Shown here piece after piece: positions 1-61,328 of a DNA stretch of 61,328 bases (positions are counted from its first letter, which is position 1; every line of letters begins with the position of its first letter). The translations under genes were made by a program, and so were the position numbers. The notes below the pieces were generated by a model, which worked only from the letters and a program-made list of their open reading frames with translations, had not been told where the DNA came from and searched no databases. This stretch comes from Acidobacteriota bacterium (GTDB taxonomy: Bacteria; Acidobacteriota; Terriglobia; Bryobacterales; Bryobacteraceae). Location: assembly GCA_025353165.1 (NCBI GenBank), contig JANXRE010000062.1:1-61328 (forward strand), written 5' to 3'.

Positions 1-2
1 CG

Positions 3-80
3 GTGCAGAACTGGAAAGCGGCCTTGCAGCGCTTCGCGATTCTGCTCGGTGACCGGGTTCCAAAAGCAGAAATGGTGTAA
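3..80 (+). CDS. C-terminal fragment, unknown protein
   Basis: An open frame enters from the left edge and stops with TAA at 78-80, giving about 25 residues (NWKAALQRFAILLGDRVP in the middle). No family is recognised. It may be the tail of a mobile-element gene, because the window begins and ends close to transposase-like sequence. Very short, so it could be chance. Confidence 0.25.
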   Translation: MQNWKAALQRFAILLGDRVPKAEMV

Positions 81-123
81 ATCGTCGCAGCATGAAAAAT
101 CGGAAGAAGAACATTTTCGGGAT

Positions 124-138
124 GGGGGCGCTGCCCCC
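124..138. repeat. Short GC-rich hairpin
   Basis: GGGGGC and GCCCCC flank a GCT loop, between the left-edge fragment and the insertion sequence. No T-tract follows, so it is not a clear terminator. The rest of 81-260 shows no recognisable gene. Confidence 0.35.
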
Positions 139-292
139 AAACCCCCGAGATTTATCGCTTTCGCGCCAGGATTCCTGGACCGAGAGGCGAGCTGTTCAGG
201 TCCATTCAGTCTACCAGGGATAAAACACGAAACAAAGACTGGCTATTTACACAAAACGGTTGACGCGCCCTTCCGCCGCTAATCAATTACGA

Positions 293-328
293 AATGTCCC
301 CTATATTCCCTCGTTAGAAGTGTCCCCT
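293..328 (+). repeat. IS left inverted repeat
   Basis: It begins AATGTCCCC, contains CCCTCGTTAGAA and closes with GTGTCCCCT. It pairs with 1675-1709 with one indel and a few mismatches. The paired ATGTCCCC boxes look like transposase-binding sites. The transposase stop codon lies inside it. Confidence 0.75.
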
Positions 329-1646
329 TCGTTTGACTACTGGTCCGGTCCGCGCGCCTGCCGCCACCGGCGGACGCCTGGCCGTCATCTCCCGATAGCT
401 CTGCTTCCACGGGTGGCTGGTCGTCGGCGGTGTTCCGCCGTAGGGCCGCGTCTTCTTCTTCTCTGCCGTTGGGGGTTGCGGCTTGCCCGCCAGTTCTTCC
501 CAAGCCACCTTCTGTCCGCGGTACCGGATCTCCAGCCGCCCGTCCTCCCACTCACACACCACCACCTTCGATTTCGCCGGTGCGTACTGTCGGCCTCCTC
601 GCTTCACCTGGAAGTAACGGTTCTCATACCGCACCACCCAGTCGTTTCCGATCACTCTCTCATTCTCCAAACGGAACACTTCATCCATCTCCACCCGGCT
701 CGGCTTGGCCCGATGGTCGTCTCCCGCCGCAGCCGCCGCGCAACTGAATCGCCGGTTGTGCTCCGGCAAGTACTCCTTCTCCAGAAACTCATTGGCCGCC
801 TCGTAGGCCTGGATTTTCTTCCGCCTCAGCTTCTTCACCAGCCGGTCCTGGTGCGTGCCGTGGTTGCGCTCCACTCGCCCTTTCGCCTCCGGCGAATTGG
901 CGGTGATAATCCGAATCCCCAGCCGCTCACACATCTGCCCGAACTGCGTCCTGGGCACTTCGCCCCGCAGCTTTTGCTGCTCGCTCGGCTCCTTGGCGTA
1001 CACCGCCTTCCAGTCCGTGTACAAGGCCAGCGGAACGCCATACTTCTCGATCCAGATCCGCAGCACTCCCGCCGCCGCCCAGATCGTCTCCTGCTTCCCC
1101 ATCCGCCCCAGCGGGGTGCCCGTCGCATCGTCCACCATGCCCATCAGGCAGCCCTTCGGCCCGCGCTTTTCGAACCACTGGTGAAAGCTCCCATCCATCT
1201 GCACCAGCTCTCCCCGGTGCTCCCTCCTGTCCCGCCGCTGCCGGTGCTCTCGCCTGCGCCGCGCCCGGCTCCACAAGTCCCGCCGCCAGCATCCATCGCC
1301 GCAGCGTCTCCGGATGCACCTCCAGCTGGTCCTCGCTGGCCAAATGCTCGGCCGCCAGCGTCGGCCCAAACCGCTCCCCTATCGCGCCGGAGTATTTCTT
1401 CGCTACCAGCCTCAGCACTCGCTGCTTGAGTTTCTCCGGCTGGGCCCGGTTAGACGGCTTGCCGGCACTCCCATGCTGCAGTCCCTTGGCGCCATCCGTC
1501 CGATACCGGCGCCACAGTCGCTTGGTCTGCCGGTAACTCAACCCCATCAATTGCGCGGCATCCCCAAGCTTCAGCTCTTCGCTCTCCACTCGCGCCAGCG
1601 CTCCCACTCGTCTCAACTCGATCTCGCTCATCAATGTCCTTCTCAC
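314..1646 (-). pseudogene. Frameshifted DDE transposase of the IS
   Basis: The N-terminal frame (from 1646, or the internal ATG at 1631) encodes a helix-turn-helix segment including LMGLSYRQTKRLWRRY and ends its homology at RRWMLAAGL. The DDE catalytic part continues in another frame: QMDGSFHQWFEKRG (first Asp), ALYTDWKAVY (second Asp) and SPEAKGRVERNHGTHQDR (Glu). The switch falls at about 1272-1278, where the minus strand reads CTTGTGGAGC; dropping one T restores LAAGLWSR. A single-base insertion or sequencing error is the simplest reading. Programmed frameshifting is possible, but no standard slippery heptamer is present. The C-terminal frame stops at 314. Confidence 0.75.
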
Positions 1647-1674
1647 CCAAACCTCCTTCGGAGGTCTTCAGATT

Positions 1675-1709
1675 AGGGGACATTTCTAACGAGGGCACAA
1701 GGGGACATT
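1675..1709 (-). repeat. IS right inverted repeat
   Basis: Read on the minus strand it is AATGTCCCC, then TTGTG, CCCTCGTTAGAA and ATGTCCCCT, matching the left repeat at 293-328. It lies upstream of the transposase start and probably carries the promoter. Confidence 0.75.
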
Positions 1710-1733
1710 ATCAAAGTGGCGCGACAGAACCGA

Positions 1734-2315
1734 TTAGCTCGCCAGTTGAAGCTGCCTCCGCCGGACCGATTCCCGCACCATGGTCAGGATCAGACGCCGC
1801 ACGCCGCGATCCCAGTCCGGGAACAAGTCCACATACTGGACCCGGCTGGCTACCGGTCGCGGAACTTCGCAATCGTCGAGCCTCGCCGGCAGGATGAACA
1901 TGTCCTCCAGCGGCATCTTCGTCGCGCAGTCCAGGGCATACCGCAGTTCGCTATGGAAAGCGCCCCGTTTGGTCACCGCCCTTTTGGAAAAGCAGGGGAC
2001 GAAGAAGTCGGCGATTTCGATGGCCCGCTGGATGGAACGCGGCCAGTTCTGGCCCGGAAATAGCTGTTCTTTATCCAACCAGGGCTGCAATCCCGCCTCT
2101 TCGAACGCGCGGTACAGCCGTCGGGCCGGTTCCAGATTCTCCTGGACATAGGCGATGAAGACCCGGGGCCGAAGGCTGGCGACGAATTCGAACTTGCCAC
2201 CGGCGCGGGGGTGGAAGACACCCAGGCCGTCGATCTCGATGACGTGCCCTTCGGCGAGGGCCGCCCGGATGATCTGGGCGATCCGGCGGTCTGAGCACAG
2301 GGGATTGCGGCTCAT
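1734..2315 (-). CDS. HU-like/TIR domain fusion protein
   Basis: 193 residues. Residues about 10-45 look like part of an HU/IHF fold (RIAQIIRAALAEGHVIEI, then GLGVF at 30-34). Residues about 50-165 form a TIR domain: RVFIAY strand, LQPWLDKEQLFPGQNW loop, RSIQRAIEIADFFVPCFS, then HSELRYALD with Glu123 at the position of the catalytic glutamate of NAD-consuming TIR domains, and ILPARLDD. TIR domains of this sort cleave NAD+ or signal in bacterial immunity; activity here is inference. Its start overlaps the stop of the upstream HU-like gene by 4 nt, so the two are translationally coupled. It lies next to the insertion sequence. Confidence 0.75.
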   Translation of the reverse strand: MSRNPLCSDRRIAQIIRAALAEGHVIEIDGLGVFHPRAGGKFEFVASLRPRVFIAYVQENLEPARRLYRAFEEAGLQPWLDKEQLFPGQNWPRSIQRAIEIADFFVPCFSKRAVTKRGAFHSELRYALDCATKMPLEDMFILPARLDDCEVPRPVASRVQYVDLFPDWDRGVRRLILTMVRESVRRRQLQLAS

Positions 2316-2506
2316 GACTTCCCGCTCATTGGGTTCGTTTCGTTTTTCTGGGGCGCCAGCTCCCCCAGGCCGGGAAGGGTCGTGCGCTTGCCGCGTTTGA
2401 GCTTACGGATGAGGTCGTGAACCACCCGGTCCAGCCGGTCGGCGGCTTCCGCGGGCGAGGTTCGTGTCTCTTTGGCAATTTGTCGGGCGAGGTCGTCGCG
2501 TTTCAT
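2312..2506 (-). CDS. Small HU-like DNA-binding protein
   Basis: 64 residues from the ATG at 2506, preceded by an AGGCGG ribosome site; the open frame upstream of it is not HU-like. MKRDDLARQIAKET, AADRLDRVVHDLIRKLKRG and TLPGLGEL match the helix-turn-helix and first strand of HU/IHF proteins. The usual DNA-embracing beta-arm is missing, so it is shorter than classical HU (about 90). ATGA overlap with the downstream HU-TIR gene suggests the two products act together, perhaps as a heterodimer through their HU folds (inference). Confidence 0.7.
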   Translation of the reverse strand: MKRDDLARQIAKETRTSPAEAADRLDRVVHDLIRKLKRGKRTTLPGLGELAPQKNETNPMSGKS

Positions 2507-2751
2507 TCCGCCTAATGATACCCGGTGGTCGGCTTCATTTAGACTGCGCGGGATGCCGGCTACGGGGCAGGCGTGAGCACAAGTGCCAATCCAGCAATGA
2601 CTTACGCCAGCTCTTTGGCGACTGCGAAACCGTGTCACCGGCCTCCGGAATGAAGCGATTTTAATAGGCTCTTAAGGCGGCATTCATGTCGCCCTGTGAC
2701 TATAGGAGCGTAGACGATCTGATCGTCACAGTCCGCAAGGAGAATCCCATA

Positions 2752-2898
2752 ATGAAGAAAATCATGTCCGTTATGCTTGGCCTGAGCCTGATCCTCGGCA
2801 CCGCGTCCCTGTTTGCGCAGGACAAGACCGACGCTCCGAAGGAAAAGAAGGCCAAGAAGGCCAAGAAGGCCAAGAAGACCACCGAAGAGAAGAAGTAG
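2752..2898 (+). CDS. Lysine-rich secreted small peptide
   Basis: 48 residues. The ATG at 2752 follows AAGGAG at 2739-2744. The first 22 residues (MKKIMSVMLGLSLILG, then TASLFAQ) are a clear Sec signal peptide. The mature part, about 26 residues, is strongly basic: KEKKAKKAKKAKKTTEEKK, encoded by an in-frame tandem repeat of AAGGCCAAG. A strong hairpin terminator follows at 2928, so this is a single-gene transcript. Function unknown; a periplasmic polyanion-binding role is only a guess from composition. Confidence 0.7.
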   Translation: MKKIMSVMLGLSLILGTASLFAQDKTDAPKEKKAKKAKKAKKTTEEKK

Positions 2899-2927
2899 TT
2901 CTTCTCAGTTTCGAACGAGATTAAAAT

Positions 2928-2968
2928 CGCGCGTTGGACCCCCCAACGCGCGGCTTTTACTTTTTGGC
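2928..2968 (+). terminator. Rho-independent terminator
   Basis: A perfect 10-bp stem, CGCGCGTTGG/CCAACGCGCG (2928-2937 with 2943-2952), has a 5-nt loop and is followed by CTTTTACTTTTTGG. On the other strand the stem is followed by ATTTTAA, so it may also end transcripts from the convergent serA gene at 2970. Confidence 0.85.
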
Positions 2969-2969
2969 G

Positions 2970-4172
2970 TTATAGCCGGATGACGCCGATTTCCAGAATA
3001 TTCGGATTCGCCGCGCGGATTGCGTCGAGCGTCCCGCTGGCCGGTTCAGTCTCCAGATTGATTCGCGCGACCGCGGCTTCGGCTCCCGCGAACACCACGT
3101 TTTCCATCTCCTGAACGTTAATTTTCGCCCCGCTTATCGTATCCAGGACGGAGGCCAGCACGCCCGGCCGGTCCAGGTGGCGCACCACCAGCGTACACGT
3201 CGCCGGCGTTTTTTCCGCCAGGTTCACTACGTTCGGTACTTTGCCCGTCTCCTGGAACATGCGGATAATGCGAACGGTCTCGGCGGCGACCGCCTCCTGC
3301 GCCTGCTCCGTCGACGCACCGATGTGATGCGTGCCGTACAACCCCGGCGACTTCGCGATCTCCGCGTTGAACTCGCCGGTACCCCCGGCCGGCTCCTTGG
3401 CGAACACGTCGAGCCCGGCACGGATGCCCTTGTCGCGGATCGCCGCCAGCAGGGCTTCTTCCTCCACTACCTCGCCGCGAGCCGTGTTGATGAAATACGC
3501 GCCGTTCGTCATGGCTTGAAAGAACGCGGCATTGCACAGTCCCTTCGTCTCCGGCGACATGGCGACGTGCACGCTGACGATATCCGCCTTCGCGGCCACC
3601 TCCGCCGGCGAGTTCTTCCGTTCAATTCCAAGCTGCGCCGCTTTCCCGGCCGTAAGACTCCGGCTCCAGGCGACGACAGGCATGCCGAACGCCTTCGCGC
3701 GCGGGATCATTTCGCCGCCGATCCTGCCCACACCGACCAGGCCGAGCGTCCTTCCGAACAGCCCATGGGCCTTGGAGAACTCAGCCTTGTTCCACAGGCC
3801 GGCGCGAAGGGCGATCACGTTATCCGCCACCCGCCGGTCCAACGCTAGAATCAACGCGAAGGCAAGTTCCGCCACCGCAATCGAATTCTTGCCGGGACAG
3901 TTGGAGACGTAGATTCCGCGGCGCGACGCGGCCGCGACGTCGATGGTGTTATACCCGGCGCCGGCGCGGACAATCAGTTTCAGAGGACCGGCCGCCAGGA
4001 TCGCCTCGGTCACTTTGGTAGAACGCACCACCAGGACATCCGGATTCAGTTCGGCCACGCGGCCGGCAAGCGCCTGATCTTTCAGCCCCGGCTCCAGGAA
4101 CACTTCACACCCGATAGCAGCCAGACCGGCGCAGCCGGATGGCTCGAATTTATCAGCAATGAGAACGCGCAT
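2970..4172 (-). CDS. serA: D-3-phosphoglycerate dehydrogenase
   Basis: 400 residues. It oxidises 3-phosphoglycerate to 3-phosphohydroxypyruvate with NAD+, the first step of serine synthesis. The substrate-binding domain comes first, then the Rossmann motif GLVGVGRIGGE near residue 145. Catalytic Arg is in NTARGEVV, Glu in LDVFAKEPAG and His in GTHHIGAST. A C-terminal ACT domain (about 325-400, beginning CTLVVRHLDRPGVLASVLD) probably senses serine. Length fits the short SerA type that lacks the intervening ASB domain. Convergent with the small peptide gene across a shared terminator. Confidence 0.9.
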   Translation of the reverse strand: MRVLIADKFEPSGCAGLAAIGCEVFLEPGLKDQALAGRVAELNPDVLVVRSTKVTEAILAAGPLKLIVRAGAGYNTIDVAAASRRGIYVSNCPGKNSIAVAELAFALILALDRRVADNVIALRAGLWNKAEFSKAHGLFGRTLGLVGVGRIGGEMIPRAKAFGMPVVAWSRSLTAGKAAQLGIERKNSPAEVAAKADIVSVHVAMSPETKGLCNAAFFQAMTNGAYFINTARGEVVEEEALLAAIRDKGIRAGLDVFAKEPAGGTGEFNAEIAKSPGLYGTHHIGASTEQAQEAVAAETVRIIRMFQETGKVPNVVNLAEKTPATCTLVVRHLDRPGVLASVLDTISGAKINVQEMENVVFAGAEAAVARINLETEPASGTLDAIRAANPNILEIGVIRL

Positions 4173-4222
4173 AAGTAACCAGAGGGATCATATCTCAGGC
4201 GCGTCCAGGAGGGAAGAGCCGT

Positions 4223-4840
4223 TCAGGAGGCGAGCAGGGTGGCTGCCCCCAACCGGCCCTGATGCCTTTGGAGCCGGCTGCGCAATTCGGTCTTCGCACG
4301 GAGCAAACGGCTTTTGGCGGCGGGGATCGAAATACCGAGGCGCTCGGCGACTTCCGGCATCGGCAGGCGCTGGACTTCGCGCAGCAGGAACACGTGCCGG
4401 AGCAGCGGCGGAATCCGGCCAACTTCCAGGCTGATCACGACCGCAACTTCCTTCTTCCCGAGTTCCTGCTCCGGCGAGTCTCCGTGACCCGGCAAATCGA
4501 GGGTTCCGGCGTCCTCTCCAATCTGCACGTCGTCCAGGTACAGGAAGTTCGCCCGCCGTCGGCGCCGAAGTTTCATGAGGCACTGGTTCACTACGATGCG
4601 GCTCAGCCAGGTGCTGAAGCGGGCATCCCGCTGGAACTGCCTGATGTGCTGGAACGCCTTGCAGAGCGCATTTTGGACTTCGTCCTCGGCGTCGTGGAGG
4701 TCGCGCAGGATGGACAACGCCAATTTCCGGCATCCTCCTTGGTGGCGGCGAACGAGTTCGGTAAATGCCGGATCATCGCCGTTTTGCGCCTGGAGCACTA
4801 ATTGTTCATCTGAAAGACTGAACCATTCTAAAGTTGACAT
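4223..4840 (-). CDS. RNA polymerase sigma factor, ECF/RpoE type
   Basis: 205 residues. Sigma region 2 lies at about 20-95 (FTELVRRHQGGCRKLALSIL, AEDEVQNALCKAF, then ARFSTWLSRIVVNQCL). Region 4 lies at about 140-190, with helix-turn-helix PMPEVAERLGISIPAAKSRL. Region 3 is absent, as in extracytoplasmic-function sigma factors. No anti-sigma gene adjoins it; the next gene downstream is serA, about 50 bp away. It is divergent from the XRE/cupin regulator, with both start regions within about 100 bp, so the two may share regulation. Confidence 0.85.
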   Translation of the reverse strand: MSTLEWFSLSDEQLVLQAQNGDDPAFTELVRRHQGGCRKLALSILRDLHDAEDEVQNALCKAFQHIRQFQRDARFSTWLSRIVVNQCLMKLRRRRRANFLYLDDVQIGEDAGTLDLPGHGDSPEQELGKKEVAVVISLEVGRIPPLLRHVFLLREVQRLPMPEVAERLGISIPAAKSRLLRAKTELRSRLQRHQGRLGAATLLAS

Positions 4841-4932
4841 TGTATTTGAAACTCCTCAACTGCAAAGTTAACAGGCCGCAACCACAAAAAGTGGATCAGA
4901 CTGAAAGTCATTTCAGTGGTGCAGAAATAGCG

Positions 4933-5595
4933 ATGTCTTTATTAAATACAGATAAAATGAATTTAGGTATGACTGTAGAAACGACAAACGAGACGGGCGA
5001 GATAACGATCCGGCGGACCCTGGGCAGTTATGATATCGGGCGGAAAATAAAGCACTTACGGTTGCGAAAGAAGATCGCACTCACGGATCTGGGAAAGCAC
5101 ACGGGTCTGTCGGCCTCAATGCTGTCCCAACTGGAGAACAACAAATTGATCCCGACTCTGCCGACGCTGGCGAGGATTGCCATGGTGTTTGACGTCGGGG
5201 TGGATCATTTCTTCATGGACCGCCGGAAACGGCGGCTGTTCTCGATCGTCCGTCAAGACGAACGGATCCGCTTCCCGGACCGCGCCGGCTCACCCGATCC
5301 GCAGTTCTTCTTCGAGTGCCTGGCCTTCTCGGCGCAGGATAAAAGCTTGCAAGCGTACCTTGCGGAGTTCCCGCCGCGCGAAAACCAAAACGATGGCGCA
5401 GAGGAGCATTTCCACGAAGGCGCGGAATTCATCCATGTAATCGCGGGTGTTGTCGAGGTCAGCTATGAGAACGAGCCGAATGTTCTCGAAGCGGGCGACA
5501 GTGTGTACTTCGATGCGGGAGAACCGCACTCCTATCGGTGCGCGTCGAAATCGACCGCGCGGGCTCTGATCATCACGACCCCCCCGCGAGCGTAG
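4933..5595 (+). CDS. XRE regulator with C-terminal cupin
   Basis: 220 residues from the ATG at 4933; ATGs at 4957 and 4969 are possible, and an extension back to 4834 would overlap the divergent sigma gene. An XRE helix-turn-helix (IGRKIKHLRLRKKIALTDLG, then LSASMLSQLENNKLIPTLPTL) is followed by a cupin_2 barrel with HFHEGAEFIHVIAG and LEAGDSVYFDAGEPHSYR. This architecture usually represses or activates a neighbouring metabolic operon after binding a small ligand. The TPR protein-MFS-GNAT operon starts 14 bp downstream and is the likeliest target (inference). Confidence 0.85.
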   Translation: MSLLNTDKMNLGMTVETTNETGEITIRRTLGSYDIGRKIKHLRLRKKIALTDLGKHTGLSASMLSQLENNKLIPTLPTLARIAMVFDVGVDHFFMDRRKRRLFSIVRQDERIRFPDRAGSPDPQFFFECLAFSAQDKSLQAYLAEFPPRENQNDGAEEHFHEGAEFIHVIAGVVEVSYENEPNVLEAGDSVYFDAGEPHSYRCASKSTARALIITTPPRA

Positions 5596-5608
5596 GTCGT
5601 ACAATCGA

Positions 5609-7156
5609 GTGGTGGCGCGGCTTCTGTGGATTCTGCTGGCGGCGGGCGTCCTGACCCGCGCTGAGGAGAAATGGGTCCGCATCCGCACCGGTCCATTCGA
5701 AATCCTGAGTTCGGCGGGCGAAGGACCGGCGCGCCAGCGAGCCGTGGAAGCCGAGCAGTTGCGGCACGTCTTCGCGACGATAACAGGGGTCAAAGAGCCG
5801 GTCGCCATCTGGACCATTCGTATCGTCCTTCGCAAAGGGTCGGGTCCACTGAGCCCTGACTGGAACGCGGCTTGCACGCGCATCCTGCTGGATTCAAACG
5901 TGAACCGCTTGCCGGTGGGCATCGAGAGCGGGCTGATTATTTTGCTATCGACCCTCGAAGTGAAGGGCACCTTTCTGACGATCGGCGCTCCTCCGCCCGC
6001 GCCGGAGCGCACGCGCGATTGGGCGCGGCTGGAGATGCTGGCCACCGATCCCGAAACCGCCACGCACTTACGGGTGTTCCTCTATAACCTGACGCAAGGG
6101 GCGGATCTCAATGCCGCGTATCGAAACGCATTCGGAAAACCGGCCGCGGAAATGGAGAAGCGAGTGGATGCCTACCTGGCGGCGGGCGATTTCAAGGCCG
6201 CTCCGTTTCCGGGGCGCGCGTTATCGGAGCGCGATTTCACCGTCCGCGAGGTGGACGCAATCGACGGAAAGGCGGCGATTGCGGACCTGGACGGAACCGA
6301 AGCCGGTTATGGCGCGTTGCCTTCTCCGCTGCGCGAAGAGGGGCTCGGCTGGCTGGCCGAGCGCGCCGGACACGCCGCCGAAGCTCGGAAGAACTACGAG
6401 GCGGCGGCGAAGGCTGGTTCCAAGAACGCCCGCGCGTGGGCGGGGACCGGGACGCGCGAGGGGCTCGCCAAAGCCGCGGAATTGAATCCCCTGTGGCCCG
6501 AACCCTGGCGTCTTCTCTCGGCGCTCGAGACGGAACCCGCCCCGAAGATCGCCGCGCTCCGGAAGGCGGCCACGCTGGCGCGGCGCGATGCCGGGCTCTG
6601 GGCGGCGCTGGCCACCACGCTTCAGAGCAACAACCAGTACCCCGAAGCCGCGCGCGCGTGGACTGCGGCGGAGGTGGCGGCGACATCGGAACAGGAGCGC
6701 GATCGCCTGCGGCAGGAGCGCCGGGACATCGAGACGAAGCGCGTCGAGTTCGAGGCCGCGGAACGGAGCCGCATCGCCGACGAGCAGGCCCGCGACCTGC
6801 AACGGGTCAAGGATCAGGCCCTGTCCGAAATCCGTGCGGCCGAGGCGAAGGCAAACTCCGAGATGCAGAAGACCGGGCCGAAACCGGCCAAGGCCGAGGA
6901 ATGGTGGGACGACTCCTCCGGACCCAAGGAGAAAGCGGTCGGCAAGCTGGAGCGCGTCGAGTGCTTGCACTCGGGCAGCCGCTGGATCATTCTGACGGAC
7001 CAGGGCAAGCGCCTTACGCTTCGCATCGTGGATCCCGGCAAGATCGTGCTGACGGGCGCGGCACAGAAGGCGGTCGCGTGCGGTCCGCAGAAGCCCTCTC
7101 CCCGCGTTTCGGTGGAATACGCAAAGGGCGAGTTGAAAACGGTCGAGTTTCAATGA
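5609..7156 (+). CDS. Secreted protein with TPR-like repeats
   Basis: 515 residues from a GTG at 5609. A short signal peptide (LLWILLAAGVLTRA) precedes a region beginning WVRIRTGPFEILSSAGEGPA, which resembles the opening of acidobacterial proteins with a gluzincin-like or TPR fold. Residues about 230-360 are alanine-rich helical pairs resembling tetratricopeptide repeats. Residues about 360-420 are charged and probably coiled coil (QERDRLRQERRDIETKRVEF). No catalytic motif is visible. Its stop overlaps the next ATG (ATGA), so it is coupled to the transporter. Function unknown. Confidence 0.7.
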   Translation: MVARLLWILLAAGVLTRAEEKWVRIRTGPFEILSSAGEGPARQRAVEAEQLRHVFATITGVKEPVAIWTIRIVLRKGSGPLSPDWNAACTRILLDSNVNRLPVGIESGLIILLSTLEVKGTFLTIGAPPPAPERTRDWARLEMLATDPETATHLRVFLYNLTQGADLNAAYRNAFGKPAAEMEKRVDAYLAAGDFKAAPFPGRALSERDFTVREVDAIDGKAAIADLDGTEAGYGALPSPLREEGLGWLAERAGHAAEARKNYEAAAKAGSKNARAWAGTGTREGLAKAAELNPLWPEPWRLLSALETEPAPKIAALRKAATLARRDAGLWAALATTLQSNNQYPEAARAWTAAEVAATSEQERDRLRQERRDIETKRVEFEAAERSRIADEQARDLQRVKDQALSEIRAAEAKANSEMQKTGPKPAKAEEWWDDSSGPKEKAVGKLERVECLHSGSRWIILTDQGKRLTLRIVDPGKIVLTGAAQKAVACGPQKPSPRVSVEYAKGELKTVEFQ

Positions 7157-8343
7157 AGCCATCGCCGCTGCGGTGGGTGATCGTGAGCGTTCTCATTCTT
7201 GCGACCGCTCTCAATTATCTGGATCGGCAGTTGCTTGCGGCATTGGCGCCGCTGCTGAAAACCGAGTTCCATTTAAGCAACGAGCGGTACGGGCTGATCC
7301 TGCTGGCTTTCTCGGTGGTGTACGCGTTGGCCGCTCCGGCAGCCGGGTTGCTGATCGACCGCATAGGCCTGAAAGCGGGCATGAGTCTCGCCGTGGCCGG
7401 GTGGTCCGCCGCGGGAATGTTCACGGGTCTGGTGAACTCGTTCGGCGGATTGCTGGCCTGCCGCGCGGCACTGGGCGGAGCGGAATCCGCCGCCATTCCG
7501 GGATTCGGGAAGGCGAATGCGACCTATCTTCCTCCGCGGGAATTCGCGCTTGGGACGGCGGTCAACCAGATTGGAATCAGCATCGGTGGAATCGCGGCTC
7601 CGCTGGTAGCGGCCTCGCTCGCGGTGGCTTATGGATGGCGGGCGGCGTTCGTGGCGTGCGGCGCCGCCGGATTGTTGTGGCTTCCGATTTGGCTGTACAC
7701 CGTGCGAAAGGTCCCGGTCCGCTTGGAGCCGCGCTCCGTAGCCGCCGTCCCGCTGTCCGGCATGCTGCGAGACCGGCGCTTCTGGGGCCTGGTGGCGGCG
7801 AACATTCTCTACATGACGATGTACACGCTGTGGACGAACTGGACCACTCTGTATTTCGTGGAGGCGCGGGGCCTGACCCAAGCCGTGGCGAACGTGCGGT
7901 TCGCCTGGATTCCGCCGGTGTTTGCGACCGCGGGCGGATTAGCCGGGGGAGCGCTCGCGTTCCGGCTGATCCGCGCCGGCGTCGACGCGCATGCCGCGCG
8001 GATGCGTATCTGCTGGTTGAGCGCCGTTCTGCTGTTGGCCACGGCAGCCGTTCCATTTATGCCGAGTGCTGGTTGGGCGGCGGCGGCGATCAGCTTCAGT
8101 TACTTCTGGACGCTGTGCATGAGCACCAACGTGTACGCGATGCCGATCGATTTCTTCGGTGCGGCACGGGCGGCGTTCGGAGTGTCGGCGCTGACGTTTG
8201 CGTATGGCGCGATGCAGGCGGTCGTCTCTCCTCTGATTGGCCGGATGATAGACCTTTACGGGTTCACCAGCGTGTGCACGACGTTCTCCGCGCTCCCACT
8301 GATCGCGGCCGGAATCCTGCAGGTCACCGGGCGGCCGAGATGA
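7153..8343 (+). CDS. MFS transporter, hexuronate/ACS type
   Basis: 396 residues. The ATG at 7153 overlaps the previous stop by 4 nt; the frame is open much further upstream, but that part antisense-frames the TPR gene and is not hydrophobic. About twelve membrane spans. NYLDRQLLAALAP in the first span and the AGLLIDRIGLKAGM loop are typical of the anion:cation symporter family, which imports hexuronates, galactonate and similar acids. The substrate cannot be told from sequence. It overlaps the next gene by ATGA. Confidence 0.8.
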   Translation: MKPSPLRWVIVSVLILATALNYLDRQLLAALAPLLKTEFHLSNERYGLILLAFSVVYALAAPAAGLLIDRIGLKAGMSLAVAGWSAAGMFTGLVNSFGGLLACRAALGGAESAAIPGFGKANATYLPPREFALGTAVNQIGISIGGIAAPLVAASLAVAYGWRAAFVACGAAGLLWLPIWLYTVRKVPVRLEPRSVAAVPLSGMLRDRRFWGLVAANILYMTMYTLWTNWTTLYFVEARGLTQAVANVRFAWIPPVFATAGGLAGGALAFRLIRAGVDAHAARMRICWLSAVLLLATAAVPFMPSAGWAAAAISFSYFWTLCMSTNVYAMPIDFFGAARAAFGVSALTFAYGAMQAVVSPLIGRMIDLYGFTSVCTTFSALPLIAAGILQVTGRPR

Positions 8344-8741
8344 TTTTGCGCAAAGCGGCGGCGGGGGACATTGCGGCTATTCTCCAAATTGAAGATCGGT
8401 CTTCCTGGAAGACTGAGGACTACCTGGCTTACGACTGTACAGTCGCCGAGATCGAGGGGCGCGTCGTCGGAGTCCTTCTCGCACGGCAGATTGCGGACGC
8501 GGAATTTGAGATCCTGAACGTGGCAGTCGCGCGCGAATTCCGGCGCCGCGGAGTGGCGGACTCGCTGATCCGGGCGCAAATCGCTGAACGGAACGGCGAT
8601 TGGTTTCTGGAAGTGCGGGTGTCCAATGCCCCCGCTCGCAATCTGTACCACAAGATCGGTTTCTCCGAGACTGGCACGCGCGAAGCTTACTACCGCGACC
8701 CGCCAGAGGCCGCTGTTGTTATGGGAATTCGTTCATGTTAA
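8340..8741 (+). CDS. GNAT family acetyltransferase, RimI-like
   Basis: 133 residues; ATG at 8340 overlaps the MFS stop. The GNAT fold is clear: ILRKAAAGDIAAILQIE at the start, ILNVAVAREFRRRGVADSLI is the acetyl-CoA loop (motif A), and NAPARNLYHKIGFSETGTRE is motif B. RimI acetylates the N-terminus of ribosomal protein S18, but a second RimI-like gene lies at 30013, so this one may modify another substrate. Third gene of the TPR-MFS-GNAT operon. Confidence 0.8.
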   Translation: MILRKAAAGDIAAILQIEDRSSWKTEDYLAYDCTVAEIEGRVVGVLLARQIADAEFEILNVAVAREFRRRGVADSLIRAQIAERNGDWFLEVRVSNAPARNLYHKIGFSETGTREAYYRDPPEAAVVMGIRSC

Positions 8742-8795
8742 CGTCATATTGCGGTTGGTCGCTCGCTGGCTGCCAACCCGGAAGGAGACCGGTTG

Positions 8796-9035
8796 ATGGA
8801 CAACATCACGACTCAAGATGATCTGACAACGCACCTGATGGCCACGGATGATGCGTACCGCACACTCTCAGACGCGCATGCGGAGTATCACAAGCAGCTC
8901 GAGGCTATCGAGGCTAAGACCCATTTGACCTCGGCGGACGAAGCCGAGGAGACCCGACTCAAGAAGCTCAAGCTGCGGATCAAAGACGAGATGACACAAA
9001 TTCTGGCTCGATACAGGGCTCAAAAAGTTGCCTGA
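8796..9035 (+). CDS. YdcH-like small protein (DUF465)
   Basis: 79 residues. The ATG at 8796 lies 8 nt after AAGGAG; an in-frame TTG at 8793 is too close to that site. The sequence is an alpha-helical hairpin (YRTLSDAHAEYHKQLEAIEA, then EAEETRLKKLKLRIKDEM) matching the YdcH/DUF465 family, whose members are short cytoplasmic coiled coils of unknown role. A terminator follows directly. Confidence 0.75.
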   Translation: MDNITTQDDLTTHLMATDDAYRTLSDAHAEYHKQLEAIEAKTHLTSADEAEETRLKKLKLRIKDEMTQILARYRAQKVA

Positions 9036-9068
9036 CATCGGGTGCGCGATAGTGGACTTTTAACGTAG

Positions 9069-9103
9069 CCCGGTCCGGAATCCCGGACCGGGTTTCGTGT
9101 TTT
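9069..9103 (+). terminator. Rho-independent terminator
   Basis: The stem CCCGGTCCGG (9069-9078) pairs with CCGGACCGGG (9083-9092) around an AATC loop, followed by TTTCGTGTTTT. It ends the YdcH transcript and lies directly upstream of the ATG at 9104, so that gene's ribosome site overlaps the T-rich tail. Confidence 0.8.
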
Positions 9104-9523
9104 ATGAAGGTGTTTATCGGTGCGGTGTTTGCGCTGTCGGTGTGTGCCGCGGCAGCGGGCCAGGGTGTTTCCGCTTCGACCCGGTCCTCGACGCAACGCG
9201 ACGAATCCCGTGCTGCCGGTCAGCCGCGAGGTCCACGGAAGCTGATACCGGGCGGATGCACGCTGTATCTTGGCGCCGCTGGCGATTGGGAGCAACTGCT
9301 CGCCGATGCGCTGGCGGCGGAGAAAGTTCCGCTGGTGATCGTTCCGCACCGCTCCGAAGCCGATTACGAAGCTCTGTTCCCCAAGGAAGTGCCTCCCCAG
9401 TCGACCATGATCGTCATGGACGCGCGCATGGGCGCGGTGCTAATGACCGAAAGTTTGCGCAAACGGGACCCGCAAAAGGCAGCGCGGGAGTTCGCCAAGC
9501 GGCTCAAAGCCATTGTCCAGTGA
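9104..9523 (+). CDS. Secreted hypothetical protein
   Basis: 139 residues. A signal peptide (MKVFIGAVFALSVCAAAAGQ) is followed by a low-complexity linker to about residue 45. A small alpha/beta domain follows (CTLYLGAAGDWEQLLADALAA, PLVIVPHRSEADYEALFP, STMIVMDARMGAVLMTESL). No family is recognised. The gene is compact and its codon use matches its neighbours. It precedes the polyferredoxin gene by 57 bp and may be transcribed with it. Confidence 0.6.
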   Translation: MKVFIGAVFALSVCAAAAGQGVSASTRSSTQRDESRAAGQPRGPRKLIPGGCTLYLGAAGDWEQLLADALAAEKVPLVIVPHRSEADYEALFPKEVPPQSTMIVMDARMGAVLMTESLRKRDPQKAAREFAKRLKAIVQ

Positions 9524-9580
9524 CTCAGGTCACAGCGGCGGGTATGAAAACTCCCCATACTCGAACTTGGAGCCGTAGCC

Positions 9581-10630
9581 GTGGCAACCACACCCGTCGC
9601 TAAGATCCGAACCAAGAAGATCCTGGAGCGGCGCCGCGTTCCCGCCGCCGTTCGCCGCCTTCGCCCGGTTTTCCAGATCGCGTTCCTGGCGCTGAACGTT
9701 TGGATCGCGGCCCAGTTCTACTTCTTCGTCCGGCAGTTTGAGGTTGGCGCGCCGGCCTACACGGTGTCCCGCCCGCCGGGCGTCGAGGGCTGGCTGCCGA
9801 TCGCCGGCCTGATGAACCTGAAGGCGTTTCTTCTGACCGGCAGTATCCCGGAAATCCATCCCGCCACGATGTTTCTGCTGGGGACGTTCCTGATCATGTC
9901 CCTGTTGTTCAGGAAAGCCTTTTGTAGCTGGCTCTGTCCGGTCGGCACGCTGTCGGAATGGCTGTGGAAAGCCGGCCGCAACCTGTTCGGGCGCAACTTC
10001 TCGCTGCCGCGCTGGCTGGACGTGGGTCTTCGGGGACTGAAGTACATCCTACTGGCACTGGTAGGCTACGTGGTGGCCGCGATGAGCGTCGAAGGGATTC
10101 GCGCGTTCCTCGATTCGCCGTACGGGATTATCGCCGACGTGAAGATGCTCAATTTCTTCCGGCATCTGGGAGTGACCGCGGCGGTGGTGCTCGCGATCCT
10201 GGCGATCGCTTCGGTATTCGTGCAGAACTTCTGGTGCCGCTATCTTTGTCCCTACGGCGCGCTGATGGGATTGGCGGCGCTGGCGAGTCCGCTTCGGATC
10301 CGGCGCGATGCGGCGCTCTGCATCGATTGCGCCAAGTGCGCGAAGGCGTGCCCGTCGCACCTGCCTGTGGATGTGCTGATTCAGATCCGGACGGCGGAAT
10401 GCCTGGGATGCATGGAGTGTGTCAACGTCTGCCCGGCCGAGGGGGCGCTGGACATGCAGGCGTTCGGACGCCGGCGCGTGCCGTCGTGGGCGGTTGCCGC
10501 GGGTGTCGCGCTGCTGTTTGTTGGAATGGCCGCTTACGCACGGATCAGCGGGCACTGGGAATCGAACGTGCCGAACGCGGTGTATGAGCGGCTGATCCCG
10601 CACGCGTCGGAATTCGAGCACCCGCGATAG
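9581..10630 (+). CDS. NapH/NosR-like 4Fe-4S membrane protein
   Basis: 349 residues from a GTG at 9581. Several membrane helices surround two CxxxCP motifs, FCSWLCPVGTLSEW and FWCRYLCPYGALMG, as in NapH, NosR and CcoG. Two ferredoxin-type clusters follow on the cytoplasmic side: CIDCAKCAKACP and CLGCMECVNVCP. One more helix lies at the C-terminus. Such proteins pass electrons between the quinone pool and periplasmic reductases or copper-maturation systems. No reductase lies beside it, so the partner is unknown. Confidence 0.85.
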   Translation: MATTPVAKIRTKKILERRRVPAAVRRLRPVFQIAFLALNVWIAAQFYFFVRQFEVGAPAYTVSRPPGVEGWLPIAGLMNLKAFLLTGSIPEIHPATMFLLGTFLIMSLLFRKAFCSWLCPVGTLSEWLWKAGRNLFGRNFSLPRWLDVGLRGLKYILLALVGYVVAAMSVEGIRAFLDSPYGIIADVKMLNFFRHLGVTAAVVLAILAIASVFVQNFWCRYLCPYGALMGLAALASPLRIRRDAALCIDCAKCAKACPSHLPVDVLIQIRTAECLGCMECVNVCPAEGALDMQAFGRRRVPSWAVAAGVALLFVGMAAYARISGHWESNVPNAVYERLIPHASEFEHPR

Positions 10631-10639
10631 ATATCTACC

Positions 10640-11205
10640 GCGCGGCTGGAAAGACCTGATTGTGTCGCAAGGCCATGTGATCGGCAATGTCCGGCTGCTG
10701 AACTCGCAACTGGCCGACGAACTGCCGCCGCTGCTGTTGCGCAACGCGCAGGGCAGGTTCGCCGACGTCACGGCCCCAAGTGGCCCGGTGTTAACAGGAC
10801 GCCTTCCCGCGGCGGGGGCTGGCCGCCGGGGATGTGAATAACGACGGAGCGATGGACGTTGTGAGCAACGCCCTGAATGGTGCCCTACGAGTGCTTTACA
10901 ATAATGCCGCTGGGCTGGGGAATTACTGGCTGGCGGTGAAGCTGGTGGGCACGCGCGCGAACCGCGACGGGCAGGGCGCCGTGCTGGTTCTCGAAACGGC
11001 ATCCGGGCTCAAGCAGTGGCAGTATGCCACCACCTGCTCGAGCTATCTCTCGGCCCAGGACGCGCGGGTGCATGTCGGATTGGGCTCGGAATCGGGCGCG
11101 GCCCGGCTGGAAGTGCGCAGGCCGGGCGGCGTCACCCAGGTGCTTAAAAACGTCGCCGGCGACCGGATCCTCACGGTAACGGGGCCCAACGGAACCGCGC
11201 CATGA
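10640..11205 (+). pseudogene. CRTAC1-type protein remnant, ASPIC domain
   Basis: The 3' part of an FG-GAP/VCBS and ASPIC/UnbV protein. One frame reads WKDLIVSQGHVIGNVRLLN and RNAQGRFADVTAPSGPVLTG. The next frame then gives RRGLAAGDVNNDGAMDVVSN, LYNNAAGLGNYWLAVKLVGT and the ASPIC domain (SSYLSAQDARVHVGLGSES). A frameshift lies at about 10795-10815. The N-terminal two thirds are absent and the remnant begins right after the polyferredoxin stop. It is not expected to be functional. Confidence 0.75.
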
Positions 11206-11351
11206 TTCGATCCGCCATGGCGCTGGCCCTCGGCCTGTCCCCCGCGCTCGCACAGGCGCCTCAGCCCAGAAACGAGGCGGCGGAACGGCATCAGGCGCTG
11301 TTCCGGCGGATGGAAACCGAAGGCGAGCCTGCCGCGAAACCGAAAGACTAG
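11202..11351 (+). CDS. Small putative secreted peptide
   Basis: 49 residues; the ATG at 11202 overlaps the stop of the ASPIC remnant by 4 nt. MIRSAMALALGLSPALAQ is a plausible signal peptide, followed by a charged tail (RNEAAERHQALFRRMETEGE). The overlap suggests it once was the next gene of the CRTAC1 operon. It may be complete or only the start of a truncated gene. No family recognised. Confidence 0.4.
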   Translation: MIRSAMALALGLSPALAQAPQPRNEAAERHQALFRRMETEGEPAAKPKD

Positions 11352-11423
11352 CCGGGCCCGGTGTAGACTAAATCCAAGTTGGGAATCAAGGTACGCGTTT
11401 CGTCGTGGCGCACGCACTCGTGA

Positions 11424-11602
11424 ATGGCCGTCGCGGCGGCGGCGCTGGCCCTGTTCCCCGCGCTGCACTGGGCTCGCGATTCCGCGCCCCCCATTGTCTT
11501 TGAAGACGGGCTGGAGCGCTCGGGCATCACGTTCCGGATGCTCAACTCCTTTTCGCCTCAGAAGCACCAGGTGGAAACCATGCTGGCCGGCGTCGCGGTC
11601 TT
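11424..11602 (+). pseudogene. CRTAC1 N-terminal fragment
   Basis: The ATG at 11424 starts a signal-like segment (AVAAAALALFPALHWA), then FEDGLERSGITFRMLNSFSP and QVETMLAGVAVF. This is the usual opening of a second CRTAC1/VCBS protein just before its first calcium-binding repeat. Similarity stops at about 11602, and the following 340 bases hold nothing recognisable on either strand. The fragment is a truncated copy in the same orientation as the ASPIC remnant. Confidence 0.6.
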
Positions 11603-11948
11603 CGGCGTGCGGCACCTGCTGAATGCCACGCAGAGGCCGTTGCCCGTGAGGCGCGCGATAGCCCACCTTCGGATGAGCGATATGCTCCCGAGTCCGTTGA
11701 TGTCATCCTGGCCGACCGCAATGATTGACGGCATAATGGCCGCCGTCATAGCTGCCGGGCGGACGAGGATGAATTCGAGGGTCTTGCCCTTCATGACCGC
11801 TGCCGGTTGCAAGGTCGTTACGCAACCATTCCCCGCTGGTGTCGAGTTGAATCATGTTGGTTCAATCCTTTGCGGAAATGCCGGCGTGCTCCGGGGGGAC
11901 TTCCCGGCGGGAGCTGACCCCCAACGCGGCGTCGAGAGATCTTAAAAG
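11603..11948. other. Unassigned degenerate interval
   Basis: Short frames exist on both strands, but none has a recognisable domain or ribosome site. It sits between a truncated CRTAC1 gene and an integrase remnant and probably represents rearranged accessory DNA. Confidence 0.4.
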
Positions 11949-12206
11949 TACTACTCGCCGGACCGCATCGGAGCCCGTGTCGTGGAGTTGATGCGGAAAG
12001 CCGGGCTCACTGGGGTGAGCCTCCACTCGTTGTGCCATTCCCACGCGAGCAGTCTGCTGAGCAAAGGCGTCCCGCTCGCGGTCGTTTCCGAGCGCCTCGG
12101 CCATGCGGACCAGAACATGACGCTATCGATTTACAGCTACGCGATGCCCGCTGACACGAGAGCCGCGGCGAAGATCTGGAACGATGCCATGGCGGACATT
12201 ATCGGG
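11949..12206 (+). pseudogene. Tyrosine recombinase C-terminal remnant
   Basis: The open frame begins at YYSPDRIGARVVELMRKAGL and continues through HSLCHSHASSLLSKGVPLAV, SERLGHADQNMTLSIYSYAM and KIWNDAMADII. This is the C-terminal catalytic part of an XerC/phage-type integrase. The HxLR box reads HSLC: the second catalytic arginine is cysteine. The tyrosine nucleophile region (SIYSYAM) is intact. The N-terminal two thirds are missing and a TAA closes the frame at 11943. The frame stays open into the tRNA gene but is not homologous there. Remnant of an element integrated at tRNA-Asp. Confidence 0.75.
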
Positions 12207-12290
12207 GCGTCTCGGAAAGCTGGAGCGCCCTGCATGTTTGCACGGATGGGCGGAAAAAAACGGAAGTTGTTGGAAAGAAGGGTAGAAAGA

Positions 12291-12367
<77 letters not shown>

Positions 12368-12419
12368 GCGCTCGTCTTTACCTTCTGATCGTAGCATCCC
12401 GCCTGTAGCGGGCACAACA

Positions 12420-13199
12420 TTAACGGATCGGAGAGAACGGCAGCGGCGAGACGATGTAATTCGTTATGTTCGATACGATCTCAGCGTCCGAGTATCCCGG
12501 CGTCTCGCGCAACTTCTTCCACTCCGGATCGCCGCCGAACGCTCTCCAGCACTGGTCGCGATGCGCCATGTCGTTGTACGACAGCATGTAAACCAAATTC
12601 GGCATATTGCGGCCGACAATGGTGGAGCCGAAGAAAACCGGCGCCATTCCGAGGCGTTGGAAGATCGCGATCTCGCCCTCGTTGAACATCTTCATCTTGC
12701 GGGCGAGCGAGGTCATGCTGTTGGACTCGTACATCCGCACTTCGAAAATCTTCGAAGGACGTTGGCCGTCGTTCGGCGGCGGCACCACCGCGGGCATTCC
12801 ATCGAACGCGCGCAGCAGGGAATTCTCCATCCGTTCGTAGCTCAGGCCGGGCAGCGATTCGAAGGCTCCGTACGCGCTGCGAAAGTCGGCGTCGGAGGCC
12901 ATCTTCGCGTGAATCGTTTCGTAATCCGCCAGCGACGGGTACGAGGTGACGGTGAGCAGGAGCGGGCTGTCCGGGCCGATGGAGCTGCCGAACACGCCGA
13001 CCGGCCCGGCTCCCGCACGCTCTAACGCGGGCACAAAACCGTTCTTCCAAACCTCGGCCACGCGCTGCGGCTGGTTCTCCTTCGTGGTGCGCATCCGCGC
13101 CAGGCCGATCTCGATGATGGCGTTCCTGGGGGGTGCGCCTGCGGCCGAGCCTGCCAGGACGGGCGCGGCGACGGCGGGTAGAAAAGAGCGTCGTGTCAT
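12420..13199 (-). CDS. NIPSNAP family protein, TAT-like signal
   Basis: 259 residues from the ATG at 13199. MTRRSFLPAVAAPVLAGSAAG is a twin-arginine-like leader. Two ferredoxin-like NIPSNAP halves follow: one around AIIEIGLARMRTT and TVTSYPSLADYETIHAKMA, and one around IFEVRMYESNSMTSLARKM, FFGSTIVGRNMPNLVYMLSY and DQCWRAFGGDPEWKKLR. The biochemical role of bacterial secreted NIPSNAPs is unknown. It lies 17 bp downstream of the MFS exporter gene on the same strand, so it is probably co-transcribed. Confidence 0.8.
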   Translation of the reverse strand: MTRRSFLPAVAAPVLAGSAAGAPPRNAIIEIGLARMRTTKENQPQRVAEVWKNGFVPALERAGAGPVGVFGSSIGPDSPLLLTVTSYPSLADYETIHAKMASDADFRSAYGAFESLPGLSYERMENSLLRAFDGMPAVVPPPNDGQRPSKIFEVRMYESNSMTSLARKMKMFNEGEIAIFQRLGMAPVFFGSTIVGRNMPNLVYMLSYNDMAHRDQCWRAFGGDPEWKKLRETPGYSDAEIVSNITNYIVSPLPFSPIR

Positions 13200-13216
13200 A
13201 AGCGACTTGAATCTTA

Positions 13217-14419
13217 TCACTTGGCACGCCGCGGACCGGTGAGTGCGGCGCACGCGATGGTTCCGACCACCGCCGCGGCCGCGAGAACGGTCACGCGCAA
13301 TCCGAGCGCTTCGGTCAGCGCGCCAGCGGGAAAATCTCCCAGCGGCCGCACGAACATAATCAGCAAGGTGTTCAGGCTCATCGCGCGCCCCCGCATTTCG
13401 GCCGGGACGCGCGTTTGCAGGAGCGTCACGGTCGCGGTGCCGGCCCAGTTCTGCGCCGCGCCGAGCGCGAACAGCGCGGCTACCGCAACGGCCATGCTCC
13501 CACTCAGACCGAAAATTGCCAGCGCCGCTACCCAACACAGAATGGACCCCAGTAACAATCGCATCTTGTGGCGCATCTCGCCCAAGGAGGCCAGGGCGAA
13601 TGCGCCCGCGACGGTCCCGGCGCCCGCCGCGGAGAAGAGAATCCCAAGTCCCGACGGGCCGAGATGTAGAATCTGCCGCGCAAATAGCGGCAACATCAGC
13701 GCGGTGGAGGGTCCAAAGAATAGCAGCGCGCCATACCCGAGCAGGGCGGACGGCAAGACCGGGTCGCGGCGCACGTAGGTGAGAGCTTCCCGCATCGAAT
13801 CGAGCAGTCTCCCCGCCGGGCGCACAACTTCGGGATCTCGCAGGAGAACCAGCGCCAGCAGAACGGCCAGGTAGCTCGCCGCGTTCAGAAAGAAGTTCCC
13901 CGCATAGCCGATCCGGCTCAGCGCGAATCCGGCCAGCGCCGGTCCAACAAGCGCAGCGCCGTTGAACACCGCCGACTGAAGCGCGACGGCGTTCATCAAA
14001 TCTTCTTTCGGAACCAGTTCGGCGATCAGCGCGTTGCGCGCCGGTTGGTCGAAGCTCAACGCCGCGCCCACCGCAAATGCCGCGGCCGGCAGCATCCAGA
14101 ACCGGACCACTCCGAGCGCCGTGAGCACGCCTAACAGAACGGCGAGGCCCATCATGAGGCTCTGGGTCAGTAGCAGCAACTTCCGTTTGGCGACGCGGTC
14201 GGCCACGCCGCCGCCCACCGGCGCAAACAGCAGAAACGCGATGGCCTGCGCCGCCGAGACTACCCCCAAGGCGAGCGCCGATCCATGCGTCACATCGAGA
14301 ACCAGGAGGCTTTGCGCGACAATCGCCATCCACGTGCCGGCGGCCGATATCGACAGTCCGATCCACAACAGCCGGAACTCCGGGTTGCGCAGCGCTTGAA
14401 AGGTGCGGACATCCGCCAT
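13217..14419 (-). CDS. MFS exporter, EntS/MFS_3 type
   Basis: 400 residues from the ATG at 14419 (MADVRTFQALRNPEFRLLW); upstream in-frame codons to 14494 overlap the pqqA leader and are unlikely. About twelve helices. GGVADRVAKRKLLLLTQSL is the cytoplasmic loop 2-3, FDQPARNALIAELVPKEDL is a hallmark of the MFS_3/enterobactin-exporter-like group, and RVPAEMRGRAMSLNTLL is near the end. Substrate unknown. It is divergent from pqqA, with only 54 bp between start codons. Confidence 0.8.
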   Translation of the reverse strand: MADVRTFQALRNPEFRLLWIGLSISAAGTWMAIVAQSLLVLDVTHGSALALGVVSAAQAIAFLLFAPVGGGVADRVAKRKLLLLTQSLMMGLAVLLGVLTALGVVRFWMLPAAAFAVGAALSFDQPARNALIAELVPKEDLMNAVALQSAVFNGAALVGPALAGFALSRIGYAGNFFLNAASYLAVLLALVLLRDPEVVRPAGRLLDSMREALTYVRRDPVLPSALLGYGALLFFGPSTALMLPLFARQILHLGPSGLGILFSAAGAGTVAGAFALASLGEMRHKMRLLLGSILCWVAALAIFGLSGSMAVAVAALFALGAAQNWAGTATVTLLQTRVPAEMRGRAMSLNTLLIMFVRPLGDFPAGALTEALGLRVTVLAAAAVVGTIACAALTGPRRAK

Positions 14420-14473
14420 GAAGAAACATGGTACCCTGTACAAATCAGCAACCTGCTGACCGGGAGCTTTCAA

Positions 14474-14551
14474 ATGAACTGGGAAACACCCCAAGTTGAA
14501 GAGATTTGCTTGAGCTGCGAGATCAATTCATACAGCGGCGCAGACTTTTAA
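14474..14551 (+). CDS. pqqA: PQQ precursor peptide PqqA
   Basis: 25 residues (MNWETPQVEEICLSCEINSY, then SGADF), with a GGGAG ribosome site 8 nt upstream. It carries the conserved Glu-x3-Tyr pair, Glu16 and Tyr20 (EINSY). PqqE cross-links their side chains, and they become the PQQ skeleton. Length (23-30 is usual), the Trp/Pro near the N-terminus and its position just before pqqB support the call. Two cysteines (12 and 15) flank the reactive glutamate. It is a ribosomal substrate, not an enzyme. Confidence 0.9.
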   Translation: MNWETPQVEEICLSCEINSYSGADF

Positions 14552-14586
14552 TCGTCCACCGGCGCGCGATTCCGGGAGTCGACTGA

Positions 14587-15480
14587 GTGCGGGTGAGAGT
14601 TCTCGGAACCGCCGCCGGCGGCGGCTTCCCGCAGTGGAACTGTTCCTGCTCGAATTGTCTCCGCGTCCGGCAAGGCGTCTTCTCCGGCACTCCGCGCACG
14701 CAGGCGCAGCTTGCGTTCAGTTGCGATCCGGACCGCTGGACGCTGGTGAATGCTTCGCCGGATCTCCGTTTTCAGATTGAAGCCACACCCGAACTCTGGC
14801 CGCGCGACGGGCGCCGCTCTCCGATCTCCGGCGTAATCCTAACGGGCGGGGAAGTGGATCAGACGCTCGGTCTGCTGCTGCTCCGCGAATTCCATTCCTT
14901 TCAGATACACTCGACCGCGGCGATTCGCAGAATTCTCACCGAAGACAACAGCTTGTTCGGCGTATTGGCGCGCTTTGCCGGCCAGGTGGACTGGCGCGAC
15001 ATTCCGCTGGAAGGAGAGTTCTTCACCGCGGGTGCGCGTGTCGAGGCTTTGCCGCTCTCCGGCTCGTACCCAGGATTTGTGAACCAGTCCCGCGCGGCCG
15101 CGCTCGATCCCGCCGAGGCCGATATCGGCTTGCTGCTGGGCGGGACACTCGCGTTTCTGCCAGGTGTGGGGTGCGTTCCGGATGCCTTGCTGGAGCGGCT
15201 CCGATCCTGCGATATATTGTTGTTCGACGGCACGTTTTGGAGCGACGGCGAGCCGGCGCGCATTCCGGGACTGGGCCGCACGGCGCGGCAGATCGGTCAT
15301 CTTCCCATCTCGGGCGCAAGCGGAAGTCTCGAACGTCTCGCCTCGCTCACCGGCGTGAGGAAGATGTATATCCACATCAACAACACGAACCCGATACTGG
15401 ACGAGAGCAGCGAGGAATACGAGAAAGTTCGCGATAGCGGTTGGGAAGTAGCGCAGGACGGAATGGAGATTGAGCTGTGA
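14587..15480 (+). CDS. pqqB: PQQ biosynthesis hydroxylase PqqB
   Basis: 297 residues from a GTG at 14587. The N-terminus RVLGTAAGGGFPQWNCSCSN is diagnostic of PqqB, a metallo-beta-lactamase-fold iron enzyme that hydroxylates the cross-linked Glu-Tyr intermediate. The classical MBL zinc box is degenerate, as expected in PqqB. The distal motif MYIHINNTNPILDE is also typical. Its stop overlaps the pqqC start (GTGA), and it lies 35 bp after pqqA. Confidence 0.95.
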   Translation: MRVRVLGTAAGGGFPQWNCSCSNCLRVRQGVFSGTPRTQAQLAFSCDPDRWTLVNASPDLRFQIEATPELWPRDGRRSPISGVILTGGEVDQTLGLLLLREFHSFQIHSTAAIRRILTEDNSLFGVLARFAGQVDWRDIPLEGEFFTAGARVEALPLSGSYPGFVNQSRAAALDPAEADIGLLLGGTLAFLPGVGCVPDALLERLRSCDILLFDGTFWSDGEPARIPGLGRTARQIGHLPISGASGSLERLASLTGVRKMYIHINNTNPILDESSEEYEKVRDSGWEVAQDGMEIEL

Positions 15481-16178
15481 CGCTGGAAGAACGGCTGCGC
15501 GCGGTTGGCCCGGAGCGATACCACCACCGCCATCCTTTCCACCTGCTGATGCACGAAGGTAAGCTGACGCGCGCGCAACTGCAAGCCTGGGCGCTCAACC
15601 GTTATTACTACCAGAGCATCATTCCGGTGAAAGACGCGCTGATCCTGTCTCGCAGCGAAGATCCGGCCTTTCGGCTGGCGTGGCGCAAGCGCATCGTCGA
15701 TCACGACGGCGATGGCGTGCGGCCCGGCGGCATCGAGAAGTGGATTCAACTCGCGGAGGCCACCGGACTCGACCGGGCGCGCGTTGTTTCCGGCGCCGAG
15801 GTTCTGCCCGGCGTCCGGTACGCCGTCAACGCGTACCTGGATCTGGTATCGAAACGGAGTTTTCTCGAGGCTGTCGCGTCCTCGCTCACCGAGTTGTTTT
15901 CACGCGACCTCATTGTGCTGCGCGTCGACCGGCTCCGCGCGCATTATCCGTGGCTGGCCGGGGGCCTCGCGTACTTCGACGCGCGCCTGACGCAAGCGCC
16001 CGAAGACGCGCGGTTCGCGCTCGCGTATGTCAACGAACATGCCCGCACTGCGGCGGAGCAGGACCTTTGCGTGGCCGCGTTGCGCGCGAAATGCGACATC
16101 TTGTGGGCCCAGCTCGACGCGATCTATCACGCCTATGTCGAACCGGGCTGGCCTCCGCCCGGAGCGTTTGCGGCATGA
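15477..16178 (+). CDS. pqqC: PQQ synthase PqqC
   Basis: 233 residues from a GTG at 15477. The cofactor-free oxidase PqqC performs the final ring closure and eight-electron oxidation to PQQ. YHHRHPFHLLMHEGKLTRAQ, LNRYYYQSIIPVKDALILSR and RIVDHDG (with the active-site histidines and tyrosines of the helical TenA-like fold) are all present. Length fits the family (about 235-250). It overlaps both neighbours by 4 nt. Confidence 0.95.
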   Translation: MTLEERLRAVGPERYHHRHPFHLLMHEGKLTRAQLQAWALNRYYYQSIIPVKDALILSRSEDPAFRLAWRKRIVDHDGDGVRPGGIEKWIQLAEATGLDRARVVSGAEVLPGVRYAVNAYLDLVSKRSFLEAVASSLTELFSRDLIVLRVDRLRAHYPWLAGGLAYFDARLTQAPEDARFALAYVNEHARTAAEQDLCVAALRAKCDILWAQLDAIYHAYVEPGWPPPGAFAA

Positions 16179-16453
16179 TCATCGACACCGCTACCGTGCC
16201 GCGGCTGGCGCCTGGATGCCGCCTCGGCTCCGCGCCGGGCCAGGAGGACATGCTACTGGTTCCGGAGGCCGCGCTGCGCATGAAAGGCCCCGCGCGCATG
16301 ATCGTCGAGCGTTGCGACGGACAGCGCACCGTTGCCGACATCGTCGATGAATTGCGCGGGCTGTTTCCTTCCGAGGACGCGGCGAGGATTGAGACAGAGG
16401 TCGTCGCGCTGCTCACGCGGTTGCATGGCCGGGGCGTGATCCAACGCGCATGA
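16175..16453 (+). CDS. pqqD: PqqD peptide chaperone
   Basis: 92 residues; ATG at 16175 overlaps the pqqC stop (ATGA). PqqD is a RiPP recognition element that binds PqqA and hands it to PqqE. VPRLAPGCRLGSAPGQEDML forms the opening strands, RMIVERCDGQRTVADIVDEL the winged-helix part, and the end is TRLHGRGVI. The protein is stand-alone rather than fused to PqqC or PqqE. It overlaps pqqE by 4 nt. Confidence 0.93.
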   Translation: MIIDTATVPRLAPGCRLGSAPGQEDMLLVPEAALRMKGPARMIVERCDGQRTVADIVDELRGLFPSEDAARIETEVVALLTRLHGRGVIQRA

Positions 16454-17532
16454 AGTACACGCCGCGCGCGCTGATTGCCGAGATTACGCATCGCTGCCCG
16501 CTGCATTGCGTCTACTGTTCGAATCCGCTCGAAATGCAGCGCCGCGCCGATGAGATGCCGGCCGCGGACTGGATCTCGATTTTCGAACAGGCGGCGGCGT
16601 TGGGGATCCTGCATCTGCATCTCACCGGCGGCGAACCGCTGGCCCGCCGCGACCTGGTCGAACTCGTGCGCGCCGGCCGGGCATCGGGTCTCTACTCGAA
16701 CCTGATTACGTCCGGTGTTGGCCTGGACGAAGCGCGTCTCGACACGCTGATCGAAGCCGGTCTCGATCACATACAGTTGAGCTTCCAGGATGTTGCTGAA
16801 GGCGAGGCGAACGAGTTCGCCGGAGCCCGTTCGCACGCGCTGAAGTTGCGACTCGCGGAAATAATTCGCGCCCGCCGCATCGCATTCACGATCAACATCG
16901 TCGTGCACCGGCGCAATCTCGACCGGCTGGAGGAGATGATCGCCTTCGCCGAGCAAAGCGGCGCGCAGCGTCTGGAAATCGCGAACGTGCAGTATTACGG
17001 CTGGGCGCTGCGCAACCGGGACGCGTTGCTGCCCACGCGCGATCAGCTCCGGCGTTCGGTCGAAATTCTCGAGGCCGCGCGCGAGCGGCTGCAAGGCCGG
17101 CTGCGCCTGGAATTCGTGCTGCCCGATTACTACGCGAAATACCCCAAGCCCTGCATGAACGGATGGGGACGCCAGTTGATGCTGATCGACCCGGCCGGCC
17201 GCGCCATGCCGTGCCACGCCGCGGGAGTAATTCCCGGGATGGTGTTCCCGAGCACGCGCGAGCAATCGCTGCGCTGGATCTGGGAAGAATCGCCGGCCTT
17301 CACGCGCTTCCGGGGCGAGGACTGGATGCCGGAACCGTGCCGGAGCTGCGACCGCCGCGAGCGCGATTTTGGCGGCTGCCGCTGTCAGGCGTTTCTGCTC
17401 ACCGGCGACGCGACCGCGACCGATCCGGTGTGCATTCTCGCGCCGGCGCACGGCGTGGTGGAGGAAGTGCTGCAACGCGTCGAAAGCGCCGCGGCGGACC
17501 CCGGCTGGATATACCGCGTCGATACGGCATAA
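16450..17532 (+). CDS. pqqE: Radical SAM PqqA peptide cyclase PqqE
   Basis: 360 residues. PqqE forms the carbon-carbon bond between Glu and Tyr of PqqA. The radical-SAM cluster motif is CPLHCVYC near residue 16, followed by LHLTGGEPLARRDL (SAM binding). The C-terminal SPASM region supplies further cysteines: KPCMNGWGRQL, AMPCHAAG, CRSCDRRERDFGGCRCQAF and DPVC. The start overlaps pqqD (ATGA) and the stop is 7 bp before the M13 peptidase gene. Confidence 0.95.
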   Translation: MKYTPRALIAEITHRCPLHCVYCSNPLEMQRRADEMPAADWISIFEQAAALGILHLHLTGGEPLARRDLVELVRAGRASGLYSNLITSGVGLDEARLDTLIEAGLDHIQLSFQDVAEGEANEFAGARSHALKLRLAEIIRARRIAFTINIVVHRRNLDRLEEMIAFAEQSGAQRLEIANVQYYGWALRNRDALLPTRDQLRRSVEILEAARERLQGRLRLEFVLPDYYAKYPKPCMNGWGRQLMLIDPAGRAMPCHAAGVIPGMVFPSTREQSLRWIWEESPAFTRFRGEDWMPEPCRSCDRRERDFGGCRCQAFLLTGDATATDPVCILAPAHGVVEEVLQRVESAAADPGWIYRVDTA

Positions 17533-17539
17533 TCGATCC

Positions 17540-19432
17540 ATGACTTGGCTGCCCCTTCTCCTGTTGCTATCCGCGGCGGATCCGTGCGTCGATTTCTACC
17601 AGTACGCCTGCGGAGCGTGGATGGCCGCCAACCCCATCCCGCCGGACCAGAGCACTTGGGGAAGGTTCGACGAGTTGCAGGAACGCAACCGCGAAACGCT
17701 GCGCGACATCCTGCAGGCAGACCGCGGCCAGATCGGCGATTACTACGCGTCGTGCATGGACGAGAAGGCGGTTGACGCGAAGGGCATCGGACCGCTCAAG
17801 CCCACGCTGGACCGCATCGCCGCTCTGACCAACAAGGCGGCCATTACGGACGAACTCGTGCGCCTGAACAAGGCGGGCGTGGAGCCCTTCTTTTCCATCG
17901 GGTCGAGCCCCGACTTCCGGCAGTCCGCCAGGATGATCGCTCAACTCGACCAGGGCGGCATGGGGCTGCCGGACCGCGACTACTATGTCAAGACCGACGC
18001 GGAATCGGTGGAACTGCGGAAGCAATACGTCGAGCACATGACGCGGATGTTCCGCCTGGCGGGCGATGCCCCGAACGTCGCGGCCAAACGCGCGGAGACG
18101 GTGATGCGGATCGAAACGACGCTGGCAAAGGCGGCGCTCGACCTGGTGTCCCGCCGCGATCCGAACCGGGTCTATCACAAGTACACTGTCGCGGAGCTGA
18201 TTTCACTCGACCCGGGCATTGACTGGCGAAAGTACTTCGAAGGCATTGGCCTCGCCGGCCTGGAGACGCTGAACGTCTCCGAGCCGAATTTCACGCGGGC
18301 GATCGACGCCGTTATCGTTCAGAATTCGCTGGACGATTTGAAAACGTATCTGACGTGGCAGGCTGTGCATGCGCAGGCGGCGTTCCTGTCGCAGCCGTTC
18401 GTCGACGAGGACTTCGATTTCTTCGGGCGCATTCTGACCGGGGCAAAGCAGTTGCGGCCGCGCTGGAAGCGCTGCGTGATCGACGCCGACGCTCAACTTG
18501 GCGATGCGTTGGGCCGGAAGTTTGTCGAAAGAACCTTCGGAGCGGAAAGTAAGCAGCGCACCCTGGAGATGATCCACCAACTGGAAGCCGCGCTTAGCCG
18601 CGACATCGAGGGCTTGGACTGGATGTCGCCGGAAACCAAGAAACAGGCGCTCGCCAAGCTGCACGCAATCGTTGAGAAGATCGGCTACCCGGAGAAGTGG
18701 CGCGACTACTCGGGCGTGAGCGTCGCGCGCGACGACTTCGCCGGAAACGTGGACCGCCTCAACGAATACGAGTTCCACCGCGTGATGAACAGATCGGGAA
18801 ATGCTGTGGACCGTAAGGAATGGCAGATGAGCCCGCCCACCGTGAACGCCTACTACAACCCGACGATGAACAACATCAACTTTCCCGCGGGCATTCTCCA
18901 GCCGCCGTTCTTCGACAAAGGGATGGACGACGCTTTCAATTACGGTTCCATCGGATCGGTGATCGGGCACGAGCTGACCCATGGCTTCGACGACGAAGGG
19001 CGGCAGTTTGACGCGGAGGGCAACCTGAAGGACTGGTGGAAGCCCGAGGACGCCCGGCGGTTCGAGGAGCGATCCCAGTGCCTCGTAAACCAGTACAGCG
19101 GCTACACCGCGACCGGCGATGCGAAACTGAACGGCAAGCTGACGCTCGGGGAGAACACCGCCGACAACGGCGGAGTCCGGATCGCGCTCATGGCGCTGAT
19201 GCAGGCGATGGGCGGCAAGCCCGCGAAGCGGGAATTCTTCCTGGGGTGGGCCCGGATCTGGTGCGAGAACCGGACGGAGGAATCGTCGCGGCTGGATGCG
19301 GCGGTGAATCCCCATGCGCCGGGACGCTACCGGGTGAACGGAACGCTCCGGAACATGCCGGAGTTCGGGAAGGCATTCGCGTGCGGGGCGGGGACGCCGA
19401 TGACGAGCGGTCCGGCGTGCCGGGTTTGGTGA
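17540..19432 (+). CDS. M13 (neprilysin-like) zinc peptidase
   Basis: 630 residues from the ATG at 17540, only 7 bp after pqqE. A short hydrophobic leader (MTWLPLLLLLSAADP) suggests export. The M13 family is certain: CVDFYQYACGAWMAANPIP at the start, NAYYNPTMNNINFPAGIL before the active site, HELTH in VIGHELTHGFDDEGRQFD, the third zinc ligand in GENTADNGG, and CRVW at the very end. It is somewhat shorter than usual because of its N-terminus. These enzymes cut short peptides before hydrophobic residues. The tight spacing suggests transcription with the PQQ operon. Confidence 0.9.
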   Translation: MTWLPLLLLLSAADPCVDFYQYACGAWMAANPIPPDQSTWGRFDELQERNRETLRDILQADRGQIGDYYASCMDEKAVDAKGIGPLKPTLDRIAALTNKAAITDELVRLNKAGVEPFFSIGSSPDFRQSARMIAQLDQGGMGLPDRDYYVKTDAESVELRKQYVEHMTRMFRLAGDAPNVAAKRAETVMRIETTLAKAALDLVSRRDPNRVYHKYTVAELISLDPGIDWRKYFEGIGLAGLETLNVSEPNFTRAIDAVIVQNSLDDLKTYLTWQAVHAQAAFLSQPFVDEDFDFFGRILTGAKQLRPRWKRCVIDADAQLGDALGRKFVERTFGAESKQRTLEMIHQLEAALSRDIEGLDWMSPETKKQALAKLHAIVEKIGYPEKWRDYSGVSVARDDFAGNVDRLNEYEFHRVMNRSGNAVDRKEWQMSPPTVNAYYNPTMNNINFPAGILQPPFFDKGMDDAFNYGSIGSVIGHELTHGFDDEGRQFDAEGNLKDWWKPEDARRFEERSQCLVNQYSGYTATGDAKLNGKLTLGENTADNGGVRIALMALMQAMGGKPAKREFFLGWARIWCENRTEESSRLDAAVNPHAPGRYRVNGTLRNMPEFGKAFACGAGTPMTSGPACRVW

Positions 19433-19568
19433 CGATTTTGGATGGCGCGCAAGGCCACCTAAGCTATGCCGGGCGTGTGAACGGCGAGTCCAGAGCATCG
19501 GGGGCTGCACCGTCGGCGCGCCGCCCATGTCCCCGCCGGCGCCCAGGAAATCGATCGCCATGTACCAG

Positions 19569-19850
19569 CTACCCGCCGAGATGCATGACGTGCAGGTTGC
19601 GGTATTCGGGCCGCATGATCGTCGTGCCGAGCAACGCGTCCTGTCCTTCCTCAGAATCGAGCCCGTCGAGAAACGACGTGTCCCTCTGACCATGCTTCCC
19701 GGCTCTATATTGACCGTAGATCTGAGGGCCGATCTCCTTGCCCAACCGGCCGCGCGATGGGACTTCCGACGCGTACGTGTCCTTTACGTGGCTGATCGGA
19801 CCCGGCGTCCGCCGCGCACTCCTCAGGTTCCGAAAACTCCGCGAGGACCT
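19569..19850 (-). pseudogene. C-terminal gene fragment, unknown family
   Basis: A minus-strand frame with coding-like composition (GPISHVKDTYASEVPSRGRL, KEIGPQIYGQYRAGKHGQRD, LLGTTIMRPEYRNLHVMHLG) ends at the TAG at 19569. No start codon or ribosome site is visible upstream and no family is recognised. The remainder of 19433-19929 shows no other gene, so this looks like a truncated remnant. Confidence 0.35.
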
Positions 19851-19929
19851 GGTTGAAGCCGCGGCGAAATCTTATGATCGTGACCAGGGAAGTGTGCCTG
19901 GCGTCGGTGCCGGCGCGATGTCCACCTAC

Positions 19930-20685
19930 CTACTGCTTCAATTCCTCGGGGAAAACGGCGTAGCCTTCGGGCGGCGCGAAGAGCTCGCGCAGTAGCTGAA
20001 GGCGCTTGCGTAAATACCGGCTGGGCAGTTGGCGCGGGCCGGTGTCCACGTCGATGTCGCAGCAGATGCCGTGCAGATAAAGGGTCAGGGTGTCGATGAA
20101 CGACTGCCGGACGTAGTCGCGGAATTGCTTCGTCTCTTTGTGTTTTGCAGCCCGGCGCTGGACCGGCTGCTTCTTCCGCCAGCTCTCTTCATCCACTTCG
20201 CCGTGCACTTCGTTTCCCAGCTCGTCGCGCATGAGCCCGAGATAGCGCTCCATTTCCTCGGGCAGCTGGCGATCCGCCATGGAGGCCGCGAGCTGCTGAT
20301 AGAAGCGGTAATGATATTCGGCGACGTCCTGATCCTTCAGGGCGAAGACGAGAATCTCTTCGTTGCCCGACCGAAGTTGGCTGGCCCACGACAGCTTCCC
20401 TTGTGGCGGCTTGTCGATGGAGATGATGTCGCCCGACTTCGCGCCTTTCGCGGTGCCGCGTTCGAGATAGGGAACGAGAATGATGGAGATTTTCGGCAAA
20501 CGCGCCTGAATGGTGGGAGGGAGCGCGGCGATGGGCTCCTCGAGATACTCCTTGACGTCCTCGTCCGTGAGGGGGACAGACGCGCAAAAGTACGAAAAGG
20601 TGTTACTGAGCGGGATCATTTCGCCGCGGAACCGCTCGGCAATTTGCCCCACGCTCAGCTTGGAGAGATCTGGTTGTGCGGACAT
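19930..20685 (-). CDS. Conserved-looking hypothetical protein
   Basis: 251 residues, with no signal peptide or membrane segment. The N-terminal half includes LSKLSVGQIAERFRGEMIPL, a repeated-helix segment and KISIILVPYLERG. The middle has GNEEILVFALKDQDVAEYHY, and the C-terminal half is helical and charged (RDYVRQSFIDTLTLYLHGIC, RYLRKRLQLLRELF). No family is recognised. It is divergent from lpxB, with 64 bp between start codons, so a bidirectional promoter is likely. Codon use is like its neighbours. Confidence 0.65.
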   Translation of the reverse strand: MSAQPDLSKLSVGQIAERFRGEMIPLSNTFSYFCASVPLTDEDVKEYLEEPIAALPPTIQARLPKISIILVPYLERGTAKGAKSGDIISIDKPPQGKLSWASQLRSGNEEILVFALKDQDVAEYHYRFYQQLAASMADRQLPEEMERYLGLMRDELGNEVHGEVDEESWRKKQPVQRRAAKHKETKQFRDYVRQSFIDTLTLYLHGICCDIDVDTGPRQLPSRYLRKRLQLLRELFAPPEGYAVFPEELKQ

Positions 20686-20749
20686 CTATGGGTCTTTTAG
20701 GGGCTGCCTTTTAGTGTACCAGAGCCGCTCATTGTTACACTTACGGATA

Positions 20750-21883
20750 GTGGCAATAAAGGTCCTGGTGTCCGCCGGCGAGGCCTCCGGCGACCTTTAC
20801 GCGGCTTCTCTGGTGGAAGCTCTCCGCCGCCATTTTCCGGACGCCGATTTTTTTGGGTGCGCCGGCCCGCGCATGCAGGCCGCGGGGGTGCGAGCGATAG
20901 TGGACTCTCACAGCCTGGCTGTCGTCGGATTGGTGGAGGTGGTTTCGCACCTGCCCAGGATTTACGGAGAGTTCCGGAAGCTGGTCGCGGCAGCCCGCTC
21001 GGAACGGCCCGATTTCGCGCTGCTGACGGACAGCCCCGATTTCAACCTGCGGGTGGCGCGGAAGCTCAAAACCCTTGGCGTTCCAGTGATTTACCTAGTC
21101 GCGCCGCAGGCGTGGGCGTGGCGAAAAGACCGTTTGCCCGCTATTCGGGAGACGGTTCGGCGGTTGCTTTGCCTGTTCCCGTTCGAGGAGCCGTTCTTCC
21201 GGGAACACGGGGTCGACGCCCACTATATCGGGCATCCGTTGACGCGGCTGGTCCGCCCCCGCCTGGACCGGGCGGCCTTCTTTCGCGAGCACGGCATCCC
21301 GTACGACCGGCCGCTGATTGCCCTGTTGCCGGGAAGCCGGCCGGGGGAGATCGCGCGCCATCTCACGGCGCTGTCGGATGCGGTGCAACGCATTGAGGCG
21401 CAACGGCCTTGCTCCTTCATGCTGGGCACGCCGCCGGGGTTCTCGAGCGACATTTTCTGGGAACGGTTTTTCCCGCCATCCATCCAAATAGCTGAGGGTT
21501 CGACCTGGGATCTGCTGGCTCACGCGGATCTGGCGCTGGCCGCCAGCGGCACCGTAACAGTGGAAGCCGCCCTACTCGGAACCCCGATGGTTACTTTCTA
21601 TCGCGTGAGCAAGCTAAGTTGGTGGATGGGACGATTTCTGGTGCGTGTGCCGTTTTACTCCATGGTGAATCTGATCGCGGGACGCCGCGTCGTGCCCGAG
21701 CTGATTCAGGACGACATGACGGGCGAGCGGCTGGCGGGCGAGGCCACGGGCCTGCTCGACGATCCGGCCGCGCGGGCGGAGATGAAGGCCGGCTTGGCGA
21801 ACGTGCGCCGGAAGCTGGAAACGGACCGCGACCCGATGGACACGGCGGTAGATCTCATTGTTTCGGTGTTAGGAGCTTATTAA
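20750..21883 (+). CDS. lpxB: Lipid-A-disaccharide synthase
   Basis: 377 residues from a GTG at 20750. It joins UDP-2,3-diacylglucosamine and lipid X to make the lipid A disaccharide at the inner membrane. KVLVSAGEASGDLYAASLVE, TDSPDFNLRVARKLK, YLVAPQAWAWRKDRL and IALLPGSRPGEIARH are family motifs, and ALAASGTVTVEAALLGTPMV is the nucleotide-sugar site. Length matches the family (about 380). It shows that the cell has a lipid A outer membrane. No other lpx gene is in the window. Confidence 0.95.
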   Translation: MAIKVLVSAGEASGDLYAASLVEALRRHFPDADFFGCAGPRMQAAGVRAIVDSHSLAVVGLVEVVSHLPRIYGEFRKLVAAARSERPDFALLTDSPDFNLRVARKLKTLGVPVIYLVAPQAWAWRKDRLPAIRETVRRLLCLFPFEEPFFREHGVDAHYIGHPLTRLVRPRLDRAAFFREHGIPYDRPLIALLPGSRPGEIARHLTALSDAVQRIEAQRPCSFMLGTPPGFSSDIFWERFFPPSIQIAEGSTWDLLAHADLALAASGTVTVEAALLGTPMVTFYRVSKLSWWMGRFLVRVPFYSMVNLIAGRRVVPELIQDDMTGERLAGEATGLLDDPAARAEMKAGLANVRRKLETDRDPMDTAVDLIVSVLGAY

Positions 21884-21970
21884 AAATGGGGACAGACAGC
21901 CTTTTCCGCCCGGGTTCGGGCGCAGAATCAGCAGGGTACAGGCGCGGAAAAGGTGTCTGTCCCCATTTTT
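21882..21970. repeat. REP-like palindrome, type A
   Basis: The left arm AAAAATGGGGACAGACA plus CTTTTCCGC (21882-21909) is mirrored by GCGGAAAAGG plus TGTCTGTCCCCATTTTT (21944-21970), with a 34-nt spacer that has its own short GC-rich pairing. It begins inside the lpxB stop codon. A diverged copy lies at 25622-25720. It resembles REP/BIME-type dispersed palindromes; no RAYT transposase is in the window. It could also end lpxB transcription, because the right arm closes with five Ts. Confidence 0.75.
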
Positions 21971-23937
21971 CGAGCGCGGTTCGCCGCGGCGGTTTTCTCC
22001 TCACTCTGATTCTTGCGGCATCCGTTCCCGGACAGGATCGCAGGACTGCCTCGCGCATCGAAGTCCAGCATTACGTAATCGAGGCCGAGGTAAATCCTCG
22101 CACGCAAGCTCTCAACGCCAGTGTCCAGGTGGAGTACACCGCGACCGACGATAAAGTGTCGTCGCCCGTGTTTGAGCTGAACAACGCCCTGAACCTGTCG
22201 CGGGTGGTGGACGGAGCCGGCCAGCCGGTGAGCGCGGCGCGCAACCAGCAGGACTCCAGCGTTCGTCTTACCCTGCCGGCTACGGTCGCCAAGGGGCAGA
22301 AAGCGAGCCTGACGTTTACCTATGACGGCCATCTGACGGGCAACGAGGATTCGCCCGTTTTCGGCATCAAGTTCGCCGCCTTGCACCCCGAGTACGGCTA
22401 TCTGATGTATCCGGCGCGGTGGTTTCCGGTGAGCGATTACACCACCGGCCGCTTCAGCGCGGACCTGCGCATCACGGTGCCGGCCGGATTTCGCGTGATC
22501 GCCAGCGGACTGGAGCGGGCCGACCGAGCCGCCGGGGACAAGATGGTCTACACCTTCCAGTACCAGCACCCTTCGTTTCCCGGGAGCATCGCCATCGTGC
22601 AGGGCGATCCGGTCAAGGTGTCGGCGAGCGGCATCACCACCAGTTTCTTCCTGCGCACCACGAAGGGCATGGCCCAGGCGTACGGCGATGAGATGGGGCG
22701 CGTCATGCCGTTTATGTCCAGCCTGTTCGGGCCTCCTCCCAACGCGAACCTGACGGTGGTCGAGACCGAGGACGGCACTCCGAACGGCTACGCGGGGCCG
22801 GGCATCCTGTTTCTTTCCCCGAAGGGGATCGGCAAACAGCCGAACCTGCGATTGCTGGCGAACCAGGTGGCGCGGCAGTGGTGGGGCGATCTCGTGTCTC
22901 CGGCCACGCGGAATCACATGTGGATCGAGAACGGGATGGCGCGCTATTCCGAGTTCCTGTATCTCGAGCATTTGAACGGACCGAATTCCATTGAGAACGA
23001 TCTCCGCGACACTTACGTGGAGGCGCTGACGGTGGACAATCCGCCGCTGATCCAGTCTTCGCGGCTGGAGGATTATTCTCCGGAATATTGGGCGACTACC
23101 GCGGCTAAGGGGGCGGCGGTAATGAACATGCTGCGATTCTCGATCGGCGAACCGGCTTTCGATAAGGTCTTGAAGACCGTCCCCGACCGCTACGCCTGGA
23201 AGAGCATTAACACGGACGATTTCCGGAAGATCGCGGAGGAGGCGTCGGGCCAGAACCTGCAATCGTTCTTCATCCAGTGGATCGAATCGAGTGGCGCGCC
23301 GGAGTTCAAGACGGAATATACGGTGTTCCGAACGCAGAAAGGATTTCGCGTGATGGGCAAGATCTCGCAGGATCTGGATACGTTCCGGATGCCGGTGGAT
23401 CTGAAGATCGAGACCGAAGGGAACCCGGAAGAGAAGCGCGTCGAGGTGGTCGGGACATCGTCGGAGTTTGTGATCGACACGTTCGGGAAGCCGAAGTCCG
23501 TCACGGTGGACCCCAATATGCACGTGCTGCGCTTCGGCCCACAGATGCGGGTGGCGGTTGCGATTCGGCGGGGCGAGCAGTTCGTCGAAGTCGGCGATTA
23601 CCCCGAGGCGGTGAAGGAATATCAGAAGGCGCTGGATGTGAACCGGAGCAGTTCGCTGGCGCACTACCGCGTGGGGGAGCTGTTCTTTCTTCAGAACAAT
23701 TATCAGTCCGCCGCGAACGAATTTCGGGAGGCGCTGAACGGCGATCTCGATCCGAAGTGGACGGAAGTGTGGTCGCGCATCAATCTCGGCAAGATCTTCG
23801 ACATTACCGGCCAGCGCGAGCGGGCGGTGAACGAGTACAAGCAGGCGCTGCGGACCAAGGACAACACGCAGAACGCGCTCGAAGAGGCCGGGAAGTATAT
23901 CAACGCGCCGTACGAGCGGAAGCGGACGAATCAGTAA
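21886..23937 (+). CDS. M1 peptidase homologue lacking zinc site, with TPR
   Basis: 683 residues if started at the ATG at 21886, which lies inside the palindromic repeat; no better start is visible before the signal-like segment FLLTLILAASVPGQ. The M1 N-terminal beta domain runs to about 200. In the catalytic region the consensus HELAHQWWG is replaced by ANQVARQWWG: both zinc-binding histidines and the catalytic glutamate are changed, although WIENGMARYSEF keeps the distal Glu. The C-terminus has two or three TPR-like repeats (YPEAVKEYQKALDVNRSSSL, then INLGKIFDITGQRERAVNEY). Probably an exported scaffold or binding protein rather than a protease. Confidence 0.75.
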   Translation: MGTDSLFRPGSGAESAGYRRGKGVCPHFSSAVRRGGFLLTLILAASVPGQDRRTASRIEVQHYVIEAEVNPRTQALNASVQVEYTATDDKVSSPVFELNNALNLSRVVDGAGQPVSAARNQQDSSVRLTLPATVAKGQKASLTFTYDGHLTGNEDSPVFGIKFAALHPEYGYLMYPARWFPVSDYTTGRFSADLRITVPAGFRVIASGLERADRAAGDKMVYTFQYQHPSFPGSIAIVQGDPVKVSASGITTSFFLRTTKGMAQAYGDEMGRVMPFMSSLFGPPPNANLTVVETEDGTPNGYAGPGILFLSPKGIGKQPNLRLLANQVARQWWGDLVSPATRNHMWIENGMARYSEFLYLEHLNGPNSIENDLRDTYVEALTVDNPPLIQSSRLEDYSPEYWATTAAKGAAVMNMLRFSIGEPAFDKVLKTVPDRYAWKSINTDDFRKIAEEASGQNLQSFFIQWIESSGAPEFKTEYTVFRTQKGFRVMGKISQDLDTFRMPVDLKIETEGNPEEKRVEVVGTSSEFVIDTFGKPKSVTVDPNMHVLRFGPQMRVAVAIRRGEQFVEVGDYPEAVKEYQKALDVNRSSSLAHYRVGELFFLQNNYQSAANEFREALNGDLDPKWTEVWSRINLGKIFDITGQRERAVNEYKQALRTKDNTQNALEEAGKYINAPYERKRTNQ

Positions 23938-23942
23938 GCTGC

Positions 23943-24461
23943 GTGCGCATAGGCCTGCTGTCAGACTCGCATGGCGTGCTAGACGAGGCCGTGTTTACAT
24001 ACTTCGCTGAGTGTGATGAAGTATGGCATGCGGGAGACTTCGGGTCTCTCGATGTGCTGGATGCTCTTCAGGAATTCAAGCCCGTCCGTGGAGTGTACGG
24101 CAACATCGACGGGGGTCCGCTGCGCGGCGCCTTGCCGCCCGATCTCCTGTGGGACTGCGAGGGTGTCCAGATCTACATGACCCACGCCGGAGGTTATCCC
24201 GGCAATTACGATCCCAGGGCAAAGAAAGCGCTTCTGCAGCACCGACCGGATCTCTTCATCTGCGGCCATTCACACATACTCCGCGTGATGCGCGATTCCA
24301 CTCTCGGCCTGTTGCACATGAACCCCGGCGCGTGCGGATCTCACGGTTGGCACACGGTGCGGACGCTGCTGCGATTTACGGCCGGGTCGGGGAAGATTTC
24401 GGGAGTCGAGGCGATTGAGCTGGGTCCGCGGGCGCGGCGACGAGTTTCAGTCGCCAGGTGA
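23943..24461 (+). CDS. YfcE-like metallophosphoesterase
   Basis: 172 residues from a GTG at 23943, 5 bp after the M1 homologue, so probably co-transcribed. Metal-binding motifs of the calcineurin-like fold are in order: LLSDSHG, HAGDFGSLD, GVYGNID, IYMTHAGGYPG and CGHSHILRV. These fit the YfcE/MJ0936 subfamily of small phosphodiesterases; the natural substrate is unclear. The last 86 nt overlap the convergent gene that ends at 24376. Confidence 0.85.
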   Translation: MRIGLLSDSHGVLDEAVFTYFAECDEVWHAGDFGSLDVLDALQEFKPVRGVYGNIDGGPLRGALPPDLLWDCEGVQIYMTHAGGYPGNYDPRAKKALLQHRPDLFICGHSHILRVMRDSTLGLLHMNPGACGSHGWHTVRTLLRFTAGSGKISGVEAIELGPRARRRVSVAR

Positions 24462-25221
24462 GGTAGGCGGCCACCATGTCATGCGAGGGGTGGTTTTTGA
24501 GCATAGCCAAAATCTGCTCCCACGTGATCGCCACGGCGCGCAGGGCAGAGGCGGCGGGCAGAGCGCGGTAGCAATGGCCTTCTGGCTGGAAATATCGCCG
24601 GAAGACGCTGGAAGCTTTCCGCGCAGGCGGATATAGAGGCGGTGAAGGAGCTATGACCACAACACCCCACTGATCGGGATGAACATCGCCCTGCTGGGCA
24701 CAGTATGCCCTCATTGAGATTTGACTTTGTTGGCGATCTTTACCTTGCTTACCGTCGAGGTCCTGGAGCCATTTTGATTCGAACTCATATCGCCATGCTC
24801 CCGCTGTGAGACTCACTTCCGACTCTGGCCCGTGCTGGCGCATGCCGGTGTCGGGATGTGGCATGCGCGTCCAGAAGCCGGCATTCCAGGTGGACGGGCG
24901 GCATGCGGGGCCGATGCCAAGTTCCAGTAGTTCGCCGATCCAGTGATCCAACGTTGTGGCGCCAAAAACGTTCCACGTGACGGTGTCTTCGGATTTCGAC
25001 GACTGAACCTTCGAGTAGTGCCCTAGCTTGGCCGTCAACCGATCTCGGTCTTCGGTTGGGAAGTCGGTTATTCGTCCCCTTTCGCTTACGGCCTTCTCTC
25101 GGATCGGCTGTCCTGACTCAAGGACCATGTCCTCCCAGTCAAAGGCCGCGAAAACGCTGGACCCTCTGCTACACGACCCGGGAATCTGCCTTCCGTCGAA
25201 TCTTGTGATCGAGTTGCCCAA
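24376..25221 (-). CDS. Candidate PD-(D/E)XK-fold protein
   Basis: 281 residues from a TTG at 25221 (an ATG at 25128 is an alternative). The first 60 residues look irregular. The core includes TTLDHWIGELLELGIGP, a probable nuclease-like segment (SEVSLTAGAWRYEFESKW, with the E-x-K pair ESK) and DLDGKQGKDRQQSQISMRAY, then PDQWGVVVIAPSPPLYPPA and VAITWEQILAMLKNHPSHDM. The E-x-K strand after an acidic residue suggests a restriction-nuclease-like fold, but the assignment rests on a short motif. The C-terminus overlaps the phosphodiesterase gene on the other strand. It is flanked by toxin-antitoxin remnants and a palindromic repeat. Confidence 0.5.
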   Translation of the reverse strand: MGNSITRFDGRQIPGSCSRGSSVFAAFDWEDMVLESGQPIREKAVSERGRITDFPTEDRDRLTAKLGHYSKVQSSKSEDTVTWNVFGATTLDHWIGELLELGIGPACRPSTWNAGFWTRMPHPDTGMRQHGPESEVSLTAGAWRYEFESKWLQDLDGKQGKDRQQSQISMRAYCAQQGDVHPDQWGVVVIAPSPPLYPPARKASSVFRRYFQPEGHCYRALPAASALRAVAITWEQILAMLKNHPSHDMVAAYLTWRLKLVAAPADPAQSPRLPKSSPTRP

Positions 25222-25301
25222 CGTGTCTCTCCCCTCTCAGCCTGGAAGTGGAATCTCGCTTCCAAAAATCTCTTCACCTCGGAGCGCTGCGTTGAGCGCA
25301 C

Positions 25302-25511
25302 ATGAGCGAGGCCGAGGTCGTCATCGAGGAGGACCACCGGCCCATCGCGGTGCTGAAATCTTCGAAACCGGTGGGCCGCATGATCTCAGAGGTCGTCGCC
25401 GATCTGAAGGCGCGAGGTTCCAACGCGGTGATGGATGACGACTTTGCCCGCGACACCGAAGAAGGGATCAAGGAGCAACGCCAGCCATGGAATCCGCCGT
25501 CTTGGGTTTAG
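25302..25511 (+). pseudogene. Phd/YefM-like antitoxin, N-terminus lost
   Basis: 69 residues. AEVVIEEDHRPIAVLKSSKP matches the second half of a Phd/YefM-type DNA-binding domain, followed by the toxin-binding tail (RMISEVVADLKARGSN, DDFARDTEEGIKEQ, WNPPSWV). The first 20-25 residues expected in this family are missing, so the protein is probably nonfunctional as a repressor. It overlaps the toxin remnant by 25 nt, the usual coupling of such operons. Confidence 0.6.
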
Positions 25512-25591
25512 TCCTCGACTCCGCCGCCGATCGAGCGCGCAGGCTGCGATCCGAAGAAACCGCCGCGCAAGCCATCGAGAAACTAGACTAA
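25487..25591 (+). pseudogene. PIN-domain toxin remnant (VapC-like)
   Basis: An ATG at 25487 inside the antitoxin 3' end opens a frame of 34 residues, MESAVLGLVLDSAADRARRL and onward to TAA. The opening GLVLDS is the first beta strand and first acidic residue of a PIN ribonuclease. All later acidic residues are lost, so the toxin is dead. The antitoxin and toxin are both broken. Confidence 0.5.
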
Positions 25592-25621
25592 GACTAGCAG
25601 CCGCGGTGCAACTCTGTGCGT

Positions 25622-25720
25622 CGGAAAAATCGGGTACAGGCACGAGTTTCCGCCACGCCCCGTGTTGCGTTTTCAGTGGCTTGCGGACGGCGGAAATTCG
25701 AGCCAGTCCCCATTTTTCCG
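25622..25720. repeat. REP-like palindrome, type A, diverged copy
   Basis: The left arm CGGAAAAATCGGGTACAGGC plus ACGAGTTTCCGCC (25622-25654) is mirrored by GGCGGAAATTCGAGCCAG plus TCCCCATTTTTCCG (25689-25720). It shares the AAAAATggGGaCag arm tip and TTTTCCGCC base with the copy at 21882-21970. It lies between the toxin remnant and the 3' end of trxB. Confidence 0.7.
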
Positions 25721-25750
25721 GACCCGCCACTTGTGCCACGGCTGCTACGC

Positions 25751-26674
25751 TCAGTGGCCTTCCGCTTCCAGATACTTCTCCGCTTCGATCGCCGCCATGC
25801 AGCCGGCTCCCGCCGCCGTGATCGCTTGCCGGTACACGCGGTCCTGCACGTCGCCGGCGTGGAACACTCCGGACACGCTCGTCCTGGCGCCGCCGTGCGA
25901 TACCACGTAGCCGTCCGCATCCAGTTCGAGGTGGCCCGCCAAGGCCTTGGTGTTTGGGATGTGGCCGATCGCGACGAAGAAGCCGTCCACTTCGCGAAGC
26001 GTCTTCTCGCCGGTGACGACGTTCTTTAGCGTCACGCCGGTCACTACGCCCTTGTCCGGATCGTGCACGTCCTCCACCACCGTGTTGACGATCATCTCGA
26101 TTTTCGGGTTGTTCCGGATGCGGTCCAGCATGATCTTCGAGGCGCGGAACTGGTCGCGCCGGTGCACCAGTAAGACATGGGTGGCGAATCGCGTGAGGAA
26201 ATTGGCTTCCTCCATCGCCGTATCGCCGCCGCCGATCACCATCACCGGCCGGCCGCGATAGAAGAACCCGTCGCAGGTTGCGCAGGAACTGACGCCGTGC
26301 CCGATCAGTTTCTGTTCGTTCGGCAGGCCGATCCACCGCGCCGACGCGCCCGAGGCGACGATCACGGTGCGGGTCTCGTGCCAATCGCCGTCGATCGCGA
26401 CCCGGAACGGGCGCTTGGAAAAGTCCACCGCGGTCACCGAGCCGAGGATGTACTCCGCGCCGAAATTCTGGGCTTGGAGCTTCATGTTCTCCACTAGGTC
26501 TGGACCGTTGATTCCTTGCGGAAATCCCGGAAAGTTCTCGACCAGAGTGGTGAGGGAAAGCTGGCCACCTGGCTCGTGACCGGCCGCCACGACCGGCTTC
26601 AAGTTTGCGCGCGCGGCATAGACGGCGGCGGTATTTCCGGCGCATCCAGAGCCGATGATGATTACATTTCGCAT
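25751..26674 (-). CDS. trxB: Thioredoxin reductase
   Basis: 307 residues from the ATG at 26674 (MRNVIIIGSGCAGNTAAVYA); the ATG at 26707 would add 11 non-homologous residues. A flavoprotein passing electrons from NADPH to thioredoxin. The FAD motif GSGCAGNTAA is near the N-terminus, the redox-active pair is in SSCATCDGFF, the NADPH motif is VMVIGGGDTAMEEANFL, and the C-terminal FAD site is VFHAGDVQDRVYRQAITAAG. The length is standard. It is divergent from the Sua5-type gene. Confidence 0.93.
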   Translation of the reverse strand: MRNVIIIGSGCAGNTAAVYAARANLKPVVAAGHEPGGQLSLTTLVENFPGFPQGINGPDLVENMKLQAQNFGAEYILGSVTAVDFSKRPFRVAIDGDWHETRTVIVASGASARWIGLPNEQKLIGHGVSSCATCDGFFYRGRPVMVIGGGDTAMEEANFLTRFATHVLLVHRRDQFRASKIMLDRIRNNPKIEMIVNTVVEDVHDPDKGVVTGVTLKNVVTGEKTLREVDGFFVAIGHIPNTKALAGHLELDADGYVVSHGGARTSVSGVFHAGDVQDRVYRQAITAAGAGCMAAIEAEKYLEAEGH

Positions 26675-26741
26675 GGAGGGGGGAGGACCGACGGTCCAAT
26701 TTCTCATGCTAGCAGCCTCGCACGCGACAATGGGATCAGGG

Positions 26742-27662
26742 ATGCCCGCACGATTGACCGACCACGAACTGGCCCGCGCCGCACAATTGATCCGCGAGGG
26801 AAAACTCGTCGGGTTTCCGACCGAGACGGTCTACGGGCTCGGAGCGAATGCGCTCGATGCCCGAGCGGTACGGCGCATCTTCGAGGTCAAGGGCAGACCC
26901 GCGACCAGCCCCGTCATCGTGCACGTGAAATCGATCGAGATGGCCCGGCAACTCGCTCAGGCTTGGCCAGCCGAGGCGCAACGGTTGGCGGAAGAATACT
27001 GGCCCGGGCCCCTAACCCTGGTCGTGCCGAAACACCCGCGAGTGCCCGACGAAGTCACGGCGGGGCTGGATACGGTTGGAATCCGGATGCCCGCCCATCC
27101 CATCGCGCTGGCCCTGATCCGCGAGGCGGGACTGCCGATCGCGGCGCCGAGCGCGAATAAATTTGCGCGCCTGTCGCCGACCACGGCGCGGCACGTTCGG
27201 GAATCGTTCACGGAAGACGAAGTACCGCTGGTGCTCGACGGCGGCCCGACCGAGATCGGGATTGAATCCACGGTGGTATCGCTGGCCGGCCGCGCTCCGG
27301 TGCTGCTGCGCCCCGGCATGATCGCGTTTGAGAATATCGCGCGCGCGGCCGATCCGGGGAGCGAAGCCCATCCGTCCCCGGGCATGCACGAGCGTCATTA
27401 CGGCCCGCGCACTCGGATCCTGCTGGTCGACAGCGGGGCGGACTTTCCGGCGGGCCGCGGCGTTTACCTCTGGTGGAATCGAAGCGGCGGGACCGCGAAA
27501 CCCGTCCGCATGCCCGCGACCGCCCGGGAATACGCGGCCGTTCTATACCGCACGCTTCACGATCTGGACGCCGAGTCGTGGGACTGGATCGCGGTGGAGC
27601 GGGTTCCCGATTCCATCGAGTGGATGGGAATCCGGGACCGGCTGGATCGCGCGGCGCGCTGA
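26742..27662 (+). CDS. tsaC: Threonylcarbamoyl-AMP synthase, Sua5 type
   Basis: 306 residues from the ATG at 26742; in-frame ATGs at 26706 and 26730 are possible. The YrdC domain (AAQLIREGKLVGFPTETVYG, then RRIFEVKGRPATSPVIVHV, AAPSANKFARLSPTTARHV and GIESTVVSL) makes threonylcarbamoyl-AMP from threonine, bicarbonate and ATP for tRNA t6A37. A C-terminal Sua5 domain (RTRILLVDSGADFPAGRGVY) follows after a PSPGMHERHYGP linker. Full length for the Sua5 form. Confidence 0.9.
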   Translation: MPARLTDHELARAAQLIREGKLVGFPTETVYGLGANALDARAVRRIFEVKGRPATSPVIVHVKSIEMARQLAQAWPAEAQRLAEEYWPGPLTLVVPKHPRVPDEVTAGLDTVGIRMPAHPIALALIREAGLPIAAPSANKFARLSPTTARHVRESFTEDEVPLVLDGGPTEIGIESTVVSLAGRAPVLLRPGMIAFENIARAADPGSEAHPSPGMHERHYGPRTRILLVDSGADFPAGRGVYLWWNRSGGTAKPVRMPATAREYAAVLYRTLHDLDAESWDWIAVERVPDSIEWMGIRDRLDRAAR

Positions 27663-27682
27663 ACTATCCTGAAAGAAGAGCC

Positions 27683-27862
27683 ATGCCGATTTACGAATAT
27701 CGCTGCGACAAGTGCGGCAAGAAGTTCGAGAAGCTGCGTCGGATGGCGGATGCCGACCGGGAGATGGAGTGCCCGGACTGCCAGTCGAAGAAAGTCGCGC
27801 GAATGCAATCGGCGTTCGTGACCGCGGGATGCGGATCGGGCTCCGCGGGCCGTTTCACTTGA
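27683..27862 (+). CDS. FmdB-type zinc ribbon protein
   Basis: 59 residues. MPIYEYRCDKCGKKFEKLRR and CPDCQSKKVARMQSAF give two CxxC knuckles that bind one zinc, the signature of the FmdB regulatory-protein family. The molecular role of this family is not settled. It starts 20 bp after the Sua5-type gene and is probably in the same transcript. Confidence 0.85.
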   Translation: MPIYEYRCDKCGKKFEKLRRMADADREMECPDCQSKKVARMQSAFVTAGCGSGSAGRFT

Positions 27863-27956
27863 GCGCGCTGACTTCGCGCCGGTCGGCGCGGAATGTAAAT
27901 CCAGGTTCAACTGTCACGATCGCGAGTGTGAAGGCGCTATCGGCGACAATGTCCCC

Positions 27957-28393
27957 ATGATCGACACACCACACATCGTGCAGACCAAAGCCCAGCTCAA
28001 CGCCGTGATACCCCTCACCATTCCGCGGGACGAGATCCTGAATGCCATGGGTCCCGGCATCCGCGAAGTGATGGCCGCCATCGCCGCGCAAGGTATTGCC
28101 CTCCGCGGCACGTGTTCTCGCACCACTTGAGAATGGATCCGGCCATTTTCGATTTCGAGATCGGCGTGCCTGTGGCGAACCCCGTTTCCCCAGCCGGACG
28201 CGTGCGGCCGGGCTAGTTGCCCGCCACGGAGCTGGCACGGACCGTTTACCACGGCGACTACGATGGCCTCGGAGCCGCGTGGGGAGAGCCCTGCCCGAAT
28301 CTCTGGGAATGCTGCGTGGCGGGTCCGGAGTCGAGCGCCGATCCGACCGACTGGCGAACGGAACTCAACCAGTCGCTGGTTACTGCCGCCTGA
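27957..28393 (+). pseudogene. GyrI/AraC effector-binding-like pseudogene
   Basis: The ATG at 27957 starts MIDTPHIVQTKAQLNAVIPL and TIPRDEILNAMGPGIREVMA, typical of GyrI-like small-molecule-binding proteins. At about 28110 the frame shifts (restored as HHLRMDPAIFDFEIGVPVAN). An in-frame TAG interrupts at 28215-28217, before LPATELARTVYHGDYDGLGA. A gap of about 12-15 residues lies before NLWECCVAGPESSADPTDW. At least three lesions show it is not functional. Confidence 0.75.
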
Positions 28394-28918
28394 CTATCTC
28401 ATGATGCAGTGACGGACTTCCGAAGCGCGAATGGATGTGCCCGTGAACATGGGCCAGTGCAGGGTGCCCGACCAGAAACTCGGGGATCGCGCGGCTTCCA
28501 ACGTTGTTATCCAGCGATCTGAACGCGGGCGTATGTGTCACCAGAACGGTCCGTTCGTCCAGCAGCGGCGCGAGCCGGGGAAGATCGGCCGCGATTTCCT
28601 CATCCGTCTTCACGAACACGCCTCTGAGAAAAGGCGGCGTGTGCTGGCAGCCCGCGAAGTTGTACTCTCCGATTTCAATCCGCCGGCCGTACAGCGGCGT
28701 AATCCGCTCCTCTTCCAAGCCAAACGGATTGTGGTCGTCGTTGGCCACGATGTACAGCACCTGGGGCGGACGACTTGCGAAGTATGGCGGCAATCTTCAC
28801 GGCCTGCGCCTGCCTGCTTCCCAGTCGCCCTCGAAGAGGTCGCCGGCTAGGATGAAGGCGTCCACCGATCCTGTCAGTCCGACCAGCTATTCGTAGACCT
28901 CGAGCGCAGCTAAGCTTC
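28380..28918 (-). pseudogene. Metallophosphoesterase pseudogene
   Basis: On the minus strand, LVGLTGSVDAFILAGDLFEG (a GD metal motif) appears without an upstream N-terminus. A frameshift follows near 28810, then SAPGAV, VLYIVANDDHNPFGLEE (the GND motif as ANDDH) and LDERTVLVTHTPAF (THxP), ending with HVHGHIHSRFG (GHxH). The first metal-binding segment is missing and there is at least one frameshift and one stop. It lies between the GyrI pseudogene and the asparaginase gene, marking a decayed interval. Confidence 0.7.
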
Positions 28919-29983
28919 CAGCAAATGGGCGCAGGGTTCGTGCCGGCTCTCGCCGCCATCGTTCACCGCATAATTCGATCCCCGCCGCTTGCCGCCCCAT
29001 AGGGTGGCCGCGCCGTGAACGCCATCCATCCGCAGCGCATAGAAGTTGATATCAAACTTATCCAGCTTCGCCTTATCGTTGTTGTAATTCCGGGCGATCC
29101 GCTTCAACGCGTCCAGGCAGGCCTCGGTAGGCGGCATGCCGCGACGCATATTTTCCACGATCGTGTGCGCGCCGCAGACGCGAATGTTCTCCTCGCCGCG
29201 GCCCGTCGAGCCCGCAGCGCCGACGTCCTGATCGACGTACAACCCTGCGCCAATGATCGGTGAATCGCCGACGCGTCCCGGGATCTTCCAGGCCAGCCCG
29301 CTGGTGGTAGTCACTCCCGAGATCTCGCCCTTCGTATTCAGCCCGAGACAGTTGATGGTGCCGGTGGTGGGATGCACCGCCATTTCCCAAGCCCAGGCGA
29401 GCACCTCCTCCGATTCGCCCGGAAACCGGTGCTTCAGTTCCGCCGTCGGAGCCCACAAACCGGGGGCCCAATTGTTGTGCCCCGAAGCATCCTTCAAGGA
29501 TTGCTTCCAGACGCGCCAGGCCAGGCGCGATTTCGGCGTCAGCAGATCCTCTTCGGGGTAACCGAAGGTTTTGGCGAAACGGAGCGCCCCATCGCCGACG
29601 AGCATCACGTGATCCGTCTGTTCCATCACCAGCTTGGCGATGTTTGACGGCGTCTTGATCCCGCGGATGGAAGCCACTGAGCCGGCGCGGCGCGTCGGCC
29701 CATGCATGACGCTCGCATCCAGCTCGACGACGCCTTCTTCATTCGGCAGTCCGCCGTAACCGACCGAGGTATCCTCGGGATCGAGTTCCACGATATTCAC
29801 GCCCGCGACCACGGCATCCAGGGTATCGGAGCCGGCCGCGATCATCTGGTTGGCTTTCTTGCACGCGGCCAGACCGTTGGCGCTGGAAATTACGATGTTT
29901 TTTCGAAGGCTTTGGGCCAGTCCGGACCCGGCGGCGGCTGCCAATCCGGACGTGCCAGCGATCCACTCACGACGATTCATCAT
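28910..29983 (-). CDS. N4-(GlcNAc)-asparaginase, Ntn hydrolase
   Basis: 357 residues. A twin-arginine-like leader (MNRREWIAGTSGLAAAAGSG) is followed by the asparaginase-2/glycosylasparaginase fold: GGLPNEEGVVELDASVMHGP, GSVASIRGIKTPSNIAKLVM and LVGDGALRFAKTFGYPEED. Self-cleavage would occur before Thr in HPTTGTINCLGLN, which aligns with HDTIG of the human enzyme. The substrate site is SGLAWKIPGRVGDSPIIGAG. It removes the asparagine of glycoprotein linkages. The last codons overlap the metallophosphoesterase pseudogene. Confidence 0.85.
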   Translation of the reverse strand: MMNRREWIAGTSGLAAAAGSGLAQSLRKNIVISSANGLAACKKANQMIAAGSDTLDAVVAGVNIVELDPEDTSVGYGGLPNEEGVVELDASVMHGPTRRAGSVASIRGIKTPSNIAKLVMEQTDHVMLVGDGALRFAKTFGYPEEDLLTPKSRLAWRVWKQSLKDASGHNNWAPGLWAPTAELKHRFPGESEEVLAWAWEMAVHPTTGTINCLGLNTKGEISGVTTTSGLAWKIPGRVGDSPIIGAGLYVDQDVGAAGSTGRGEENIRVCGAHTIVENMRRGMPPTEACLDALKRIARNYNNDKAKLDKFDINFYALRMDGVHGAATLWGGKRRGSNYAVNDGGESRHEPCAHLLEA

Positions 29984-30012
29984 GGTGTGATCCCCGATCG
30001 TAGCACGCTACC

Positions 30013-30468
30013 ATGAGCACTGTGCCCGCGATCCGGATCCGCCGCGCCGTCCGCCGCGACATCAGCGCGATCCTAAGGATCGAAGATGCCTCCTTCCTGG
30101 CTGATGCCTGGCCGGAAGACCTGTTCCTTGAGTATCTAAACGCGCGCGCGGAACTCTTTCTGGTCGCCAAACTGGACGGCCGCATTGCGGGATACTCGAT
30201 CGCGTGCCTCAGGCCGTGGGGAGCGGAGATCGATTCGATCGCCGTCCATCCGCGCCACCGGCGCCGCGGCGTGGCGCAGCGGCTCATGACGCGCATGCTC
30301 TCCGCGCTGCGCCGACAGCGCGTGCCCGCCTGCTTCCTCACCGTGCGGCGGAGCAACCTCGACGCGATCGCGTTCTACCGCCGTTTCGGCTTTGTGCGAA
30401 CCAGGAACGCGCCCGGCTACTACGAAGATGGCGAAGACGGATGGCGCATGCGGAAGCGCCTCGTCTAA
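30013..30468 (+). CDS. rimI: RimI-type N-acetyltransferase
   Basis: 151 residues. IRIRRAVRRDISAILRIEDA and FLADAWPEDLFLEYL resemble the RimI opening. The acetyl-CoA loop is IDSIAVHPRHRRRGVAQRLM. The C-terminal motif is VRRSNLDAIAFYRRFGFVRT, followed by NAPGYYEDGEDGWRMRKRL, the Tyr-Tyr peptide-site region common in RimI. RimI acetylates the N-terminus of ribosomal protein S18. It heads a plus-strand run with aroA, 13 bp downstream. Confidence 0.75.
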   Translation: MSTVPAIRIRRAVRRDISAILRIEDASFLADAWPEDLFLEYLNARAELFLVAKLDGRIAGYSIACLRPWGAEIDSIAVHPRHRRRGVAQRLMTRMLSALRRQRVPACFLTVRRSNLDAIAFYRRFGFVRTRNAPGYYEDGEDGWRMRKRLV

Positions 30469-30481
30469 ACTGGGTAGTTCC

Positions 30482-31762
30482 ATGAATGAACTGATCTCTC
30501 CGGCGCGATCGATTCACGGCGCCGTGATGCTGCCAGGCGACAAGTCCATCTCGCACCGGTTCGCCATGCTGTCGGCGATTGCCGAAGGGACCAGCACGAT
30601 CCGTAATTACTCCGGTGGCGCGGATTGCCAGTCCACGCTGGGGTGCGTCGAGGCGCTCGGCGCGGTGGTGGAGCGCGACGGAAAAGACGTGACGGTTCGT
30701 GGGCGTGGGCTGGAGGGACTCCGGGCGCCGGCGGCGCGGCTGGATGCCGGCAATTCGGGATCGGCCATCCGCATGCTTTCGGGCATCCTCGCCGGGCAGA
30801 AGTTCATCAGCGAGATCGCGGGGGACGAGAGTCTCGCGCGACGCCCGATGGACCGCATCATGCAACCCCTCGCGGACATGGGCGCTCGCATCGAGGCTCG
30901 CGAAGGCCGCTTTCCGCCGCTGCGAATCGAAGGCCGCCCGCTTCACGCAATCGATTACACGCTGCCGGTGGCGAGTGCGCAAGTGAAGACCTGCGTTTTG
31001 TTCGCCGGGCTGTTCGCGGAAGGAACCACCATCGTCCGCGAACCGGTCCGCACGCGCGACCATACGGAGCTGGCGCTGCGGGAGTTCGGTGCGGATATCT
31101 CGGCGCGCAAGGGAGTGATCTCGGTCACGGGTCCCGCGCGTCTGGAGGCGCGGGAACTGGTCGTCCCCGGGGACCTCTCGGCGGCGGCGTTTTTCCTGGT
31201 CGCGGCTTTGCTGATTCCCGATTCGAATCTGGTGATCTCGGGAGTCGGGTTGAATCCAACCCGGTCTTCGCTGCTCGATTTTCTCGCCGGGATGGGAGCG
31301 AATGTCCGGGTCCTGGACGTCCGCCAGGAGTCGGGCGAACTGGTGGGCGACATCTCGGTGCGCTCCGGACCCGTCCGCGGCGGGGTGCTGGAAGGCGCGA
31401 TGACCGCGGCGCTGATTGACGAAGTGCCCGCGCTGGCGGTGCTCGGCGCGGTGACGGAGCATGGTATCGTTGTGCGCGATGCCTCGGAGCTGCGAGTGAA
31501 GGAAACCGACCGCATCGCGACTATCGCCGAGAACCTGGGCCGGATGGGCGTGCAAGTGGAAGCGTGCCCCGACGGGCTGCGGGTTCCCGGAGGCCAGCGG
31601 TTCCGGGCGGCGGAGCTCGATTCGTTCGGCGATCACCGAATCGCGATGGCCTTTTCGATCGCCGCGCTCGCCGCCGATGGCCCGTGCACGATTCGGAGCG
31701 CCGAAGCGGCCAGCGTTTCGTTTCCGGAGTTTTACAGCACGCTGCGGCAGATCGCGAGCTGA
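30482..31762 (+). CDS. aroA: EPSP synthase (3-phosphoshikimate 1-carboxyvinyltransferase)
   Basis: 426 residues from the ATG at 30482; the frame is open further upstream but only through rimI. It transfers the enolpyruvyl group of PEP to shikimate 3-phosphate in aromatic synthesis. LPGDKSISHRFAMLSAIAEG, the substrate motif DAGNSGSAIRMLSGILAG, RRPMDRIMQPLADMG, DEVPALAVLGAVTEH and LRVKETDRIATIAENLGRMG are all intact. It is followed 8 bp later by a small histidine-kinase-like gene. Confidence 0.95.
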   Translation: MNELISPARSIHGAVMLPGDKSISHRFAMLSAIAEGTSTIRNYSGGADCQSTLGCVEALGAVVERDGKDVTVRGRGLEGLRAPAARLDAGNSGSAIRMLSGILAGQKFISEIAGDESLARRPMDRIMQPLADMGARIEAREGRFPPLRIEGRPLHAIDYTLPVASAQVKTCVLFAGLFAEGTTIVREPVRTRDHTELALREFGADISARKGVISVTGPARLEARELVVPGDLSAAAFFLVAALLIPDSNLVISGVGLNPTRSSLLDFLAGMGANVRVLDVRQESGELVGDISVRSGPVRGGVLEGAMTAALIDEVPALAVLGAVTEHGIVVRDASELRVKETDRIATIAENLGRMGVQVEACPDGLRVPGGQRFRAAELDSFGDHRIAMAFSIAALAADGPCTIRSAEAASVSFPEFYSTLRQIAS

Positions 31763-31770
31763 CAATTAGG

Positions 31771-32442
31771 ATGGAGGAAGCAGCCAAACTCGACTTAACG
31801 CTCGCGGGATTTGTTCACGACCTGAACAACGTATTTCAGACGATTACGGAGGCGGCCGAGCTGATCTCCGAGGATCCGCGGTGGGAGCCGGTGGCGGCCG
31901 TCATCTTCCGCGGCGTGGAACAGGGCCGCCGGATTGTGGCCGGCATCGTGGAAGCGGAGCGCGAGACCGCGAATATCGACGAGGTGCTCGACAGCGCGAC
32001 GCACTTCGCCCAGGATTTCGTTCGCGCGGCGCGTTGCGCGCCCCTCACCGTCTCCAACATGCTACGCGCCGGCCTCAGCGTGATCACGCCGCCGGCGGCC
32101 ATGGAACGGGTGTTCATTAACCTGTTCATCAATTCGGCGCGCGCGGCGTCGGAGGCCGAGCGGGCCGAGTGCACGATTCGCGTCTCCGGTTGGGAGCAGG
32201 ATGGGCGGGTACAAATCCTGATCTCCGACAACGGGCCTGGGATCGATCCGGGTATCCTCTCAAAAATCTTCGCCCCGGGTTTTTCGACGAGCCTCGGGCG
32301 TTCGGGGCTGGGCCTGCATATCGTCGACACCATCATCCGCGAGAACAGCGGGCAGGTCTCGGCCGCAAATGGCGGCGCCGGCGGCGCGGAGTTCACCATC
32401 GTGCTGCCCTCGGCGACTCCACCCCCCCTGGCGGACGCGTAA
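31771..32442 (+). CDS. Minimal histidine kinase-like ATPase
   Basis: 223 residues from the ATG at 31771. It has only the kinase core: a phosphoacceptor-type helix (LAGFVHDLNNVFQTITEAAE, with a conserved H-D-L-N-N) and a GHKL ATPase (ERVFINLFINSARAASE, ISDNGPGIDPGILSKIFAPG, SLGRSGLGLHIVDTII). There is no transmembrane sensor, PAS domain or receiver, so it may act on a distant response regulator or be soluble. It lies between aroA and a GH57 gene with gaps of 8 and 7 bp. Confidence 0.8.
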   Translation: MEEAAKLDLTLAGFVHDLNNVFQTITEAAELISEDPRWEPVAAVIFRGVEQGRRIVAGIVEAERETANIDEVLDSATHFAQDFVRAARCAPLTVSNMLRAGLSVITPPAAMERVFINLFINSARAASEAERAECTIRVSGWEQDGRVQILISDNGPGIDPGILSKIFAPGFSTSLGRSGLGLHIVDTIIRENSGQVSAANGGAGGAEFTIVLPSATPPPLADA

Positions 32443-32449
32443 GACCCGA

Positions 32450-34894
32450 ATGCGCTACATTTGCATCCACAGTCATTGCTATCAACCGCCGCGCGAAAAC
32501 CCGTGGCTGGAGGCCATTGAGCGGCAGGATTCCGCTTACCCGTATCACGATTGGAACGAGCGGATCATGGCCGAGTGCTACGCGCCGAATACGGCCAGCC
32601 GGATCCTGGACCCCGAGCAGCGGATCACGCGGATTGTGAACAACTACGCGCACACGAGCTTCAATTTCGGTCCGACGCTGCTCTCGTGGATGGAAAGCGA
32701 GGCTCCGGAAGCCTACTTCGCGGTGCTGCAGGCCGACCGCGAGAGCCGGGAGCGATTCTCGGGGCACGGGTCGGCGCTGGCGCAGGCGTATAACCACATG
32801 ATCCTGCCCCTGGCGAACAGCCGCGACAAGCGGACGCAGGTCGCGTGGGGCATCGAGGATTTCCGGAGCAGGTTCGGCCGCCCGCCGGAAGGCTTGTGGC
32901 TGCCGGAAACGGCGGTCGATCTGGAGACGCTCGGGATCCTGGCGGAGTTCGGCGTCCGCTTCACCATCCTGTCGCCCTACCAGGCGCACCTGGTTCGCCC
33001 CAAGGCGGGCGGCGATTGGATCGACGTCGCGGGAGGGAGAATCGATCCGGCCCGCCCTTACGAGTTGAAGCTCCCTTCCGGACGCGCGATTGCCCTCTTC
33101 TTCTACGACGGCCCGGTATCGCAGGCGGTGGCGTTCGAGAAGCTTCTGGACAGCGGGGAGAAATTCGCAAGCCGGCTCGTCAGCGCGTTCTCGGAATCGC
33201 GCGAGGGAGACCAGTTGGTTCACATTGCGACCGACGGCGAGACCTACGGCCACCACCATCGCTATGGCGAGATGGCGCTGTCGTACGCCCTCCACGATTT
33301 CGAGCAGGGTGGGCTCGCCAAGATCACGAACTACGGCGAGTACCTGGAAAATCATCCGCCGGCGTACGAGGTGGAGATCTACGAGAACACCGCGTGGAGC
33401 TGCGTTCACGGGGTTGGCAGATGGTCGGAGAACTGCGGCTGCAATTCCGGAGGAAGGCCGGATTGGAACCAGGCGTGGAGACGGCCGCTGCGCGATGCGC
33501 TCGACTGGCTGCGCGATTTCGTCGCGCCGCTCTACGAACAACTCGCGGCGGAACTGGCGCGCGATCCGTGGGCCGCGCGGGATGGCTACATCCGCGTGAT
33601 CCTGGACCGCTCCGAACCCGCGCGCGCCGCGTTCCTGCTGGAGCATCAGGCCCGTTCTCTCGATCCCGCGGAGCAGGTCCGGCTCTGGAAGCTGCTCGAA
33701 TTACAGCGGCACGCGATGCTGATGTACACCAGTTGCGGCTGGTTCTTCGACGAGTTGTCGGGGATCGAGACCGTACAGGTGATGCAGTACGCGGGCCGCG
33801 TGGTCCAGCTGGCGGACGAGCTTTTCGGGCTGGCGATCGAAGGCCGGTTTCTCGAGACGCTCGCCGGTGCAAAGAGCAACGTTCCCGAGTTCCGCGACGG
33901 CGCGGAGATCTACCGGCAATTTGTCACGCCGGCCATGGTCGACGTCTCGAAGTTCACGGCCCATTACGCCATCAGCTCGCTGTTTGAGACCTACCCGGAC
34001 GAGACCGACATCTACCGATATTCGGTGGCGCGCGAGGACTACCGAATTTTGGAAGCCGGCAAGTTGAAGCTGATACTCGGCAAGGGAACGTTCACCTCGC
34101 GCGTTACCCGGGAATCGGCGCTGCTGTCCTTCGGCGTGCTCCATTTCGGAGACCACAATCTCACGGGCGGCGTCCGGCCGTTCCAGGGCGAGACAGAATA
34201 TCGGGATCTCGTGAAGAATGCGGGCGAGGCTTTTTACCGGGCCGATGTGCCGGAGGTGATCCGGCTTTTGGACCGGGGGTTTGGCACGCACTTGTATTCG
34301 CTCAAGTCTCTTTTCAAGGACGAGCAGCAGAAGATTCTCGGGCTCATCATGGCCTCCACGGTGGAAGAAGCGGAGGCCGCGTATCGCCAGTTGTATGAGC
34401 ATCACGCTCCGCTGATGAGGTTTCTGCACGGTCTCCATCTGCCATTGCCGGACGTATTTCGGAACACCGCGGAATTCGCGCTGAACAGCCTTCTTAAGCG
34501 GGCATTCATTCAGCGGCCGTTGGACGTCGAGCGGGTCAAGGCGCTGCTCGAGGAAGCTCGCGTCGCCGGAGTAGCGCTGGACGAGACGACTTTGGAATTC
34601 ACCTTCCGCAAGCGGCTCGAACGCGTGTCCGACCGCTTTGCCGAGAATCCCGGAGCGATCCAACCTCTGCGCCGTCTGGTGGAGCTGCTCGAGCTGCAAC
34701 CCGTTCTGCCGTTCCAACTTGTCTTGTGGTCGGTTCAAAACAAGTGCTGGGGCGCGCTTCAGTCGGCGTGGCCGGCCATGCTTGAAACGGCGGCCCGGGG
34801 CGATAAAACGGCCCGGGAATGGATCGGGCTGTTCCGCCGGCTCGGGGATCTTCTACACGTACGGGTGGAAGAGAAGGCAATGGAGCCGGCGTGA
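32450..34894 (+). CDS. GH57-like glycoside hydrolase (DUF3536)
   Basis: 814 residues from the ATG at 32450. The N-terminal GH57 barrel opens with RYICIHSHCYQPPRENPWLE, typical of the DUF3536-containing branch. The likely nucleophile Glu is in GLWLPETAVDLETL, and the acid/base Asp is in HIATDGETYGHHH. The C-terminal half (YTSCGWFFDELSGIETVQVM and later) is the DUF3536 region. The family acts on alpha-glucans such as glycogen; specificity cannot be told here. Last gene of the rimI-aroA-kinase-GH57 run. Confidence 0.85.
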   Translation: MRYICIHSHCYQPPRENPWLEAIERQDSAYPYHDWNERIMAECYAPNTASRILDPEQRITRIVNNYAHTSFNFGPTLLSWMESEAPEAYFAVLQADRESRERFSGHGSALAQAYNHMILPLANSRDKRTQVAWGIEDFRSRFGRPPEGLWLPETAVDLETLGILAEFGVRFTILSPYQAHLVRPKAGGDWIDVAGGRIDPARPYELKLPSGRAIALFFYDGPVSQAVAFEKLLDSGEKFASRLVSAFSESREGDQLVHIATDGETYGHHHRYGEMALSYALHDFEQGGLAKITNYGEYLENHPPAYEVEIYENTAWSCVHGVGRWSENCGCNSGGRPDWNQAWRRPLRDALDWLRDFVAPLYEQLAAELARDPWAARDGYIRVILDRSEPARAAFLLEHQARSLDPAEQVRLWKLLELQRHAMLMYTSCGWFFDELSGIETVQVMQYAGRVVQLADELFGLAIEGRFLETLAGAKSNVPEFRDGAEIYRQFVTPAMVDVSKFTAHYAISSLFETYPDETDIYRYSVAREDYRILEAGKLKLILGKGTFTSRVTRESALLSFGVLHFGDHNLTGGVRPFQGETEYRDLVKNAGEAFYRADVPEVIRLLDRGFGTHLYSLKSLFKDEQQKILGLIMASTVEEAEAAYRQLYEHHAPLMRFLHGLHLPLPDVFRNTAEFALNSLLKRAFIQRPLDVERVKALLEEARVAGVALDETTLEFTFRKRLERVSDRFAENPGAIQPLRRLVELLELQPVLPFQLVLWSVQNKCWGALQSAWPAMLETAARGDKTAREWIGLFRRLGDLLHVRVEEKAMEPA

Positions 34895-34996
34895 AGAAAG
34901 CAATTTGGAGAGCGGTGATCGAGGTGGGATTGTCGGATGAACTGACGTGACCCCCGCCGGTTCCCCACTATACTTCAATCGTAACCAAGATACCCG

Positions 34997-35287
34997 ATGA
35001 CACCAGACACCCCAGCCGACAGATTCAAGGAGACCCGCCTCAAGATCAACGATGGCAGCTCCTTCGATGCGCGCTACGTGGTGATGAACACGCTGGCGAC
35101 GATCGTCGCCTGCTATGGCCTTTTGGCGGATAGTCCGGCCGTTGTCATCGGCGCGATGATCATCGCCATGCTTCTCGGGCCGATTGCTGGGGTTGCGCTG
35201 GCCCTGGTCGATGGAAAGCCGGACCTATTGCGTAAGGCGCTCGGCGCTGAGCTGGGAGGAGTGCTTGTGGCATCCCCAGAGCCGTGA
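34997..35287 (+). pseudogene. DUF389 membrane protein, C-terminus lost
   Basis: About 91 residues of good DUF389 similarity: RFKETRLKINDGSSFDARYV, NTLATIVACYGLLADSPAVV, IGAMIIAMLLGPIAGVALAL and KALGAELGGVLV. Similarity stops at about 35270, where the sequence becomes antisense to an antiporter gene. The remaining membrane helices of DUF389 are lost. Truncated by a deletion that also removed the neighbour's 3' part. Confidence 0.8.
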
Positions 35288-35586
35288 TCCCGGCAGACAG
35301 GAGGACACCGACGATGGCTAACAACAAGACCACCGGAAGATCCCGCCGCAGGTCCTTCCAGTGGAGGTAGAAGGCCGCTTCAAAGATGAGCGGTGGAAGG
35401 AGGGCCGTGAAGATCAGGTCCTTTGTTAGTTGTATTTTTGGCGCAAAAGGCAGAAGCGCCAGAACGATCCCAGGCGCCACCAATCCCACGCTGTATGGGA
35501 TGTGAAGCCGCCGCGCCACCATGGCGACGACAGCCGCGACAAGCAGCAGAATCCCGACTGTTTCGATGCTTAAGGAAAATTCACAT
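35266..35586 (-). pseudogene. Na+/H+ antiporter N-terminal remnant
   Basis: On the minus strand EFSLSIETVGILLLVAAVVA, RRLHIPYSVGLVAPGIVLAL, LTKDLIFTALLPPLIFEAAF and DLPVVLLLAIVGVLLSAGIT match the start of CPA1-type antiporters. The probable original ATG at 35584-35586 is out of frame by one base (ATG-T-GAA). The gene ends at the junction near 35266, back to back with the truncated DUF389 gene. Only about 105 of 400 or more residues survive. Confidence 0.75.
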
Positions 35587-35589
35587 ACT

Positions 35590-36037
35590 ACCTAAATGCA
35601 GAACCGCGTGGCGTTCCGAACGGCGTCTCCATCCTCCGCGTGGATACGATTTCAAGTCAAGTGCCGGTGTGAACCGCTGCCACTGCCAATCGCAACTCTC
35701 CTTCGTTTCATACACGTGCGCCTTGAGTACTGCGGGGACGATTCCAATCACTGCGGAGGATGGCCATGGCGTTCACTGGAGCTATTGAAAGCATGCAGGT
35801 TGTGAAAGACTCCGGCAGGCCCGGTCGGATTGCTTGGAGAGCAACCCTTTCCGCGTGGGCGACATAGCCGGGGAGCCCCGCGGCCAGCGGGGAAGCAGGC
35901 CGCCACTTCAACCCAGAAAGCGTAGGTTACTTTTATACTTATGGGGGCACGCCCCGTATCGCATCCGTGTTCGGCGGCGGCGGGATGATTGCTTTCGAAA
36001 CCAGAAAGCCGGCCACCCGTCAAACGGTAAAGTTTAG
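35590..36037. other. Interval without a recognisable gene
   Basis: 448 bp between the antiporter remnant and the next gene. A plus-strand frame from about 35766 (FTGAIESMQVVKDSGRPGRI, then a TAG, then RHFNPESVGYFYTYGGTPRI) looks like a decayed coding remnant but matches no family I recognise. GC-rich pairing around 35870-35900 was considered for a riboswitch without a match. Confidence 0.4.
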
Positions 36038-36877
36038 ATGATTACGCGAATCCTTGCCGTTCTGTTTGCCGTGTCGTCGATATCCCTCGCGGGCCAGGAC
36101 GCCGCGGAGATCGTCCGGCGGTCGGCGCAGGCCGATCAGCAAACGTTGGAGAAGGCGAAAGACTACACCTATCAGGAGACTTCTATCGAGCGGGATCTCG
36201 ATGCCTCCGGCCGCGTGAAATTTACGGAATCGAGAACGTTCGATGTGTTGATTCTTTACGGCCGCCCGTTCCGCAAGCTCATCGCGAAAGACGGCCAGCC
36301 GCTTTCCCCGAAGGATCGGGAGCGGGAAGACGCGCGCCTGCAAAAGGCAATGGACGATCGCAAACGGGAGCCGGAAGACCAGACCGAGAAGCGCCGGCGG
36401 GCGAGAGAAAAAGAGCAGAACCAAATTCGCAAGGTTGCGTCGGAGATCCCGGCCGCCTGCAAGCTGACACTGATTGGAGAGGAACAAATCGGCGGCCGTG
36501 CCGCTTACGTCATCCAGGCGGAACCGAAAGCCGGGTACCAACCGCTTGCGCCGCAAGCCAGTTTCCTAACCAAAATGCGCGGGAAGCTGTGGATCGACAA
36601 GGCGGACTATCATTGGGCGAAGCTGGAGGCCGAGCCGATCGAAACAATTTCATTCGGCCTCGTGCTAGCGCGCTTGAGCCCGGGGACGAGAATTGAAATC
36701 GAGCAGATCCGCGTTAACGATGAAATCTGGGTGCCATCCCGAATCAGGCTCAAGCTCGACGCGCGGCTGGGACTGATCAAGAAATACCGCAAAGAGTTGG
36801 ACATCACCTACACCGGTTACAGGAAGTTCAAGACCGATTCGCGAGTGGTCCCGATATCGGCCGAACCCCCTCGTTGA
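36038..36877 (+). CDS. Secreted LolA-like/DUF family protein
   Basis: 279 residues. A signal peptide (MITRILAVLFAVSSISLAGQ) is followed by a helix (AAEIVRRSAQADQQTLEKAK) and a beta-rich domain (DYTYQETSIERDLDASGRVK and onward). A strongly charged helix follows (KDREREDARLQKAMDDRKRE). The rest resembles lipoprotein-carrier folds (GKLWIDKADYHWAKLEAEPI, WVPSRIRLKLDARLGLIKKY). Function unknown; proteins of this look are common as single genes in acidobacteria (recall, not checked). No clear operon partner. Confidence 0.65.
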   Translation: MITRILAVLFAVSSISLAGQDAAEIVRRSAQADQQTLEKAKDYTYQETSIERDLDASGRVKFTESRTFDVLILYGRPFRKLIAKDGQPLSPKDREREDARLQKAMDDRKREPEDQTEKRRRAREKEQNQIRKVASEIPAACKLTLIGEEQIGGRAAYVIQAEPKAGYQPLAPQASFLTKMRGKLWIDKADYHWAKLEAEPIETISFGLVLARLSPGTRIEIEQIRVNDEIWVPSRIRLKLDARLGLIKKYRKELDITYTGYRKFKTDSRVVPISAEPPR

Positions 36878-36934
36878 GAGAAACGGCGCCCAGAGAACGA
36901 ACTTCATGCATGATGGCCATCACCAACAGTGACG

Positions 36935-37240
36935 GCCCGGGCGCGGTGGGCGCCGGACGCAGCCGTACGCCTTCACCGAGAAGGGCGTCGCGATGCTCTT
37001 CTCGGTCTTGAACAGCGACCGCGCCAGCCGCGGTGAATATCGCGATCATGCGCACGTTCGTCGGGCTCAGGCAACTCCTCGCGACTCACCGTCAGCTTGC
37101 GGAACGCTGGAGGCAATGGAGAAGAAATACGACCACCGGTTCAAAGTAGTGTTCGATATTCTTGAAGCAACTCACGGAATCCCCGGCCGAACCCCCGAAG
37201 AGGCCGATCGGCTTCATCCCGCCGGCACGCCGGAAGAAAT
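36935..37240 (+). pseudogene. ORF6N/Rha-type protein remnant
   Basis: YAFTEKGVAMLFSVLNSDRA is in one frame, VNIAIMRTFVGLRQLLATHR and QLAER in the next, then LEAMEKKYDHRFKVVFDIL back in the first. Switch points lie at about 37030 and 37115. These three segments are the consecutive end of ORF6N-type proteins of phages and integrated elements. The N-terminal ORF6N domain itself is missing, so the gene is dead. Confidence 0.65.
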
Positions 37241-37291
37241 AAGAATTCCCGGTCTGGTCTCGGCCTGATTTTCTATCGGGCGTAGCCTCGG

Positions 37292-37675
37292 CTAGTTGGT
37301 GATGTCGTGCGTTGCGCTTCGGTCGCGCAAGGGCAGGTACACGGCTTCGAAGTCCTTGTGCGCTGGGTTGTCGGCGTAGGCGTCGAACGCCGCCTGATCG
37401 CGGAACTCCATCACGAATGCGCCGGAGAATCCTTCGCCCTGGACTTTGATTCCCTTGGTCCAGACGTTGGTGATGCCCGGGATCTTGCCGGCCATGGTTT
37501 CCACGGCGGCGAGCGCCGCCTTCTTCTGATCGTCGGTCGCGGCCGCCTTCCAGCGAACGGTCACCACATGAAGGACCGACTTCGGCTTGTTGAACTTATT
37601 CTGCCCGACCATCAGGCCGGCCCCGAACAGGCCGACTACGGCCAGGGAAGCCAGTGCTGCGTTTCGTAAAGTCAT
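37292..37675 (-). CDS. Exported Dabb (stress A/B barrel) protein
   Basis: 127 residues. An N-terminal hydrophobic segment (LASLAVVGLFGAGLMVG) acts as signal peptide or anchor. The Dabb domain follows: VLHVVTVRWKAAATDDQKKA, GITNVWTKGIKVQGEGFSGA and FDAYADNPAHKDFEAVYLPL, a ferredoxin-like dimeric barrel of uncertain function. It is separated from the transaldolase gene by a palindromic repeat and probably has its own promoter. Confidence 0.8.
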   Translation of the reverse strand: MTLRNAALASLAVVGLFGAGLMVGQNKFNKPKSVLHVVTVRWKAAATDDQKKAALAAVETMAGKIPGITNVWTKGIKVQGEGFSGAFVMEFRDQAAFDAYADNPAHKDFEAVYLPLRDRSATHDITN

Positions 37676-37710
37676 TGTGATTCAAGTCTCCTTTGTACTG
37701 TTAGGATCCA

Positions 37711-37772
37711 CCGGCTCCCTTACGGTCGCGGCTCGGAAACGCTTTCTGAGCCGCGCGCGTCAGCAAGCGGTT
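37711..37772. repeat. Palindromic repeat, type B
   Basis: CGCGGCTC (37727-37734) and GAGCCGCG (37748-37755) flank GGAAACGCTTTCT, and the outer CCGGCTCCCTTACGG and GCGTCAGCAAGCGG segments extend the symmetry. One translation gives the peptide ADARGSESVSEPRP, which I recall from annotated genomes as an artefact of dispersed repeats of this kind. No T-tract follows on the minus strand, so it is not a standard terminator. Confidence 0.5.
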
Positions 37773-37781
37773 TTTCGATGG

Positions 37782-38444
37782 TTACCGGTCGGCCGGGGCC
37801 TCTTGAAAGGCCTTGGCGTAGTCGCTTAGAAACTGAGCGAGGCCTTTGTCGGTGAGGGGATGATTGAACATCATGTCCAACACCTTGAAAGGCATGGTAC
37901 CGCAATGCGAACCGGCACGGGCTGCTTGGATCACGTGGATCGAGGTGCGCAGAGACGCGGCCAGCACCTGCGTCCCAAACCCATAGTTGTCGTAGATGCC
38001 GACAATGTCCTGGATCAGTTCGGACCCGTCCCAGCCGATGTCGTCGATGCGTCCCACAAAGGGGCTGACGAAATATGCGCCGGCTTTCGCCGCCAGAATC
38101 GCCTGAGCGGAAGAGAAGCAGAGCGTCACATTGACGCGGGTGCCTTCCTTGCTTAGTGTGGCGCAGGCGCGAATGCCGTCGCGAGTCAAAGGCACCTTCA
38201 CGACAACGTTTTTGTGAATCTTGGCGAGATCCCGGCCCTCCACGATCATCTCGTCCCCGCTTGTCGAAACAACTTCGGCGCTGACGGGGCCGTCGACAAT
38301 TTCGCAGATCCGGCGGATCTGTTCCTTGATTGGGTTGCCTTCCTTGGCGATTAGCGAGGGGTTGGTCGTGACTCCGTCGATAATCCCCAACGCCAGGCCT
38401 TTTTTCAATTCATCGAGATTCGCGGTATCCAGAAAAAACTTCAC
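37782..38444 (-). CDS. Transaldolase, small (TalC/FSA-like) type
   Basis: 220 residues. MKFFLDTANLDELKKGLALG, DGVTTNPSLIAKEGNP, the Schiff-base lysine in NVVVKVPLTRDGI, NVTLCFSSAQAILAAKAGAY, FVSPFVGRIDDIG and VLAASLRTSIHVIQAA are all family motifs. This small class includes transaldolases of the pentose phosphate pathway and fructose-6-phosphate aldolases, and sequence alone does not separate them. Last gene of the minus-strand hslVU operon. Confidence 0.88.
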   Translation of the reverse strand: MKFFLDTANLDELKKGLALGIIDGVTTNPSLIAKEGNPIKEQIRRICEIVDGPVSAEVVSTSGDEMIVEGRDLAKIHKNVVVKVPLTRDGIRACATLSKEGTRVNVTLCFSSAQAILAAKAGAYFVSPFVGRIDDIGWDGSELIQDIVGIYDNYGFGTQVLAASLRTSIHVIQAARAGSHCGTMPFKVLDMMFNHPLTDKGLAQFLSDYAKAFQEAPADR

Positions 38445-38453
38445 AGATAGTCC

Positions 38454-39194
38454 TTACTGGGGATTTGCAACAACGGAGTTCTCGAGAACCCCAATCCCCT
38501 CTATTTCGATGCGGACCGTCGACCCCAGCCGCATGGGCCCGACGCCGGGCGGCGTCCCAGTGGCGATTAGATCGCCAGCCTCCAGGGTCATAAACGCACT
38601 TACATAGCTGATGATAGCATTCACCGGGAAAATCAGATCCCGCACCAACCCGTCCTGCCTCACTTCTCCATCGAGCGTGGTCCGCACCCGCAGATCCTCC
38701 AGGCAGATTTCGTCCTTGGTGACCAGACATGGTCCGACGGCGCAGAACGTGTCGAAGCCCTTGCCCCGGGTCCACTGGCCGTCCTTCTTCTGCAGGTCGC
38801 GCGCTGTCACATCGTTTACGCAGGTGTAACCGAGGACGTAATCCATGGCTTCGTCCGCACGTACGTGACGCGCGCGACGCCCGATCACGACCCCCAGCTC
38901 ACCCTCGTAATCGACTCGCTGGGATAGGGACGGATAAACGATCGAATCCCCGGAGGCAATCAGAGACGACGGCGGCTTCAGGAAAATGAGCGGCTCCGCC
39001 GGAACCTCATTCCCCAGTTCCTTCGCGTGCTCGGCGTAATTGCGCCCGACGCAGACGATCTTACTGGGGGCGCAGGGCGGCAGGAGGCGCACCTTGGCGA
39101 GGCCGATCGCGGATGCGTCGCCGTAGCTCACTTCGGCGGTGTCCGGCGTGGTGGGATGAATCCCGAGATTGAGTGAGTAGCGAATGCGCCGCAT
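38454..39194 (-). CDS. Fumarylacetoacetate hydrolase family protein
   Basis: 246 residues. [56 protein letters not shown] (metal-binding glutamates) and [20 protein letters not shown] are the core FAH motifs, and [15 protein letters not shown] closes the site. Family members split or decarboxylate 3-keto acids, including oxaloacetate. It starts 8 bp after the lipoprotein gene's stop and ends 9 bp before the transaldolase gene. Confidence 0.88.
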
Positions 39195-39202
39195 CGTGCC
39201 GA

Positions 39203-40165
39203 TTATGGCGCAATCGCGTCAACGGCCGCCGACCGGGCGCTTTCGTTTCCGGCTTGATCCATCGCGGTTACGGAATAGCGGTACCGCTTGCCCGATTCAA
39301 ATTTGCGATCGCTGTAGGCCGGGACGTCGACGAACTCGGCGATGGGACGAAACTCGCCGTTCTCGCCGGCCCGGTGCACGCGATAGCCGCGGAGATCCGG
39401 CTCGGTGTTGCGATCCCATGCCAGTTCGATGGTGCCGACCCCGATGATGACGGTGAGACCGGATGGCGGCGCGGGCGGGAAGATATCTTTCGGTGTAACC
39501 GTGACAATGGCCGACACTTCGCTCTCAGCTTTGTCACGCAGCGCCTGCACGATGTATTCGTAGGCGCGGTCGAACTGGGCGGAAGCGTCGAGATACTCCG
39601 GCTTCCCGGTTTCGCCGATAACAGATGGCTTCTGCTCCCCCGGGCCCTTCCGAAAAACCCGGAACGATGGCGCCGCGCCGGACCACGCGAGTTTCACTCC
39701 CGCCGCCGTCGGTTCGGCTTTCACCGCCGCAGGCACGGGAACCGGCGTCTGGACCTGCAGCAAGGCCAGATTCGACCACGGCGATTTCCGGCCGTGGGCG
39801 TTCGATAACCGCACCCCGACCACCACGTCCTTGCCGGTCCACTCACCGGCGGGAACTTCCCTCTGCACGGCTCCTGGTTTTTCGGCGGCGACGGGAATCT
39901 CCTTCGCGCCTGCCACCCACCGGCTCGCATCGAACGGCGTGCTCCCCGGCCCCACGCGCAGCTCGATTTCCCCCAGTTGCTTAACGGGAAGCTGCTCCGT
40001 CGTGAGGCTGGAAATCGTGAAATCGATTACCAGGCGATCGCCGTACTGCACCACGCGAAGATCTTTCACCGCCTGTGGGATGTTCAGCGCCGGCGGCATC
40101 GGCTCGCCGATATAACCGCAACCCCACAGCGATACGAGACCGGCGAGTGCAATCGGAAGCTTCAC
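39203..40165 (-). CDS. Lipoprotein with FN3-like domains
   Basis: 320 residues; start overlaps the hslU stop by 4 nt. [16 protein letters not shown] ends in a lipobox (LWGC), so the mature protein is lipid-anchored. Three beta domains follow: one near residues 30-120, one with [17 protein letters not shown] and [17 protein letters not shown], and a clear fibronectin type III repeat ([39 protein letters not shown]). Probably surface or periplasmic binding. Transcribed after hslU without an obvious functional link. Confidence 0.8.
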
Positions 40166-41517
40166 AGGATGTATTTGCTGAGGTCCTGATCTTTCACGAT
40201 GCTGGACAACTGCTTGTGAACGTAACTGGCGTCGATCTTGATGTTCTTCTTCTTGATATCGGGGCCCTCGAACGAAATCTCCTCAAGCAGCTTCTCCATG
40301 ATCGTGTGGAGCCGGCGCGCGCCGATGTTCTCCTGGCTCTCGTTCAGGCGTTCGGCATACTCGGCGATGGCGTGCACCGAGTCTTCCGTGAACGTGAGGC
40401 GGATGCCTTCGGTATCGAGCAATGCGGTGTACTGCTTGACGAGAGCGTTCTTGGGCTCCCTCAAGATACGAATAAGATCCTCGCGGGAGAGCGACTTCAG
40501 TTCCACACGGATCGGGAACCGTCCTTGCAATTCGGGGATCAGGTCGCTGGGCTTCGATACGTGAAACGCGCCGGCCGCGATGAACAGGATATGGTCGGTG
40601 CGCACGAAGCCGTGCCGGGTGTTGACCGTCGTCCCTTCCACAATCGGCAGGATGTCGCGCTGCACTCCCTCGCGGCTGACGTCCGGACCATGCCCCGATT
40701 CGCGGCCCGCGATTTTGTCCAATTCGTCCAGGAAAACAATGCCGTTCCGCTCGACGCGGTCGAGCGCCGCGCGGGTCACCTGCTCCATGTCGATGAGTTT
40801 CTGCTCTTCTTCCTGAACCAGGTATTCGAGGGCTTCCCCGACGCGCATCTTGCGTTTCCGGGTCCGGTTGCCGAACAAGCCCGGGAGCACGTCCTTCAGG
40901 CTGACGTCCATGTCCTCCATGCCGGACTGCGTCGAAATCTCAAAGGTCGGCCCGCGCTCTTTGACGTCGAGCTCGACCATCCGGTCGTCCAGTTTGCCGG
41001 CGCGCAGCCGCTCGCGCAATTTTTCGCGAGTCCGGTCCAGGGTCTCGCTGGCCTCTGCTTGCGGCGGCATCAGCAAATCGAGGACGCGTTCCTCGGCGTT
41101 GCGCTCCGCCCGCTCGGCGACTTCGTCGAGGCGTTCTTCGCGCACCATGTCGATGGATATATCGACCAGATCGCGAATCATGGACTCGACGTCGCGTCCC
41201 ACGTAGCCGACTTCGGTGAATTTGCTCGCCTCCACCTTCAAGAACGGCGAGTTGGCCAGTTTTGCCAGGCGGCGCGCGAGTTCGGTCTTGCCGACGCCGG
41301 TGGGCCCGATCATGAGAATGTTCTTAGGCATGACCTCGTCGGCCATCTCGGGATCGAGCTTCTGGCGGCGGATGCGATTGCGCAGCGCCACGGCTATCGC
41401 GCGCTTGGCGTCCGATTGACCGACCACGTACTTATCCAGTTCGCGAACGATCTCCCGCGGGGTCAGTTCATCCAGGAGCGGCTGGTTGTCGGCCGAGCCT
41501 GGCAGGTAAATCACCAT
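40162..41517 (-). CDS. hslU: ATP-dependent protease ATPase HslU
   Basis: 451 residues. An AAA+ unfoldase that feeds substrates into Hsl[21 protein letters not shown] is the N-domain, [20 protein letters not shown] the Walker [21 protein letters not shown] the pore region (GYVG), [13 protein letters not shown] the Walker B and [20 protein letters not shown] sensor 2. The C-terminus (DQDLSKYIL) is the tail that inserts into HslV. The ATG abuts the hslV stop. Confidence 0.96.
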
Positions 41518-42057
41518 CTATTCCAATTCCTCGTACGTCACGCTGTTGTTCGTGTAAATGCAGATGTCGCCGGCGATCTTCATCGATCTCTCCACGATGT
41601 CGCGCGCGCTCAGCTTCGTGTTGTCCATCAGGGCTATGGCGGCCGCCTTTGCGAATGGCCCTCCGGAGCCGATGGCCGCGATCTGGTCGTCCGGCTCGAT
41701 CACATCGCCGTTTCCGCTCACGATGTACGTGTTCGTCGTATCGGCAACCAGCAGGAGAGCTTCGAGATGGCGCAGCACCCGGTCGGTGCGCCATTCCTTC
41801 GCGAGTTCGACAACCGAGCGCGGCAGGTTGCCATTGTGCTGCTCCAGTTTCGATTCGAAACGCGCGAAGAGCGCGAAAGCGTCGGCGGTCGAACCGGCGA
41901 ACCCCGCCAGTATCTTATTGTTATAGAGACGGCGCAATTTCCGGGCGGAGGATTTCAGTACCTCCTGCCCCATGGTGACCTGGCCATCCCCGGCGATAAC
42001 GACCTTTTGATCCCTGCGCACGCAGAGGATTGTGGTCGAGCGTATTTTCTGCTTCAT
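41518..42057 (-). CDS. hslV: ATP-dependent protease subunit HslV
   Basis: 179 residues. An N-terminal nucleophile peptidase: the first Thr of [20 protein letters not shown] is the expected mature N-terminus after removal of [27 protein letters not shown] and [20 protein letters not shown] are conserved. First gene of the operon hslV-hslU-lipoprotein-FAH-transaldolase, in which spacing is 10 bp or less throughout. A divergent gene starts 78 bp away; a small AGGAG/CTCCT hairpin lies between. Confidence 0.95.
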
Positions 42058-42135
42058 TCAGTCCTAAGCTCCAGTTTATCAGGAGCATGTAAACTCCTAT
42101 GATAAAATCGCCCTGAAGACTGCCACTATGTTGCT

Positions 42136-43248
42136 ATGGCGCTCACGATAAATCGGTATACCGTCGAGTACGTCGCGGGCGTGCGGGAGTTCAATTCACG
42201 AATTGCCAATGGCGGCTGGGGAGAATATCAGCTTCCCCCCGATCTCCAACAATTCGAAAGCAGCAAAGACACCCCACTTCCGTGGGAGGGCTGGCTGGCC
42301 GTTCAGGACGGGGTCGTCCGCGGCGGATATTTGATTCGGCATCAGCAATGCTCGTTTCGCGGTGAGCTGCGCACGGCCGCAATCTATAATCTTTCCGTTT
42401 CGGAAGGCGTGGTCGATCCTGCATACTCCGGCGTCGGCATGAAAATGGCGATGACGGCCATGGCCCGGGAACCGCTTCTTTTCGCAGTCGGAATGGGCGG
42501 CCGGGACCGGCCCCTGCCGCGCTTTTTGAAGGCGCTGGGTTGGGACATTTGCGACGTGCCGTTCTATTTCCGGTGCGTGCGCCCGTCACGCGTTGCGCGG
42601 AATATCCGGACCGTGCGCGGAACCGCGCTGCGGCGGGCGCTGCTCGACCTGGCCGCTTACACCGGGGCCGCCGCCCTCGGCGTGCACGCTCTGCAACAGG
42701 CGAGGCGTTTGCGCGGCGGCGCGATAGCGAACGTTCAGTGGCAGGAGGTCGCGCAATTCGAAAGCTGGGCGGACGGGATTTGGCGTTCGGTGCACGGATC
42801 GTTCTCGATGATCGGCGCGCGCGACGCCGGGGCGCTGAACACGCTGTACCCGGCGTCCTCCCCCCGGTTGACCCGGCTGAAAATGCTCCAGGGCGATCGC
42901 GTGATAGGTTGGGCAGTGGTGATGAACACGCAGATGCGGGACCACAAGCAGTTCGGGAATCTGCACGTCGGGACGCTGGTGGACGGTCTGTCGGCGCACG
43001 AGGACGCGCCTTCCGTCGTGAAGGCGTCCACGCGGTTTCTCGAGCAGCGCGGCGTCGATCTGATTGTTTCGAACCAGTCGCACCAGGTCTGGTGTGCAGG
43101 TCTCGAGCGTTGCGGATTTCTGCGCGGACCTTCCAACTATTTGCTGGCGATATCGAAGGGCTTGGCCCGGCAACTGGCTCCGTTCGAGCAGAACGTGGCG
43201 CAAACGCACATCAATCGCGGAGACGGAGATGGACCCATCCACCTCTAA
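42136..43248 (+). CDS. Double GNAT-like acyltransferase
   Basis: 370 residues. Two GNAT-like halves are visible. The first includes WEGWLAVQDGVVRGGYLI, YNLSVSEGVVDPAYSGVGMK and FLKALGWDICDVPFYF. The second includes RVIGWAVVMNTQMR, LHVGTLVDGLSAHEDAPSVV and ERCGFLRGPSNYLL. The acetyl-CoA loop of neither half is canonical. Tandem GNATs of this sort include FemAB-like and N-acyl transferases for sugars and amino sugars. It overlaps the deacetylase gene by 20 nt, heading a four-gene operon with an ACP, so an ACP-bound acyl donor is plausible (inference). Confidence 0.7.
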   Translation: MALTINRYTVEYVAGVREFNSRIANGGWGEYQLPPDLQQFESSKDTPLPWEGWLAVQDGVVRGGYLIRHQQCSFRGELRTAAIYNLSVSEGVVDPAYSGVGMKMAMTAMAREPLLFAVGMGGRDRPLPRFLKALGWDICDVPFYFRCVRPSRVARNIRTVRGTALRRALLDLAAYTGAAALGVHALQQARRLRGGAIANVQWQEVAQFESWADGIWRSVHGSFSMIGARDAGALNTLYPASSPRLTRLKMLQGDRVIGWAVVMNTQMRDHKQFGNLHVGTLVDGLSAHEDAPSVVKASTRFLEQRGVDLIVSNQSHQVWCAGLERCGFLRGPSNYLLAISKGLARQLAPFEQNVAQTHINRGDGDGPIHL

Positions 43249-44173
43249 AATCCAGTGGCCCGGCGGAAAAGCGTTCGCGTTCACGGTGTTCGACGATCCC
43301 GACTTTCAGAGCCTCGATCGGGGCGTGCCCGTTTATGAATTCCTCTCGGACCTCGGTTTCCGCACGACAAAAGGGGTCTGGCCGGGCGTTGAGGGCTCCC
43401 CGCCTTCCGATCGCTGGGGCACATGCCTGGACCCCGAATATCTGAAGTGGGCCTTGAGCCTGCAAGAGCGCGGTTTTGAGATCGGCTGGCATGGAGCTTC
43501 GCCCAAAACCTCGCCGCGCGAAAAGACCGCCGAGGGGTTCGAGACGTTCCGGCGGATGTTCGGGCATTGGCCGGCGACGCTTTCGCAGCATTACGCCTGC
43601 AAGGAGAATATGTATTGGGGCGACAACCGGCTCAGTTCGGCTCCACTCCGGCTCGCGTATAACGTCCTCACCCGGTGGAAAAACCACGATGCCTTTCATG
43701 GCCATGTTCCCGGCCATCCGAACTACTGGGGAGATCTCTCTAAGAAGTACGTGAAGTACGCGCGAGATTTCGTGTTCGCTGAGATTAACACGCTCGAGGC
43801 CTGCTCGCAGATGCCGTATCACGATCCGGCGCGGCCTGAGGTGAACTACTGGTATGCGGCATCCGAAGGTCACAACGTCAAGTCGTTCACGCGGATGCTC
43901 CGCGAAGAGAATCAGGACAAACTGGAAGCCGAGGGCGGGGCGTGCATTATGTACGCGCATTTCGCGTACGGATTCGCGACCGGCGGAGTTGTCGACGCCA
44001 GGTTTCGGAGCCTGATGGAACGCTTGAGCCGCAAGAACGGCTGGTTCGTGCCGGTCGCGACTCTGCTGGACCACATCGTCGAACAGAGGGGCGCGGTAAC
44101 GGTCGGCGCGGGGGAGCGTAGCGCGCTGGAGCGCCGCTGGCTCATGCACAAGATCCGGTATGGAACGACGTAA
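43229..44173 (+). CDS. Polysaccharide deacetylase-like protein
   Basis: 314 residues from the ATG at 43229, inside the 3' end of the previous gene. KAFAFTVFDDPDFQSLDRGV carries the DD of the NodB fold, and LQERGFEIGWHGASPKTS a metal-binding His. The third position may be HGHVPGHPNYWG, and GACIMYAHFAYGFATGGV is late. The NodB motifs are looser than in chitin deacetylases, so the substrate is unclear; amino sugars or other amides are likely. It is followed 3 bp later by the FkbH-like gene. Confidence 0.75.
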   Translation: MDPSTSKIQWPGGKAFAFTVFDDPDFQSLDRGVPVYEFLSDLGFRTTKGVWPGVEGSPPSDRWGTCLDPEYLKWALSLQERGFEIGWHGASPKTSPREKTAEGFETFRRMFGHWPATLSQHYACKENMYWGDNRLSSAPLRLAYNVLTRWKNHDAFHGHVPGHPNYWGDLSKKYVKYARDFVFAEINTLEACSQMPYHDPARPEVNYWYAASEGHNVKSFTRMLREENQDKLEAEGGACIMYAHFAYGFATGGVVDARFRSLMERLSRKNGWFVPVATLLDHIVEQRGAVTVGAGERSALERRWLMHKIRYGTT

Positions 44174-44176
44174 ACG

Positions 44177-45886
44177 ATGAAACTGATCGAGGCCATCGAG
44201 ATCAATAACGCGGCAGCGGCAGCCGCGCGGACGCGACAGTTCTTTCTGGCCTGCGGGTTCGAACCGCTGCACCTCCGCTCTTTTCTAAGCGCGCATCTGC
44301 AACTCCGCTTCCCGGCGGACAAGATCGATGTCGGGGTTGGGGTATTCGGCGATCTGGCCGGTAACCTGTCGCGGGCCAGGGCAGCCGGTGCGGCGGGCAC
44401 CGCCGTCGCAATCGGGTGGTCCGATCTGGACGCGCGCCTCGGGTTGCGTCAACTGGCAGCTTGGACGCCGGAGATTCAGGCGGACATTCTCCGCACGGTC
44501 GAGATGAGCGCGGCGCGGCTACACACCGAACTCGAAGAGCTGGCGCAAACCTGTCCGGTTGCTCTCTCTTTGCCGTCACTCTCCTTGCCGCCGCTGGCTT
44601 CCACACCGGGCCGGCAAGCGGCGGCTTTCGAACTCGAGTTAGCGTGTCACGCCGCGATGCTCGGGAAATGGGCTGCAGCGAACTCTCGCATTCGCGTCGT
44701 CAGCGCGGATCGCCTGGATGAAGTATCTCCGCGCGCGGTGCGCCGCGACGTCAATTCGGAAATGTTCAACGGCTTTCCGTACAGCCACGCGCACGCGGAC
44801 GCGCTGGCATCGGCGTTCGCCGCGTTGTTGCAACCGGCCGCTCCGAAGAAGGGAATCATCACCGATCTGGACGATACCTTCTGGCGCGGCATTCTCGGCG
44901 AGGTTGGCGTGGCAGGCGTTTCCTGGGACCTCACCCACCGGTCGCAGGCGCACAGTATCTATCAGAAGTTCTTGGCCTCGATGGCCTCCCGAGGCGTACT
45001 GGTGGGCGTCGCGAGCAAGAACGACGCTGCGCTGGTGGAGGAGGCATTTCGACGCGACGACATCGGAGTGCTGGCCGATCGAATTTACCCGTTCTGCGTG
45101 CATTGGCGTCCGAAGTCGGAATCCGTCACCGAAATTCTGCGGGCCTGGAATATCGCGGCGGACTCCGTCGTCTTCGTGGACGACAGCGCGATGGAGCTCG
45201 CCGAGGTGAAAGCCTCCCACCCCGGTATGGAGTGCATTCAGTTTCCGAAAGAAGCCGGGAAGCTGCTGGCGTTACTCGCGAAGCTGCGGGACTGGTTCGG
45301 CAAGAGCGCAATCCTGCAAGAAGACGCGATCCGCGGCGAGAGTCTCCGCTCGGCGGCGGCCTGGCGCGAAGCGGAGACGGCTCCGGGCGCTACGTTCGAG
45401 AGCTTTCTTTCCCAGGCCGAACAGCGGGTAACGATCGTGGTCGCGAAATCGGACGCCACCGGCCGCGCTTTCGAACTGGTAAACAAGACGAATCAATTCA
45501 ACCTCAACGGCCGGCGGTACACGGAAGCGGAATGGGACGCCTATCTCGTCCGGCCGGAAACGTTCCTGGCCACCATCGCCTACACCGACAAATTCGGCCC
45601 GCTGGGGACGATTTCGGCCGCGCTCGGTAGGGTGGAGGGAAATGTCCTCCACCTTGATAGCTGGGTGTTAAGCTGCCGCGCGTTTGCGCGGCGAATCGAG
45701 CACCAATTCCTGCAAGGGCTCTTCGACCTGTTTGACGTGGGCGAAATCGAAATGGATCACATCGAAACCCCGCGCAACGGACCCACGCGCGAGTTCCTTG
45801 GGTTGTTCCATGATCCCATCACAAAAGCGGAATTCGACAGGGCGTGCCCGGCGCTGTACCACTCGGTGGAGATGAATCGCCAATGA
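44177..45886 (+). CDS. FkbH-like HAD-IIIC enzyme
   Basis: 569 residues. An N-terminal SGNH-like region (about 20-200) is followed by the HAD phosphatase core: GIITDLDDTFWRGILGEVG holds the DxDxT nucleophile, LVGVASKNDAALVEEAF motif II and SVVFVDDSAMELAEVKASHP motif III. The C-terminus is GNAT-like (ELVNKTNQFNLNGRRYTEAE, FARRIEHQFLQGLFDL). FkbH-type enzymes take the glyceryl group of 1,3-bisphosphoglycerate onto an acyl carrier protein. The next gene encodes an ACP, overlapping by 4 nt, which strongly supports this. Confidence 0.85.
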   Translation: MKLIEAIEINNAAAAAARTRQFFLACGFEPLHLRSFLSAHLQLRFPADKIDVGVGVFGDLAGNLSRARAAGAAGTAVAIGWSDLDARLGLRQLAAWTPEIQADILRTVEMSAARLHTELEELAQTCPVALSLPSLSLPPLASTPGRQAAAFELELACHAAMLGKWAAANSRIRVVSADRLDEVSPRAVRRDVNSEMFNGFPYSHAHADALASAFAALLQPAAPKKGIITDLDDTFWRGILGEVGVAGVSWDLTHRSQAHSIYQKFLASMASRGVLVGVASKNDAALVEEAFRRDDIGVLADRIYPFCVHWRPKSESVTEILRAWNIAADSVVFVDDSAMELAEVKASHPGMECIQFPKEAGKLLALLAKLRDWFGKSAILQEDAIRGESLRSAAAWREAETAPGATFESFLSQAEQRVTIVVAKSDATGRAFELVNKTNQFNLNGRRYTEAEWDAYLVRPETFLATIAYTDKFGPLGTISAALGRVEGNVLHLDSWVLSCRAFARRIEHQFLQGLFDLFDVGEIEMDHIETPRNGPTREFLGLFHDPITKAEFDRACPALYHSVEMNRQ

Positions 45887-46122
45887 CAGACATCGACGTC
45901 AGACTTACGAATTGCTTCCGCGCGGTATTCCCCAACGTGTCGGCTGAAAAGATCGCGGCAGCCAACCCGGAGACGGTCCCGGGGTGGGACTCCATTGCTA
46001 CGGCCACGCTTCTCAGCCTGGTGTCGGAGGAATTCGAGATCCCCATCGATTTCGAGATTGTCGAGACGCTGAACTCATTCGGCCGCATCCGGGATTACGT
46101 CCTCTCGCAGAACTCGGCCTAG
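45883..46122 (+). CDS. Acyl carrier protein
   Basis: 79 residues from the ATG at 45883, overlapping the FkbH-like stop (ATGA). TVPGWDSIATATLLSLVSEE contains the phosphopantetheine Ser in GWDSI, one residue different from the usual DSL. The four-helix pattern and acidic character fit ACP. Low similarity to fatty-acid AcpP motifs suggests a dedicated carrier for the FkbH-derived unit. Last gene of the operon. Confidence 0.88.
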   Translation: MTDIDVRLTNCFRAVFPNVSAEKIAAANPETVPGWDSIATATLLSLVSEEFEIPIDFEIVETLNSFGRIRDYVLSQNSA

Positions 46123-46168
46123 TAGTCCGCTAATTAAGAATGCCCAAAAGGCGGCACTTGGTAGAGCC

Positions 46169-46306
46169 TCATGAGTAGCTCAGGACCTCCTTTATGGACG
46201 CATCACCGCCCTCGTATCCTTGCCAAGACTACTCGATCAGGGCGCATAGCGCGTGTTGTGCTGGCAGATCAAGTGCGTTGATTCTCTGCACAAGTTCCTT
46301 GCCATC
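46169..46306 (-). pseudogene. C-terminal remnant, unknown family
   Basis: A minus-strand frame (DGKELVQRINALDLPAQHAL, CALIE, then TAG, then SWQGYEGGDASIKEVLSYS) ends at the TGA at 46169-46171. An in-frame TAG interrupts it at 46229-46231 and the N-terminus is missing. The remainder of 46123-46414 shows no other gene. Confidence 0.35.
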
Positions 46307-46414
46307 GGGTATACGCCACTCGCTCTACCATAGGCTCGGTCACCGCCTCCCAGAGCGTGTCCAACCTGGACTGCCCCGTACATCACCGATTTCGCGCCCC
46401 ATCGCGGCGGTTGC

Positions 46415-47866
46415 GTGGCGCGACTAGTCAGCCCGTCCCATTGCGATACTCTTAAGGGATCTGTGAGTCAGATACGCAGCGTTGCCAAAATCATCAGCAT
46501 CCTTAGAAGGATCGGTGCCATCGAGGATGGCCAGTTCGATGCCAAAAGTGAGCCGTACCGTCTCTCCTCGGGAGATCCGGCAAAGGAGGAACTCGCGAAG
46601 GATGTCTCGGCGCTCGCGAATTCCCTCGGCGGCATCGTTGCGATTGGGTTCACGACTGGGCGCGATCCAATGTCGGCTGTGAGGTTGTTGAGCGGTGCCG
46701 GCCACTAGAATTCTCGCTCGTTGACATTGATCAATACCAGGAAAGTCCTGGAGGAGTGGATTGTGCCCTCCATTCCTGGGCTCCGAATTGAGCGGTATCC
46801 AACCGATGCTGATTCCGGTCGCGGCGTTTTGGCCATTATCGTGCCCCCCGACGCCGCTTCTCAAAAGCCTTATATCGTGACTCGTACGGTTGGGCAGGAC
46901 GGTAAGGTGAGTCGAATGCTCTTTGGTTATTACCAGCGGGTTGATGATCGCTGCCCGCCCATGCCCGCAGCCCGGTTGCAAGCCTACTTGGCTGCGGGAA
47001 TACGCAACGACGAGTTAAGCCAGCGCCTGTCAGTGATGGAGGAGAGCGTTGCTGAGCTGACCGCCGCGACAAAGGCATCTATGGCGGCACCTGAAAAAGA
47101 GGGACTCTCCAGTCAGACCGTAGCAAGACGAATTGCCGAAGCTAAGATCGCCGTTGATCGCGATGGCCAGCCCAATGTCGTGTTGACGGCCACTTCCAGC
47201 AACAGCACGGCATTCCCCGACCTATTCAGATCGAAGTCTGCACCAGCTGTCCGTCTTCTTGAGGACCCGCCCATCCTGCGGCCCGACGGCTTTTCTATTC
47301 ATATTCGGCGGCCTTCTGAAATCGTAAATGGGAAGTTGCGTCGTTGTTTGCACCTTCAGTCAGAGCTTCTGGAGTTGTGGAAGGACGGGCTCTTGGTAGC
47401 GGTTGGTCCGGGCGACCCCGGTCTACTGTGTTGGATGCGACAGCGAGACCCGAATCGTGGGCTACCCATTCGGAACTTCGTCCTCGCTGAGATCACTCTG
47501 AATTTCATCCGCACGGCGTCATTGATCTTTAGCCACGCCAAGCCCATGCCCAGAAAACTCCAGTTTCGGCTCGGCCTCGAGGATATGACGGTCAATGGGC
47601 ATCCGTGCACGCTCTCGACAGGTCAGGAAAATCGTATCGATATCTATCAGGAGACTCGCAGCGCTCCCGGCTCAACTGTGGAGAGCTACCGTGATGCGGA
47701 TTTCGATAATATCGATCTTGGCCTTGTCGCCTACGATCTCTTGGGCGACCTTTACAACAAGTTCGGTTTCGAACAGAGCCAGATGCCGTACGTCGAGCAG
47801 GACGGCGAAGTCTGCCGAATCACGCCAACAAGCCTCCTGGGTCAGGATTTCAGAGAGAGGTCTTAA
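46415..47866 (+). pseudogene. Disrupted AlbA_2/Schlafen-type ATP-binding protein
   Basis: The first frame gives FDAKSEPYRLSSGDPAKEEL and AKDVSALANSLGGIVAIGF, the N-terminus of the AlbA_2 (Schlafen) domain. It then hits TAG at 46706. The second frame between about 46676 and 46740 reads CEVVERCRPLEFSLVDIDQY. The original frame resumes at KVLEEWIVPSIPGLRIERYP. Two compensating shifts are needed. The rest (to 47866) has no recognised domain apart from a predicted helical middle and a beta-rich C-terminus. Base composition is noticeably less GC-rich than its neighbours, suggesting acquired DNA. AlbA_2 proteins often belong to defence or element-encoded regulators. Confidence 0.6.
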
Positions 47867-47928
47867 ACTACTAGTCCGTAGGCAAAGGAGCCTGATACAA
47901 TGGCAATTCTTCCAGCGGAGGATCAGAG

Positions 47929-48330
47929 TTGAAACTCATCGGGACCGTTCTGCTGTACTTTAGTTACCTTTACCACCTCATCTTCGGACTACTTCTGACG
48001 GCCATCGCCGGGCTGACGCTCGCCGGCGGGCAGCCCAATCTCCACCTCACGATGCTGCCCTGGAAGGGCGAGACGTTGACCTGGTGGGCGCTGGCGCTTG
48101 GACTGGGCGGTATTCTCTTCGTCGTGCTCGCGGCGTCGAGGGTGTTCCGTTACGCCTTCCCACTGTGGTGCCTGTTCGCCGTCATCCTGATGTTCCGCGG
48201 CTTCTTCCTCCCGGGAACATACGTGTTCTCGGGACAGAGTAATTTCCGCGCGGTGCTATTTCTGACGATCGGCGCGATTGGCGCATTCCTCGCCAGCCTG
48301 CAATTGTTCAAGCGGCGCGCGCAATATTAA
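47929..48330 (+). CDS. Small integral membrane protein
   Basis: 133 residues with four predicted membrane helices (TVLLYFSYLYHLIFGLLLTA, WWALALGLGGILFVVLAA, YAFPLWCLFAVILMFRGFFL, AVLFLTIGAIGAFLASLQLF) and a basic C-terminus (KRRAQY). No family recognised. It precedes the alpha-galactosidase-like gene by 11 bp and may be co-transcribed. Confidence 0.7.
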   Translation: MKLIGTVLLYFSYLYHLIFGLLLTAIAGLTLAGGQPNLHLTMLPWKGETLTWWALALGLGGILFVVLAASRVFRYAFPLWCLFAVILMFRGFFLPGTYVFSGQSNFRAVLFLTIGAIGAFLASLQLFKRRAQY

Positions 48331-48341
48331 GGATTAGTCCG

Positions 48342-50678
48342 ATGCGCGGTTTATCGCTTTTCCTCTGCCTTGGTGCGGGGCTGCTCAACGCACAGCAGGT
48401 ATCGCTCCAATCCGGAGCTTGGACGATCATCGCCGACCAGGCGCGGGCCGAACTGACCATTACGCATGCCGCCGTGGGCGTTGTGATGCGAAACGTCCGC
48501 CTGAATTCCGGCCGTGGCCGCTGGCTGCTTCCCAAGACGGCGGGCAACCGGATCACGATCCTGACCGAGCAGCCCCGAACTGCCTGGGAGTTCGAGGTCG
48601 ATCGGAACACTCTGAAGATTTCCACGACGGAGGCGGGTGCGCTTGCGACGGCAACAGTGCCAGCGGGCGCGGACCGCGTTGTCGCGCGCCTGCTGGATCC
48701 CCAAGGGCCGCCCGTGGATTGGACGCTTACGGCGGAGGTCGCCCACGGCTACGGCGGCAGTGAAACGCACAACCCTTCGTTCCTGCCGCGCCGCAATGCG
48801 GACGTCATGTATTTCAGCCTCGGGAACGTTTCGAGCCCGCTCTTCCGCGGATTGTTCGACCGCGGAACGGACACGGCCATCGACTTCGGGGACTCGTCCG
48901 TTCTCGAGCGCAGCGCCAAGGACCGGGAGTCGCTCAATGCGAGAATACGCGTTCAGGGCAGCGCCGTCGTGCGCGTCGTTCCGGACTACTTCACTAAGAC
49001 GCTCGGTCTTCCCTACTACGCGAAGTTTGACGATTCGCATTTCCCCACGGCGCCGATGGTGTGGTCAAGCTGGACCAGCTACTACGAAGCGGTTCGCGAG
49101 GACGACATCGTCCGGAATGCAGAATGGCTGGCCGCGCACCTGAAGCCGTACGGCTTCCAGTATGTGCAACTCGACGACGGCTACGATCGAGACGAGCGGG
49201 GCCAACATCGCTGGATCGAGAACTGGGACCGCCGGAAGTTCCCCCATGGCCCGGAATGGCTGACGGCCTTCATCCGGTCCAAGGGCTTGCGCGCCGGCAT
49301 CTGGCTGGTTCCGAATGCGTACGCGGGTGCCGTCGAGCGGCGTCCGGATTGGTACGTGCGAGACAAGCAGGGCCGTATGCTGCTCGACTACGCGACGCCA
49401 ACTCTGGACTCGAGCCACCCGGATGCCCTCGCACAAGTCGTGCACATTCTGGACACGCTCGATAAATGGGGCTTCGATTACTACAAGTTCGACGGCGAGC
49501 ACGCGTTCCCGAAATACGTGCCTGCCGTGGACCGCGCCAAGCTGTACGACAAGAACCCCGACCTGCTGGCGCTTTATCGCCACCGCCTGGAGGCCATCCG
49601 AAAAACAATCGGGCCGGACCGCTTCATCGAGGGATGTCCCGCCGGAACACCGCTGAACGGTATCGGCTACTTCAATTCGTATTTCACCGGCGACGACCTC
49701 TACAACAACTGGCAAGGCATGTACCCGCTGTTCAGCTCCATCAACGCGAACGCGTTCCTCAACCATCTGGCCGTTTACGTGATGCCGGGAGAGGGCATCG
49801 AACTCGGATTGCCCATGACCGTCGAGGAGGCCTTGCGCAAACGCCCCAAGGTAGTGGTGGACACCGCGCGCACCCGCGAAGATCCAATGATCGGATTCGG
49901 CGTCTCGGACGCCGAGGCCCGCACTGTGGTGACGTATGTCGCGCTCACCGGTGTCGCCTACCCTCTAGCGAGCGTGATGCCGGAATTGCCCGAGCAGCGC
50001 ATCAAACTCCTGAAAGCGACCATGCCGACGATGCCCGTTATGCCGGCGGATCTCTTCAGCCGCGGCACCGACATGACGTGGGATAAGTTCAAGCATACCC
50101 AGCCCGATTTCTACATCCACAACTATCCGGAGATCCTCGACCTCAAGGTAAACGCAGCGTCGGGAGTGTACGATGTCGTGGGGTTCACCAATTGGCGCAG
50201 CCGGAAGACGACGCGCCAGATCGATCTGCGCGAAAAACTGGGACTGGAAAGCAACCGCCGCTACGTCGCGTTCGACTTCTGGAATCAGCGCGTCCTGGGG
50301 GTGTTCGAAAACCGGCTGGACATCGAGATCGATCCCCACGACACCCGCGTGATCCTGCTTCACCCCACCCTGGACCGGCCGCAGCTAGTGGGCAATTCGC
50401 GCCACATCAGCGGAGCGAAGTCCGTTCTTGCGGTATCGTGGGACGCCGCTTCGAATACTCTGCGCGGTTCCGCGGAGAGCGTGCCGGGAGACCCGTACAC
50501 GTTGTGGGTCTACGTCCCCGGCGGCGCGAATCCGTCCGCCGTGCACGTGAAGTTGCGAGGCGGGTCCGAGGTGGCCGCTGAGCGCAGCCTGAGCGGTAAC
50601 GCCATGAGCGTAACCTTCCCGGGCCAGGCGCAACCGGTCGATTGGGAGATCACGTTTACGCGCGCGGCCGGGAACTGA
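48342..50678 (+). CDS. Secreted alpha-galactosidase-like hydrolase (GH36/GH27)
   Basis: 778 residues with signal peptide MRGLSLFLCLGAGLLNAQ. A beta N-terminal domain is followed by a TIM barrel: MVWSSWTSYYEAVREDDIVR, YGFQYVQLDDGYDRDERGQH, FIRSKGLRAGIWLVPNAYAG, then the probable nucleophile Asp in WGFDYYKFDGEHAFPK and acid/base Asp near NSYFTGDDLYNN. A C-terminal beta domain ends at 50678. The melibiase family (clan GH-D) fits well; exact substrate is inferred. It is convergent with the enolase-superfamily dehydratase, whose stop adjoins its own. Confidence 0.8.
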   Translation: MRGLSLFLCLGAGLLNAQQVSLQSGAWTIIADQARAELTITHAAVGVVMRNVRLNSGRGRWLLPKTAGNRITILTEQPRTAWEFEVDRNTLKISTTEAGALATATVPAGADRVVARLLDPQGPPVDWTLTAEVAHGYGGSETHNPSFLPRRNADVMYFSLGNVSSPLFRGLFDRGTDTAIDFGDSSVLERSAKDRESLNARIRVQGSAVVRVVPDYFTKTLGLPYYAKFDDSHFPTAPMVWSSWTSYYEAVREDDIVRNAEWLAAHLKPYGFQYVQLDDGYDRDERGQHRWIENWDRRKFPHGPEWLTAFIRSKGLRAGIWLVPNAYAGAVERRPDWYVRDKQGRMLLDYATPTLDSSHPDALAQVVHILDTLDKWGFDYYKFDGEHAFPKYVPAVDRAKLYDKNPDLLALYRHRLEAIRKTIGPDRFIEGCPAGTPLNGIGYFNSYFTGDDLYNNWQGMYPLFSSINANAFLNHLAVYVMPGEGIELGLPMTVEEALRKRPKVVVDTARTREDPMIGFGVSDAEARTVVTYVALTGVAYPLASVMPELPEQRIKLLKATMPTMPVMPADLFSRGTDMTWDKFKHTQPDFYIHNYPEILDLKVNAASGVYDVVGFTNWRSRKTTRQIDLREKLGLESNRRYVAFDFWNQRVLGVFENRLDIEIDPHDTRVILLHPTLDRPQLVGNSRHISGAKSVLAVSWDAASNTLRGSAESVPGDPYTLWVYVPGGANPSAVHVKLRGGSEVAAERSLSGNAMSVTFPGQAQPVDWEITFTRAAGN

Positions 50679-51911
50679 TTACCAATCGACGACGCTGCCG
50701 TCGTCCTCGTCGTAGCTCTCGGGATTCTTCCAGTCGTGTCCGATCTTGTCGGCCAGGGCGTTCTCGTCGAGCTCGATGCCGAGGCCCGGGCCGGTGGGCA
50801 AATCGAGGTAGCCGTCGCGCACCGTGAACGGCTTCTTGATGTATCCTTCGCCGAGCGACACCTGTTCCTGGCAGAGGAAGTTCGGAATGGCCGCCGCCAG
50901 TTGCACTCCCGCGGCCAGCGAGATCGGCCCGAGCGGATTGTGCGGCGCGATGGAAGCATAGTAAGCCTCGGCCATCCCCGCGATGATGCGGCACTCGGTG
51001 ATTCCGCCCGCGTGGCACAGGTCGGGCTGGAGCACGGTCGCGGCCCGCTTCTCCAGCACCTCGCGGAACCCCCACTTCGTAAACACGCGCTCGCCCGTCG
51101 CGATCGGCAGATGCGTGCCGCGCGCGATCTCCGCCATCACGTCGTGATTCTGCGCCTGGACTGGCTCTTCGATGAACATCGGCTGGTACGGCTCGAGCGC
51201 TTTGATCAGCAGTTTCGCCGTCGCCGGGCTGATTGCGCCATGAAAGTCGACCGCGATATCGATGTCGTTGCCCATCGCGCTTCGCAGTTCGGCGAACTGC
51301 TCGGCTGCGTACTGCACGGCCGCGGGCGTTTCGATGTACCGCGCCGGCCTGCGTTTCGCCGGACCGGTCTTGAATGCGGTGAAGCCGCGCGCCTTCATCT
51401 CCTTCATCGATTCGACGGTGCCCGCGTGCGCATAAACGCGGACGCGCGACCGCGTGGGGCCGCCCAGCAGTTCGTGGACAGGCACGCCGAGCGCTTTGCC
51501 CTTGATGTCCCATAGCGCCTGGTCGACGCCGCTGAGCGCGCTCGTGAGAATCGGGCCGCCGCGGTAAAACGCATGACGGTAAATCGCCTGCCAGTGATGG
51601 GCGACGTTGCGGGGGTCCTTTCCGATCAGGTAGGTCCCGATTTCTTTCACGGCCTCCGCGCAGGTGAGGGCGCGGCCTTCCGTGACCGGCTCGCCGAGCC
51701 CGACAATTCCCGCGTCTGTGTGAACCTTCAGGAACAGCCAGCGTGGCTTCACCAGGAACGTTTCGAGCCTGGTGATCTTGATTCGATCCTTCGCCGGAAC
51801 AGGGACATTCTTGTTATCGGCGAACAGTTCGGAATCGGCCGCGAGGATCGCGCTCAGGCTCGCGAAATTGCGCGCAACGGCGCGCCGGGTCATGCGTTTT
51901 TCCGTGGGCAT
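50679..51911 (-). CDS. Enolase-superfamily sugar-acid dehydratase
   Basis: 410 residues; a leader MTRRAVARNFASLSAILAAD suggests export or a vestigial TAT signal. YRGGPILTSALSGVDQALWD, IKGKALGVPVHELLGG and FTAFKTGPAK (barrel lysine) are of the mandelate racemase branch. Metal ligands follow in DIAVDFHGAISPA, MFIEEPVQAQNHD and IATGERVF. LQPDLCHAGGITECR and IAPHNPLGPISLAAG resemble D-galactonate dehydratase. Acting next to an alpha-galactosidase-like enzyme, a galactose-derived acid is a reasonable substrate (inference). Confidence 0.82.
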   Translation of the reverse strand: MPTEKRMTRRAVARNFASLSAILAADSELFADNKNVPVPAKDRIKITRLETFLVKPRWLFLKVHTDAGIVGLGEPVTEGRALTCAEAVKEIGTYLIGKDPRNVAHHWQAIYRHAFYRGGPILTSALSGVDQALWDIKGKALGVPVHELLGGPTRSRVRVYAHAGTVESMKEMKARGFTAFKTGPAKRRPARYIETPAAVQYAAEQFAELRSAMGNDIDIAVDFHGAISPATAKLLIKALEPYQPMFIEEPVQAQNHDVMAEIARGTHLPIATGERVFTKWGFREVLEKRAATVLQPDLCHAGGITECRIIAGMAEAYYASIAPHNPLGPISLAAGVQLAAAIPNFLCQEQVSLGEGYIKKPFTVRDGYLDLPTGPGLGIELDENALADKIGHDWKNPESYDEDDGSVVDW

Positions 51912-51950
51912 GCGACCGTTCGAGTATATCGCCGTCTACACTGTTCAACG

Positions 51951-52070
51951 ATGCGCCTGTTGCTAGCCGGCCGTTGCGCCGCGGTCGCGTGCCACGCGGC
52001 GACCTTTGCGATCCGCGACGTCACGGTGATCGACGGAACCGGCGCCCCGTCCGCGCTTCACCAGACAATC
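51951..52070 (+). pseudogene. Amidohydrolase N-terminal fragment
   Basis: An ATG at 51951 opens a signal-like segment and FAIRDVTVIDGTGAPSA, the standard opening of amidohydrolases of the imidazolonepropionase/prolidase-like group. Similarity stops about 40 residues in, where another fragment begins in a different frame. Truncated. Confidence 0.6.
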
Positions 52071-52414
52071 CGGTCCTCCACACGGGGGGACCGGGCAGCC
52101 CGGACGAGTGCTTCGCCAGCGATCCCTGCGTCGTGCTAGACGGCGGCGTTTGGGCGATGTTCTACTATTGCCTGGTCGCCAAGGGGAAAGCCCGCGACTT
52201 GCTGGCGTTGGGAAGGTGCCCTCGCCGCTTTGACAAGGTGAACGACATCCTGATCGACGTCGGGCCGCCGGGCGCGGTCGACGAGGTCTATGCCCACAAA
52301 CCCAGCGTCGTCTGGCGCAGTGGCGCGCTCTACCATTTCTCCTGCGCCGTTTCGGGAAAGTACCCGAACGAACTGCGCGGCATCTCCGTCGCGCGATCGC
52401 GTTGGTGGAATTAA
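52055..52414 (+). pseudogene. GH43/GH32-like hydrolase C-terminal fragment
   Basis: NPVLHTGGPGSPDECFASDP, VLDGGVWAMFYYCLVAKGKA, KVNDILIDVGPPGAVDEVYA, HKPSVVWRSGALYHFSCAVS and NELRGISVARSR are blades of a five-bladed beta-propeller glycosidase. The N-terminal blades with the catalytic Asp are absent, so this is a remnant fused to the amidohydrolase fragment. Confidence 0.6.
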
Positions 52415-52494
52415 AACCGGAACCTTGCCGTCGCAAACCGTGCGCGGCGTGTTACCCTGAGAATCGGTTTTTTCGTTGGCGTCCGGCCCAAACC

Positions 52495-52740
52495 ATGAAT
52501 TATATGCACGAAGAACTCGTTTCCAGCACGCTTAAGGTGTTGTCGGCCCGGCGGGCCGAAATCGATTACGCGGTTCTGGCGATCAAGGCCGACCCGACCT
52601 CGGCGCCGTTAACCGGGGTGAACAGGAGCAAGCACTTGGACGATCAGATTCGTTCCGCGCTGCAGTACCTGCACGAATCGATAGAACTGGTGGACGCAGC
52701 GATCGCGCAGCTGACACGACTGGCTGCAATACGGCAGTAG
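52495..52740 (+). CDS. Small hypothetical protein
   Basis: 81 residues from the ATG at 52495; the frame is open upstream but only through the previous remnant. The sequence is helical (HEELVSSTLKVLSARRAEID, DDQIRSALQYLHESIELVDA) without signal peptide. No family recognised. It lies just before the Oar-like gene and may be independent. Confidence 0.5.
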   Translation: MNYMHEELVSSTLKVLSARRAEIDYAVLAIKADPTSAPLTGVNRSKHLDDQIRSALQYLHESIELVDAAIAQLTRLAAIRQ

Positions 52741-52833
52741 CTCATCTTTTACAAAGACTTACCGTCAAAACAGGCCTCCGGAGTAACGTACGTGCCGTTG
52801 TCCGTACCTTCTCATCAAAGGCACTATTTCAAG

Positions 52834-55731
52834 ATGAGAACGATTGTTGCATTTTTTACACTTTTGGTTGCTGTGCCGGCTGTATATCTGAACGCGCAGC
52901 CGGCGGTGGGGACATTGAAGGGGCTGGTCACGGATCCGTCGGCGGCGACGGTTACGAACGCGGCGGTGACGATCCGGGGGGCGAACGGATTCGTGCGGCA
53001 GGCGCGCACGGACGTACAAGGCACATACACCGTTCCAGGTCTGCCGCCCGGGCAGTATGATGTGCGCGTCGAGGTAAAGGGATTCGCGCCGTTCGAAGCG
53101 CTCGGCGTGAACGTTCCGGCAGGCGTGGTTTCCTTGAACGCTCCGCTGACCGTGGCGATGGAGACGCAGAGCGTCACAGTAAACACGGATACGAATTCCG
53201 TAACGACCGATCCGTCGCAGAATATTGGCGCGCTGGTTTTGAAGGGCGCGGATCTGGAGGCGCTGTCGGACGATCCCGACGACCTCGCCAGCGATTTGCA
53301 GGCGCTGGCCGGTCCGGCGGCGGGACCGAACGGCGGGCAAATCTACATCGACGGTTTCACCGGCGGGCAGTTGCCGCCCAAGTCGGCGATCCGCGAAGTG
53401 CGTATCAATTCGAATCCCTTCTCGGCGGAGTACGACCGGCTGGGATTCGGACGCATCGAGATTCTTACCAAGCCTGGTTCGGACAAGTTTCGCGGCCAGG
53501 TGTTTACGAACATCGGCAACAAGGTCTTCAATTCGCGGAACCCGTTCGTGACCGGGACGGTGCCCGACTATTCTCAGGAATTCTTCGGCGGGAACTTCAG
53601 CGGCCCGATTGGCAAAAAGGCGTCGTTCTTCGTGGACGCCGATCGCCGGATCACCAATGAGAACGCGCTAGTGGTGGCTCAGGTTCTCGATCCGAGCTTC
53701 AACATCGTCCCCTACAACCTCGCGGTCGTGACACCCCAGCACCGCACGGATGTCAGCCCGCGCGTCGATTACCAGCTCAACTCGAACAACACTCTGTCAG
53801 CGCGGTACCGCTGGTCCGGTTCAAACTCGGTCGGCGGAGTGGGCGGGTTCTCGCTGCCGACTCTCGAGACCAACGGCAACAGCCACAGCCACACGGTCCA
53901 GATCACCGAGACCGCCGTGCTCGGCACGCATGCGGTGAACGAAACCAGGTTCCAGTTCTTCGCGAATCGCAGCAACCAATCGGGGACGAGTACCGAACCT
54001 ACGATCAATGTGCAGTCCGCTTTCACCAGCGGCGGCTCGCCGTTCGCGGTCAACTTCAGCAACGAGAACCACTACGAGGTTCAGAACAACACGACGTTGA
54101 CGAAAGGAACGCACCAGATCCGTTTCGGCGCGCGAGTGCGGAGCATCACCGTCGCCGATCGGTCCACGTCGGGTTACAACGGGTCGTTCACCTTCTCGTC
54201 CATCGACATATACCGGCAAACAGAGCTCCTTTTGAGCCAAGGTCTCCCGTTTGCGCAGGTCCGGGCTCTCGGGTACGGGCCGAGTATCTTCTCGCTGACT
54301 TCCGGCACTAAGCTGGCGAACGTGGACCAGACGGATGCCGGCCTGTTCGCCCAGGACGACTGGCGGGTGCTGCCGAACGTGACGGTCAGCGCGGGGCTGC
54401 GCTATGAGATGCAGACCAACCTCAACGACCACGCCAACGTCGCTCCGCGGCTGGGCATCGCCTGGGCTCCCGGCGCCCGGAAGAATACGCAGGCCAAGAC
54501 TGTAATCCGCATCGGGGCCGGAATGTTCTACGACCGGTTCAGCGAGAGCTACACGCTGAACGCGCTGCGGTTGAACGGCATCGCGCAGCAGCAGTTCGTA
54601 GTTCGAAATCCCGGTTTCTTTGACCCTCACCATGCTCCGTCGGTGTCCGATCTCACCGACGCGAAGGCGACGCAGGCGATCCGGGACATCTCGAGCCAAC
54701 TGCTGGCGCCGCGCATTTTCCAGACGGCGGTGGGCGTGGAGCGGCAACTGCCCTGGCGGATCAGCCTTTCGGCGAACTGGACGCGCTCACGGGGTTGGGA
54801 CCAGTTGCGGTCGCGGAATATCAACGCTCCGGAGCCGGGAACGTACCCGGACGCGGTGGTCCGGCCGTACGGCATCGCGGCGGGAGACATTTACCTGTAC
54901 GAATCGAGCGCTTCGTTCAAGCAGAACCAGTTGATGACGAACATCCAGGCGCGGATCAGCGCAAAGTACTCGCTGTTCGGCTATTACGTTTACGGGCGCG
55001 CGGAGAGCAACAGCGATGGCGCCGGCAGTTTCCCCGCCAATACCTACGACCTGAGCTCCGAGTGGGGCCGGGCCGGGTTCGACGTGCGGCAACGGGTGTT
55101 CATGGGCGGAAGCATCGCGGCTCCTCTGGCGTTGACGCTAAACCCGTTCATCATCCTCAGCACTGGCGGGCCGTTCAACATCTCAACGGGCACGGATACC
55201 AACGGGGATGGGCTGTTCACGGAACGGCCTTCGTTCGCGACGGACTTGAGCCGGCCGAGCGTCGTGACGACGCCCTGGGGCGCGTTCGACACGAAGCCAA
55301 TTGCCGGCCAGACGATCATCCCGCGCAATTTCGGCAAAGGCCCGGGGCAGGTCTCGATCAATCTGCGGCTGAGCCGTTCGTGGGGTTTCGGCGAGTCCAA
55401 GAGCTCGGGTTCCGCGGCGGGCGGCGGGGACTTCGGCGGACCGCGCGGGGGCGGCGGCGGCCACGGCCCGGGCGGCGGCGGTTTCATGACGATGGGGGGC
55501 CGGGGCGGAATGTTCGGCGGCGCCGGCAACACATCGGGCAAGAGGTACGTGCTGACGCTCGGCGTGCAAGCGCGGAACGTGTTGAACCACGTGAATTACG
55601 CCGCCCCGGTCGGCGTTCTGACCTCGCCGTTCTTCGGCCAGTCCACGTCCATCGCGGGTGGCTTTGGACCGGGCGGCGGCGGAGCCGCGGGGAATCGGCG
55701 GTTGGAAGTGCAGTTGCGGTTTTCGTTCTAA
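52834..55731 (+). CDS. Oar-like TonB-dependent outer-membrane protein
   Basis: 965 residues from the ATG at 52834 (14 upstream codons from 52792 are not signal-like). Signal peptide MRTIVAFFTLLVAVPAVYLN, a carboxypeptidase-regulatory domain (GTLKGLVTDPSAATVTNAAV, GTYTVPGLPPGQYDVRVEVK), a plug region (GQIYIDGFTGGQLPPKSAIR, EYDRLGFGRIEILTKPGSDK) and a long beta-barrel. Near residues 855-900 a Gly-rich low-complexity segment interrupts the barrel, followed by RYVLTLGVQARNVLNHVNYA and a terminal aromatic strand ending RFSF. A typical acidobacterial receptor for polymers; the substrate is unknown. Confidence 0.88.
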   Translation: MRTIVAFFTLLVAVPAVYLNAQPAVGTLKGLVTDPSAATVTNAAVTIRGANGFVRQARTDVQGTYTVPGLPPGQYDVRVEVKGFAPFEALGVNVPAGVVSLNAPLTVAMETQSVTVNTDTNSVTTDPSQNIGALVLKGADLEALSDDPDDLASDLQALAGPAAGPNGGQIYIDGFTGGQLPPKSAIREVRINSNPFSAEYDRLGFGRIEILTKPGSDKFRGQVFTNIGNKVFNSRNPFVTGTVPDYSQEFFGGNFSGPIGKKASFFVDADRRITNENALVVAQVLDPSFNIVPYNLAVVTPQHRTDVSPRVDYQLNSNNTLSARYRWSGSNSVGGVGGFSLPTLETNGNSHSHTVQITETAVLGTHAVNETRFQFFANRSNQSGTSTEPTINVQSAFTSGGSPFAVNFSNENHYEVQNNTTLTKGTHQIRFGARVRSITVADRSTSGYNGSFTFSSIDIYRQTELLLSQGLPFAQVRALGYGPSIFSLTSGTKLANVDQTDAGLFAQDDWRVLPNVTVSAGLRYEMQTNLNDHANVAPRLGIAWAPGARKNTQAKTVIRIGAGMFYDRFSESYTLNALRLNGIAQQQFVVRNPGFFDPHHAPSVSDLTDAKATQAIRDISSQLLAPRIFQTAVGVERQLPWRISLSANWTRSRGWDQLRSRNINAPEPGTYPDAVVRPYGIAAGDIYLYESSASFKQNQLMTNIQARISAKYSLFGYYVYGRAESNSDGAGSFPANTYDLSSEWGRAGFDVRQRVFMGGSIAAPLALTLNPFIILSTGGPFNISTGTDTNGDGLFTERPSFATDLSRPSVVTTPWGAFDTKPIAGQTIIPRNFGKGPGQVSINLRLSRSWGFGESKSSGSAAGGGDFGGPRGGGGGHGPGGGGFMTMGGRGGMFGGAGNTSGKRYVLTLGVQARNVLNHVNYAAPVGVLTSPFFGQSTSIAGGFGPGGGGAAGNRRLEVQLRFSF

Positions 55732-55794
55732 CTCAACTAGCCGTGCTTCGCCCCGCCCCGCCTCGGTGGGACGGGATTGGAATCACCGCCCGGC

Positions 55795-56421
55795 TTACGG
55801 TTCCGAGAGGAAGCGCAGGATCTCACGCATTAGGCGGTCGCCCTGTTCCGTCGCGAAAATATGCTGCGCGTGGGCGGAGCCGTCGAGGAAGATCAGATCC
55901 TTAGGCTCTGGCGCTTTGGCGTACTCCTGCCGAATTTGTTCGGCGCGCTGGTCGCCGCGGCTGGAGAGGAACAGCTTTCGCCCTTTCAGCTTTTGCGGCT
56001 CGGCGATCGGCGCCGGGGCCAGCAGCACCAGGCGGTCGATCTCGCCGGGCGCGGCCGCGACCGAGGCCGCGGCAGCGGCTCCGCCTCCCATGCTTCCCCC
56101 AACCACAGCAACAGTTTTCGCGCCGCTCGCGTGCAAGTAGCGGACGGCGGCCAGCACGTCGAGGTACAACTCGGGGTATGGGGCCTTGCGAAAGTCGAAG
56201 GCGAGGACGCGGAATCCGGCTTCCTGCAAAACACGGGCCTGCTTGGCCCAGCTCGTCTTATCGAACACTGCGCCGTGGGCCAGGACGACGCCGCGCTCCC
56301 CGTTACCGTAGAGGTCGGCATAGATGAGGCCCCCGTCGGAGGTCGGAAAGGAGACGTGTTCCTGCGCCGCGGTAAGTCCAGCCATGAGGAGACCCATTAT
56401 GACCACAGTAGACGGTCGCAC
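55795..56421 (-). CDS. Exported dienelactone hydrolase-like protein
   Basis: 208 residues from a GTG at 56421; RPSTVVIMGLLMAGLTAAQ is a better signal peptide than the shorter one from the ATG at 56397. The alpha/beta-hydrolase nucleophile is in VAVVGGSMGGGAAAA, with GVVLAHGAVFDKTSWAKQAR forming the oxyanion region and HAQHIFATEQGD the catalytic His. Probably an esterase in the periplasm. Divergent from the MBL-fold gene. Confidence 0.8.
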   Translation of the reverse strand: MRPSTVVIMGLLMAGLTAAQEHVSFPTSDGGLIYADLYGNGERGVVLAHGAVFDKTSWAKQARVLQEAGFRVLAFDFRKAPYPELYLDVLAAVRYLHASGAKTVAVVGGSMGGGAAAAASVAAAPGEIDRLVLLAPAPIAEPQKLKGRKLFLSSRGDQRAEQIRQEYAKAPEPKDLIFLDGSAHAQHIFATEQGDRLMREILRFLSEP

Positions 56422-56454
56422 CTCGCAATTGTACGATAGACTCGGACCGAATCT

Positions 56455-57237
56455 ATGAATCTGATGCGCCAGATCCGGGAATTTCCGGTGGAGAAAAACT
56501 CCGTCGCGATGTGGTGGTTCGGACAGAGCGGGTACATCTTTAAGTCGCCGGAAGGGACTTTGGCGGGCGTGGATCTGTACCTGACGGACAGTTGCGGGGA
56601 CCTGTATACGACGATCAACCTGCACCGCAACTTCCCGCCACCGCTCGAGCCGGAAGACGTCGATGTGGATTACTTCCTTTGTACGCACAATCATCAGGAC
56701 CACACCGACCCGGAGACGATCCGGCGGCTGCGCAACAAGGACACGGCGCGGTTTATCGGCCCTATGCCGAGTTGCGGGGTGTACCGGGAGACGGGGATTG
56801 AAGACGGCCGGATCGCGCCGACTTGGCCCGGGCGCTCGGCGGAGTTCGCGGACCTGCGGATCACCGGCACGTTCGCGCTGCCGACCGACGATTCGGACTT
56901 GAACCACATGGGCTACGTGCTGCGGTTTGGATCCGGCCCCGCGATCTACATCACCGGCGACACCGATTATCACGAGCTGCTGGCGTCGGCTCGAAAGCAC
57001 GAACCGGACCTGCTGATCACGTGCATCAACGGCGGGTACAACAACCTGTCGCACTGGGAGGCTTCGAAGCTCGCAGCCGACATCCGCCCGAAAGCGGCGA
57101 TACCCTGCCACTACGACCTGTTCCCCGATAATGCGGCGGATCCGAAGCTGTTCCGCGCGGCGCTGGCGGTGAACGCTCCAGAGGTGCGCTACCGGGAACT
57201 GGCGCATGCGGAGCCATTCGTGTTTTCCGTCGATTGA
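56455..57237 (+). CDS. UlaG-like MBL-fold metallohydrolase
   Basis: 260 residues. MWWFGQSGYIFKSPEG, the metal site in FLCTHNHQDHTDPETIRR (HxHxDH) and the later ligand in YITGDTDYHELLAS match the L-ascorbate-6-phosphate lactonase/UlaG branch of the metallo-beta-lactamase fold. AIPCHYDLFPDN gives the last His. The length is close to family size, though shorter than E. coli UlaG. No ascorbate operon surrounds it. Confidence 0.82.
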   Translation: MNLMRQIREFPVEKNSVAMWWFGQSGYIFKSPEGTLAGVDLYLTDSCGDLYTTINLHRNFPPPLEPEDVDVDYFLCTHNHQDHTDPETIRRLRNKDTARFIGPMPSCGVYRETGIEDGRIAPTWPGRSAEFADLRITGTFALPTDDSDLNHMGYVLRFGSGPAIYITGDTDYHELLASARKHEPDLLITCINGGYNNLSHWEASKLAADIRPKAAIPCHYDLFPDNAADPKLFRAALAVNAPEVRYRELAHAEPFVFSVD

Positions 57238-57375
57238 GCAACGGCCGAGTGCAGGAACGAATAGGTGACGCGACTACTCGTTTTTTCTTCCAGGCAGCTC
57301 TGTCGGGCTTTCCCCACGCTGGATATCGTGCGGCGGCGCGGGAGAAGGAATGGATAAGGGCACGGATCGGCGCGC

Positions 57376-57741
57376 TTAGATCGCCTCGCCGCACACAATC
57401 CTGTGGCCGTCCGGTGTGCGCAGACCGAATTCTCTCAGGCCCCACGGCTTGTTGGTTGGCGGGGATGAAACGAGTGCTCCTCTTGCCGCAAGTTCCCGGT
57501 ACAGGTCATCTACGCCTTCAACATTCCAGTAAGCGAAGTAGGAGTGGTTGCCCAGTTCACCCGCTGGCCGCTCGTCCACGCACTCACCGAGCATGACCCG
57601 GAAACTATCACGCGTCAGGAAGCTCCAGCCTTCGGCGCTGATCGGGTCCTTTCGGAATCCAAGGATGTCCACGTAGTAACTCGTCGATACATCGAGATCG
57701 CGGACCGCCAGTACGCATCTGGAATTAACAATGCTAGCCAC
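57376..57741 (-). CDS. VOC (glyoxalase-like) family protein
   Basis: 121 residues. VLAVRDLDVSTSYYVDILGF, LTRDSFRVMLGECVDE, YFAYWNVEGVDDLYRELAAR and FGLRTPDGHRIVCGE form one vicinal-oxygen-chelate repeat pair, resembling glyoxalase- or bleomycin-resistance-like proteins. The metal ligands are not all recognisable. Single gene. Confidence 0.75.
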   Translation of the reverse strand: MASIVNSRCVLAVRDLDVSTSYYVDILGFRKDPISAEGWSFLTRDSFRVMLGECVDERPAGELGNHSYFAYWNVEGVDDLYRELAARGALVSSPPTNKPWGLREFGLRTPDGHRIVCGEAI

Positions 57742-58115
57742 GCTTTACTCTCTCCGCCTTCAAAAGATACAACAAGTCGCGATCAGTCGCGCAGCCACCA
57801 GACCGGGGCGCGATTCCAGCACCATAATGGATGATCTGCCGGTACCCGCCCGCAAATCGAGGACTCTCCCCACGCCGGAACGGAGAAGACTCTCTGTAGG
57901 GCAGGGAAGGCAGCCCATTGGCGTCGAAAACGAAGCGCGCCACCACAAATGCGGCGCTGGACCAAACGAGTAGTACGCCGATTAAGGAGCAGCGGCCACA
58001 TGGGTCACTTGCGGACATATCCGAGGAGCAACAGCGCGGCGGTGCCGGCCACCCTCAGCCACCACGGATAGCCGAAGTTGAAGTGTGCGTGTGCAAACAC
58101 GGGTATTCGTAGACC
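57742..58115 (-). pseudogene. Decayed membrane protein remnants
   Basis: Two frames on the minus strand contain hydrophobic segments: FAHAHFNFGYPWWLRVAGTA followed by ALLLLGYVRK and a stop, then LIGVLLVWSSAAFVVARFVF in a different frame. They look like adjoining pieces of one or two short membrane proteins. No start or family is recognised. Confidence 0.35.
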
Positions 58116-58131
58116 TCCATTTAGCCCCGAA

Positions 58132-59355
58132 TCATCCAAAGGGCCGGTCAATCGCAGGACTCTGCTTTGTAAAGAAGCGCGGACCGCTGTCGGTCATGTA
58201 GAAACAGTCTTCCAGGCGAATGCCGAATTCGCCGTAGATCGTAAGCATGGGCTCATCGCTGAAGCACATCCCCGGCGCGAGGCGGGTTTTGTTGCCGCGC
58301 ACCAGGTTCGGGGACTCGTGCCCGTCCAGCCCGATGCCGTGTCCGGTGCGGTGCGGCAGGCCCGGCACCTTGTAGTCCGGGCCGAATCCGGCGTCGGTGA
58401 TCACCTTCCGGGCGGCTGCGTCGACCGACTCGCAGGTCGCGCCCACCTTGGCGGCGGCGAAGGCGGCGTCCTGCGCCTTGCGTTCCAGGTCCCAAATCTC
58501 CCGCTGCCGCGGCGTGGGCTTTCCGAACACCGTGGTGCGCGTGATGTCGGCCTGATAACCCTCGACGTTCGCGCCGTCGTCGATCTGCACGACGTCTCCC
58601 TCACGCAGCTTCTGGGGCACGATGCTGCCGTGCGGGAATGCCGTGTACTGTCCAAAGCTCACCATGGTATCGCCGGGGAATCCCAAGGAGCGATACGCTT
58701 CGTTGATGTTCGCTGCCAGTTCGATGTGCGTCATGCCCTCTCTCAGGGTGGCCAGCGCCGCCCGGTACGCCGCGATGGTGACGTCGTTGGCGTGCTGCAT
58801 CAGGGCGATCTCGGCGGGCGACTTGATCATGCGGCAACCGGTGGTGACGGGATCGGCGATCGCGTAGTCGAGCGCGGGCGCCTCTTTGCGAATGCTGTTG
58901 AACACGAAGAAGCGGACCTGCTGTTCGATTCCGACGCGGCCGGTCGAGATGCCGCGGTCCTTCAGGATCCCGGCGATCATCTTGTATGGGCTTTCGTCCT
59001 CCTCCCACAGGCGAATGTCGGCGCCGAAGCGGATGATTTCCCGGGCGCGCGCTTGCTCAAAGGCCGGTACGACCCAGGCCAGCTCGCCGCGCGCGGGAAA
59101 GACCAGGCCGAACGTTCGCTCGCTTCCTCCCCAGCGCGTGCCGGTGAAGTAGAACATGCTCGAGTCGCCTTCGAGAAAGATGGCGTCGATGCCGTTCTCG
59201 CGCATCAGGCGCCGCGCCTTCTCCATCCGGGCCAGGCGTTCGGCGGCGGCGATCGGAACGACCCCTGCCGTCATGGGACGGAGCCGCCGGATGGAATCCG
59301 GCAAGTCCGATACGCCCAGCGCAAGCGCCGCGGCGGTAAATCTCCTGCGAGTCAT
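58132..59355 (-). CDS. Secreted M24 peptidase, Xaa-Pro type
   Basis: 407 residues from the ATG at 59355. The leader MTRRRFTAAALALGV is twin-arginine-like. A creatinase-like N-domain is followed by the pita-bread fold, with metal ligands VQIDDGANVEGYQADITRT (two Asp), TGHGIGLDGHESP (His), CFSDEPMLTIYGEFGIRLED (two Glu). Family members remove the residue before proline or cleave related dipeptides. It precedes nothing closely on the same strand; the next gene on that strand ends at 59390. Confidence 0.86.
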   Translation of the reverse strand: MTRRRFTAAALALGVSDLPDSIRRLRPMTAGVVPIAAAERLARMEKARRLMRENGIDAIFLEGDSSMFYFTGTRWGGSERTFGLVFPARGELAWVVPAFEQARAREIIRFGADIRLWEEDESPYKMIAGILKDRGISTGRVGIEQQVRFFVFNSIRKEAPALDYAIADPVTTGCRMIKSPAEIALMQHANDVTIAAYRAALATLREGMTHIELAANINEAYRSLGFPGDTMVSFGQYTAFPHGSIVPQKLREGDVVQIDDGANVEGYQADITRTTVFGKPTPRQREIWDLERKAQDAAFAAAKVGATCESVDAAARKVITDAGFGPDYKVPGLPHRTGHGIGLDGHESPNLVRGNKTRLAPGMCFSDEPMLTIYGEFGIRLEDCFYMTDSGPRFFTKQSPAIDRPFG

Positions 59356-59389
59356 GTCCGACGATTCTCGCACATCTCACCGCGTCCGA

Positions 59390-60322
59390 TCACTTTTTCA
59401 GGTGCTCGTCGAACCACTCGATCTCCATCCGCGTGGCCTGCTCGCGGGCCTGGTAGTAAACCCCGTAGTGCGTGATGCCGGGAATGGTCACCAGCTTCTT
59501 CGGGCCGGTGGCGCGGCTGTAGGCCTTGAGCGCGTGGTCCTTGTTGTCGAACAGTTCTTCCTTCTCCGCGACAACGAACAGCATCGCGCATTGCGGCGCG
59601 TTCGCGGCGTCGTCCACCGGCGCGTAGCTGATCATCTTTTCCGAAATGGGGGCACCGCGCAGGTTCCCGATCACCTTCGCGCCCTGCGGCGGATAACCGG
59701 CCTCGCCGCGAGCGCGTTTCGTGGCCGCCGAGTAGGTCTCGCTCCGCGCCTGCTCGGTGGCCACCACCCAACGCGAGTCGGCGGCGCCCACCTGGCTGAC
59801 CAGCGCCTTCACCCGGTGATCGCGGGCGGCGACATAGATCACGTGGCCTCCCGAATAACTGCTGCCCCACAGTCCGATGCGCGCGGGGTCCGCCTGCGCT
59901 TCGTCTTGAATCCAGTGCACGACGTTCTGCAAGTCCGTTGTCTGCTCGATCGGGTCCACTACCTCGCGCACTTCCTGAACCTCCGCCGTGAAGCGGTGGT
60001 CCGGGCGCTGCTCCGGCGCGGGCTTCGTGAGGATGAGCCGCGAGTCGCTGTCGCCCCAGCCGCGATAGTCGAAGACCACGACGAAGTATCCGGCGCGGGC
60101 GAAGTCCATCGCTTGCGGTCGCAAACCCGCCGCGGTTCCGCCCCAGCCGTGACACATGACGATGGACGGGAGTTTTTTTCCGCCGAGAGACTTCAGCGAA
60201 TACAGGCTGGCGGAGAGGCGCGTGCCCTCGCTGACGATGTTGGCCTTGCGGATCTGAAGATCGGCCGGATCTTCGGCGAGTGCCAGGGCGGAGAGTAGCA
60301 GCAGAGTGTATAGCCGGGTCAT
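59390..60322 (-). CDS. Secreted alpha/beta hydrolase
   Basis: 310 residues from the ATG at 60322; signal peptide MTRLYTLLLLSALALA. The fold is clear: SIVMCHGWGGTAAGLRPQAM for the oxyanion loop, VVVFDYRGWGDSDSR, the nucleophile in IGLWGSSYSGGHVIYVA, Asp after VVAEKEELFDNKD and His in PGITHYGVYYQAR. It resembles dienelactone hydrolases and X-Pro dipeptidyl-peptidase-like hydrolases. It lies 34 bp upstream of the M24 peptidase gene on the same strand, so the two are probably co-transcribed. Confidence 0.82.
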   Translation of the reverse strand: MTRLYTLLLLSALALAEDPADLQIRKANIVSEGTRLSASLYSLKSLGGKKLPSIVMCHGWGGTAAGLRPQAMDFARAGYFVVVFDYRGWGDSDSRLILTKPAPEQRPDHRFTAEVQEVREVVDPIEQTTDLQNVVHWIQDEAQADPARIGLWGSSYSGGHVIYVAARDHRVKALVSQVGAADSRWVVATEQARSETYSAATKRARGEAGYPPQGAKVIGNLRGAPISEKMISYAPVDDAANAPQCAMLFVVAEKEELFDNKDHALKAYSRATGPKKLVTIPGITHYGVYYQAREQATRMEIEWFDEHLKK

Positions 60323-60380
60323 GGCCACCCACGATACCACCGACGAGGAACCCGGTATTGGTCGCTTGCTGTTATACAGT

Positions 60381-60880
60381 CATGCCCAAAACCACCACCA
60401 AGACGGCACCGCGCGCCAAGCGCGCCAAGGCGGAAGTCCGGGAAGAATTCTCCGCAATTTAGGATGAGATGCAAACGGTACGGGAATCCGCGGACGCGAA
60501 GGCGGACGAGCTTTCGCGCCATCGGGAGAGCGTCATTCGACAGGCGGTGGACGGCGTCAGCGTGGATGGCGTGGTCGAGCAGATCTCGAAACTCGGCCTG
60601 GAAATATCACGGGCGTTGAGCGGCATTTCCGAAAAGCTGGCGGAGGAAGTCAACCGGCTGGCTACGCTGCGCTCGGCCGTCAGTCTTGAGCGGGAGGAAC
60701 AGGAAGAGACGTTCAAGAAGCAGCGGCAACGGGAGATCGAGGAGTACGAGTACAAGAAGAACAAGGAGCGGCAGGAAGAACTGACTAAGTCGTGGGCGCA
60801 GCGCGAAGCCGCCCTCCGCGAGCAGGAAGAGGAGCTCTCGCGGCTCCGCAAGGAGGCGGCCGAATTCCCGGCCTGGCTGC
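60381..60880 (+). pseudogene. Coiled-coil protein, interrupted and truncated
   Basis: The frame begins MPKTTTKTAPRAKRAKAEVR, hits TAG at 60459-60461, then continues unbroken as DEMQTVRESADAKADELSRH and on through EQISKLGLEISRALSGISEK, REIEEYEYKKNKERQEEL and EQEEELSRLRKEAAEFPAWL. The composition is strongly helical and charged, a long coiled coil. Homologues I recall are longer in the middle, so an internal deletion is likely. After about 60880 the plus-strand frame is the antisense of an RHS fragment, so the C-terminus is lost. Confidence 0.6.
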
Positions 60881-61183
60881 AGCGCCGTGACGGTCTTGGC
60901 GTTCGGATACTGGAACGTAGTGTGCGATTCGGCACTCGTGCCAAAGCCGCGCTTGGCCGATGTCAAGCGGTCGAGCGGATCGGCGTACTCAAACCGCGTC
61001 ACCCCACCCGCCACGGACGCCGTATGCCAGTCCGTGAACGATGTCATCTTTCCGTTCGACGAATCAAACCCAAAGCTGCGGATCTGCTGAAGCGCATTTG
61101 TGGCTGTCGAGGGGAAGGCGTACGCGCTGTCGTACGTAATACTCGTCGGGTTCAGATCGGGATCGGTAACGGAAGTAATATTG
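60881..61183 (-). pseudogene. RHS/YD-repeat protein fragment
   Basis: On the minus strand GNITSVTDPDLNPTSITYDS, YAFPSTATNALQQIRSFGFD, SFTDWHTASVAGGVTRFEYA and DPLDRLTSAKRGFGTSAESH are consecutive YD repeats of RHS proteins. The fragment has neither start nor end and is fused on the right to an integrase-like fragment and on the left to the coiled-coil gene. Confidence 0.7.
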
Positions 61184-61326
61184 CCTGTGCGCTCGGCTCA
61201 ACCCTGTCGTCTTGGCCACGTAGCTTCGCAGCATCCCTTTTCCCGCTTTGCCTTGCACGCGATACTGCTGCTCGGCCAGAGTCTGCCCCAACCAGTTGTA
61301 GATCTCCGTCCGATTCAAGCCTTCAA
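61184..61326 (-). pseudogene. Transposase N-terminal fragment
   Basis: NRTEIYNWLGQTLAEQQYRV, QGKAGKGMLRSYVAKTTGLS and RA read in on the minus strand from the right edge. This helix-rich opening is seen in integrase-core (DDE) transposases. The similarity stops at about 61184, where RHS sequence begins, and the start codon may lie beyond or at the window edge. Confidence 0.55.
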
Positions 61327-61328
61327 AT

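Follow-up and report, generated by a model that had tools for sequence, protein, structure and literature searches.

In bacteria, TIR enzymes are known chiefly as anti-phage effectors of scattered occurrence. The described systems closest to the locus reported here are SPARTA, which is defined by an APAZ domain and a short Argonaute partner, and Thoeris, which is defined by a constant ThsA-type partner. In SPARTA, self-association of the TIRs is followed by activity, and the catalytic mutant used for the Maribacter TIR-APAZ is E77A (PMC10474274). The families to be compared on the HU side are bacterial HU/IHF (PF00216) and the HU-CCDC81 and HU-HIG clades (PF18175 and PF18291). The HU clades were reportedly treated by Burroughs et al. 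in 2017 in Cell Cycle, a paper that PMC8195603 cites.

The window (the whole stretch of DNA that was analysed, 61,328 nucleotides) carries two overlapping ORFs on its minus strand, 2312-2506 (64 aa) followed by 1734-2315 (193 aa). The positions and the 4-nt overlap at 2312-2315 that an earlier note on this DNA had given were confirmed. The features of the locus are the following:

2312..2506, minus strand: small HU-like gene, 64 aa and stop (Pfam PF00216; family profile against HU structures; low-confidence model)
1734..2315, minus strand: HU-TIR gene, coding for 193 aa and ending with its stop (at E <= 1e-40, 185 of 237 genomes of the family have a match; AF2 mean pLDDT 90.1)
2178..2300, minus strand: half-HU domain of HU-TIR, approximately residues 6-46 (hhalign against small HU; model)
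1788..2162, minus strand: TIR domain, residues 52-176 (PF13676, 87 bits; VIA Z 17.7 to SPARTA TIR 8ifl_A)
1947..1949, minus strand: codon of the catalytic-type Glu123 (computed from residue numbering; column on Glu77 of 8z92_E by count)
2312..2315, minus strand: stop/start overlap of 4 nt, ATGA (ORF coordinates)

The distance from small HU to HU-TIR ranged from -38 to +19 in 79 other loci, with -8 and -4 as the commonest values, and it leans small because the start codon nearest the HU stop was chosen. The locus is a tightly coupled two-gene unit with the small gene first, which is a layout of the toxin-antitoxin type.

In both fold and sequence, the TIR of HU-TIR is closest to the TIR-APAZ of SPARTA, and it has the NADase Glu. 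However, HU-TIR lacks the two elements that define SPARTA: it has no APAZ, since it ends 17 residues after the TIR match without a further Pfam domain, and its constant partner is an HU protein and not an Argonaute. Also unlike SPARTA, the pair is near-core in one family. As in Thoeris, a small TIR protein lies in a two-gene unit, and ThsB models weakly matched 10 of the 29 HU-TIR members (best E 4.3e-7), but the constant partner is small HU instead of a ThsA-type protein, and ThsA was not among the neighbour families listed (PADLOC, 303 ORFs). The small HU shares helices 1-2 and the first strands with bacterial HU/IHF, whereas the arm motif was absent from all 78 small HU proteins, the window's included. 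The similarity to the HU-CCDC81/HU-HIG clades consists of a PF18175 score of 28.2 bits for small HU and of PF18175 matches in 37 of 78 HU-TIR proteins; on the other hand, the score stays below the Pfam cut-off of 35 bits, and here the HU is both paired with and fused to a TIR. The earlier note knew of no described system with this pair, and indeed none was found in PADLOC (HU-TIR), NCBIfam (both proteins), Pfam or open-licence PMC full text; the TIR-domain passages of PMC9503650 carry no HU term. What is new is the family-wide distribution and a TIR module with a new partner, an armless HU.

The TIR domain

The complete TIR_2 model (PF13676, positions 1-122 of 122) aligned to residues 52-176 of HU-TIR with 87 bits. 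The window genome contains 10 TIR_2 matches including HU-TIR, of which nine are above the cut-off. Over the whole domain, the best structural match was the SPARTA TIR 8ifl_A (VIA Z 17.7, rmsd 1.9, 129 residues), and TIR matches led to SPARTA TIR-APAZ by sequence profile as well as by fold (PADLOC, PDB profile, Foldseek and VIA). The PADLOC TIR-APAZ models matched all 29 HU-TIR members with a best E of 3e-24, and the best E in the PDB profile search was 1e-8. SARM1 and adaptor TIRs were not far behind SPARTA, with MyD88 and MAL at Z 16.1.

Position 123 is Glu in 134 of 135 distinct HU-TIR homologues and Asp in one (L116), so the catalytic glutamate of TIR domain NADases is present. By count in the printed alignment, its column is that of Glu77 of CrtTIR-APAZ (8z92_E), which would be the same column as Glu77 of the Maribacter TIR-APAZ. 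Furthermore, W79, D81, W91 and G32 are invariant in the 135 distinct homologues, and G88 and S110 in 78 HU-TIR proteins. The complete domain and the nearly invariant Glu agree with the earlier note, which had proposed a TIR domain with Glu123 as the likely catalytic residue. The note had also let its reading depend on a structure model of the TIR, and in the structure comparison the overall fold matched NADase TIRs. From the fold and the Glu, it is likely that the TIR of HU-TIR is an NAD+-processing enzyme.

The small HU protein and the half-HU of HU-TIR

Of the 90 positions in the PF00216 model, the small HU of the window aligned to 1-55 with 28.3 bits (cut-off 22.4); the protein thus stops at the beginning of the DNA-binding arm. 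Among HU structures, the family profile was closest to 1hue (E 1.8e-10, positions 1-62). The protein comprises helices 1-2 and strands 1-2, and both the DNA-binding arm and the third helix are missing. The structure model has low confidence (pLDDT 63, pTM 0.35) and contains helices at 2-14 and 18-37 and strands at 42-44 and 48-50, in the order helix-helix-strand-strand. Its best structural match was the HU chain 4p3v (rmsd 2.8, 56 residues) with a VIA Z of 6.1, which is unconvincing alone because values below 8 are weak by themselves. Together, the curated cut-off and the helix-helix-strand order place the small HU in the HU/IHF superfamily, though without the DNA-binding beta-arm, and the earlier note was right to describe it as an HU relative lacking this arm. 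The PF18175 (HU-CCDC81_bac_2) score is level with that of PF00216, but by the curated cut-off the protein falls outside the HU-CCDC81_bac_2 clade. A turn pattern failed in 18 of the 135 distinct small HU proteins; by eye, 11 of these are near-variants and seven are without the turn. In those seven loci, small HU is in essence helices 1-2 and HU-TIR is still whole; no other part of the small HU thus persists as widely as these two helices. Three other near-full-length HU matches occur in the window genome, and the small HU is therefore not its sole HU.

The N-terminus of HU-TIR contains one helix and a three-stranded meander, and helix 1 and the arm of HU are missing. In the AF2 model made from 78 sequences (mean pLDDT 90.1), a helix at 5-21 and strands at 26-28, 32-36 and 42-46 precede the TIR domain. 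Taken alone, the N-terminus of the window protein gave a weak match to PF18175 (E 0.18), and this protein is not among the 37 HU-TIR proteins that matched HU-CCDC81_bac_2 at E <= 0.05. By comparing the N-terminal columns of 78 HU-TIR proteins with 78 small HU proteins in hhalign, a match with 97% probability (E 4.5e-11) was obtained in which helix 2 and the strands were aligned, while the TIR control gave 0.5%. Since the TIR fills the structural match list, the half-HU fold rests on this profile comparison and on the AF2 secondary structure. The profile comparison confirmed the HU-like N-terminus claimed by the earlier note as homologous to the HU superfamily, and at the level of sequence profiles the small HU and the half-HU share their origin. 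The mean net charge of the small HU was +7.2 and that of the HU-TIR C-terminal tail +3.5 (78 proteins each). The basic tails of both proteins may leave nucleic-acid binding possible without the arm.

Pairing and spread across the family

The first set combined the genome of the window with 60 relatives, and 35 of these 61 genomes matched. Near-full-length HU-TIR was identified in 29 of the 37 genomes of the host family, with pieces on two contigs in one further genome, and the HU part was found in none of the 24 genomes of other families. From 29 stretches drawn from 29 other genomes, one truncated locus (L059 of G010) was left out, and small HU lay directly upstream of HU-TIR in 28 of the 28 that remained. 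From the named genome contigs, 80 of 109 relatives were retained after a pattern scan; their titles were Bryobacterales, Bryobacteraceae, Solibacter, Sulfopaludibacter, Terriglobia, Acidobacteria and the like. Two exceptions, titled Acidimicrobiia and Bordetella, look like mislabelled MAGs. The small HU was present in 79 of these 80 loci, and in the exception the contig starts 114 bases before the match. After pooling with 100 more stretches and two others, the pair was found in 210 of 211 loci (135 distinct), and the sole failure is cut by a contig end. These locus sets overlap (many genomes occur in two collections), and 27 of the first loci had served to build the HU profile. The co-occurrence and adjacency of the genes, which the earlier note had named as a check, held in all three sets, and they support a conserved two-gene HU/HU-TIR unit.

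At E <= 1e-40, HU-TIR matched 185 of 237 family genomes with one match per genome; it was present in 121 of 148 good-quality family genomes and in 63 of 76 genera. The small HU was found in 179 of the 237 genomes (E <= 1e-8). Counted per genome, 177 had both, eight HU-TIR only, two small HU only and 50 neither. One of the HU-TIR-only genomes, G425, matched at E 1.6e-42. TIR-only matches from beyond the family reach 9.1e-43 at best, so the G425 match does not exceed them and may be something other than an HU-TIR. In two others (G382 and G394), the small upstream gene keeps the HU helices and has lost the turn. No HU-TIR score was obtained in 27 of the 148 good-quality family genomes, for example G027 and G399, nor in G012 of the first set. 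HU-TIR can therefore be lost or was missed in these genomes, which suggests scattered losses or assembly gaps. Across the phylum, 297 genomes gave 10 matches at E <= 1e-20. Three of them, in the family, were near whole length; the seven outside it covered the TIR only, from model position 37, and the HU part was not found in them. No relative was confirmed in the viral contigs or phages searched. Nine plasmids had matches starting from residue 37 or later, and none of these covers 80% of HU-TIR. The pair is a near-core, single-copy unit of one family, mostly Bryobacterales in the named records.

Genomic surroundings

An insertion sequence occupies window positions 299-1704, with 30-nt inverted ends (299-328 and 1675-1704) that are 83% complementary, and it ends 29 nt past the HU-TIR stop codon. 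The HTH-type N-terminus and a second frame suggest that its transposase is frameshifted or broken. The earlier note had taken this neighbour as a sign of an accessory locus. The insertion sequence is real, as the inverted ends show, but family-wide conservation of the pair (210 of 211 loci; HU-TIR in 185 of 237 genomes) led us to reject the accessory reading. In the window, the pair is adjoined by genes for a 2-hydroxyacid dehydrogenase and a sigma factor, and further ORFs are presumably HslUV, AroA and PqqC/E, as recognised by eye.

The uvrC gene was located downstream of the pair in 16 of the 29 comparative loci, at a distance of 3.6-4.7 kb in three, and tightly downstream, beyond a TPR-protein gene, in 26 of 76 named loci, whose genomes overlap with the 29-locus set. 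A convergent TPR-protein gene was observed between the pair and uvrC in 17 of the 29 comparative and 31 of the 76 named loci. Because of this convergent gene, an operon with uvrC was rejected, and the association is one of shared position. The uvrC of the window genome is on another contig (G000:C156:2276-4054; L060, L062), beside a TPR gene and without HU-TIR, and its match contains one internal TGA. Four loci (L043 of G002, L044 of G021, L046 of G036 and L048 of G030) have a different upstream neighbourhood, with ORFs at similar offsets, some of them probably antisense. This shared neighbourhood means that there is at least one further stable chromosomal setting for the pair.

The neighbour set contained 303 ORFs from the 80 named loci, called with a codon-score gene caller (at least 90 aa, within 3 kb) that misses short genes and that yielded none at two loci (L095 and L096). 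In PADLOC at E <= 1e-10, no recurrent defence family was present among those listed (the best 25 of 40 and the best 25 of 29), the maximum being three of 123, two of 119 and one of 61 neighbours. The matches were kinase-type in three of 123 and LmuA-type in two of 119 neighbours, with single TIR-APAZ, ZorB, Avs1a and other matches among the 119, and with single DruE, BrxHI, DpdF, DpdJ, DrmA and other matches among the 61. A defence neighbour may thus occur occasionally. The commonest Pfam neighbour was UvrC (11 of 119 ORFs scanned out of the 303; best 25 of 76 families), and the others among these best 25 were mostly metabolic and transport families. One of the 119 ORFs (set A4, loci L092-L127) matched the Pfam domain of TcA that binds TcB of the Tc toxin. 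Neither the recurrent defence neighbourhood nor the patchy taxonomic spread of an island-borne anti-phage system was found.

Two candidate control elements upstream of the small HU were rejected. SOS control was one of them, as three LexA-type box patterns occurred within 160 nt upstream of the small HU in only one, none and one of the 135 loci. The other is a 38-nt element with dyad ends at window 2650-2687 on the minus strand, ATGAA-N6-CTTAA-N6-ATTAAAAT-N3-TTCAT, which was recognised in 63 of 135 distinct loci at a score of at least 18 out of 23 fixed positions (15 being the most reached after shuffling) and is single-copy in the window genome at up to three mismatches. A divergent gene at window 2752-2898 on the plus strand encodes a short, Lys-rich, exported-looking protein. 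This gene was present in 43 of 43 loci with the element versus three of 45 without it, by a profile that was seeded from element-bearing loci. In 32 genomes, 12 element matches were detected in 11, and three of them lie away from HU-TIR (L291 of G019, L297 of G001 and L290 of G003). One of the three is beside the Lys-rich gene; the other two are weaker and lie upstream of ORFs that are alike and secreted-looking by eye, hinting at a small regulon. As an operator of the pair, the element was rejected because it accompanies the Lys-rich gene, also away from HU-TIR in one genome, and it is therefore not counted as part of the HU/HU-TIR unit.

Inheritance and selection

With UvrC as the single marker, Mantel tests on 26 genomes gave r 0.51 (P 0.0005) for HU-TIR and r 0.34 (P 0.0075) for the small HU, and the distances of the two proteins correlated with each other at r 0.72. 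In the 15 closest locus pairs, which are not independent, dN/dS ranged from 0.08 to 0.30 in HU-TIR and from 0.09 to 0.32 in the small HU. Both genes are under purifying selection in these close pairs, and the module is apparently vertically inherited and lineage-specific.

Proposed mechanism and alternatives

We hypothesize, with a confidence that falls somewhat short of an even chance, that the pair is an inherited two-gene TIR module in which an HU heterodimer controls an NAD+-cleaving TIR in an endogenous or innate role. From the strict pairing, the correlated divergence and the retained dimer-forming helices, the simplest reading is that the two HU parts complete one HU-type dimer. The small HU would supply helices 1 and 2, and the half-HU of HU-TIR would complete the heterodimer. 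This heterodimer could hold the TIRs apart, or it could cluster them once a cellular target is engaged; such a target would be a protein, or DNA contacted by the basic tails. Because TIR self-association leads to activity in SPARTA, control through an HU dimer that keeps TIRs apart or gathers them is plausible. Once clustered, the TIRs would use the Glu123 chemistry to cleave NAD+, as SPARTA and SARM1 do, and the outcome would be a slowed or dead cell, or a signal. We infer that a phage-specific cue is a less probable trigger than a general or endogenous state (stress on the chromosome or on NAD, or a broad role in innate immunity), because the pair is near-core and not island-borne. The pair may have a core role in innate immunity. 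The foreign-DNA sensor suggested in the earlier note is a candidate reading, and neither HU part has the classical arm for binding DNA.

The evidence on contact between the HU parts is divided. The small HU distances correlated with those of the TIR part at 0.69 and with those of the half-HU at 0.64 (partial 0.38 given TIR), which is slightly against contact. In a mean-field analysis of inter-protein couplings (135 pairs, Meff 109), the half-HU received five of the top 10 couplings (P 0.052), and the share of strong ones was 1.7% there versus 1.4% in the TIR. In favour of half-HU contact, these couplings are only suggestive. A bolder idea, which we put forward as a doubtful conjecture, is that an armless HU heterodimer of one whole and one half HU was converted from a DNA packer to the gate for the TIR NADase and forms, in most of the family, a near-core checkpoint from chromosome or nucleoid state to NAD+ and cell fate.

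The earlier note had proposed a defence module, and we now regard anti-phage abortive infection as rather unlikely. In such a system, the HU pair would sense phage or plasmid DNA or nucleoid damage, and the TIR would deplete NAD+ or make a cADPR-type signal. The closest TIRs do belong to known defence systems (TIR-APAZ models on 29 of 29 members, best E 3e-24; SPARTA Z 17.7), and an overlapping two-gene layout is usual for abortive-infection-type defence systems. However, the pair is near-core and single-copy and tracks UvrC, both genes are under purifying selection, UvrC is the commonest Pfam neighbour with no recurrent defence neighbour among the families listed, and relatives were not found in the phages and viral contigs searched, while plasmids gave TIR-part matches only. 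The same distribution bears on a toxin-antitoxin-like module, in which the small HU would be an antitoxin or chaperone that occupies the half-HU and whose loss frees the TIR. We consider this unlikely, as addiction modules are rarely near-core and single-copy and no relative was seen on phages, nor one covering 80% on plasmids, although the small gene comes first, the overlaps are short and the pairing is strict. Moreover, seven of 135 loci keep helices 1-2 of the small HU with a whole HU-TIR, as expected if partner binding is kept.

A non-enzymatic function appears improbable. The TIR would then act as a scaffold, for oligomerisation or NAD binding, within a regulatory protein derived from HU; many TIRs serve as adaptors, and one homologue (L116) has Asp at the Glu position. 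Against it, Glu is retained in 134 of 135 homologues with W79, D81 and W91 invariant, and active NADases lead the fold matches, though MyD88 and MAL are close (Z 16.1).

Significance

Should the proposed HU heterodimer gate a TIR NADase, it would represent a principle of TIR control for which we found no description. If the HU pair controls the TIR, nucleoid-protein architecture would be linked to NAD+ destruction or signalling, and the pair, with just two proteins, would be a simple system in which to study how TIRs are restrained and triggered. HU-TIR is a near-core, apparently vertically inherited TIR that is tied to an armless HU at every uncut locus examined. This cautions that not every bacterial TIR gene is an accessory defence gene. 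The side-by-side occurrence of the pair in most of a single soil-bacterial family is more suggestive of a built-in switch than of a defence gene in passing.
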